From positions 6,528 through 43,382 of the forward strand of contig PGXT01000010.1 in NCBI GenBank assembly GCA_002839285.1: DNA of 36,855 nucleotides. Reading direction: 5' to 3'. The stretch comes from Spirochaetae bacterium HGW-Spirochaetae-5 (GTDB taxonomy: Bacteria > Spirochaetota > UBA4802 > UBA5550). Each line of letters opens with the position of its first letter. Within the stretch, counting starts at the first letter, position 1. Of this stretch, positions 1 to 36,855 are shown in pieces. A program made the position numbers and the translations under genes. The notes beneath the pieces were generated by a model. It was not told the DNA's origin. It saw nothing but the letters and a program-made list of their open reading frames with translations, and searched no databases.

Positions 1-338
1 AAATTAATATTCAGACCTTTATCGCTTAAAACAACCACCAGAAGAGTATTCTGATCCAGTTCAATTTTTGTCCCGTCATTTAAAGCAATAACCGCTGAGG
101 AGTACTCCATTGTTCTAATTGCATCATAGTTAAAAATTTTCGATTCCTGTTCTATCTCCTCCCATATAACATTATCTGTATACCTGCGTGAGGCGCTTCT
201 TTTTTTAAATGTAATTGTTCCGATTGCCTCGCCGCCGGTTCTTTCAATACGGGCTGTCAGTTCCCGGTAGAGGAAGTAGGAACAGACTGCCGTAAGCAGA
301 ATGCTGAAGAGTATTAAGCTCTTAGTCCAGAATTTCAT
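1..338 (-). CDS. FecR-domain protein, N-terminal part (runs off the left edge)
   Basis: Only the first 112 codons are inside the window. The start is the ATG at 338-336, which overlaps the last 17 bases of the upstream cyclase gene, so the two are translationally linked. Residues 1-20 form a single hydrophobic segment (KSLILFSILLTAVCSYFLY) acting as a signal anchor. From about residue 30 the pattern is that of FecR-type beta domains: an opening 'GEAIGTITFKKRSA' stretch, then 'SAVIALNDGTKIELDQNT', the usual 'a.l.l.dGt.i.l..ns' signature. In spirochaetes such proteins are often encoded beside an adenylate cyclase, as here. A periplasm-facing role is inferred; the ligand is unknown. FecR assignment is fairly secure, but most of the protein is unseen. 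Confidence 0.7.
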   Translation of the reverse strand, partial: MKFWTKSLILFSILLTAVCSYFLYRELTARIERTGGEAIGTITFKKRSASRRYTDNVIWEEIEQESKIFNYDAIRTMEYSSAVIALNDGTKIELDQNTLLVVVLSDKGLNIN

Positions 339-2211
339 ATTTCACTTCTTTATCAATAGTCAATTCTTCACCATCTACCTCTGTAGCCATATCTGAAGTT
401 CCGATCAGCCTCCTGAGCTCATCAAGGGTTCTCGGCGAGTCAAAATTCGCATATCTGCCCAGTACCGCGTAGATCTGAAGAGGTTCGCTTTTACCCTTCA
501 CTTTTATTTTCTGCATGGGAACAACCCTGAACTTATCTTTGACCCTCTCTGCTGTCTCCTCTGAGATCAGAATATCCGTGGCAAATGCTTTATTCAGAGC
601 TTCAATACGTGAAGCGATGTTAACAGTATCGCCGATAACAGTGTACTCCATTCTGTCTTCCGAACCTATCTGCCCGGCAAGGACCGGGCCGCAGTGAATA
701 CCGCATCCGATCTGAATCTGCGGTCTCTTCAGGCTGCCGCCATTGCCGCGTCCCCTGTTGAGTTTCAGAAGTTCATCACGCATCATTAATGACGCATTGA
801 CTGCATTAAACGCGTCATTACCCGTACTTAATGGGGCTCCCCAGACGGCCATTATGGCATCACCGATATATTTATCAACCACACCCTTTGTTTTGTTGAT
901 ACAGTGCACCATCTGCGTCATATACTGATTCAGGAACTCAACAACCTCTTCAGGCTCAAGTGATTCGGAAATTTTCGTAAAGGAGCGGATGTCAGAGAAA
1001 AATACTGCAACATCTTTACGCTCCCCTCCAAGCTTTATCTCATTATTCATGACAAGTTCAGCGATCTGTTTGTTTACGAATTTACCGAATGCGGTTTTAA
1101 TATTCTCTCTCTCGGCAAGACCATGCGCCATCTCCCTGAATGAATCGGTAAGCTGTCCGATTTCATCATGTGAAACAGATTTTATATCAAGATCATATTG
1201 ACCATCCTGAATCTGGTGTGACGCTTCGGTCAGTTTCATTATTGGATTGCTCAACGAGCGGGAGAAGTAAAAATTTACGATGAAAGAGAGAGACAGGACA
1301 ATCCCGGTGAGCCAGATTACTATACGCTGAATTTTATACACCATGGCAAAGGCGATATCCTCTTTAACAACAGAGACTACAGCCGCGTCGGAAAATCCGA
1401 TTCTGGTAAAAGCTCCAAGATATCTCTCCCCCTTCTCATCCTTATATGATATCTGAGCATTCGGATTGGGATTTGTCATCATTGTTGTAATAATCGGCAG
1501 TGAGGCGAAATTATTCTTTGACTTGACCAGCGCGCGGTCTCTGTGAGCTACCACATCGCCGTTGCCCGCCACAATAAAACTGTTGATTATACTCCCTGTG
1601 CTGATAGACTTTAATATTTTCTCCATGGAATAAAAAACAATTATAATAGAACCCGCCGTTTCCCGGTCATAAGGAACAGCGATCCCGATTACCGGCTCAT
1701 TAAAATAAAATGATGGATTAAATACAACATCCTCCCGTGAAAAAGCCCGGAGGATCATGTCCGATTCCGATTGTATAACCATTTTGAAATCGGGTCTGAT
1801 CCCTTTGCTCAGAAAATATGACTGATTCTGCATATACCTCATTGAGTCGGGCATACCCTTATCCATCACTCCGACAAAGATCATATGGGGATCACGTTCA
1901 AACATCATATTTACAAAAATCTGCGAAGTACCGGAAGAGTAACCTCCCCCTCTGCGCAGATTAATAGCTGCAAGTCTTGCCTTCTCGACAATAGATGACA
2001 AGTCGGTGTTTACTTTTTCTGATATAAGTGCGGAGTAGTTGAGAGTGTCCTCCATGGCACGGATTTTGTTATCCGCCCTGAAAAAATATGTCGCGGCAGT
2101 GGTAACTGCAAGAAGAGAAACAAGAACGATAACCGACACCATTGTTATCATCTTGACGCTGATGGGGTAGAACTTTTTTCTCCTTTCACTTTTTAAGCTA
2201 CCCAGTAACAT
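322..2211 (-). CDS. Membrane class III adenylate/guanylate cyclase (Cache-HAMP-CHD)
   Basis: Predicted to make cAMP from ATP in response to a periplasmic signal. The order is: transmembrane helix at about 21-44, an extracytoplasmic Cache-like sensor at 45-290, a second helix at 297-316, HAMP at 317-370, and a class III cyclase domain at 396-585. The catalytic set is complete: metal-binding Asp407 (FFSD) and Asp451 (KYIGD), purine-selecting Lys447 and Asp528, and transition-state Asn531 and Arg535 (IGDTVNIASR). The Lys/Asp pair predicts ATP rather than GTP. A strong Shine-Dalgarno (GGAGGGTG) sits just before the ATG at 2211. It overlaps the FecR-domain gene downstream, suggesting co-expression. 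A cNMP-binding phosphatase lies about 1.6 kb upstream on the same strand and is a plausible reader of the product. Confidence 0.92.
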   Translation of the reverse strand: MLLGSLKSERRKKFYPISVKMITMVSVIVLVSLLAVTTAATYFFRADNKIRAMEDTLNYSALISEKVNTDLSSIVEKARLAAINLRRGGGYSSGTSQIFVNMMFERDPHMIFVGVMDKGMPDSMRYMQNQSYFLSKGIRPDFKMVIQSESDMILRAFSREDVVFNPSFYFNEPVIGIAVPYDRETAGSIIIVFYSMEKILKSISTGSIINSFIVAGNGDVVAHRDRALVKSKNNFASLPIITTMMTNPNPNAQISYKDEKGERYLGAFTRIGFSDAAVVSVVKEDIAFAMVYKIQRIVIWLTGIVLSLSFIVNFYFSRSLSNPIMKLTEASHQIQDGQYDLDIKSVSHDEIGQLTDSFREMAHGLAERENIKTAFGKFVNKQIAELVMNNEIKLGGERKDVAVFFSDIRSFTKISESLEPEEVVEFLNQYMTQMVHCINKTKGVVDKYIGDAIMAVWGAPLSTGNDAFNAVNASLMMRDELLKLNRGRGNGGSLKRPQIQIGCGIHCGPVLAGQIGSEDRMEYTVIGDTVNIASRIEALNKAFATDILISEETAERVKDKFRVVPMQKIKVKGKSEPLQIYAVLGRYANFDSPRTLDELRRLIGTSDMATEVDGEELTIDKEVKYEILD

Positions 2212-2322
2212 TTACACCCTCCGACTGAAAGATTTTAAACATACCATCAGCGGAACCTCTTTGAAACAATATAAATTGAATTCTGTTAATTAATATAATA
2301 TCAGATTCAAAATTTAAGGGCA

Positions 2323-3531
2323 TCACTTAACCCTTCCTTTAAGCTTAATTGTAAATAGTGACTCATTCAAATCATTGTTCTGAAATGTTATTGTTGCTCT
2401 TGCATTAATAGCAGCAGGTGCTGAAAAACCCATATTAAACATCAATGTTGCGCCTGGAGTAACTGTCGCCGGTACAATAAAATCCGTTGAGAAAAGATCT
2501 GGATCAGTTCCGCCGATAACTGCACCGGTAATTACCAGATCGGCTGAACCTATATTGTGAAGCAGAATTGCCATACTTCCTGTATCTCCCGGAACAAGAG
2601 TTCCGAAATCCACAGTTGACACCGGGCTTACAAGAATTACACCTGAATTTGTAAACTGAATTTCCGGTGCAGGTGAAGCAAGGCCTTCACCTGTCAGATT
2701 AATTACAAAAGATCCTTCATCCGGATCGGTACTTGTAATAGTCAGTACACTGTTTTGAATCCCGGGAATTATTACGGGCTGAAATGTAAGTGTAAAGTTG
2801 ATAGTTCCTCCCGGACCTATAAGGACAGGGGTAAAAGGTGATACACTGAAATTTACCGCATCTGAAAGAGTAACTCCTGAAACATTCAGATCTGACACAC
2901 CGCTGTTACCGATAGTAAAAATTGCTGTTTTAGTCGCAGGATTGACATCATTTCCAAAATTGTAATTATCCTCTGTGAAAATTTCAACCAGGGGTGATGG
3001 CGGCAGGACATAAATTTCAGGCTGCAGGGCTAATCCGGTTGTAAATGACCATGAGTAATCAGATGCCATGGATTCACCGGCAAGATTCAGTATTCCCTTA
3101 GTGAGCGTTACCGTATAACTTGTAGAACTTGCAAAATCCGAAGCGGGCGTAAATTTTACAATCTTAATCTGGGATTCGTATGAGAACACCCCTGAGACAG
3201 GTGTTACTCCGTCAGTTACCGAGAAAGTACCGCTGTTAACAGTGGCCATGTCTATATTATCATTAAACTCAACGGCTATGACCGATGTTACAGCAATGCC
3301 GGTTGTACCGTTTGCCGGAACTACAGATATCACTTCAATATAATAAGGAACATCCACTGCATCAAAAGAGTTATATGATTCAACTTTATTTAAAACGTCC
3401 TCTCTGAAGCAGTACGAAACAGATATAATAGCAGGGAAAACCGCAAATAATATGACCAGGTTAAAAAATCTCCCCAGCCTGAAGTATGATAATCTTTTTA
3501 AGAATAACCGCAATTCAACTAAACGTCCCAT
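2323..3531 (-). CDS. Exported Ig-like / choice-of-anchor D repeat protein
   Basis: 402 residues, exported and made of beta-sandwich repeats. A basic N-terminus and hydrophobic stretch at about 20-40 look like a signal peptide or anchor; Cys42 follows 'SVSY', a poor lipobox, so lipidation is uncertain. Residues about 65-165 resemble a bacterial Ig-like Big_5 domain ('VPANGTTGIAVTSVIAVEFN' and 'YSWSFTT'). Two copies of a choice-of-anchor D/Hydin-like unit follow, at about 185-285 and 300-400, each with 'FG...P...' and 'L.I.NIGSADLVITG'-type strands. No enzyme motif is present; a structural or adhesion role at the cell surface is inferred. Start chosen at ATG 3531, preceded by GGAGGTTCTT. It lies 111 bases upstream of the cyclase on the same strand and could share its transcript. 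Confidence 0.75.
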   Translation of the reverse strand: MGRLVELRLFLKRLSYFRLGRFFNLVILFAVFPAIISVSYCFREDVLNKVESYNSFDAVDVPYYIEVISVVPANGTTGIAVTSVIAVEFNDNIDMATVNSGTFSVTDGVTPVSGVFSYESQIKIVKFTPASDFASSTSYTVTLTKGILNLAGESMASDYSWSFTTGLALQPEIYVLPPSPLVEIFTEDNYNFGNDVNPATKTAIFTIGNSGVSDLNVSGVTLSDAVNFSVSPFTPVLIGPGGTINFTLTFQPVIIPGIQNSVLTITSTDPDEGSFVINLTGEGLASPAPEIQFTNSGVILVSPVSTVDFGTLVPGDTGSMAILLHNIGSADLVITGAVIGGTDPDLFSTDFIVPATVTPGATLMFNMGFSAPAAINARATITFQNNDLNESLFTIKLKGRVK

Positions 3532-3687
3532 AAGAACCTCCGGACGATTGATAAAACATTAAAAGCGCTATTATTAAACAAGTTACTCTATATAATAACA
3601 AAATCAAAAAAAAACGATTAAACTAAACATTTTTGTTACATCAAATCTTCCGGCTACTTCGGCAAGCTCAGCACATCGCTTTCGGCC

Positions 3688-3708
3688 ACCCTCTTTGATA
3701 AAGAGGGT
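3688..3708. terminator. Hairpin downstream of the cNMP-SpoIIE gene
   Basis: Perfect 9-bp arms (ACCCTCTTT / AAAGAGGGT) around a 3-base loop, between the end of the phosphatase gene (3784) and the start of the Ig-like gene (3531). There is no clean T-run after it on the minus strand, so termination is only a possibility. It sits in a stretch (about 3654-3770) that also carries 'CTACTTCGGCAAGCTCAGC', a phrase repeated near 29786 and 34992, so it may be part of an interspersed repeat instead. Confidence 0.35.
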
Positions 3709-3783
3709 TTAGACTTTCAGGATTTTCCAACCACGCTCCAATAAAGAGTGATGTTGAGCAGAGCGAAACGGGGGTTTTTAAAT

Positions 3784-5031
3784 TTAAGCTTTCAGAGGTT
3801 CATTAAATTCATAAAGCAGAAGGGTTATATCATCTTCATAAGTATCTTTATTTATAAACCGGTTAAGTTCAACTATAAGATAATCAACAACCGGTGAGAT
3901 ATTTTCCACTATAGCACGTTCCGCGGCTTTTTCAAGACGCTCAATTCCGAACATCTCGGAATCGTCGCATCGCTCTTCGATTATACCATCTGTATAGAAA
4001 AGAATTTTATCGCCGGGATTAAGATTATATGTTTCAATACCATACTCCGCCTCTTCAAGAAGTCCAAGGAGCGGACCCGGCACTTCAATAGACTCAAATT
4101 TCTTTTCAGAAGATCTCCAGAATAGCGGATGGTGATGCCCTGCCTTGGCAAAGCTTACTGTATTATCCTGCAGATTAATATAAGCGTAGTAGCATGTGGC
4201 ATAAAGCCTGTTGAGCATTTTACAGAGATGCCTGTTCAGATGTGACATGAAAAGATCGGGCCTGTCTCCGTAAACCGGAACCAGAAACGAGAAGGCGCTT
4301 TTTAAAACCCCTGTAACAAGAGAGGCGCTTATTCCGTGCCCCTCAACATCGGCAATGATCGCGCAGATATTCCCTTTGGCATCATTTATAGTGCTTATAA
4401 AATCTCCGCCGATGGCCTTTGAGGGGAGATAGACAAATGAACGGCTTATCCCATTCCTGCGGTTTATATCATTATCATCCTCGGCACGGATAAAATACCC
4501 CTGAATCTCTGTTGCGGTTTTAAGGTCACGGTTTATCTCATCTATAATCTCATCCTTCGAGCTGAGATGATGCTGTGAAAATGTAAAGTTGGTAATTACA
4601 TTTCTAAACCGGCTGAATGTCTCCATTATGGTATTACGGAAAAGTATATTTTCTATTTCATGGTTCCCTTCCAGAGCAGTGATAAGGTCGCTTCTGGAGA
4701 GAGAAAGAAAGTCTGTATATTCAAGGGTCCTCACCGTGGCGGAACGGGGGTGATCATCGAAGAGAGAGAGCTCGCCGAAAAAGGAACCTTCATGAAGCAC
4801 ACCAAGACTCACCTCTTCACCCACGCCGTTTGTTTTAAATACTTCAACAGAGCCATTACGGATAATGAAGAGAGAATCCCCCTTATCCCCCTCGCAGATG
4901 ACAGATTCGCCCGACTTAAAAGTTATCAGTTTAAGAATAGGGGCTATAAGAGCCAGACCGTTATCGGAAATTCCATTGAATATGGGGAGTTTCTTTAAGA
5001 CAGATGTTTTTTGAGATGTTTTTATTTCCAT
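3784..5031 (-). CDS. cNMP-binding domain + SpoIIE-type PP2C phosphatase
   Basis: Predicted cytoplasmic serine phosphatase of the RsbU/SpoIIE class gated by cAMP or cGMP. Residues 13-135 are a cyclic-nucleotide-binding fold; the phosphate-binding cassette 'FFGELSLFDDHPRSATV' (84-100) has the Glu87 and Arg96 that contact the ligand in active CRP/PKA-type sites. A linker (about 140-195) leads to the phosphatase at 200-410 with the expected metal motifs: GGDF (208-211), DVEGHG (228-233), AGHHHP (297-302), YTDGI (346-350) and DDIT (400-403). The usual target of such enzymes is an anti-anti-sigma factor (STAS domain), but none is encoded nearby. No clear Shine-Dalgarno precedes the ATG, though the N-terminus fits the domain boundary. 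The adenylate cyclase at 322-2211 is the obvious local source of ligand. Confidence 0.9.
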   Translation of the reverse strand: MEIKTSQKTSVLKKLPIFNGISDNGLALIAPILKLITFKSGESVICEGDKGDSLFIIRNGSVEVFKTNGVGEEVSLGVLHEGSFFGELSLFDDHPRSATVRTLEYTDFLSLSRSDLITALEGNHEIENILFRNTIMETFSRFRNVITNFTFSQHHLSSKDEIIDEINRDLKTATEIQGYFIRAEDDNDINRRNGISRSFVYLPSKAIGGDFISTINDAKGNICAIIADVEGHGISASLVTGVLKSAFSFLVPVYGDRPDLFMSHLNRHLCKMLNRLYATCYYAYINLQDNTVSFAKAGHHHPLFWRSSEKKFESIEVPGPLLGLLEEAEYGIETYNLNPGDKILFYTDGIIEERCDDSEMFGIERLEKAAERAIVENISPVVDYLIVELNRFINKDTYEDDITLLLYEFNEPLKA

Positions 5032-5113
5032 AGTTTGATATCAGTGGACAGGCGGAGTTTTCTGTCAATAATTATTAGAATCAGGATGATTTCCTGCAGT
5101 AGTTTTAAATTGT

Positions 5114-5273
5114 CCGAACTCACCCCCGGCCCCTCTCTTTGGAAAGAAAGAGAGGGGAGTTTGAGACAGAAAACCTAATGTGTTTTTTAAGGGGAATATT
5201 TCGTTTTACGAAGCCCCTCTTTTTTTCATCAAAGAGAGGGGCGCGGCATAGCCGGGGGTGAGTGTATAAAGTT
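5114..5273. repeat. Repeat A, copy 1 (three-way-junction palindrome)
   Basis: Closing stem ACTCACCCCCGGC (5118-5130) pairs perfectly with GCCGGGGGTGAGT (5251-5263). Inside are two hairpins: CCCCTCTCTTT / AAAGAGAGGGG and an imperfect CCCCTCTTTTT / CAAAGAGAGGGG, joined by an AT-rich linker. The same design recurs at 11925-12180 and 13899-14150. The right end lies 7 bases before the ATG of the DUF2157 gene, so any promoter or leader of that gene overlaps the repeat. Its outer flanks are diverged relative to copy 3. Confidence 0.9.
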
Positions 5274-5280
5274 TGTATCG

Positions 5281-7677
5281 ATGATAAAAAACGCCCGATT
5301 TATACAGATGCTTTTGAAAGAGATGTCCGAATGGGTTGATCTCGGATTAATTACACAGCAGCAGAAATTAAAAATTGAAAATCATTACTCTGACGCACCC
5401 TCTGCTGCAGATAGCCCGGTGGAACAGAATGAAATAAAAACTGAAAAACCTCAGGCTAAAGAGAGGATCAATCTATCCAGAGTGATAATCGGTCTGGCCA
5501 CACTATGTCTGGCTATCGGTATTATAATATTCTACGCGTCGAACTGGCGGAAGATGCCCCCGTCGCTGAAGCTGGCGCAGATCTTTGTTCTGATTCTAAG
5601 CACCTACGGCGGCGCATACTGGTTCCTTCAGGCCGAGAGAAGATTCTCCCTCGTGGGGAGAGCTCTCCTTCTTCTGGGGATGATCTCTTACGGTACGGGT
5701 ATTATGCTTGTGGCGCAGATCTATCATATAAGTTCACACCCCACCAACGGTCTCCTAGCCTGGGCTGTCGGCGCCTTTGCCATTTCGCTTCTCATGCGCG
5801 AAAAGTCCGGGATAATCCTATCGATGGCTCTCTTTATCATATGGGATATATGGGAATATTCATATTTCGGCAATCCGGGCTACCTATTCGGAGTTCCTGT
5901 TCTTATTACAGCATGGCTCAGCTGGAAAGACAAAAACAGCAGAGGAATGACAGCGTCAGCACTCCTCTTTGCCGGATGGTTTCTACAGCTTGCCTTCTAT
6001 GCTATAGAGAATTATGCAACTGACGGACCCGCAGGATATATTCTAATTGGAGTTTATATAATCTCGGGAGCATTCATGCAGAGATACGGCGATAGATTTA
6101 AAAAGATTCCGGAATATAAACATGCAGGAACTATCATTCTCATCACCGGCTGGATCGCCTACGCCCTCCCGCTGTTTCAGATTGATCATCTGAATCCATC
6201 CACATCATACAGCATTATTCTATGGGCTTCGATGATACTTGCAGTCTCTGTAATCTTAAAAGATAAAAAAGGATACTATATCGCGGCTGCTCTTTATTTC
6301 ATCTGGAGTGTCTCCTCGGCGATACCGGCATACGGCTACATTATTCCGGTGATTGTAATTGCGGTGCTCTTTTACATGGAAAAAGATACACGGGGACTTG
6401 CACTATCGGCAGCTTCATTAATTTACTACTACTACATCCCCACAGTAAAACTTATTCCTGAAGAAACCTCTGAAAGAGTTCTTGAATATATAATAGTAAT
6501 GCTGCAGTTCCCCCTTGCCGCGGTTCTGGTAACGGCGGGTAAAAGTATCTACCGGCATCCGATACTCGGCAGTGCCGGAAAAGTTTTTACAATAGCGGGA
6601 TGGTTTTCTCTGCTGATTCCGTTTGTTGCAATTTCATGGCCAATGAATATGCAGAATCTTCCCCTGCTGATGAAGTTCGGAGTTCTTAAAATTCACGCAA
6701 TAGAATACATGGGACTTACACTGGCTTCAATGGGGGGACTTTTTATTCTCCATAGAAAGAGAGAGAATATCACTCTTATAACCCCTGTGATCATTTTCAG
6801 TTTTTTAGTCTTTTTCCTGCCATTTAATCATACCTCAACACGGATGATTACTCTTCACCTTGGCGCTGTGGGATTTATATTTCTTCTGCTCTATTATTCA
6901 TTTCTTTTTAATGAGGGTAAAACTTTTGAAAAGAAATTCGCTTTTATTTTTTCTATCAGTCTTCTGGTTATTAAAGGATCAGGATTTATAGGATTCTCGG
7001 CTTTTGACGAAAAGTTTAAACTTGCCTATCTTATAGGATTTATTCTATTTGTAACAGTCTGCTTTCTTATCAACAGACTTGTAAATGAAATACTGACCGG
7101 CAAAGGGATTGAGTACCCCGTAAGATTTATAGATGGAGTCTCCGCAGCCGGCGTATGGATTTCTATTTATCTTGCATCATTTGAAGTGGAGGCGCAGAAA
7201 TCCATATTCAGTGCGGAATCAATTGTAATTAAAATGATACTGATCTTCGTTGTACTGTCTGTTTTACTGTATGTTATTATGTTTAAAAAAATGTCCGGCG
7301 AGAGAATTATACTTTTTCTCTCTCTGATCATATTCATCTCTTCGGGAATAACACTCTTTACTGCCGGACCTGGAGTACCCTGGGAGATATACTCCATAAC
7401 ATTCAACCTTCTGCTTTTTATCACGTCGGCCGTATTCATGTACTACAGCACAATTGTACAATCCAAAAAAATACTTAACTTCGCCACTGCAGGGATTATC
7501 ATTCATGTATTCACTCGATACTTTGACCTGTTCTGGGATATGTTCTCCGGATCACTGCTCTTTATAATTACAGGCATATTGGGGCTTGCAGGGGGATACA
7601 TCCTGGAGAAAAAAAGAAAGAATCTTACAGAGATGATCGAAGCAGAGTCCGGTGAAAATCAGGAAAGGGTGAAATAG
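5281..7677 (+). CDS. DUF2157-family polytopic membrane protein
   Basis: A 798-residue inner-membrane protein of unknown function. The soluble N-terminus (about 1-65) has the DUF2157 hallmark of a short helix pair, 'WVDLGLITQQQKLKIENHY', before the first membrane helix at about 68-86. Around twenty hydrophobic helices follow, many carrying the aromatic and glycine-rich pattern of this family (for example 'ALYFIWSVSSAIPAYGY'), and the C-terminus is basic and cytoplasmic. The gene directly after it encodes the GDYXXLXY protein that commonly accompanies DUF2157/DUF4401 proteins, supporting the call and suggesting a joint complex. No Shine-Dalgarno is visible before the ATG at 5281, and repeat A ends just upstream, so the start is the least certain part of this annotation. 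Confidence 0.82.
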   Translation: MIKNARFIQMLLKEMSEWVDLGLITQQQKLKIENHYSDAPSAADSPVEQNEIKTEKPQAKERINLSRVIIGLATLCLAIGIIIFYASNWRKMPPSLKLAQIFVLILSTYGGAYWFLQAERRFSLVGRALLLLGMISYGTGIMLVAQIYHISSHPTNGLLAWAVGAFAISLLMREKSGIILSMALFIIWDIWEYSYFGNPGYLFGVPVLITAWLSWKDKNSRGMTASALLFAGWFLQLAFYAIENYATDGPAGYILIGVYIISGAFMQRYGDRFKKIPEYKHAGTIILITGWIAYALPLFQIDHLNPSTSYSIILWASMILAVSVILKDKKGYYIAAALYFIWSVSSAIPAYGYIIPVIVIAVLFYMEKDTRGLALSAASLIYYYYIPTVKLIPEETSERVLEYIIVMLQFPLAAVLVTAGKSIYRHPILGSAGKVFTIAGWFSLLIPFVAISWPMNMQNLPLLMKFGVLKIHAIEYMGLTLASMGGLFILHRKRENITLITPVIIFSFLVFFLPFNHTSTRMITLHLGAVGFIFLLLYYSFLFNEGKTFEKKFAFIFSISLLVIKGSGFIGFSAFDEKFKLAYLIGFILFVTVCFLINRLVNEILTGKGIEYPVRFIDGVSAAGVWISIYLASFEVEAQKSIFSAESIVIKMILIFVVLSVLLYVIMFKKMSGERIILFLSLIIFISSGITLFTAGPGVPWEIYSITFNLLLFITSAVFMYYSTIVQSKKILNFATAGIIIHVFTRYFDLFWDMFSGSLLFIITGILGLAGGYILEKKRKNLTEMIEAESGENQERVK

Positions 7678-8226
7678 ATGAAACCATATCAGAAAATTTT
7701 ATTCCCCGTTATAGTAGCTCTGCAGATTGCAGTTCTGGGTTTCATGATTACCAAACAGGAGATGCTCCTTGCCCGGGGCACAAAGGTGCTGCTTAAGTGC
7801 CAGCCCATAGACCCGCGTTCTCTCTTCAGCGGTGACTACGTTATACTCAATTACGAAATTTCAATTATAAGCGAAGAGATTATCTCAAAATCCGGGATAG
7901 ATGATACATATAAGTTAGAAAAAAAAGATATTTATGTAGCCCTCAAACCGAAACCCGATGGTAAATATTATACAGCCGCTGCTATATCGCAAAGGCCAGA
8001 TGAGCTGAAGAAGCTCTATCCGATAATCATAAAAGGGAGAGTTGAATACGCAAGCAATACACTGCAGATACGCTACGGAGTTGAAAGCTATTTTGTCCCG
8101 CAGAGAGAGGGTAAAATAATTGAAGAGAGTTTAAAGAACGTATCAGTGGAAGTATCAGTATCGGAGAGCGGAGAGAGTGCAATTTCTAAACTGTTTATAG
8201 ACGGGAAAGAGGTGAAGTTTTACTGA
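7678..8226 (+). CDS. GDYXXLXY-domain membrane-anchored protein
   Basis: 182 residues. One N-terminal membrane helix (about 7-26) is followed by an extracytoplasmic domain with the family signature GDYVILNY at 52-59, preceded by 'PIDPRSLFS' as is usual for the family. A second conserved block, 'YGVESYFVPQREG' (around 133-145), also fits. The ATG immediately follows the stop codon of the DUF2157 gene, and AAAGGGTG within the end of that gene serves as the ribosome-binding site, so the two are co-translated. The biochemical function of this pair is not established; the context suggests an envelope complex. The family call is secure from the motif. Confidence 0.9.
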   Translation: MKPYQKILFPVIVALQIAVLGFMITKQEMLLARGTKVLLKCQPIDPRSLFSGDYVILNYEISIISEEIISKSGIDDTYKLEKKDIYVALKPKPDGKYYTAAAISQRPDELKKLYPIIIKGRVEYASNTLQIRYGVESYFVPQREGKIIEESLKNVSVEVSVSESGESAISKLFIDGKEVKFY

Positions 8227-8256
8227 GGGGCTTTTCAATTAGTAAATTCATTTAGA

Positions 8257-8358
8257 ATCCCTCCCCCTCGATGGGGGAGGATAGGAGGGGGTGAAATTTC
8301 TACAAGTTCATAACTTTATCCAATCACCCTCCCCTAACCCCTCCCATCAAGGGAGGGG
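8257..8358. repeat. Repeat B, copy 1 (dumbbell palindrome)
   Basis: Two hairpins, CCTCCCCC-TCGAT-GGGGGAGG and CCCCTCCC-ATCAA-GGGAGGGG, are linked by a longer stem in which TAGGAGGGGGTGA pairs imperfectly with TCACCCTCCCCTA. The reverse complement matches the element at 9863-9963. It lies between the convergent ends of the GDYXXLXY gene and ahcY, where it could also end transcription from either side. Confidence 0.85.
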
Positions 8359-8368
8359 AATAAACATT

Positions 8369-9814
8369 CTAGTATCTGTAATGATCCGGTTTGTATGGCC
8401 CGTTGATCGGAACATCTATATATTCAGCCTGTTCTTTTGTAAGCTTTGTAAGCTTTACTCCGAGTTTTTCAAGGTGAAGTCTTGCAACTTCCTCGTCGAG
8501 TTTTTTAGGGAGAACAAACACTTTGTTCTCATGCTTTTTACCGGCAAGTTCTATCTGCGCCAGTGTCTGGTTTGTAAAGCTGTTGCTCATTACAAAGCTT
8601 GGATGTCCCGTTGCACAACCGAGGTTAACAAGACGGCCTTCGGCAAGAACGATGATCGATCTTCCCGATTCAAGAGTCCATCTGTCAACCTGCGGCTTGA
8701 TTGTAACTTTTTTACACTTCTTGTTTGTTTCAAGATAGTGCATTGCTATTTCGCTGTCAAAGTGTCCGATGTTGCAGACGATTGCGTTGTCCTTCATCTT
8801 CTCCATATGAGCGCCTGTTATAACATCCTTGTTGCCTGTTGTAGTAACAAAAATATCACCATAAGATACAGCCTTCTCCATTGTTGTAACTTCGTACCCT
8901 TCCATTGCAGCCTGAAGCGCACAGATAGGATCTATCTCTGTTACAATAACTCTTGCTCCGAACCATCTCATCGACTGAGCTGATCCCTTACCGACATCGC
9001 CGTAACCGGCAACGACAACAATTTTTCCCGCAACCATAATATCTGTCGCTCTTTTGATTCCGTCAGCAAGAGACTCACGGCATCCGTAGAGGTTGTCAAA
9101 CTTTGATTTTGTAACTGAATCGTTTACATTTATAGCAGGGAAAAGAAGCTCTCCGCTCTTCTCCATCTGGTATAGTCTATGAACACCGGTAGTAGTCTCT
9201 TCAGAAACTCCGCGGATATTCTTAACATTCTCTGTCCATCTTGTGGGGAACTTTTTAACACATGCTTTAACACGATCAAGAATTATCTGCATCTCTTTGT
9301 GCTCGGCTTTCTGATCAAGGAATTTAATATCTTTCTCTGCTTTGTGACAGTAGTGAATAAAAAGTGTAGCGTCCCCTCCGTCATCAACAAGAAGATCGGG
9401 ACCGCTTCCGTCAGGCCATGTGAGAGCCATCTCTGTACACCACCAGTACTCTTCAAGGGACTCACCCTTCCATGCGAAAACCGGAGTCTTTCCTGCTTTT
9501 GCAATCGCTGCAGCCGCATGGTCCTGTGTTGAGAAGATGTTGCACGATGCCCATCTTACATCAGCGCCAAGAGATGAAAGAGTCTCGATAAGTACAGCAG
9601 TCTGTATAGTCATGTGAAGACTCCCTGCAACTTTAAGCCCTTTCAGAGGTTTGGTCTTCCCGTATTTCTCTCTTACAGACATGAGTCCAGGCATTTCCAC
9701 TTCAGCCAGTTCAATCTCTTTTCTTCCCCACTCGGCCAGGCTTATATCTGCAACTTTATAAGGCAGTTTAGGTGCAAGATCTTTAAGCTCTTCATTCGTC
9801 ATTTTAATGCTCAT
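8369..9814 (-). CDS. ahcY: S-adenosylhomocysteine hydrolase
   Basis: Cytoplasmic NAD-dependent enzyme that splits S-adenosylhomocysteine into adenosine and homocysteine, relieving product inhibition of methyltransferases in the methyl cycle. The 481 residues match the longer bacterial form, which carries an insertion in the catalytic domain. Visible signatures: SLHMTIQTA (65-73), the VDDGGD segment (143-148), SEETTTGV (204-211), the NAD Rossmann loop [10 protein letters not shown] (270-279), NIGHFD (348-353), [14 protein letters not shown] (403-416), and the conserved C-terminal KPDHYRY whose Lys and Tyr close over NAD in the tetramer. Shine-Dalgarno AAAGGAG lies 7 bases before the ATG at 9814. 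An ArsR-methyltransferase fusion lies upstream on the same strand and probably controls it. Confidence 0.98.
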
Positions 9815-9862
9815 TTTTTTCTCCTTTTATATTATCTATCGTGATTGTCTAAAAATAAAAAA

Positions 9863-9963
9863 TCCCCCGCCCTTCATGGGAGGGGTTAGGGGAGGGTGAA
9901 TGGTTCGTGTATACGCTCCGTAAGTCCACCCCCTCCTTACCTCCCCCATAAAGGGGGAGGGAT
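9863..9963. repeat. Repeat B, copy 2 (dumbbell palindrome)
   Basis: Same plan as the copy at 8257-8358 but in reverse orientation: CCCCCGCCC-TTCAT-GGGAGGGG, then TTAGGGGAGGGTGAA facing TCCACCCCCTCCTTAC, then CTCCCCC-ATAAA-GGGGGAGG. It separates the regulator gene (ends 9984) from ahcY (starts 9814), so it lies inside any shared transcript and could attenuate or process it. The two copies flank ahcY on either side. Confidence 0.85.
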
Positions 9964-9983
9964 AATATTTCATACAGCCCCGA

Positions 9984-10901
9984 TTAAACTTTCTCTGCTA
10001 CATAAAGCACAACATCCAGACCTTTTGCTGCTCTGAAACTCTTTGACTTTTTAAATAAAAATCCGTTCCGGTCAAGCCAGCTCTTAACTGTTTCCGACGG
10101 AAAACCGAGCCATCTGTGTCCGTAATTATTTCTAAGCGATTCATCTGCATGGCTGTCAAGTTCAGTTATAACAAGACGCCCGCCGCTTTTTATAACACGC
10201 CCGGCCTCTGCAACTGCAGCTGAAGGGTCATCCAGATAATGAAGAACCATATTAATTACAGCGCAATCGGTTTCACTGTCTCGTACAGGGAGATGGGCAA
10301 GCTCGCCAAGTCTTAGATCAAAACCCGTTCTCCCGGATAACTTTAAATATTTACCCGCTTCATCGAGCATCCCCGATGACCGGTCAACGCCTATAACTTT
10401 TTCCGATTTTGCCAGAAGAAGCTCAACCAGCTCGCCGTTTCCGCAACCGAGATCAGCGGTGCAGCGGCATTTGCCTGCAGACTTCACTATTTCTGAATTC
10501 AGATTGAGTTCACCCAGAATTTCACCTCTGATTTTTTTCCAGTCAGAGGCGACCTTATTGAAATAATCCTTACCCTTCTCGCCGCTCTCTTTAATGTAAT
10601 TCTCAAGGCGGAGAATATCCAATAAAAAAATCTCTTCACTTTTCAACTTTAAATCGATAAGCCTTATGAGATCACCGGAAAAACTGCTGTCATTTGCCTT
10701 GTAAAATACCCATAAACCGTCTTTTCTTGAGATGATAAGGGATGAATCTGACAGTATTTTAAGGTGACGGGATATCCGCGACTGTCCCATATCAAGAATG
10801 GATACAATTTCGTTTACATTCAGCTCCTTTTTATAAAGGAGATTTAGAATCCGGAGCCTTGTCTCATCGGCAAGTGCTTTAAAATAGATTACTGCTTCCA
10901 T
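9984..10901 (-). CDS. ArsR-family regulator fused to a SAM-dependent methyltransferase domain (SahR-like)
   Basis: 305 residues from the preferred ATG at 10901. An upstream in-frame TTG (10958) would add 19 residues, but that codon coincides with a promoter -35 box. Residues 1-95 are an ArsR winged helix starting 'FKALADETRLRILNLL', with recognition helix 'MGQSRISRHLKIL' (38-50). Residues about 105-305 form a class I methyltransferase fold: SAM motif 'TADLGCGNGELV' (148-159), acidic 'VIGVDRS' (169-175), and 'INMVLHYLDDP' (216-226) followed by 'GRVIKSGGRLVI'. Its position just upstream of ahcY, together with this architecture, suggests a sensor of S-adenosylhomocysteine/SAM comparable to SahR described in Proteobacteria; the metal-binding cysteines of classical ArsR are absent. 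A perfect inverted repeat abuts the start and is the likely autoregulatory operator. No Shine-Dalgarno is evident. Confidence 0.85.
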   Translation of the reverse strand: MEAVIYFKALADETRLRILNLLYKKELNVNEIVSILDMGQSRISRHLKILSDSSLIISRKDGLWVFYKANDSSFSGDLIRLIDLKLKSEEIFLLDILRLENYIKESGEKGKDYFNKVASDWKKIRGEILGELNLNSEIVKSAGKCRCTADLGCGNGELVELLLAKSEKVIGVDRSSGMLDEAGKYLKLSGRTGFDLRLGELAHLPVRDSETDCAVINMVLHYLDDPSAAVAEAGRVIKSGGRLVITELDSHADESLRNNYGHRWLGFPSETVKSWLDRNGFLFKKSKSFRAAKGLDVVLYVAEKV

Positions 10902-10931
10902 AACTATATCAATATATCCTGATATAGTTAT
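10900..10931 (-). promoter_or_regulatory. Putative operator: perfect 12-bp inverted repeat at the regulator start
   Basis: ATAACTATATCA (10900-10911) and TGATATAGTTAT (10920-10931) are exact reverse complements separated by 8 bases. The site overlaps the first two bases of the ATG and reaches the -10 region, so a bound winged-helix dimer would block transcription of the ArsR-methyltransferase gene and anything read through into ahcY. No second copy was seen upstream of ahcY itself. That it is an operator is inferred from its symmetry and position. Confidence 0.72.
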
Positions 10932-10958
10932 ATAACAAAATAAGCGGGTAATCGTCAA
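10929..10958 (-). promoter_or_regulatory. Putative sigma70-type promoter of the SahR-like gene
   Basis: On the minus strand TTGACG (10958-10953) is followed after 18 bases by TATATA (or TTATAT after 17). The expected start of transcription falls within the inverted repeat, giving a leader of only about 20 bases. The -35 box is good and the -10 box is AT-rich and ambiguous. Confidence 0.5.
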
Positions 10959-11007
10959 GTTTTTTTTGATAAAACCTGCAATACCTGCATTGACAGCAGT
11001 TTATTTC

Positions 11008-11107
11008 TGAGGGCACAGCGCTTCGCGCTGCGCCTGAAGTGGGGGATTACGGGGGCAGCGCCCCCGTAATCCCCCACTTCCAGCGTATGCGGAGCATACG
11101 CACCCCC
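11008..11107. repeat. Repeat C (GC-rich palindromic element)
   Basis: A near-perfect hairpin has 21-bp arms at 11036-11056 and 11060-11080 with a 3-base loop, starting from GAAGTGGGGGATTACGGGGG. It is flanked by smaller stems, AGCGCTTCGCGCT on the left and GCGTATGCGGAGCATACGC on the right. The composition contrasts sharply with the AT-rich surroundings. A collapsed relative occurs at 15425-15455 (GGGGGCACAGCGCTAGGCGC), which joins the two flanks without the central stem. It lies between the divergent SahR-like and YhhN genes. Confidence 0.8.
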
Positions 11108-11172
11108 GGGATGTGCGGCAGCTGCACAGGAGCTGAAAAGAACAATCCGCAAATATATAGTAAAACCCCCTA

Positions 11173-11201
11173 TTGACAGAATAATGCTGTTATGATAGAA
11201 A
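11173..11201 (+). promoter_or_regulatory. Putative promoter of the YhhN-family gene
   Basis: A consensus -35 TTGACA (11173-11178) is followed after 17 bases by TAGAAA (11196-11201), about 30 bases before the ATG at 11231. The -10 box matches only four of six consensus positions. Confidence 0.45.
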
Positions 11202-11230
11202 ATATATAAAAATTAAATTGAGGTGAAACT

Positions 11231-11893
11231 ATGGATTTTCCGCTGCCGGTTTTGATTCTTTTTGCATGCCTGACCCTTACATTTATAATTCGCCAGATTT
11301 CTGTTGTTTTAAAAAAGAAATTTATCCGCCTTATCACTACCCCGCTGATTACATATTTCATCTGCGGAATTGCCGTTGCCGGAGTCTATAGAGACAGCAC
11401 CGGGAATGAGTGGATGATTATGGCGGCACTGGGGCTCTCTCTTATTGCTGATGCGGTGCTTATGATAGAAAACAATGATCTTTTTGCACACGGACTTATA
11501 TTTTTCCTCGGCACACAGGTTCTCTACATTATTGTCTTTTCGGACTGGTACCAGTTTCTCATGAGCGATATCGCCGTAGGGCTTACCCTTCTTGCGCTGA
11601 TGATCTTTCTTGTATATAAGTTTTATAAAGCCGGAAAACTCGGTTCTATGATGATACCGGTTATAGTATACGTCACAGCTCTTTCTCTTGTGGTTTTCTT
11701 CGCGGTAAACGGGGCATTGCGCAACGATACAGCATCATCACAGCTGATAATGGCAGGGGCACTGCTCTTTTACATTTCGGATGTTATTCTGGGGTGGACT
11801 CAGTTTGTTAAATACTACAGATTTACAACACTATACGTATGGTTCTTTTATGCACCGGGCCAGTTTCTCATTGCCCTGTCGCTGTTTTACTGA
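11231..11893 (+). CDS. YhhN/TMEM86-family membrane protein (lysoplasmalogenase-like)
   Basis: 220 residues and about eight membrane helices, the size and layout of the YhhN family. Diagnostic blocks are 'AALGLSLIADAVLM' (around 65-78), 'DLFAHGLIFFLGTQVLYI' (82-99) with its His, 'AGALLFYISDVILGW' (about 176-190) with the conserved Ser-Asp, and the final 'YAPGQFLIALS'. Animal TMEM86B hydrolyses the vinyl-ether bond of lysoplasmalogens; bacterial members have been assigned similar activity, but the substrate here is unknown. Start supported by GAGGTGAAACT directly before the ATG and a promoter-like sequence at 11173. It stands alone between repeats C and A and is not clearly in an operon. Confidence 0.88.
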   Translation: MDFPLPVLILFACLTLTFIIRQISVVLKKKFIRLITTPLITYFICGIAVAGVYRDSTGNEWMIMAALGLSLIADAVLMIENNDLFAHGLIFFLGTQVLYIIVFSDWYQFLMSDIAVGLTLLALMIFLVYKFYKAGKLGSMMIPVIVYVTALSLVVFFAVNGALRNDTASSQLIMAGALLFYISDVILGWTQFVKYYRFTTLYVWFFYAPGQFLIALSLFY

Positions 11894-11924
11894 TGATTTG
11901 TGAATAAGAAATATGCGATCAAGG

Positions 11925-12180
11925 TGCTAGTGTTTCGAATGGGTGATTATTAATTAAAAATTGATATATAAAGCAGCAAACTTTCCGAACTCACCCCCGC
12001 CCCCTCTCTTTGGAGAGAAAGAGAGGGGAGTTTTATAAAGAAACTTTATTGTGTATTTCATGGGAATATTTTGTTTTACGAAGCCCCTCTTTTTTTCACC
12101 AAAGAGAGGGGCGCGGCAGCAGCCGGGGGTGAGTGTAAAAAGTTTTAATAAAAATCTAAGTCATCAAAACACCTGCCCGG
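11925..12180. repeat. Repeat A, copy 2
   Basis: The left end, TGCTAGTGTTTCGAATGGGTG, matches the left terminus of copy 3 at 13899, followed by a shared AT-rich arm (ATTATTAATTAAAAA). The core spans about 11989-12134 with the same two CCCCTCT/GAGGGG hairpins and closing GGGGGTGAGT stem. The right terminus is degenerate compared with copy 3. It fills the gap between the YhhN gene and the end of the chemotaxis transducer gene. Confidence 0.88.
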
Positions 12181-12187
12181 TTTTACA

Positions 12188-13777
12188 TCAGACTTCGTCG
12201 CCGCTCACAGCCTTCTCGGTGTCGACCATGACATCAACTGCATTTGCATGTATCTCATTTGTGGTCTGTGCGAGATCCTTGATCTCATCAACCATCTCAT
12301 TAAGAATTACAATCAGATCTTCAAGCGCCTGTGATGTTGACTCAACGGCAACCTTCTGCTCATCTGTTGCTGTTCCGATCTTTTTAGCCAGAGATATATT
12401 ATCATTCATCTGTCCGATTATTATCTTAATATATCTCTCTTCTATAAATATACTCTCCTGAAGGAGCTGAATCTTGTGCGCCCCCTCACCCATGTGAGAT
12501 ATCATTTCACGCATCATCTCGGCAGTCTTCTGAATAACAGCAACACCATCGACGGTATTCTTTGAACTGTCCGATAATACTTTATTGATCTCTTTTATAC
12601 TCTCCTGTGTCTGAAAAGCCAGTTTCCCGATTTCATCGGCAACTACCGCAAAACCGCGCCCCGCTTCACCGGCACGGGCAGCCTCAATCGAAGCATTAAG
12701 TGAAAGAAGATTAATTTTATCAGCAATATCAACAATAAGATTTACAGTGTCACCGATCTTACTGCTCTGCTCTTTGATGGCAAATACGGTTTTTTCAACC
12801 TCCATGAGCTGTTCATTTGCAACTGTACTTTTATCCGAAACAGACTGAATGTCAGCATATGTTTCAGCCAGATTCTGTTTGGTTTCTACCTGAATATTCT
12901 GGAACTCCTCAACTATAGATTCCATTCTCACATTGCCGTCTACCTGTGTAATCGATTCCGATGCAATCTGCTCAGCTGATCCTGCAAGCTCCTCCATTGT
13001 GGCCGACATCTCTGAAAAGCTGGAAGCCTGAGTCTCCATCTTAAGATTAAACCTGTTAACAAGCTCATTTTGAGTACTGACTTTCTGGAACAGAAGATTC
13101 ATTTTCTCTTTAATAATTTCGGTCATTGACCTTTGAGCATCTGCCTGCTTTTGAATCCGTGCAGCCTGCTCGAGAGATCGCTCTTCATACTTTATAATGT
13201 CAGGGATATTTCTGTATGTAACAACCATTATTACAGCATTAGCAATAACAACGAATACTTCACGAAGGACTATTATCCCGGACGTAACCGGAACACCATT
13301 TTCAACGCTGTTCCAGTGATATTCCGCACCGTTTATCCATGCGAAATAAAGCAGGGCTACCCAGCTTGAGATAGCAACAACACCAAAAAATTTAAAAAGC
13401 CTTGGCTGATAAAATAAATAAAGCATAATAACAAAGAGAACCATCAAGGCCGAACTGTTTGACGACTGAACGGCAAATGTCCACCCCTCTTTTAAAGCGT
13501 AGCTGAATTTAACAGCTATAGGTGAAAGCAGACTTAAGAAACCAATAATCCATGGTAACACAACAACCTTCTCGCCGCGGCTTTTCCACCTGAAAACTAT
13601 TATGGACAGCATAATATTAAAGCTGCTCATAATGACATTAACCATAATAGCCTTGATTTGAACTGAAGCCGCATGCTGGAAGATAACAGATATAATAAAA
13701 ATAAAAATATATGCCAGTATATAATAAAATGCGCCTCTTTTTTCAAGGTGCTGTCTTGCCGTAAGCTGTGCGCTCAT
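12188..13777 (-). CDS. Methyl-accepting chemotaxis protein with polytopic N-terminal domain
   Basis: 529 residues. Six predicted membrane helices (about 17-33, 42-61, 72-90, 107-123, 130-148 and 166-187) replace the usual periplasmic sensor, so stimulus is probably sensed within or at the membrane. After a short coiled coil (195-240) comes a long helical signalling domain whose hairpin tip is canonical: '[20 protein letters not shown]' at 351-370 continuing to '[18 protein letters not shown]' (373-390), the site that binds CheA and CheW. No HAMP domain and no C-terminal receptor tail for CheR/CheB are obvious. The ATG at 13777 follows AAGAGGATCT. No che genes are nearby. It could serve chemotaxis or another output such as development; only the transducer class is certain. 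Confidence 0.93.
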
Positions 13778-13898
13778 AGATCCTCTTTACACGGGATAAT
13801 TTGATGATACTTCTACAGTGTATATATCGGTCCCGCCGGACGGTTTCTTTAAGTATTTTTGAAATTTATATAAACATAATGTAAAATTAAGTACATGA

Positions 13899-14150
13899 TG
13901 CTAGTGCTTCGACCGGATGATTATTAATTAAAAAATGATATATAAACCGCAAACTTTCCGAACTCACCCCCAGCCCCTCTCTTTGAAAAGAAAGAGAGGG
14001 GAGTTTAAGACAAAGAATTTATTTTGTTTTTCAGAAGAATTTTTTGCTTTACGAAGCCCCTCTTTTTTTCATCAAAGAGAGGGGCGCGGCAGTAGCCGGG
14101 GGTGAGTGTGAAAAGTTTTAATGAGAAATCATCCAGTCACGGCACTAGCA
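13899..14150. mobile_element. Repeat A, copy 3: MITE-like element with terminal inverted repeats
   Basis: The best preserved copy. The left terminus TGCTAGTGCTTCGACCGGAT (13899-13918, continuing GATT) faces AATCATCCAGTCACGGCACT (14127-14146, ending AGCA at 14150); the ends TGCTAGTGC / GCACTAGCA and GGATGATT / AATCATCC are perfectly complementary. The core (13962-14107) carries the closing stem, ACTCACCCC and GGGGTGAGT, and two CCCCTCT hairpins. No open reading frame of note lies inside, and no clear target-site duplication was recognised. Non-coding palindrome, TIRs and multiple copies together fit a MITE. Confidence 0.75.
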
Positions 14151-14232
14151 ATTATTTCTCCGAATCAGTCTGTCCGGAAATATGTGATAAGCACCGGAGA
14201 GTCTAAGCATAACTCTCTGGAGTTATAAAAAT

Positions 14233-14934
14233 TCACTTGTATTTCGTAGTATATTCTTTTACATATCTATTAAACTGCGGTAAAAATTCAGGGTTCTTTT
14301 GAATGAATTTTTTTGAAAAATATACATAAAGAGAGTTGCTCTGTTCCGTAAAAAATTTAAATTTGTCTTTATACTGTTTATTGTTTTTAATGAAATTATC
14401 ATAATTATAGCTATTGGCCAGGCATGCATCGAATCTTTTTACATCCAGCATAAAAAATAATTGATCCGGAACTACCGGTTCCCCTGCAATATTGAAATTA
14501 TTATCTTTCAGCCATTTCAGCATATTAGAACCTATATATCCGCCGACCTTTGCTTTCTCTTTAAAATCAGGCGATCTCGGATCAAATGTACTCTCTTTCA
14601 GGAGATACCAGTTCCATCTTTGAGTAGTGACAGGTTCAGATGCTGCGGCAAATTCATCTCTTTCGCTGTTTTTTGATGCTGCAAAAAAACCATCTGCCTC
14701 CCCCGACTTCGCCAGCACCTGAGCTCTGGCCCAGGGCAGAATTCTAAATTCATAACCCCAACCCATTCTCTTTAGAGCATAGACTACCGGTTTTACTGCG
14801 ACTCCATCGAGAACTCCATTCTCATTTAAATAAGTAAGCGGCGGCTGTGAATGTGTAGTTAATATAACTTTGTTCCGGGAAAATGAATCAATTGAGCAAA
14901 ACAAAAACAGTATGACTGCAAAAACAATCCTCAT
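14233..14934 (-). CDS. Periplasmic solute-binding protein, family 3 (orphan)
   Basis: 233 residues with a signal peptide (about 1-19, 'IVFAVILFLFCSIDSFS'). The mature part follows the SBP_bac_3 pattern: 'VILTTHSQPPLTYLNENGVL' (24-43), 'DGVAVKPVVYALKRMGW', 'ILPWARAQVLAKSGEADGFF', and 'ERDEFAAASEPV', where Arg and Asp of the first lobe normally hold an amino-acid-like ligand. No permease or ATPase gene is adjacent, so it is either an orphan receptor or uses a transporter encoded elsewhere. Such orphan family-3 proteins are common where sensors use the same fold. Shine-Dalgarno GGAGA lies just upstream of the ATG at 14934. The ligand cannot be predicted. Confidence 0.83.
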   Translation of the reverse strand: MRIVFAVILFLFCSIDSFSRNKVILTTHSQPPLTYLNENGVLDGVAVKPVVYALKRMGWGYEFRILPWARAQVLAKSGEADGFFAASKNSERDEFAAASEPVTTQRWNWYLLKESTFDPRSPDFKEKAKVGGYIGSNMLKWLKDNNFNIAGEPVVPDQLFFMLDVKRFDACLANSYNYDNFIKNNKQYKDKFKFFTEQSNSLYVYFSKKFIQKNPEFLPQFNRYVKEYTTKYK

Positions 14935-15006
14935 AAAATCTCCGTAGAATTACTGCACATTATAATTTTCTATATAGTAATCTGAGACAAACATCATATC
15001 GTTGGT

Positions 15007-15183
15007 TCACCTGACCTGCTTCAATAACTCAGTTCCTGAAACAGTCTCATAGAATTCAGCTGCCTTTGCAGTATATGTTGCCGGAATTTCAAACCAGGTT
15101 ACTGTATTTATCTTCTGTTCCACAAATCCACTCAGGAAGTCATCGTAACGTTGAGCATATTGCCCGGCATTTATATCAATATA
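15007..15183 (-). pseudogene. Remnant of a VOC (glyoxalase/bleomycin resistance) family gene
   Basis: An open stretch with no usable ATG reads, near its centre, 'EQKINTVTWFEIPATYTAKA' and then 'AEFYETVSGTELLKQVR' before a TGA at 15009-15007. This is the typical opening strand-helix of VOC-family proteins ('..WFEIP..d..rA..FYe.vfG..l'), which normally run to 120-130 residues; here only the first third survives and nothing VOC-like continues in any frame. A GTG at 15123 could start a 38-residue peptide, but there is no clear ribosome-binding site. It sits upstream of the solute-binding protein gene in a 720-base gene-poor stretch. Decay is inferred from the missing start and truncated domain. 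Confidence 0.55.
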
Positions 15184-15517
15184 CTAAAAAAAATATAAAT
15201 TTCAAGTCTGTCCCGACCGGATTTTTTTCGGAGAGTAATACTCTTTTTTATAAAATTAATTATATGTTATGCATAGTAATTTTTTAATTCAGCAGGGTAT
15301 GACTTCTGCAGTAAAAAAACATTTAAAATATTGTAAAAAGTAATCATTAAATTTTGTTTCTCACTGTTTTTACAATACAATAAATTGAAACAGGATTAAA
15401 CATATTAAGGTAGCAATTTATTTTTGGGGGCACAGCGCTAGGCGCATACGCACCCTCTAAAGTAATTCGTTACCTGTATTACCCTTGGAAAGAAATGTAT
15501 AAATACACTATAATTAT
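15184..15517. other. Gene-free AT-rich stretch with an inverted repeat and a repeat C relic
   Basis: No supported gene. TATTGTAAAAA (15329-15339) and TTTTTACAATA (15367-15377) form a perfect 11-bp inverted repeat with a 27-base spacer. A short GC-rich island at 15425-15455 is a shortened form of repeat C. Confidence 0.6.
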
Positions 15518-15595
15518 TCCTTAACTTTTATAAAGTAAAAAAACTCTACTATCCCCGCCGCCGAAGGCGGCGGGGATGTATAATTCTCATTTTTT
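15518..15595 (+). repeat. Repeat D, copy 1
   Basis: A compact stem CCCCGCCGCC-GAA-GGCGGCGGGG (15553-15575) lies within a longer conserved AT-rich frame that includes 'CCTTAACTTTTATAAAGTAA' on the left and 'TGTATAATTCTCATTTTTTA' on the right. The whole unit recurs at 23838-23915 and, reversed, at 32570-32645. This copy lies in the leader region of the acyl-CoA dehydrogenase gene. Confidence 0.85.
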
Positions 15596-15660
15596 AAACT
15601 AAAAATTATATTTAGGAATATTTACTGATAAAAAAAATACTATAAACAGGAGAAACAGAT

Positions 15661-16992
15661 ATGCTGAATTTCAGTCTTACACCTGAACAACTGGCTCTGC
15701 AGAAGAAAGTACGCGATTTTGCTATCAAGGAGATACTACCCTATGCATGGCATTATGACGAAACAGATACTACCCCGATACATATTATACGTAAAGCATA
15801 TGATGCCGGACTGATGAACGGAAACATTCCGAAAAAATACGGCGGACGCGAGATGGGACTTATCGAAGCATGTATCACTGTTGAAGAGATTGCCGCTGCT
15901 GATGCAGGAATCGCCACGTCCATTTTCGACAACTCGCTTGGTCTTGAACCTGTAATACTCTGCGCCAACGAAGCTGTTAAAGAAAAATATTTACCATTAA
16001 TTTTAAACGGGTTCAAGTTAATCTGCTATGCAACATCGGAAGCGATGATGGGATCCGATGTTGCAGGTATGAGATGCCAGGCAGTCAAAGATGGTGATGA
16101 TTATATTCTAAATGGAACAAAATACTGGATTACAAATGCAGGTATTGCAGATTATTTCTCCATATTTGCCACAGTAGATCCAGCCCTCAGCCACAAAGGT
16201 ATTTGCGCATTCCTGGTGGAGAAGGATTGGGAAGGCGTATCTACCGGAATACCGATTGAAAAGCTGGGCCAGCGAAGTTCAAACACAGCCGCGGTTAAAC
16301 TGGTAAACGTAAGAGTCCCTAAAGAGAATATTCTTGCTGAACCGGGCGAAGGCTTCGGACTTGCAATGCGGACATTTTCAATGACCCGGCCGCCGATCGG
16401 AGCCTTCGGTGTCGGAGCTGCAAGATCAGCTATGGAATTTGCCATTGACTACGCAAAAAAGAGAAGAGCTTTCGGTCAGAAAATAGCAAACTTTGAAGCG
16501 ATCCAGTTTAAATTTGCCGAGATGTATCAGAAAATAGAGACTGCACGCCTCCTGACAATGAAGGCGGCCTGGGAGGCCGACTCAGGTATTGACCCCACAA
16601 TCAACGCTTCGATCTCAAAATTTTACGGCACAGAAATAGCGTTTGAAGTAGCGAACACCGCCCTTCAGATTTTCGGAGGATATGGATATACAAGATTTTA
16701 TCCCATTGAGAAGCTGCTGAGAGATATACGCGTGCTGTCAATATATGAGGGCACCAGTGAGATACAGAGGGTAATTGTATCAGGTTTTGTTCTGAACAGT
16801 TACGTCCCGGCAATGCCTCCAATTGAAGATATCCCGAGACTACACGGAGATACTGAACCGGATCACGGCAGAAACGAAACTGTATGGCGCTGCAGAATAT
16901 GCGGTCATATACACTACGGAGACAATCCGCCGGAAGAATGCCCTAACTGTTTCTTCCCGGAGAGTTCATATAAAAAGGTCTGGCCGGTATAA
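15661..16992 (+). CDS. Acyl-CoA dehydrogenase with C-terminal rubredoxin-like zinc ribbon
   Basis: 443 residues, about 60 longer than a standard acyl-CoA dehydrogenase. Residues 1-383 are a complete FAD enzyme: 'FSLTPEQLALQKKVRDFA' at the start, 'CYATSEAMMGSDVAG' (122-136) over the flavin, 'KRRAFGQKIANFEAIQFKFA' (267-286), 'QIFGGYGYTRFYPIEKLLRD' (336-355), and the catalytic Glu363 in 'IYEGTSEIQR' (361-370), the position used by medium- and short-chain enzymes. After a linker, residues 409-443 form a rubredoxin/rubrerythrin-like ribbon with Cys411, Cys414, Cys427 and Cys430 (CRICGHIHYGDNPPEECPNC), expected to bind iron or zinc. An iron centre could provide an electron route in place of, or beside, ETF; no ETF genes are nearby. 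Start fixed by AGGAG before the ATG. The acyl substrate is unknown. Confidence 0.93.
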   Translation: MLNFSLTPEQLALQKKVRDFAIKEILPYAWHYDETDTTPIHIIRKAYDAGLMNGNIPKKYGGREMGLIEACITVEEIAAADAGIATSIFDNSLGLEPVILCANEAVKEKYLPLILNGFKLICYATSEAMMGSDVAGMRCQAVKDGDDYILNGTKYWITNAGIADYFSIFATVDPALSHKGICAFLVEKDWEGVSTGIPIEKLGQRSSNTAAVKLVNVRVPKENILAEPGEGFGLAMRTFSMTRPPIGAFGVGAARSAMEFAIDYAKKRRAFGQKIANFEAIQFKFAEMYQKIETARLLTMKAAWEADSGIDPTINASISKFYGTEIAFEVANTALQIFGGYGYTRFYPIEKLLRDIRVLSIYEGTSEIQRVIVSGFVLNSYVPAMPPIEDIPRLHGDTEPDHGRNETVWRCRICGHIHYGDNPPEECPNCFFPESSYKKVWPV

Positions 16993-16999
16993 CAGCTCA

Positions 17000-17377
17000 T
17001 TATGGCCGGTTCCGCCTGACAACCTCTTCTAACTCATTCTCTTCCAGAGGCTTTTTAAGGAAAGCGAAGTAATTTACCTTTCCGCTCTGGAAGATCAGAT
17101 CACTCTCGGGGTGTCCCGAAATAAAAACGATGGAGGTATCACATAATGAAAGAATTTTCTCTGCCGCATCATATCCGTTTATAACTCCTGCAAGCCAGAT
17201 GTCCATGAAAATAAGATCCGGCTTGTTCAAAACAGCAATTTCAATTGCACTTTCGCCGGTAGACACAGGTTCATAAACAAAGTGACCCATTCTTTTTAAC
17301 AGAGTCATAATTAAACAAGCTGTAATCATGTCATCTTCAACTATCATTATTTTCTGTATAAAATCCATGATTACCAT
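17000..17377 (-). CDS. Stand-alone response-regulator receiver (CheY-like)
   Basis: 125 residues consisting only of a receiver domain. Acidic pocket residues lie in 'IMIVEDD' (10-16), the phosphoacceptor is Asp59 in 'DLIFMDIWLAG', the switch Ser87 is in 'VFISGHP', and the conserved Lys109 is in 'FLKKPLEENEL'. The form 'MDIwLaG.InGyDAAe' matches receivers that work with hybrid or PAS kinases in spirochaetes and deltaproteobacteria. It has no output domain, so it probably acts by protein contact or in a phosphorelay. It starts 36 bases after the end of the MASE3 gene on the same strand and is likely co-transcribed with it. A second ATG at codon 4 is an alternative start. Confidence 0.9.
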   Translation of the reverse strand: MVIMDFIQKIMIVEDDMITACLIMTLLKRMGHFVYEPVSTGESAIEIAVLNKPDLIFMDIWLAGVINGYDAAEKILSLCDTSIVFISGHPESDLIFQSGKVNYFAFLKKPLEENELEEVVRRNRP

Positions 17378-17413
17378 ATACCCCGAAATTATGATCTATT
17401 GCTCTTCTGAACT

Positions 17414-18424
17414 TCATTTGTTTTCCTTAATTATTCCGCTATCATTAAATATATCCGGATAGAGTTTTTTTGCACAATCCAGACACATCCCGTGACTGAA
17501 CCTTGCTTCTGAATGTTCACCTATATACTCCTCTACCATTTGCCAGTATCCTTTATCGTTACGGATTTTTTTACAGGCGGCACAAATAGGGAGAATTCCG
17601 CTAAGAGTTTTAATTTCAGACATAGCATTTATAAGTTTTAATTCATTCTGCTTTAAATCGCGGAAGAGCAGAGCATATGGTTTTCTCAATCCTGTATAAA
17701 TAATTGCCTGATAAATAAAACCGTATGCTGCGAGCTTCAGAACATGACCGGAAAAATTCGAAATACCATATACATCAGTATAAAGTGTAAAAGCCATGCT
17801 GGAAAAAATTATAAAGATAATTGAAGCTAAAAGCAATTTCAAAACACCGCTGTCAAAATAATCCCTTTTCCTGTAAACAACAGCAATCGGCACCAGAAGG
17901 ATGAATGATAAAATATATTCACTGGATATTTTGAACGAAGTGAGTCCGGAACCTTCTATGAAGCAGTCAGGAAAATTCTTCCAATAAAAAATTGAAAGGA
18001 TAAGAAGTGACGTTACAGCAGAATAAGATAAAAATACAGACTTCATTGTAATCTTTATTCTCAGAAAGGCGGGAGCAATAAGATATGTTCCAGCACGAAG
18101 GTAACCGGATCCTATCCACAGCTGTGTTGCTAAATTAGGATCATTACCCGGAAATACACCCATCCCCTTATATGCAAGCATATGAAGAAAATCTAAAATT
18201 GCCAGAAAGAGAAATGCTATCCCTATGAATTCAAAAAAACTGTTCTGCATAAACTCTCTGGAATTATATGCGATCATAAATACACCGCATGCGACAATAA
18301 TACCGAACATCTCTATCAGACTATGATAGAATTTATAATTTATCCCGCTAATTATAAAAAGCAGTATAATTAATACTGTTGTGATAATAAAACCTGCAAT
18401 CTTCGAAATAAACTGTCTTGTCAT
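17414..18424 (-). CDS. MASE3 membrane sensor with a four-cysteine C-terminal domain
   Basis: 336 residues. Residues about 10-245 are a MASE3 integral-membrane sensor with seven or eight helices; the diagnostic block is 'LAILDFLHMLAYKGMGVFPG' (74-93) followed by 'NDPNLATQLWIGSGYLRAGT'. After a short coiled segment (250-272), the C-terminus (277-323) is a small domain with Cys281, Cys284, Cys314 and Cys317 ('LPICAACKKIRNDKGYWQMV' then 'EARFSHGMCLDCAKK'), a metal-binding-like module that usually terminates PAS or receiver proteins. MASE3 is normally coupled to GGDEF, kinase or PAS domains, so its direct attachment to this module with no catalytic domain is unusual. The receiver gene 36 bases downstream is its probable partner. 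Ligand and output are unknown. Confidence 0.85.
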   Translation of the reverse strand: MTRQFISKIAGFIITTVLIILLFIISGINYKFYHSLIEMFGIIVACGVFMIAYNSREFMQNSFFEFIGIAFLFLAILDFLHMLAYKGMGVFPGNDPNLATQLWIGSGYLRAGTYLIAPAFLRIKITMKSVFLSYSAVTSLLILSIFYWKNFPDCFIEGSGLTSFKISSEYILSFILLVPIAVVYRKRDYFDSGVLKLLLASIIFIIFSSMAFTLYTDVYGISNFSGHVLKLAAYGFIYQAIIYTGLRKPYALLFRDLKQNELKLINAMSEIKTLSGILPICAACKKIRNDKGYWQMVEEYIGEHSEARFSHGMCLDCAKKLYPDIFNDSGIIKENK

Positions 18425-18808
18425 CTATAATAAGCCCCTCAGCGGTGTGTGGAACTATCTCTCAATAAATCTTTCATCAATAAAATAATCATAACAACCT
18501 CATCATTTTAATAAATCTTCCATTAAAATGGTAATCATTAGCAAAAATATGCGTATTAATATACTTTTTTTTGTTTAATTGTAAAAAAAAATCATACTTT
18601 TATTTGATTTTGCTCTTTTATGTAGCCATATTAACCGCAAAGAATCTAAATGTGACAGTTTAGCTTATGTTTATACCAATGAGCGGGTTTGATCTAAAAC
18701 AGAATCAACTTAAGCTCATTTATAAATGAATATGATTTAGCTCAAAAAAACTTAAAAAATTAAGTTATGATATTTTGTCACAGAAGAAAACGACAAAAAG
18801 GAGATTTT
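18425..18808. other. AT-rich divergent intergenic region with a palindrome near the ankyrin promoter
   Basis: No gene is supported. AACTTAAAAAATTAAGTT (18749-18766) is a perfect 7-bp-arm palindrome that runs into TATGAT (18766-18771), a plausible -10 box for the ankyrin gene. The -35 is not convincing. The palindrome could be a regulator site, but in such AT-rich DNA chance symmetry is also likely. Confidence 0.4.
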
Positions 18809-20047
18809 ATGAAAAAATATTTATTACTATGTCTTTTATTGATTTTTGCCGCTTGCGCGACAAGACAGATGAAGGAGTCTGAAGTAAACTTCATTCTATC
18901 GATACAGAATGGGAATACTCAGGAGGTGCAGGCTGCAATTGCAAAAGGTATCGATGTCAATACAGCGGATACTGATGGTTTTACGGCTTTAATGCACGCT
19001 GCAATATGGGGTAATAATGATATTGCTCAGCTTCTAATATCAAAAGGTGCCGATGTTAACGCCAGAAGCAATACGAAACTCACCGCTCTGATTCTGGCAG
19101 TTGTAAATGAGGACGCAAAAACAGTACAGTTACTGCTTGATAAGGGCGCTTTTGTAAATGTTCAAATTATTAATGGAACTTTACTTCCTGCTAAAATTTC
19201 AAAAAGGGATGTTAAAGAAAAAAAAGGTTATATTAAAATCACTCCAACGGAAAGTTACAAATCTCAGATGTCGCCTTTGCTTTTAGCATCAAAAAACGGG
19301 GACGAAGAAATAGCCCGAATGCTTATTGCAAAAAATGCTAATGTTAATGAAAAAACTGACAGAGAATCAACACCTCTTATGTTTGCTGCTGAAAACGGTT
19401 ATACAAACATTGTTAATATGCTGATTGATAAAGGTGCCGATGTCAATGCAACTGATTCAGATGGCTGGACAGTTCTAATGACCGCCTCAAAAAAAGAAAA
19501 AAATGCTGATGTAATAGGCATACTTTTAAAGAAGGGTGCAAAAGTAAACAGCGTACGAGCAAATGGATGGACTGCATTAATGTATGCTGCTGATTCAGGA
19601 TCAGCCGATTCAGTTAAGGTACTTTTATCAAATGGAGCAGACGTAAACGGAAGATCAGTTGATGGATGGAGCGCTTTAATGATAGCTTCAAATAAAGGAT
19701 TTACAGATACTGTGAAAATGCTTTTGTCAAAAAAAGCAAATGTAAATGAAGCGTTAAAAGATGGCAATACCTCTTTGATGATGGCTTCCACTGGAGGTTA
19801 TACAGGAACAGTAAAAGCTCTTATAGATTACAGAGCCGATGTGAATCTGATTAACAAAAATGGAGAGAGTGCACTTCTCATTGCGTCGGTCCAGGGACGT
19901 ACGGAGATTGTAAAAATGCTTTTAACAAGAAAAGCTGATTTAAACATTAAAAGATATAACGACGGTCTTACAAGTATAAAAGGAGCTTCTTTAAATGGTC
20001 ACACTCAGATAGTTGATCTGCTCCGGAAAGCCGGCGCTTCAGAATAA
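18809..20047 (+). CDS. Ankyrin-repeat lipoprotein
   Basis: 412 residues from the ATG at 18809, chosen over an upstream in-frame ATG (18767) because AAAAGGAGATTTT precedes it and a perfect lipoprotein signal follows: 'KKYLLLCLLLIFAAC', lipid attachment at Cys16. The rest is a solenoid of ten to eleven ankyrin units of about 33 residues with consensus 'DGWTALM.AA..G..D.VK.LL..GADVN'; one unit (after about residue 110) is interrupted by an insertion of about 25 residues ('LLPAKISKRDVKEKKGYIKI'). Repeats 6-9 are the most alike at DNA level. Lipidated ankyrin proteins face the periplasm or the surface and bind other proteins; the partner is unknown. A 49-residue membrane peptide is encoded 96 bases downstream and may be co-transcribed. 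Confidence 0.92.
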   Translation: MKKYLLLCLLLIFAACATRQMKESEVNFILSIQNGNTQEVQAAIAKGIDVNTADTDGFTALMHAAIWGNNDIAQLLISKGADVNARSNTKLTALILAVVNEDAKTVQLLLDKGAFVNVQIINGTLLPAKISKRDVKEKKGYIKITPTESYKSQMSPLLLASKNGDEEIARMLIAKNANVNEKTDRESTPLMFAAENGYTNIVNMLIDKGADVNATDSDGWTVLMTASKKEKNADVIGILLKKGAKVNSVRANGWTALMYAADSGSADSVKVLLSNGADVNGRSVDGWSALMIASNKGFTDTVKMLLSKKANVNEALKDGNTSLMMASTGGYTGTVKALIDYRADVNLINKNGESALLIASVQGRTEIVKMLLTRKADLNIKRYNDGLTSIKGASLNGHTQIVDLLRKAGASE

Positions 20048-20053
20048 ACTATT

Positions 20054-20090
20054 GCTGTAGTCATAAGAACTCCCCTTTTGTGACTACAGC
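20054..20090 (+). other. Stem-loop after the ankyrin gene
   Basis: GCTGTAGTCA (20054-20063) pairs exactly with TGACTACAGC (20081-20090) across a 17-base loop, immediately after the ankyrin stop codon. No T-run follows, so it looks more like an mRNA stabiliser or processing stem than an intrinsic terminator. Confidence 0.45.
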
Positions 20091-20143
20091 TGCAACTGAA
20101 GTTTTAACTTCACAAAAACAGATCTCACAAAAGAAGGAAGACC

Positions 20144-20293
20144 ATGAATATACCCTATGCAATTCCAATGCTCATCGTTTTAGTCAGTACAATCTTTGTC
20201 ATCAGATACTTTAAATCAGATAGAAATCCTGATGATGAAATAAAAAAGAACAACTCAAACCGGATGCTGTCACTATACAAAAGTAAAAGATGA
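20144..20293 (+). CDS. Small membrane protein, 49 residues
   Basis: A short reading frame with a good ribosome-binding site (AAGAAGGAAGACC before ATG 20144). Residues 4-22 form a clean hydrophobic helix (PYAIPMLIVLVSTIFVIRYF), followed by a charged tail with several Asp, Lys and Arg. The predicted topology is a single-pass inner-membrane peptide with a cytoplasmic tail. It follows the ankyrin lipoprotein gene on the same strand, and a hairpin at 20340-20363 lies after it. The family is not recognised. Coding is supported by the ribosome-binding site, the codon pattern and the coherent helix-plus-charged-tail design, but not by homology. Confidence 0.55.
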   Translation: MNIPYAIPMLIVLVSTIFVIRYFKSDRNPDDEIKKNNSNRMLSLYKSKR

Positions 20294-20339
20294 ATGTTCA
20301 GTATTTCTCATTATTTATTGCTTCGTCTCAAGAGGGGTA

Positions 20340-20363
20340 AAGGGGAGCACAAAGGCTCCCCTT
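20340..20363. terminator. Hairpin between convergent genes
   Basis: AAGGGGAGC (20340-20348) and GCTCCCCTT (20355-20363) form a perfect 9-bp stem with a 6-base loop, between the 49-residue gene (plus strand) and the outer-membrane protein gene (minus strand, ends 20388). The position suits a bidirectional terminator, although the T-runs are short. Confidence 0.55.
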
Positions 20364-20387
20364 CACTGAATGCTGTTTTGAAAATAC

Positions 20388-21014
20388 CTATATTTTCATT
20401 GCTACACCCGCAGAAAGTTTCCACATATAACCTGAATAACCGACATCTGAAGCTTTATTATCCCATGGATTTGGAGTTAAATTATATCCAAAAGTGAAAG
20501 CAGGACATAGATACACTGCTTCATTAAGAGTAAGATCAACACCTGCAGCTGCAACTAAAAAAAAGTCGTTAAGGCTGCTGTCATCACTTATATCATCTCC
20601 TTTATATTCTTCTGTAAGATTAAGGGAATACATAACACCGCCCCCTCCCCATAATTTTACCGGGCCGAGATCAATCGGAAGTTTAATGATACCTGTCAAA
20701 TCTAACGAGGATTTTAAATATTCATCTGTGGTAATCTTATTCTGACCAAATACCGTGCTTTCGCCACTTATTTTATAATCTCCAAAAGACCTTGAATAAT
20801 CTGCGCTCAACCTTATAATTGTTGCGTCAAAAAACACCCCTGCAGAAACCATTGACTGCGATTCTGTTAATTTACTGCCACCCTTCTCCTGGACATACCA
20901 TGGGACCCCGTAACTTATATTAATGCCGGCCAGCGTATCAGTCATCAGGGACTGAGCCATGATAGATGCTGCAGCCATAACTACCATGGCTATTGAAATA
21001 AGAATTTTTTTCAT
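20388..21014 (-). CDS. Small outer-membrane beta-barrel-like protein
   Basis: 208 residues with a signal peptide (1-21, ending 'ASIMAQS'). The mature part alternates polar and hydrophobic residues in strands with aromatic ends, for example 'VSAGVFFDATIIRLSADYSR', 'VKLWGGGGVMYSLNL', 'FLVAAAGVDLTL' and the closing 'GYMWKLSAGVAMKI', which is typical of eight-stranded outer-membrane barrels or OmpW/OprF-like porins. No specific family is recognised. Shine-Dalgarno AAAGGAG lies 8 bases before the ATG at 21014. It is a single gene facing away from the POTRA barrel gene's start, and a role in the outer membrane is inferred only from its sequence texture. Confidence 0.72.
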   Translation of the reverse strand: MKKILISIAMVVMAAASIMAQSLMTDTLAGINISYGVPWYVQEKGGSKLTESQSMVSAGVFFDATIIRLSADYSRSFGDYKISGESTVFGQNKITTDEYLKSSLDLTGIIKLPIDLGPVKLWGGGGVMYSLNLTEEYKGDDISDDSSLNDFFLVAAAGVDLTLNEAVYLCPAFTFGYNLTPNPWDNKASDVGYSGYMWKLSAGVAMKI

Positions 21015-21203
21015 ATTGAATCTCCTTTTTTAAATAGAATCTTGTATCAAGGGTATTATAGCTACATAATATAGCTTTAACAACTAATTTTACTCTTTAT
21101 TAATGCTTTTAAAATTTTTTTGATTTTTTACATCATTATTACTGTCAGGTTTGTTTTAATAGAAAATCAGGATTAAAGCAGCTACCGATTGAATAAGGTG
21201 TTG

Positions 21204-21240
21204 TTATGTGTGAGTGTGAGAGAGAGTGTGTGTGTAGTGC
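21204..21240. repeat. GT/GA-rich low-complexity tract
   Basis: TGTGTGAGTGTGAGAGAGAG (from 21204) continues as TGTGTGTGT, ending just before the stop codon of the POTRA barrel gene at 21244. Slippage-prone simple sequence; it lies outside any reading frame seen. Confidence 0.7.
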
Positions 21241-21243
21241 AGG

Positions 21244-22881
21244 TTACCACTTTTTTGTAAATTTCATTTTGAATGTAATTCCTGTTTTGTTATCCGGCAA
21301 CAGTCTGTCAAAACCCAAATGCATAATCAGCTCAAACTGATCATAAACAAGAAATCTTGCCGTTGGTCCAATGTTTGTCCCCTGTTTTGTCCCTGAAAGC
21401 AGAAAACCTTCCGGCTCGAATAAAACCAGATCTAAAAAGGCTCCAACATATACATAATCAAGATAGATAGAAAATCTATATTCACCCGAAAATGAAATAG
21501 ATTTGTTGGTGTAGTAACTCTCTCCCCCGAACCCCTTGAAAAATGAATCGCTGACATTTTCACTTTTATAAAATGGAGTATTATTAAAGAACATCATTCC
21601 TCTTGCTTTTAAAGAGAGTATGCTGTGATCGTCTAGTTCCGAGTCAAATGTGCCACGGATATCTAATTCTTTTGAACTGTTTCCTGATAAATAATCTGTA
21701 TATGTGAGAATAATAAATTTGTCTATCCTGTTTCCCAGTCTTAACGGAATAGGATCAAATTTCACGCGGGCTTCAGCGAAGGGGTTCTGATAATAATTGT
21801 CTGTATCGATAAGATGCTGTTCTGCAGAATAATCTATTTGGCTGTCATAAATCAGGATCTGCTCCATCCCGAGACCGGTATAGATTTTAACATTTTTTGA
21901 CAGAGTAAATTCCGGAGCTAAAGTACCTCTTGTTCTGAAATACTTATACTCTGTTATGCCCAGATCGGTCCTTGATGTCGTACTGTGGTAAATCAATCCT
22001 CTGATCAGCGGACCGATAAGGTTATTCTGCATGGGGCTTACTTTGTATTCACCGTTCAACTCCGCAAATCTTCTTTCCGGAGGAACCTGAAACGTATTTT
22101 CCGGAGGAAATTTATATAATCCGCTTAATCCAAAATCAAAACCTGCAGAAAGGGCAGTTTCAAGATAATCTTTTTTGAAGAAAAAATTCTCTTTATAATA
22201 GTCGATTTCAGGAATTAATAACGAGGGGAATTTATAATTAATTTCAAAACCGAATCCATCTCTTTTAGAGCTGAAAATGTCATCACGGACATAGTGTCCG
22301 ACAGTGAAATGCAGATCATGCACCGGATTGAATGTGTCAAAAAAAGTTGTGTCAAAAATTTCGCCAAGCTCCAATCGCTTTAATTCTCTATCAAGCTGGA
22401 TAAGATTCCCTTCGTAGTCATCCGGTTTTTTAAGTTCGGCTTTTATAACCGATTTAGGAAATATACTTTTCAGCTTTATAAGATTCTGATTTACTATTTC
22501 CGTATTATAAATTCTTTCGGGAATATCAATCTGCTGTTTAAATTTCAGAGTATAATACTTATTCAGTCCATGTACAATTATCCGCCCGAGTCTCCCCTCA
22601 TCGACAAAAACAGCATATTCGTTACTGGTCCGGACATCAACGGCATAAACTTTTACAAGCTTATAATTATTTTGTCTGTAGAATTTTTCGATGGAAGATA
22701 TTACTTCGGCGAGCGGTTTTTTCCCCTCCTCAAATCTGCTGAGATGAAGTTTTGTAAAAAGCTCCTCTTCGGTGAATATTTTAAGGCCCTTGACCGTAAG
22801 TTTTTTACCTTGCCGGGGATGAACGGCTGATGAAACAAACAAGAGGATAAGAGTGATCAGAAGAATTTTTTTAATATGCAT
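21244..22881 (-). CDS. POTRA-domain outer-membrane barrel, Omp85/TpsB-like
   Basis: 545 residues with a signal peptide (about 1-23). Residues 27-165 look like one or two POTRA domains: 'LTVKGLKIFTEEELFTKLHL' (28-47), then 'SSIEKFYRQNNYKLVKVYAV' (62-81) and 'VFVDEGRLGRIIVHGLNKYY', the classic 'I..i.i.G....' pattern. From about 190 a barrel of amphipathic strands ends in 'TGITFKMKFTKKW'. This is the plan of Omp85-superfamily proteins that insert or secrete polypeptides. The usual (V)RGF/Y motif of loop 6 is not evident; 'FFKGFGGESYYTNKS' occupies the comparable place. No secreted partner or TamB-like gene adjoins. The start lacks a strong Shine-Dalgarno. Omp85-like is probable; the substrate is unknown. 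Confidence 0.68.
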   Translation of the reverse strand: MHIKKILLITLILLFVSSAVHPRQGKKLTVKGLKIFTEEELFTKLHLSRFEEGKKPLAEVISSIEKFYRQNNYKLVKVYAVDVRTSNEYAVFVDEGRLGRIIVHGLNKYYTLKFKQQIDIPERIYNTEIVNQNLIKLKSIFPKSVIKAELKKPDDYEGNLIQLDRELKRLELGEIFDTTFFDTFNPVHDLHFTVGHYVRDDIFSSKRDGFGFEINYKFPSLLIPEIDYYKENFFFKKDYLETALSAGFDFGLSGLYKFPPENTFQVPPERRFAELNGEYKVSPMQNNLIGPLIRGLIYHSTTSRTDLGITEYKYFRTRGTLAPEFTLSKNVKIYTGLGMEQILIYDSQIDYSAEQHLIDTDNYYQNPFAEARVKFDPIPLRLGNRIDKFIILTYTDYLSGNSSKELDIRGTFDSELDDHSILSLKARGMMFFNNTPFYKSENVSDSFFKGFGGESYYTNKSISFSGEYRFSIYLDYVYVGAFLDLVLFEPEGFLLSGTKQGTNIGPTARFLVYDQFELIMHLGFDRLLPDNKTGITFKMKFTKKW

Positions 22882-23057
22882 TTATTCATGTTTCCAATCA
22901 TCTAAGATTTTTACACGGGATTTACAGGCATACATAAAATTTTCCTTTTACAGCATAAATTGTTTCTGAATAATAAGCTGATATAATAATACTACATTAA
23001 AGAGCAAATTTCAATGTTTATTAAGCTGTTTCCGCCAGAAGATAACGAATTAATTTA

Positions 23058-23087
23058 TTGACACTAAAATTCAATGTGACATAATAT
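23058..23087 (+). promoter_or_regulatory. Consensus promoter placed for a leaderless transcript
   Basis: TTGACA (23058-23063) is followed after 16 bases by CATAAT (23080-23085). Transcription would be expected to begin 6-8 bases further, at or within a base or two of the ATG at 23093. No Shine-Dalgarno is present. Confidence 0.6.
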
Positions 23088-23092
23088 TGAAT

Positions 23093-23842
23093 ATGAACAG
23101 AATCTTTTCAATCGTACTATCTATCTCTGATGAAGTTATTCCGTATTTCAGGCCGTCAAACCGGAAGGGATTCATTACGGGAATAATGATTATTTGTGCA
23201 AACAGCATTCCTGTAATAGGCGTAATTTTTTTCAAATGGAGCCCCTATATGATACTCCTTATTTACTGGGGTGAGAGTTTAATTATCGGGATATTTAATA
23301 TACTTAAGATGATTATAAGCGGAGCGATTCAGGATCGTAGATTTTCACCTCCGGGGTTTGCAGCTGGCGCAGGTTTGTCTCTTTTTTTTACATTTCATTA
23401 CGGCTTGTTTATGTTTGTACATGGGGCTTTTATTCTTCTTTTTATGATAATTTCATCTTCCGCGGATATCGTTGACCCGGATGCACTAAACAATCCCTTT
23501 GCAGCTATAAGTCTTCTCTTCCCATGGGATATGACACCAGTGGAATTCCTTGAGTCTGAGTTTGCAGCGATTGCAGCTCTTTTTATCAGCCACCTTGTTT
23601 CATTTTATCTCAACTTCATTAAAACCGGGGAGTTTAACTATACAACAGCAGATAACTATATGTTAAGGCCGTACAAAAGAATAATAGTTATGCATTTGAC
23701 AATAATTTTCGGGGCTTTTGCTCTATTCATTTCAGGATTTAAAAGTGTTGTTTTTGTAATTATATGGATAGGATTAAAGATTCTGTCCGATTTAAAGATG
23801 CAGGTCAGTGAGACAAAAAAATATCCGGTTTTTACTCCTTAA
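23093..23842 (+). CDS. DUF6498-like integral membrane protein
   Basis: 249 residues from the ATG at 23093; a TTG two codons earlier is an alternative. Five or six membrane helices are visible, and 'MILLIYWGESLIIGIFNILK' (around 52-71) is the signature of the DUF6498 family ('YW.E..iig.fNilKm'). A later His in 'FTFHYGLFMFVHGAFI' is also typical. Function is unknown. A consensus promoter ends only a few bases before the start codon and no ribosome-binding site is present, so translation may begin on a leaderless mRNA. It stands alone, divergent from the POTRA barrel gene. Confidence 0.75.
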   Translation: MNRIFSIVLSISDEVIPYFRPSNRKGFITGIMIICANSIPVIGVIFFKWSPYMILLIYWGESLIIGIFNILKMIISGAIQDRRFSPPGFAAGAGLSLFFTFHYGLFMFVHGAFILLFMIISSSADIVDPDALNNPFAAISLLFPWDMTPVEFLESEFAAIAALFISHLVSFYLNFIKTGEFNYTTADNYMLRPYKRIIVMHLTIIFGAFALFISGFKSVVFVIIWIGLKILSDLKMQVSETKKYPVFTP

Positions 23843-23915
23843 CTTATTACTGCTGAAAAATGCTCTATTATCCCCGCTGCCGAAGGCGGCGGGTATATGC
23901 AACTACTCATTTTTT
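23838..23915 (+). repeat. Repeat D, copy 2
   Basis: Shares 'CTCTATTATCCCCGC', the GCCGAAGGCGGCGGG stem and 'CTACTCATTTTTTAG' with the copy at 15518-15595, with scattered changes. It begins at the stop codon of the DUF6498-like gene. The stem is slightly weaker here because of a C-to-T change in the left arm. Confidence 0.8.
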
Positions 23916-23930
23916 AGCTGTAAAATTGCT

Positions 23931-23957
23931 CTCCACCGCGCCACCGGCGCAGTGGAG
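23931..23957. terminator. GC-rich hairpin before the ribonucleotide reductase gene
   Basis: CTCCACCGCGCC and GGCGCAGTGGAG pair with one mismatch around a 3-base loop. It lies after repeat D and about 175 bases before the reductase start. It could end transcription from the DUF6498-like gene; no T-run follows, so this is tentative. Confidence 0.4.
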
Positions 23958-24132
23958 ATAAAATGCTGCCGGTTTATGAACAGTTATGAGGATAATATGT
24001 TTCATTTGTGCACTTAATATATATTCAAGAATTAACACTGAAAAATTATAGCGGAATTTTAAAATAATTGTGGATTCGAAAACAACTTAAAATAAAAAAT
24101 GGTTACACAGAATAATGAAAAAGGAAAAAACT

Positions 24133-26454
24133 ATGAACAGCAGAAATCATAATCAGATAAAGATAAATTCAGAGATAAAACCCGGTTTGTCAAAAAACGC
24201 CATTACAGTTCTTGAAAAGAGATATCTTGTCCGTGACAATAAAGGGGACATAATCGAAACAACCGAAGGCTTATTTAAAAGAGTGGCCGCCTTTGTAGCT
24301 GCAGCTGATGCTTTATATGGAGCCGATGAAAACCAGGTTAACAATACCGCGACAAAATTCTACGAAATGATGGCCGAACTGAAATTTATGCCGAACAGCC
24401 CAACATTGATGAACGCCGGAAGACCCCTGGGTCAGCTTTCAGCGTGTTTTGTACTCCCCGTTGAAGATTCAATGGAGGGGATTTTTGACTCTCTGAAAAA
24501 TATGGCTCTCATCCATAAATCCGGCGGCGGCACAGGTTTTTCATTCTCCAGACTCCGTCCCAAGAACGATGTGGTAAGCAGTACCGCTGGTGTTTCAAGC
24601 GGACCGGTTTCATTTATGAACATTTTCAACTCTGCCACTGAAACCGTAAAACAGGGCGGGACCAGACGCGGTGCAAATATGGCAATACTTAACATTGACC
24701 ACCCCGATATTATGGAATTCATTCAGGCGAAGTCTGATCTTTCATCTCTTACAAACTTTAACATATCTGTTGCACTTACAGATCGCTTCATGGAAGCGGT
24801 AAAGAGTAATGAAGATTACGAACTGAAAAACCCCAGAAGCGGAGAGCCATGCGGAAAACTGAACGCGAAAAAAGTCTACGACCTGATTACAGAGATGGCG
24901 TGGAAAAACGGTGAACCGGGGATCATCTTTATAGACAGAATCAACCAGTACAACCCTGTAAAAAAAGCAGGACTTATTGAGAGTACAAATCCATGCGGAG
25001 AGCAGCCGCTTCTACCATACGAGTCGTGCAACCTCGGTTCAATAAATCTTAACAAAGTACTGAAAACAAAGGGTAAAAAAACAGAAATAGATTTTGAACT
25101 TCTGAAAGAGATAACCCGTGATGCGGTTCATTTCCTTGATAACGTAATAGATATGAATTCCTATCCTCTGAAAGAGATTGAACTTAAAACAAAAGAGAAC
25201 AGAAAGATAGGACTTGGGATAATGGGCTATGCCGACATGCTTATTAAGCTTGGAATCCCCTACGACTCGAAAGAGGGTGTTGAAATTGCCGAACAGATAA
25301 TGTCAACAATACAGAACGAATCAAAAATAAAATCCGCAGAACTTGCGGAGAAACGTGGTGCATTCCCGAACTTTGAACTATCAGAGTATGCCGCGAGGGG
25401 TGAAAAACCGCTCCGTAACGCAACTACTACTACAATCGCACCGACCGGGACAATAAGTATTCTTGCAGATTCATCGAGCGGTGTGGAGCCTCTATTTGCA
25501 CTGGCTTATGTACGGAATGTTATGGATAACAATAAACTTATAGAATCGAATCCGGCATTTGAAGAAGCAGTAAAAGCGCTAGGTGATGAAATCGATTTCG
25601 ACTCTGTCATGGAGAGAATAGCTGATGAAGGATCAGCCCATAATGTCGATGAACTGCCGGAGAGCATAAGAAATATTTTCGTCACAGCACATGACATATC
25701 ACCGGAATGGCATATAAAAACTCAGGCGGCTTTTCAGCGGCATATCGATAATGCGGTCTCCAAAACTGTAAACTTCTCTCACACAGCTACAGTTGAGGAT
25801 ATAAGAAAAGTTTACAATATGGCCTATGAGCTTGAATGCAAGGGTGTAACTGTTTACCGTGACGGATCGAGGGACAACCAGGTACTGCAGATCTCCTCAT
25901 CCCAGCAGGAGAAAGATGTCCCTCAGCATGCATCTGAAATTTTCCACGCGGCAACTCCCCGTCCCAGACATGATGTAACATGGGGCGCAACAAGAAAAAT
26001 GAATACAGGGTGCGGCTCGCTTTATGTAACCATCAATGAGGATGAAAAGGGGATATTTGAAGTATTCGCCGCCATGGGTAAAGGGGGAGGATGCGCCGCA
26101 AGCCAGACAGAGGCGATCGGACGTCTAATATCTCTTGGACTCAGAGCCGGCGTTGATAAAGAACAGATTGTTAAACAGCTGAAAGGTGTCAGATGCCCCA
26201 ACCAGTCATGGGAGAAGGGTGGAAGGATCTATTCATGTTCCGATGCCATTGCAAAAGCTATAGAGAGATACGCAGGTATTGATAATGCTAAAATCGAAAA
26301 TGTAATGATAGATACTGCAAAATTCATAGCCGAGACAAACGGTAAAGGTCACGACAACGTAGTCACAGGGGTCTGCCCCGACTGCCATGGACCGCTTGAA
26401 TTTGAATCGGGATGCTCAGTATGCAGAGGCTGCGGATTTTCAAGATGCGGATGA
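24133..26454 (+). CDS. nrdJ: Vitamin B12-dependent (class II) ribonucleotide reductase
   Basis: Reduces ribonucleotides to deoxyribonucleotides using adenosylcobalamin, independent of oxygen. 773 residues from ATG 24133, preferred over the in-frame ATG at 24115 because AAGGA precedes only the former. Radical-site residues are all present: Cys105 in 'GQLSACFVLP' and Cys299 in 'PYESCNLGSIN' as the reducing pair, and Asn286, Cys288 and Glu290 in 'STNPCGEQPLLP', with the same 11-residue spacing between Cys288 and Cys299 as in characterised NrdJ enzymes. Other signatures are 'SGGGTGFSFSRLRP', 'GGTRRGANMA' and 'IAPTGTISILAD'. A TSCPD domain follows ('TGCGSLYVTIN'), and a C-terminal cysteine cluster (Cys748, 751, 761, 764, 767, 772) probably includes the shuttle cysteines. 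No ATP-cone is seen. No cobalamin riboswitch was recognised upstream. Confidence 0.96.
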   Translation: MNSRNHNQIKINSEIKPGLSKNAITVLEKRYLVRDNKGDIIETTEGLFKRVAAFVAAADALYGADENQVNNTATKFYEMMAELKFMPNSPTLMNAGRPLGQLSACFVLPVEDSMEGIFDSLKNMALIHKSGGGTGFSFSRLRPKNDVVSSTAGVSSGPVSFMNIFNSATETVKQGGTRRGANMAILNIDHPDIMEFIQAKSDLSSLTNFNISVALTDRFMEAVKSNEDYELKNPRSGEPCGKLNAKKVYDLITEMAWKNGEPGIIFIDRINQYNPVKKAGLIESTNPCGEQPLLPYESCNLGSINLNKVLKTKGKKTEIDFELLKEITRDAVHFLDNVIDMNSYPLKEIELKTKENRKIGLGIMGYADMLIKLGIPYDSKEGVEIAEQIMSTIQNESKIKSAELAEKRGAFPNFELSEYAARGEKPLRNATTTTIAPTGTISILADSSSGVEPLFALAYVRNVMDNNKLIESNPAFEEAVKALGDEIDFDSVMERIADEGSAHNVDELPESIRNIFVTAHDISPEWHIKTQAAFQRHIDNAVSKTVNFSHTATVEDIRKVYNMAYELECKGVTVYRDGSRDNQVLQISSSQQEKDVPQHASEIFHAATPRPRHDVTWGATRKMNTGCGSLYVTINEDEKGIFEVFAAMGKGGGCAASQTEAIGRLISLGLRAGVDKEQIVKQLKGVRCPNQSWEKGGRIYSCSDAIAKAIERYAGIDNAKIENVMIDTAKFIAETNGKGHDNVVTGVCPDCHGPLEFESGCSVCRGCGFSRCG

Positions 26455-26504
26455 TGTAGTAGAGAAGAAATAGTTTAAGGATAGGGGAAGTTAGTGCCGC
26501 GGCA

Positions 26505-26690
26505 CTTTCCCGCCCCCTCTGCCCTATCGGGCATCTCCCCCATGAATGGGAGGAGAGGAGAGTCGAAACATTTTGTGGGTTTATAGAGACGCATCATGCT
26601 GCGTCTCTATAAACCCACAAAATGTTTGTATTCCCTTTCTCCCATTCATGGGGAAAGGTGCCCGATAGGGCGGATAGGGGCGCGACAGAG
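26505..26690. repeat. Long nested palindrome between convergent genes
   Basis: A perfect inner stem has 28-bp arms at 26566-26593 and 26600-26627 with a 6-base loop; its tip reads GAGACGCA-TCATGC-TGCGTCTC. Further out, CCCCATGAATGGGA (26538-26551) pairs with TCCCATTCATGGGG (26640-26653) and GCCCTATCGGGC (26521-26532) with GCCCGATAGGGC (26660-26671). It separates the reductase gene from the convergent lipoprotein gene, so it could terminate both transcripts, but its size and layering point to an interspersed element. Confidence 0.85.
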
Positions 26691-26735
26691 GGGGTGGGAC
26701 AGGTGTACCCAGGGTGTGAGGCGCTCCCCCCCTTT

Positions 26736-27524
26736 TCAATTCACAACAATAACCTCAACCCTCTTCGGCAGTTTTTCCTGATTGAACTTTTCGATCTTAA
26801 CTGATGTATTCAGGGCGGGTCTGGAAAAATCCACATTTACAGCTATATTTAATTCAGGGATTACAATCTTAATTTTTCTGAAGAAAATGCTCTCATCTTT
26901 TTTTACCATTGATTTCAGATATATCTCGGCTTTGTGTCTGCTCAGTTTGTGCACAAAAAGAATTTTTTCAGGGACATTATCCTTGAAAAAAATATTCTGA
27001 AAAAAATCTTCATTCTGGATAATAAGATTATACCCTTTCTCATTTTCATCGTATAAACATTTATAAACAGATGAATTACTGATCAGAGGTATTCCACCTG
27101 TAAAGAGAGTGTACAGCAGATTGAACTCCACTTTAAAACCGGTGTACCTGTTGAGATCTATCTTTTTGATATCGTCTACAAGCAGCTTATTTTCCGTAGG
27201 GTAGTAAAAATAGAGTCTATCAAGTTCTCTAAAGGCTTCGAGAATGGGACTCTGAAAGATGTAATCGAGTACGATTATTTTATAGTACCCTTTTTTATTG
27301 AACGCGACTCTGCCTTCAACACGAAATTTTTTCTCTCCGTTATTTCCGTCGGCATTAAATGAAGAGGATATTGTTTCCGGCGATGAATCATTGATCCCCT
27401 GAATTACGGTCAGCAGCTCCTTTGCTTTCAGATTCTCTGTTTCACTCAATTCCGGTTTCTGAATTGAAGAACAGCCCGAAATAATAAAAATCAGAAGTAA
27501 AATAATAACATTTTTATTAATCAT
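26736..27524 (-). CDS. Lipoprotein with LolB/DUF4292-like fold
   Basis: 262 residues beginning with a lipoprotein signal: hydrophobic 6-15 and lipobox 'IISGC' with Cys18. The remainder is rich in antiparallel strands: 'KKFRVEGRVAFNKKGYYKII' (65-84), 'LYFYYPTENKLLVDD' and 'IDLNRYTGFKVEFNLLYTLF', matching the pattern of LolA/LolB and DUF4292 proteins that cradle lipid in a half-barrel. It overlaps the end of the TPR gene by 8 bases, and a TPR protein next to a DUF4292 lipoprotein is a recurrent arrangement in other phyla. A role in lipoprotein or lipid handling at the outer membrane is an inference. The fold call is moderate, since sequence similarity in this group is low. Confidence 0.65.
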   Translation of the reverse strand: MINKNVIILLLIFIISGCSSIQKPELSETENLKAKELLTVIQGINDSSPETISSSFNADGNNGEKKFRVEGRVAFNKKGYYKIIVLDYIFQSPILEAFRELDRLYFYYPTENKLLVDDIKKIDLNRYTGFKVEFNLLYTLFTGGIPLISNSSVYKCLYDENEKGYNLIIQNEDFFQNIFFKDNVPEKILFVHKLSRHKAEIYLKSMVKKDESIFFRKIKIVIPELNIAVNVDFSRPALNTSVKIEKFNQEKLPKRVEVIVVN

Positions 27525-29406
27525 TTTTCTGTTCTCTGTTTTTCTTTATTTTTTCATCAATGACGCTGCTCTTTTCTATTTTTACAGACTTCTCCCAATA
27601 GAACAGAGCTTTACTCTTATTATCAAGTTTAAGATAGGTATCTCCAAGATGGTCATAGACTACTGCATCGGGCGTGCCCGCATCATCAAGTCTCTCCTCG
27701 GCGAGGAGAAGATTTTTCAGGGCGGATACATAATCACCCTTCCTGTAATAAACCCAGCCGAGAGAATCGAGATATGCGCCATTCTCCGGTTCAAATTCAA
27801 GAGCCTTCTGCACCAGGGTAAAGGCCTCATCTATATTCCGGTTTTTATCGGCGTAAAGATAGCCTAGATAATTATAAGACCGCCCGCTTGTTTTATTATA
27901 ATTAATAGCAAGCTTCAGATTTTCTATCGATTTATCGATCTGATTTAATTTTTCATAGGCAACAGCAAGATAGAAATAATAGGTCTCTTCATCATTCTTA
28001 ATGGATATGGCCCGGAGAATATTGTCCCTTGCGCCGCTGTTTTTCCCCTCCCATATCTGCACAAGCCCCCAGAAAAAATATGCACCGGGGTTTTCCGGAT
28101 CACTCTTTACTGCTTTCAGAAAGTAATCATAGGCTCTCTTGTAATTGCCCTGCGTTCCATAGATATATCCTATATGAACCAGTATATTGCTCTCTTTGGA
28201 ATAACTATAATATCTATTGTAATAGCTTATTGCCATGGAGTAATTTTTATTCTCTTCATGTGAACGGGCCAGAAAATAGTACACATCGCTATTGTCACCG
28301 GTTTTAATTTCCAGAGCCTTATAGAAAAGATTCTCGGCAGCGCCGAAAATATTATTTCTGAAACAGATGGTCCCTGCCGAAATTAGAGATTTATACGCTT
28401 CTTCTTTATCTTCCCCTCGAAGCTTTATCCTTGCTGCCGCTATATAGGGAGTTATAAGATCCTCCCGATGTTTTAGTACTGAGTTGACTATAGTTTCAGC
28501 TTTTGAATTTTCACCTGTGAGCTCATAATAAAGACCCATGGCTATGAGACCTTCAAATGTACGTGATCTCTTAACGGATGAAAGATACTCCAGCGCTTTG
28601 CTGTTCCCGTTGATATAGTAAACAGATCCGAGAATATATTCCATATTTACTTCACCGGGAACTTTGCTCAGATAGATCTGAGAATATTTTCCTGCATCGG
28701 AAATGTTATAATAGCCGAAAGCGGAAAGGGCTAACATGTAGACAGTATTATTATTCGATTCATTTAATGCGTATGCTTTACTGAAATATGAAAAAGCCCT
28801 GGCATTATCATTCTTTGAAAAATAAATATACCCTATATTATAATAAGAGTTTTCAAGATAATAAGGGGCAACATCCCTGCTCTTTGAAATGAATATCTCT
28901 CTTTCAAAATATTGGAGCGATTTATCGGTATCATTAAGATATTTAAAATAGTGAACACCCAGAAGATATAATGCATAGGGTTCATCAGGTTCTGCAGCAA
29001 GAAACCTGTCTATAACAGCCGCAGCCTCCTTATACTCTTTACGCTCCATCATTATACCATAGAGTCTGTTATATGGAGGGAAGTAATTGCCCTCTTTTTC
29101 TATAGCGGTGAGAGCATATTTTTCAGATGAAGCGGTATCACCCTTAAGAAAATAGATTTCTGAAAGATGATAATAGACTCTCCCCAGCCCCTGATCGGAT
29201 TTTGCGGCCTCTTCAAGTTTTGCCGCAGCCTTATCGAGATACATATTCCGGTCATCAGCTTTTTCGCTCTGAAGAGCCAGATTTTTGAAATATAATGCTT
29301 CGCTGAACAGAGCTGTTCCATCGGCAGCGGAAGAATTCTCTACATGAAGAAGTATTCCTGACACAGAAATCATTAAAACTATTATGAGCCGGACGATTTT
29401 TTTCAT
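27517..29406 (-). CDS. Exported tetratricopeptide-repeat protein
   Basis: 629 residues with a signal peptide (about 1-27, 'LIIVLMISVSGILLHVENSSA'). The mature protein is essentially all TPR: around fourteen 34-residue units, clearest at 'GRVYYHLSEIYFLKGDTASS', 'DVYYFLARSHEENKNYSMAI', 'ILVHIGYIYGTQGNYKRAYD', 'PGAYFFWGLVQIWEGKNSGA' and 'GAYLDSLGWVYYRKGDYVSA'. Such periplasmic TPR scaffolds assemble envelope complexes. The following gene, overlapping by 8 bases, encodes a LolB/DUF4292-like lipoprotein, so the two are co-translated and may work together. The ATG at 29406 has only a weak upstream GGGG; the signal peptide fits this start. Confidence 0.9.
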   Translation of the reverse strand: MKKIVRLIIVLMISVSGILLHVENSSAADGTALFSEALYFKNLALQSEKADDRNMYLDKAAAKLEEAAKSDQGLGRVYYHLSEIYFLKGDTASSEKYALTAIEKEGNYFPPYNRLYGIMMERKEYKEAAAVIDRFLAAEPDEPYALYLLGVHYFKYLNDTDKSLQYFEREIFISKSRDVAPYYLENSYYNIGYIYFSKNDNARAFSYFSKAYALNESNNNTVYMLALSAFGYYNISDAGKYSQIYLSKVPGEVNMEYILGSVYYINGNSKALEYLSSVKRSRTFEGLIAMGLYYELTGENSKAETIVNSVLKHREDLITPYIAAARIKLRGEDKEEAYKSLISAGTICFRNNIFGAAENLFYKALEIKTGDNSDVYYFLARSHEENKNYSMAISYYNRYYSYSKESNILVHIGYIYGTQGNYKRAYDYFLKAVKSDPENPGAYFFWGLVQIWEGKNSGARDNILRAISIKNDEETYYFYLAVAYEKLNQIDKSIENLKLAINYNKTSGRSYNYLGYLYADKNRNIDEAFTLVQKALEFEPENGAYLDSLGWVYYRKGDYVSALKNLLLAEERLDDAGTPDAVVYDHLGDTYLKLDNKSKALFYWEKSVKIEKSSVIDEKIKKNREQKND

Positions 29407-29465
29407 TTAATATTTATGCCCCTTTTTTATAGCTATAGCATTTTTCTAATAAAATAGCACTCTTG

Positions 29466-29587
29466 CTGTCATTTCGAAGAAGCGATAGCGACTGAGAAAT
29501 CTTTATTGCACAGTTAATATGTTTGAGTTTAACAAGATTTCTCACCCGAAAAATTGACAGGGGGTTCGAAATGACAGGCCCTAAACA
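29466..29587. repeat. Repeat F: nested inverted repeat
   Basis: Outer arms CTGTCATTTCGAA (29466-29478) and TTCGAAATGACAG (29575-29587) and inner arms GAGAAATCTT (29494-29503) and AAGATTTCTC (29534-29543) are exact. The wording 'TGTCATTTCGAAGAAGCGA' resembles interspersed palindromes found in many unrelated bacterial genomes. It lies in the 650-base gap between the divergent TPR and receiver-phosphatase genes. Confidence 0.8.
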
Positions 29588-29738
29588 TATCGTTAAATGC
29601 TATAAGTACAGAGTAATCCCGATTTTTAATATGTCAAATAAATAAAATCCGTTTAAAGCTCTAAGTTAGCATCTGCTCAAAAACTGCTGGTGAAACCCCC
29701 TAACCCAGGCTGTGTCATTGAGTTAAGATATTCTAAAT

Positions 29739-29822
29739 TCTTCATACACCATTTTGCAGCACCAAATGCCCGGCCCCCTAAATCCTACTTCGACAAGCTC
29801 AGCACATCGCCCGGAGGGGGAC
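29739..29822 (+). repeat. Repeat E, copy 1
   Basis: About 84 bases including 'CATTTTGCAGCACCAAATGC' and 'ACTTCGACAAGCTCAGCACA', closely matched by 34945-35028. A complementary segment at 29884-29915 (CCCCCTCCGGAGGATTTAGG) folds back on its right half, so this copy is part of a larger inverted structure ending near 29915. The rest of 29407-30058 is AT-rich, and no gene was seen there. Confidence 0.8.
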
Positions 29823-30058
29823 ATTAAAACAATATTGTAAAATTCATTCATTTTAAACTAGTTTTTAAAACAAATGTCTTTTAAGTCCCCCTCCGGAGGA
29901 TTTAGGGGGCTGTCTTACGTGGAGTGAATATCATTATTTCCACTAAAAAAAAGCAATTACCTAAATTTCAAATAATCTGAAAATAAAGTTTGTAATACTG
30001 ATAATAATATATTATAATATATTAATCTTATTTTAATCAAAAAAACAACCGGATATAA

Positions 30059-31681
30059 ATGAATTCAATCTACACCAAACACCTGAAAATTCTGGCACTG
30101 GACGATGATCCTGTGGCGAGAGAGTATATAAAAATGACTCTTAAAGACCATGGAGAACTTCAGCTTGCAGGGAACAGACAGGAGTTTTTCAGGATATTAA
30201 ATAACTCTATTCCTGATATTTTTCTACTGGATGTAAATCTTGAAGATGGCAACGGGATAGAATTGTGCAGTGAGCTTAAACAGAACGCCGCGTTCCGTGA
30301 TTCTTTTTTCATTATGCTGACCTCAAGGAGCGACAAAGAGACAATTGAAAAAGCATATTCATCCGGCGCCGATGAATACATACGAAAACCCTTCATACAA
30401 TATGAACTTGTTTCTAAAATACGTATAATAAAACATATAATAACCGTCCGCGACAATCTCCTCAACGCCTACCAGACTCAGCTTGACCATAACGTTCAGC
30501 TCTACAAACTGAGTAATTTTGTCAACAGCGGAATTATGGCCAAAGACAAAGAGGAGACGCTGAGAAGCGCGGAGATACTTCTCTCTATGATAGATTTAAC
30601 ATACATCGAAATTGTTAAAGTCCGGGGCGGTATTCCATTAAGTACAATGCAGAAACAGATTGTAAAAGATACAACCGTAATCGCCTTCAAGGATATTGAA
30701 AAAGAGGGATCTATTTTTAGTAATATCAAAAATGAAATTAAATTCTTTAAAACTAAAAAAGGGGATATCGAAATCTACAGCAATCTCTTTTCGGTAAAGT
30801 TCAACAACGATATTTACGGCTACATTCTTCTTGAACGTCTGGAACCTTTTTCTCAAAATGACAAGGAGGTTATATCACTCTTTCTCGATTATACTAATCT
30901 GCTCAATGAAAGAATTTCATCCCAGGGCGAGCTCTCGCGTAAAAACGAAGAGTACAGAAAAGAGATAGATATAATCAGAAGACTTGAAGTTTCAAAACTG
31001 CCGGATTTTAAACAGGTCCGGGGATTTGATACAGCCTTTGCATTTATGCCGGCTCAGGAGCTGTCTGGTGATTTCTTCGACGGCTTTTTTCTTGATGATG
31101 ATATATACCAGATAATTTTATGCGATGTTTCCGGTCATGGAATTGCTTCATCCTATGTGGGCAACCAGATTAGAACAATGTTCAGAGAAAAATCCGCACC
31201 GGGGAAGAAGCCCTCTGAAATTGTTAAAGAGATAAACTCTCAGCTTGCAGTTGACCTGATGGAACTCAGGTACTACTGTACGGCTCAGATTATACAGATA
31301 TACTTTGACACAAATACCATTATATTTTTATCTGCCGGACATCCCGAAGCAATAATACGGAGAAACAAAGAACTTGAAGTAACCCTTACTAAAAGCAGAA
31401 GCCCCGTGATAGGTCTATTTGAGAACGAAACTTATAATGATGAGATAATAAGCATGGAGGAAGGGGACATCCTGCTGCTGTACACCGATGGTCTGATTGA
31501 AGAACACTCTTTCGATTATAACAGTATGTACGGGATAAACCGTGTCATTGAAAGCCTGAAACGGGCAGAGAATATGACTTCGATCGAAACTCTTCACCAC
31601 TGCCTGGGGGATTTTTACGAATTCAACGGGTACCGTCCTCAGAATGACGACATCACTCTTATCTGCATAAAAAAAGATTAA
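30059..31681 (+). CDS. Receiver-domain SpoIIE/RsbU-type phosphatase
   Basis: 540 residues. Residues 10-125 form a complete receiver: acidic pocket Asp15-17, phosphoacceptor Asp58 ('DIFLLDVNLEDG'), Thr88 and Lys110 ('YIRKPF'). The middle (about 145-285) has no firm match but resembles a GAF-type domain. Residues 305-540 are a PP2C/SpoIIE phosphatase with SGDF (336-339), DVSGHG (356-361), AGHPE (426-430), YTDGLIEE (475-482) and NDDIT (529-533). Receiver phosphorylation is expected to control dephosphorylation of an anti-anti-sigma factor or similar STAS protein, as in HsbR/RssB-RsbU-like systems; neither the kinase nor the STAS protein is adjacent. Its stop codon overlaps the stop of the gene on the opposite strand. 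Confidence 0.92.
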   Translation: MNSIYTKHLKILALDDDPVAREYIKMTLKDHGELQLAGNRQEFFRILNNSIPDIFLLDVNLEDGNGIELCSELKQNAAFRDSFFIMLTSRSDKETIEKAYSSGADEYIRKPFIQYELVSKIRIIKHIITVRDNLLNAYQTQLDHNVQLYKLSNFVNSGIMAKDKEETLRSAEILLSMIDLTYIEIVKVRGGIPLSTMQKQIVKDTTVIAFKDIEKEGSIFSNIKNEIKFFKTKKGDIEIYSNLFSVKFNNDIYGYILLERLEPFSQNDKEVISLFLDYTNLLNERISSQGELSRKNEEYRKEIDIIRRLEVSKLPDFKQVRGFDTAFAFMPAQELSGDFFDGFFLDDDIYQIILCDVSGHGIASSYVGNQIRTMFREKSAPGKKPSEIVKEINSQLAVDLMELRYYCTAQIIQIYFDTNTIIFLSAGHPEAIIRRNKELEVTLTKSRSPVIGLFENETYNDEIISMEEGDILLLYTDGLIEEHSFDYNSMYGINRVIESLKRAENMTSIETLHHCLGDFYEFNGYRPQNDDITLICIKKD

Positions 31682-32484
31682 ACAATTTTTTTAAAAGCGC
31701 CCATCCTGAAATCCGCAATTATGTCAGAGGCAAACTCCTTAACTTTAAAGACGGCTCCATAACCCGTAAGATCCCGGAAGTAATCTACCACACGTTTTTT
31801 CCTCTCCTCTTCAATAAAAAGCTTCTCAAAAGTTACAGGATAATTCCACTCATCCCTCCCTGAATCGATTATTCCGTCACAGAAATCTATAATGTCATGA
31901 AGCAGAAATGCGCTCTCTTTAAGATAGTCATTGCTGTCCTTTTCAATTTCTATATCTCTTACTCCGGTTCTATTGATCACCTGAATATGATCCGCTATCC
32001 GCTTTGGATGAATATTACCTCTCGGTTCAGCCAGGAATAAAAGTCTATCCTCCAGAGAATTGATACTGTTTTTAAGCCTGCTGTCGGAAATAATAATTCT
32101 CATAATCGGGAATATTTCCAGGGAGAAAAATGAAAGAGCTCCGTAAAGATATGATATCTCCAGGCCGCATTTAGGGTGAAAAAATATCTGAGGATATTTT
32201 TTTATACGGGCGGTATTCTCTTCGAGAATTTTATCCACCTCTTTTGAGAAGCTGTTCTCTTTAGCTTTCTTTTTTTTCTCATAGCGGTCTTTCAGTTTCT
32301 CAAAATTTGAAATTTCTGCAAGAATAAAACCCTCCATATTCATACTCCCCTTGATAGCGGCGGTAAGTCGTTCATCAAAGGCGTTTATATCGAACCATTT
32401 AGGGCTGTGCTTTTCTGAATACTCCTTATATCTGTCCCTGATCTTTTTTATAAGTTCATTTACTTCATCTCTATTAAGAGCCAT
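31678..32484 (-). CDS. Hypothetical protein, 268 residues
   Basis: No family is recognised. The protein is soluble with no signal peptide or membrane helix. It is strongly charged and mostly helical: a helix-rich N-terminus, 'GSMNMEGFILAEISNFEKLK' (46-65), then a Lys/Glu coiled-coil-like stretch (65-95), and a central 'FHPKCGLEISYLYGALSFFS' segment. Near the C-terminus 'YLKESAFLLHDIIDFCDGII' carries a His-Asp pair, but the spacing does not establish an HD phosphohydrolase. The gene converges on the receiver-phosphatase gene, and the two stop codons share bases (TTAA, 31678-31681), so no terminator separates them. Start at ATG 32484 with GGG upstream. Coding is secure from its length and composition; function is unknown. 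Confidence 0.75.
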   Translation of the reverse strand: MALNRDEVNELIKKIRDRYKEYSEKHSPKWFDINAFDERLTAAIKGSMNMEGFILAEISNFEKLKDRYEKKKKAKENSFSKEVDKILEENTARIKKYPQIFFHPKCGLEISYLYGALSFFSLEIFPIMRIIISDSRLKNSINSLEDRLLFLAEPRGNIHPKRIADHIQVINRTGVRDIEIEKDSNDYLKESAFLLHDIIDFCDGIIDSGRDEWNYPVTFEKLFIEEERKKRVVDYFRDLTGYGAVFKVKEFASDIIADFRMGAFKKIV

Positions 32485-32569
32485 ATAATTACCCGTTGAA
32501 TGTTTTATGAGAGGTTATAATAACTTTAATTCAGTAATTATTCCTAAGTATAATTTTTAGAATAATAAA

Positions 32570-32645
32570 GAAGAATTATATATCCACGCCCCCTTCGGCG
32601 GCGGGATAATAAAGTTTTTTTTACTTTATAAAAGTTAAAGAATAA
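32570..32645 (-). repeat. Repeat D, copy 3 (reverse orientation)
   Basis: The reverse complement matches copy 1 over 'TTTAACTTTTATAAAGTAAA', the CCGCCGCCGAAGG stem and 'GGATATATAATTCT'. The right arm of the stem has diverged. It lies in the gap 32485-32827, which holds no gene; a second small hairpin, CTCCGTC-GAG-GACGG..CGGAG, is at about 32748-32769. Confidence 0.78.
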
Positions 32646-32827
32646 ATACTGACTTTAATTTATGGGTAAGAGTCCGGGTATTGTCAAGAATAATTAAAGC
32701 AGAATGATAATGCATATGTAATTACTTATGAACTGGCAATTAAAGTACTCTCCGTCGAGGACGGCCGGAGTATATAAGTTTTTATTTTTACACTAAGATT
32801 TATATTAAGGATTTAACTCCGGTATTT

Positions 32828-34087
32828 TTATATATCTTTAATAAACTCATTGTATTCAGCAGCGATTTCATTTTCAGCTTCCAGCCGGATCTGATTCAGC
32901 TGATCAACATTTGCAGACAGTTTTTCTACAATAAATCCATCGAGTGCATTCTGCTTTACCATAAGTTTCAATATGGCTAGTGAATCTTCCGGGGAGAGTC
33001 CTTTCCTGTAAGGCCTGTCCTCTGTCAGAGCAGTAAATATATCAGATACTGCAACAATTCTCTCCCCCTGTGTTATCTCATTCTCTTTATAGTGGAACGG
33101 ATAACCGTTCCCGTTAAGTCGTTCATGGTGATTCGCTGCCCATCTTGTAATGGTTTCAAATCCTTCAATACCTGAAAGTAGTTCATATGTATGAAAGGAG
33201 TGACGACGCATTATATTCCATTCATAATCGGATAAGGGAGAGGGTTTTTCCAGTATTTCCGAAGAAACAGCGAGTTTTCCAAGGTCATGCAATAGCCCGG
33301 CGATTCCAATAAGTCTGCAGTTCTCATCAGCCATTCCGGCATGTCCGGCCAGCGCGGCTGAAATACGCGAAACCCTGCTCGAATGAACAGCAGTAAAGGA
33401 ACTCCTGAAATCGATCACCCTTCCGAAAAGTTTTGCAAACTCGAACAGATGATCAATGTCGAGAAACATTTTCCATTTTTTCATTCTCGACTCCAGGTAC
33501 CTGTTAATATGGTTTCCGGAAATTGTGAACCAGAAGGATTCTTTTTCTGAGACAGAAAGAAACGCATCCACTGCTTTACCGTAAAACAGACTGCCAGATG
33601 CCGGTCTGATTAATTCTGTAATAAGCCTGGACTGGGAAATAATATCGGTATCACTCTTAATAAGTATGGATATCCTGTCAGCAAGATGAAGTACTCCGCT
33701 TTCAAACGCGGTTTTACGGCTGATCTCATCCCGGTCCAGCTGTTCCACATTAAAATGGTGATACCTTATAAGCGGTGCTATATCCGACAGCGGGCTGAAG
33801 CTTTTCACATGTCTGTATCCGAGTTCGGCATGTTTCTGTACATCATTGACTTCAAAGGAGAGAAGATTAAGACGCTCCTTCAGGGACAATGCCCCAATAT
33901 CATGAAGAGACCCTGCGATAATAATTCTGATAATATCATCCTGATCATATCCCAGCTCTTCCATAATTAAAGCGGCAATCGCAGCAACTTTTTTATTATG
34001 ATTGGACAGAGTCGGGCTCACCATGTCTATTGCATTTGATAGACAAACAACCATATCATACATCGGTATATGGAATTTTGTTTTCAT
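32828..34087 (-). CDS. Tandem HD-domain protein with C-terminal HD-GYP phosphodiesterase
   Basis: 419 residues, cytoplasmic. Residues 25-145 form a first HD domain (His30, HD at 62-63, His110-His111). Residues 230-400 are an HD-GYP domain with His235, the HD dyad at 267-268 in 'GLLHDLGKLAVSSEILEKPS', His296, and the motif 'NHHERLNGNGYP' (319-330). The dyad, the HHE metal ligands and GYP are complete, so hydrolysis of cyclic di-GMP is expected; the usual Asp in 'HHExxDGxGYP' is Asn325 here. Tandem HD/HD-GYP proteins are known, and the first domain may be regulatory. Shine-Dalgarno AAGGGA precedes the ATG at 34087. No GGDEF cyclase is encoded in the window. Confidence 0.88.
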   Translation of the reverse strand: MKTKFHIPMYDMVVCLSNAIDMVSPTLSNHNKKVAAIAALIMEELGYDQDDIIRIIIAGSLHDIGALSLKERLNLLSFEVNDVQKHAELGYRHVKSFSPLSDIAPLIRYHHFNVEQLDRDEISRKTAFESGVLHLADRISILIKSDTDIISQSRLITELIRPASGSLFYGKAVDAFLSVSEKESFWFTISGNHINRYLESRMKKWKMFLDIDHLFEFAKLFGRVIDFRSSFTAVHSSRVSRISAALAGHAGMADENCRLIGIAGLLHDLGKLAVSSEILEKPSPLSDYEWNIMRRHSFHTYELLSGIEGFETITRWAANHHERLNGNGYPFHYKENEITQGERIVAVSDIFTALTEDRPYRKGLSPEDSLAILKLMVKQNALDGFIVEKLSANVDQLNQIRLEAENEIAAEYNEFIKDI

Positions 34088-34206
34088 ATTTTTTATCCCT
34101 TAATGCAAAATAATAGAATATCAGTTTTAACGGCAACTTTTTTTCAATTACATCAGCAAAAACGGTTAAAGACTCCACTTTGCAGCTGGTTTTTAAATGT
34201 TATTCC

Positions 34207-34238
34207 GCTGACCGGCGATCTGAACAGATCGGCCAGCT
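34207..34238. other. Imperfect hairpin downstream of the response regulator remnant
   Basis: GCTGACCGGCGATCTG and CAGATCGGCCAGC fold around AA with a small bulge, between the HD-GYP start and the end of the broken regulator. A transcription stop for the kinase-regulator unit is possible, though no T-run follows. Confidence 0.35.
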
Positions 34239-34335
34239 AAAGACAGGATGGCGGCAGCAATATGTCTGTGCTTAATATCTGTGAGTACCGGATGATGTAC
34301 AGACCGGGAGAATTAATCCGGTTACGTAACTACAT

Positions 34336-34925
34336 TTACCGGTTCTCTCCGGCTGCATACTGCACTGCGATTTTTGTAAGCTCTGAAGAATTTTCAATGG
34401 AGAGTTTCTCGCGTATTTTTCGCCGGTGGCTCTCCATAGTATTTATATTGATGTTAAGTCTTTTGGCAATTTCATTACGTTTATAGCCTTTACCTATAAG
34501 CTGAAAAATTTCAAGCTCCCGTCCGCTTAGCAGATGTGTATCTATCTTCTTATTGTCATGTGATCCGTAAATATGTTTTGTAGCAATCTTATTTGAAATT
34601 GAACTGCTGAGATAAATTCTATTTTCCATAACAGCGTCACTTTAATCGATTTTTCGGCATATAAGGTTCCGTCATCCATTGACATGACAAGCATTTTTAT
34701 TCTCGGAAATCTTACCTTTATTGCCCCGACCAGCTCTATTCCATCTATATTTCCCTTCAGTTCGATATCAACAATAACCAGTTCCGGTTCTGTTTCAGAG
34801 ATAATTTTTATAGCGGTATTGGCATCCTCTGCTTCACCGCACACGGTAAAACCGGCATCCTCTTCAAGGATACTCTTAAGCCCCTTTCTAACAACAGGGT
34901 GATCATCAACAAGCACTATATTCAT
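34336..34925 (-). pseudogene. NarL/LuxR-type response regulator broken by an internal deletion and frameshift
   Basis: The first frame starts at ATG 34925 after a strong GAGGAGTAAAT and reads a receiver with Asp7-Asp8, phosphoacceptor Asp53 ('LVIVDIELKGN') and 'VMSMDDGTLYAEKSIK', then turns to nonsense ('VTLLWKIEFI'). The second frame, from about 34640, resumes the expected protein as 'SDAVMENRIYLSSSI' and carries an intact LuxR helix-turn-helix ('LSGRELEIFQLIGKGYKRNE', 'NTMESHRRKIREKL') to the stop at 34336. Between the two, the 'aGA.GY..K' strand with the conserved receiver lysine, roughly 20 codons, is missing. Out-of-frame deletion is the simplest reading. The upstream kinase gene is intact, so its partner is probably non-functional, unless the HTH half is made alone from ATG 34629. 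Confidence 0.8.
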
Positions 34926-34944
34926 ATTTACTCCTCACCCTTAT

Positions 34945-35028
34945 TCTTCATGCATCATTTTGCGGCACCAAATGCCCGGACCTCTGAATCCTTCTTCAAC
35001 AAGCTCGGCACATCGCCCGGAGGAGGGC
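34945..35028 (+). repeat. Repeat E, copy 2
   Basis: Matches 29739-29822 across its length ('GCACCAAATGCCCGG', 'CAAGCTC.GCACATCGCCCGG'). It lies in the 196-base gap between the histidine kinase gene and its broken response regulator, where genes of such pairs usually lie close together; an insertion here is plausible. Confidence 0.78.
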
Positions 35029-35121
35029 TGGACCTGGAGCACCATTTAATAATACTCACATAAACCCGGTTCTGACAATCACACGTTCATGTATTTATTT
35101 TTAACACGAACGTGTGACCCC

Positions 35122-36855
35122 TTAAGGCACTTTAACAGAGACTATAAAACCGGACTCTTCGTCATTAAAAGCCGAAAACTCTCCTCCGATAAGATCTGTC
35201 CGGTATTTCATGATACTCAGTCCCAGACCGTTATCACTTTTTCCCGTATCGTACCCGCATCCGTCATCACGAACAGAGAGTAAAATTCCGGGTGAATTCT
35301 CAACTGTAATAAAAATATTTTTTGCCCCGCTATGTTTTACAGCGTTGTTTACCGCTTCCTGTGTTATGCGGTAAAGCTGCGATGAAACAAAATCATCTTT
35401 TACATCGATGGGACCAAATGATTCCACTTCACAATTAATATTAAATATATCTCTGGTGCTTATTGCAAGCTGATCAAGCGCCAGAATAAGAGTATTATGC
35501 TGTATGTTAACAAGCGGCAGTCCCCTTGTAATCTGCCGGCATACCAGAGTGGCGTCGCGAACCAGTCCGGAGATTTCGCTTATCCGGTCTGTCAGGGCAG
35601 GAGCAGTACCCGCAAGCTGATTACCCACTGTTTTAAGCATAAAGCTGGCCCCCGTCAGTATCTGACCAAGACTGTCGTGAAGTTCATGTCCGATTTTACG
35701 GCGTTCACGTTCACTTATCTCTATAACTTCACGTTCAAGTTTTCTTAACTCATCCCGCGCCAGAAAGAGTTCAATGATTTTCCCGGTTCTTTCCGCTACA
35801 GTTTCAAAAAAACCTCTATCCTTTTCATCAAAAAAATCTTCACAGCATACTGTGTCATCATTTATATAACCTATTAAAATTTTTCCTGAGTTATCTCCGC
35901 CTATGGCGAGTTCGCGCTCGACAACCCCGTCTAAAACATTATAATCTGAAGAAGCGTACTCTTTACCTTTATATGAGATTACAGCAAATGAACAGTTCGG
36001 ATAACTCAGCGCTTCAGGTATAAGCTTAACAACTTCAGAAAGAACACTATCAAGAGTCCCGGTACTGTTTTCCATTATTTTTGATATATTATACAAGCAG
36101 TTAAGCTCTCTTAACAGCTTTTCCTTTTCCAAAAGCAGGGTCTTCATCTGCTCTTCCGAATTCTTGCGGAATGTTATATCAGTCAGCAGCCCCTTAAATC
36201 CCTGAAACTCTCCATTTATAAAAACCGGACTGATTGAAGACCTGAACCATACTATATCTCCGGTCTTTTTTACCCATTTATACTCTTCAAAAAAGGAACC
36301 GCCATTAACAATAACTTCAAACTGCTCCCTTGCTTTTGGAACATCATCTTTAGCGATAAATTCATGAAAAGAACGGCCTATCACATCCTCGGGTGAAAAA
36401 TCAGTATAATGCTTAACACGAGGGCTGATATAGGTGAAAATCCCCCGGGCATTGATAGAAAAAATTATATCACTTACATCTTCAACGAGGCTTCTGAATT
36501 TATCCTCACTCTCTCTGGTTTTTTCATGTGCCTCGTAAAGATCCAGCACCATTTCTATTGAAGAGAGAAGTACGTACTCTCCGGTGTTTTTAAGAGCATA
36601 ACCATAACGGGTTACCTTTCTTACCTTCTCCACCATTTCACGTCCCACATGAGATGTAAGAAAAAGCACCGGTACATTTTTTTTTGAAAGAATCTCCTGT
36701 GCTGCTTTGTTTCCGTCGATATCTCCGCCAAGATCGATATCCATAAGTATAAGGTCTATTTTATTATTAAGAGCTGTATTAATGGCTTTAGCACCGTTCA
36801 TTGCAGTTAATACGCTATATCCGTTTCTTTCAAGCATCAACTTTGACGCGAGACC
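35122..36855 (-). CDS. Hybrid NarL-type sensor histidine kinase (REC-PAS-GAF-HisKA_3-HATPase), partial at the right edge
   Basis: The reading frame stays open to the window edge, so the true start lies outside; numbers here count from codon 36840. A receiver (truncated at its N-terminus; Asp34 in 'LILMDIDLGG', LTS at 61-63, Lys84) leads a PAS domain (112-225), a GAF-like domain (245-360), and then a HisKA_3 dimerisation domain with the phosphorylated His in 'RRKIGHELHDSLGQ' (His388). The ATPase domain has 'RITQEAVNNAVKHSGA' (491-506), 'VRDDGCG' (523-529) and 'NGLGLSIMKYR' (537-547). HisKA_3 kinases phosphorylate LuxR/NarL-type regulators; the next gene downstream is exactly such a regulator but is disrupted. 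The protein is soluble with no membrane helix seen. The first receiver suggests input from another kinase. Confidence 0.92.
   Translation of the reverse strand, partial: GLASKLMLERNGYSVLTAMNGAKAINTALNNKIDLILMDIDLGGDIDGNKAAQEILSKKNVPVLFLTSHVGREMVEKVRKVTRYGYALKNTGEYVLLSSIEMVLDLYEAHEKTRESEDKFRSLVEDVSDIIFSINARGIFTYISPRVKHYTDFSPEDVIGRSFHEFIAKDDVPKAREQFEVIVNGGSFFEEYKWVKKTGDIVWFRSSISPVFINGEFQGFKGLLTDITFRKNSEEQMKTLLLEKEKLLRELNCLYNISKIMENSTGTLDSVLSEVVKLIPEALSYPNCSFAVISYKGKEYASSDYNVLDGVVERELAIGGDNSGKILIGYINDDTVCCEDFFDEKDRGFFETVAERTGKIIELFLARDELRKLEREVIEISERERRKIGHELHDSLGQILTGASFMLKTVGNQLAGTAPALTDRISEISGLVRDATLVCRQITRGLPLVNIQHNTLILALDQLAISTRDIFNINCEVESFGPIDVKDDFVSSQLYRITQEAVNNAVKHSGAKNIFITVENSPGILLSVRDDGCGYDTGKSDNGLGLSIMKYRTDLIGGEFSAFNDEESGFIVSVKVP

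Follow-up and report, generated by a model that had tools for sequence, protein, structure and literature searches.

The window analysed here, a stretch of 36,855 nucleotides from contig PGXT01000010.1 of Spirochaetae bacterium HGW-Spirochaetae-5, contains three copies of a hairpin-rich sequence that we call Repeat A. These copies raise the question of whether Repeat A is a miniature transposable element (MITE) moved by a transposase encoded elsewhere, a structured RNA unit, or something of both. We put the probability at roughly 0.85 that it spread in a burst as an IS630-type MITE with shared ends and that its stems were then kept by selection.

A preliminary description, made from the letters alone, had reported the three copies, and all of them are present (Table 1). 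It had also noted that copies 2 and 3 have their arms and the TGCTAGTG terminus in common and that copy 3 keeps both termini, and we found the same. Copy 3 is the complete element. Its ends are terminal inverted repeats (TIRs) of about 19 bp, flanked on both sides by TA within CTAG, and no gene is assigned in it, in agreement with the earlier remark that it has no reading frame. The length first given was about 250 bp; measured between the two TAs, the element is 242 bp long, and the outer TGC/GCA belongs to the flanks. Copy 2 has retained its left TIR, and copy 1 sits in a divergent promoter region.

Table 1. Coordinates in the window of the three Repeat A copies and of the parts of copy 3.
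Feature	Position	Strand	Basis
TA target dinucleotide, left, CTAG context	13902..13903	.	sequence and end statistics
Repeat A copy 3, complete IS630-type MITE, 242 bp	13904..14145	+	sequence, copy alignment
Copy 3 left TIR GTGCTTCGACCGGATGATT, 19 bp	13904..13922	+	TIR pattern, end statistics
Copy 3 AT-rich left arm	13923..13961	+	copy alignment
Copy 3 core (closing stem, hairpin 1, linker, hairpin 2, small hairpin)	13962-14107		
Copy 3 closing stem, 5' side ACTCACCCCC	13962..13971	+	
Copy 3 hairpin 1 CCCCTCTCTTT...AAAGAGAGGGG	13974..14001	+	
Copy 3 hairpin 2 GCCCCTCTTTTTTTCATCAAAGAGAGGGGC	14056..14085	+	
Copy 3 small hairpin GGCAGTAGCC; another module in its place in 3 copies elsewhere	14088..14097	+	
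Copy 3 closing stem, 3' side GGGGGTGAGT	14098..14107	+	
Copy 3 right arm	between core (end 14107) and right TIR (start 14127)		
Copy 3 right TIR	14127..14145	-	
TA target dinucleotide, right	14146..14147	.	
Repeat A copy 2, with decayed right TIR and approximate right end	11930..12172	+	
Repeat A copy 1, core only, arms decayed, between divergent genes	5118..5263	+	

The number of copies is not three. The genome from which the window comes is a draft assembly (4.71 Mb in 309 contigs, 95% complete), and BLAST with copy 3 returned dozens of copies from it. A 38-nt core pattern had 37 matches and its reversed control none, and a TIR pattern matched 42 places against 0 for its control, although the latter count takes in a second family (family B, below) and a few elements of about 125 bp besides Repeat A. 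We collected 42 Repeat A copies. When these are aligned, column conservation is at background level just beyond the TIRs, and arms and TIRs can be recognised on both sides in 26 of the 42. The genome-wide figure is therefore about 42, and many copies with the same ends are what the preliminary description had expected of a MITE.

Target site. Outside the TIR, the bases at 94 distinct ends were C (0.63), T (0.74) and A (0.69), followed by G (0.86). Because this G matches the rest of the TIR in its constancy, we count it as part of the element and take TA, preferably within CTAG, as the target. We considered a 4-bp CTAG duplication and decided against it in favor of TA, since the outer C varies far more than the inner G. 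Of 36 paired elements, 33 have TA on one side or both and 10 have it on both, and departures from it are mostly TG or CA, as transitions would give. As to the constant target duplication that had been named as a check, the TA/CTAG context is there, TA on both sides is seen in fewer than a third of the pairs, and a 2-bp duplication is too short to serve as sole proof. IS630-family elements insert at TA, which is duplicated (PMC2170065), and a CTAG preference is cited in the reference list of that paper. Elements bounded by the same TIR directly adjoin each other head to tail at two loci, L108 (near 1500–1700) and L038 (near 1307), with one target dinucleotide between them, as if one had inserted at the other's target duplication.

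The TIR is not tied to one core. Family B has Repeat A's TIR around an unrelated core and measures about 212–246 bp (mostly 212–213 or 237–246 bp), with the hairpins ACCCTCTTT...AAAGAGGGT and CCCCCTTT...AAAGGGGG. A few elements of about 125 bp in the same genome are bounded by this TIR as well, so one end sequence serves different cores. The cores are also modular, since 3 Repeat A copies have the small-hairpin side swapped for a module, CGATGTGCTGAGCCTGTCGAAGTAG, that is found again in B elements and at other places in the window. A third small repeat family, at 29737–29820 and 34943–35026 of the window, holds the CTACTTCGACAAGCTCAGCACATCGC module known from the Repeat A chimeras and from B elements.

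We scanned 85,000 species genomes for the TIR pattern and found matches in Acidobacteria, Cyanobacteria, Myxococcales and others. By our estimate about 7–8 chance matches are expected in a scan of this size, so single matches mean little. The same TIR does bound other MITEs in Acidobacteria, Myxococcales and Cyanobacteria, at counts that clearly exceed those of the reversed control; whole-genome counts were 22 against 0 for the control in a cyanobacterial MAG (G059) and 47 against 4 in an Acidobacterium (G063). In the Acidobacterium, a 1.2-kb IS630 element (L231) has near-identical ends, TAGTTCTCAGACCG, with CTAG on both sides, and adjoins similar MITEs. Its transposase belongs to IS630 (NCBIfam NF033545, Pfam DDE_3) and is apparently frameshifted. 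In the cyanobacterial MAG, a ribosome-binding site and then an open frame (N-terminal) come after an exact TIR, and on other contigs a C-terminal frame directly precedes an exact TIR. The peptide of the latter matches annotated IS630 C-termini by tblastn; an NCBIfam scan of these 34 residues gave no match, the query being too short. An annotated IS630 of Gloeocapsopsis dulcis has CTAG at both ends, and its right end matches the Repeat A TIR at 18 of 21 positions. Three loci of the cyanobacterial MAG (L221, L222 and L225) have the same TIR around a common intergenic repeat of the GTCATTCTGA...TCAGGATGAC type.

We believe that Repeat A was mobilised in trans by an IS630-family transposase, and the expected form of its partner is an IS630 copy with TAGTGCTTTGACCGGATGATT ends. 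No DDE_3 transposase was found in the draft assembly of the element's own genome (309 contigs, 95% complete) or in nine genomes of the same family, so the evidence for the partner comes from other genomes. Multi-copy insertion sequences are often lost from draft MAGs, and the cognate transposase here is likely either extinct or not assembled. The earlier suggestion of a transposase encoded elsewhere is supported by IS630 elements with matching ends in other genomes, but not by the genome's own assembly. Several other candidates were examined and rejected. IS701 (DDE_5) genes are not flanked by the TIR and there are none in the own assembly; rhizobial, Bradyrhizobium and Rhodococcus IS630 matches have ends unlike it; and a second IS630 of the cyanobacterial MAG, with TAACTATA ends, is a different element. 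A TIR scan of viral contigs found none.

Repeat A is restricted to this lineage. Allowing up to 2 mismatches, the TIR has 62 places here against 0–1 in each of the 45 other genomes among the 46 of the order, and 0 in a genome of the same genus (G001, 73% complete). That relative has retained the two genes around copy 1 as a pair, and the syntenic spacer has no element, although it differs in more than the insert and is not an exact empty site. Gene order around copies 2 and 3 (MCP-side synteny) is different in relatives, and no empty site was found there. Insertion polymorphism between close relatives, which had been suggested as a check, is accordingly seen as absence, including from the copy 1 spacer, but not as an exact empty site. 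With many copies sharing the same ends, the TA/CTAG context, the absence from relatives and IS630 ends that match elsewhere, we agree with the preliminary description that Repeat A is a MITE.

Placement was determined with gene calls from a simple codon-usage caller. All 37 placeable copies are intergenic, 15 between convergent, 16 between co-directional and 6 between divergent genes, and 13 of the 16 co-directional copies lie nearer to the 3' end of the upstream gene. Compared with the 24% baseline of the window, the convergent excess gives a p of about 0.02.

The copies have not decayed evenly. Identity to the consensus across the 42 copies is 99% for the closing stem and 99% for the hairpin stems (stems 98.8–99%), and falls to 89% in the linker, 82–86% in the arms and 69–73% in the TIRs. 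At G/C sites only, it is 98.6–98.9% in the stems, 81% in the linker and 72–73% in the arms, so that G/C-site divergence is about tenfold lower in stems than in linker and arms. The 42 copies had been found by their core, and ascertainment bias was considered as the source of this pattern. We rejected it for family B, whose check set was picked by TIR alone: the hairpin-1 stems are without mismatch in 14 of 17 elements while the loop is free to differ, and the other three are two deletion fusions of both hairpins and one element without hairpins. A B-like element without TIR at 3652–3783 of the window has hairpin 1 intact and hairpin 2 decayed, and stem retention is thus not absolute.

Could the stems simply be alike through repair? 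The copies might be neutral relics whose stems are homogenised by gene conversion or by template-switch repair within the hairpins, processes that are known for dispersed repeats and quasi-palindromes. Loops and linker vary freely, and conversion tracts between copies would erase this variation. Repair within a hairpin predicts paired changes, and none of 1435 pair cells in the copy alignment had changed on both sides. Together with the tenfold contrast at G/C sites, this makes neutral relics improbable, and purifying selection is the best account of the frozen stems. Near-unchanged stems beside decayed ends suggest that the hairpins are useful after insertion. Part of the stem retention and of the convergent bias could reflect tolerance of insertion, which is how the convergent bias of RUP, the Repeat Unit of Pneumococcus, has been interpreted (PMC3049150).

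The Repeat A fold is far more stable than shuffles (z = -14), which would suit a functional RNA or a terminator family that owes nothing to transposition, as would the bias to convergent genes and gene 3' ends. The cloverleaf proposed earlier can form, as a three-way junction with a linker hairpin at -75 kcal/mol (RNA parameters), and its stems are strongly conserved. However, a rod that cross-pairs both CCCCTCT hairpins is more stable (-82 kcal/mol), and the copy alignment does not discriminate between the two folds. In the proposed covariation check no pair had changed on both sides, the stems being too conserved to inform. The window has no match to Rfam families, and no canonical U-tract follows the Repeat A hairpins, which makes a standard intrinsic terminator unlikely. 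A TIR common to different cores, the TA/CTAG target, the burst in one lineage and IS630 elements with the same ends all require mobility, and the placement bias is like that read as tolerance in RUP. We consider an RNA family of this kind very unlikely. Another mobile class, that of REP/BIME-type elements mobilised by RAYT (Y1 tyrosine) transposases, shares with Repeat A the hairpins, the intergenic site and CTAG near the ends. We give it still less credence, because the long linear TIRs and the TA/CTAG target fit a DDE transposase, and IS630 elements with matching ends exist.

A more serious competitor is that the core is an independent repeat with its own spread, captured in IS630-type ends, the MITE frame being one vehicle among others. 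Family B shows that one TIR can hold different cores. In addition, five genomes from another family of the same order (G023, G032, G040, G044 and G045) have the same architecture without the IS630 TIR: a closing stem AACTCATCCCCCC/GGGGGTGAGTT and two hairpins, between the ends AACTCA...TGAGTT and with random flanks. Pairwise identity in these cores is 0.97 for the closing stem, 0.90 for the hairpin stems, 0.58 for the linker and 0.36 for the flanks. In view of this same contrast of stem over linker in cores that lack the TIR, the core may predate the MITE and occur more widely than it does. On the other side, most Repeat A copies keep recognisable arms and TIRs, which argues that the whole element was the mobile unit here, and for the bare cores of the other family we saw neither a target duplication nor a transposase. 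We think of an independent core as possible, at clearly less than even odds. Equally tentative is the idea that one IS630-type end sequence carries several unrelated cores built alike, from a closing stem and two pyrimidine/purine hairpins, and that such cores form a distinct class of modules, which also occur without these ends and have a selected function after insertion. If this is true, they may serve as 3'-end or transcription barriers whose stems stay frozen while the ends decay.

Under the burst that we favor, an IS630-family transposase would have recognised the ends in trans, excised the 242-bp element and placed it at a TA, with CTAG as the preferred context; family B, with its different hairpin core, would have been mobilised through the same end sequence. 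This would have happened in this lineage after its split from the nearest sampled relative. With the transposase since lost, or missing from the assembly, most copies would now be immobile because of their decayed TIRs. Purifying selection would keep the hairpin stems, including the closing stem, for a structured intergenic element that lies mainly just 3' of stop codons and is probably a barrier at mRNA 3' ends or to transcription as a termination element.

MITEs driven by IS630 are already known, and Repeat A is related in kind to RUP, its closest known counterpart, which has been proposed to be mobilised by IS630-Spn1 (PMC2229807). Both are short, non-coding and multi-copy, with an IS630-like TIR, insertion at TA and a bias to convergent genes (PMC2229807, PMC3049150). 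RUP, at 107 bp, shares its genome with its partner IS, whereas Repeat A is 242 bp with a partner that is not in the assembly, and it differs from RUP in its multi-hairpin core, its frozen stems and a TIR common to unrelated cores. The IS630 elements themselves (ISY100, ISMae29 and that of Gloeocapsopsis) have the same TA target, often within CTAG, but are about 1.2 kb and carry a transposase gene, while Repeat A encodes nothing. REP/BIME palindromes also place hairpins near gene 3' ends, as Repeat A does, but IS630-type ends here replace the REP hairpin and RAYT. The multi-hairpin plan recalls Correia/NEMIS and BOX, stable MITE-like repeats that are able to alter the RNA of neighbouring genes (PMC10969869, PMC3049150).

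In the literature that we searched, we did not find a description of interchangeable cores behind one TIR, or of frozen stems with decaying ends. Decayed ends against frozen stems, in two families with the same ends, are a direct and testable sign of use by the host. Through the shared TIR, repeats from Acidobacteria, Myxococcales and Cyanobacteria are also linked to a single transposase type. Many environmental genomes are full of palindromic intergenic repeats that lack an explanation, and this link may account for some of them.

The window has further repeats of other kinds. An inverted pair of CCCTCCCC-type hairpin repeats (8257–8361 and 9862–9963) flanks the S-adenosylhomocysteinase gene (8369–9814), and many similar copies occur in three genomes of the same family (G004, G013 and G018). 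A separate family with a CCGCCGCCGAAGGCGGCGG hairpin is found at 15511–15628, 23856–23924 and 32531–32648 and has many copies in another genome of that family (G010). A very stable hairpin with 26-bp arms lies between two genes at 11031–11085. A nested palindrome at 26508–26697, which scores -148 kcal/mol over 201 nt and encloses a near-perfect inverted repeat of 31 bp, separates the ribonucleotide reductase from a lipoprotein-like gene.
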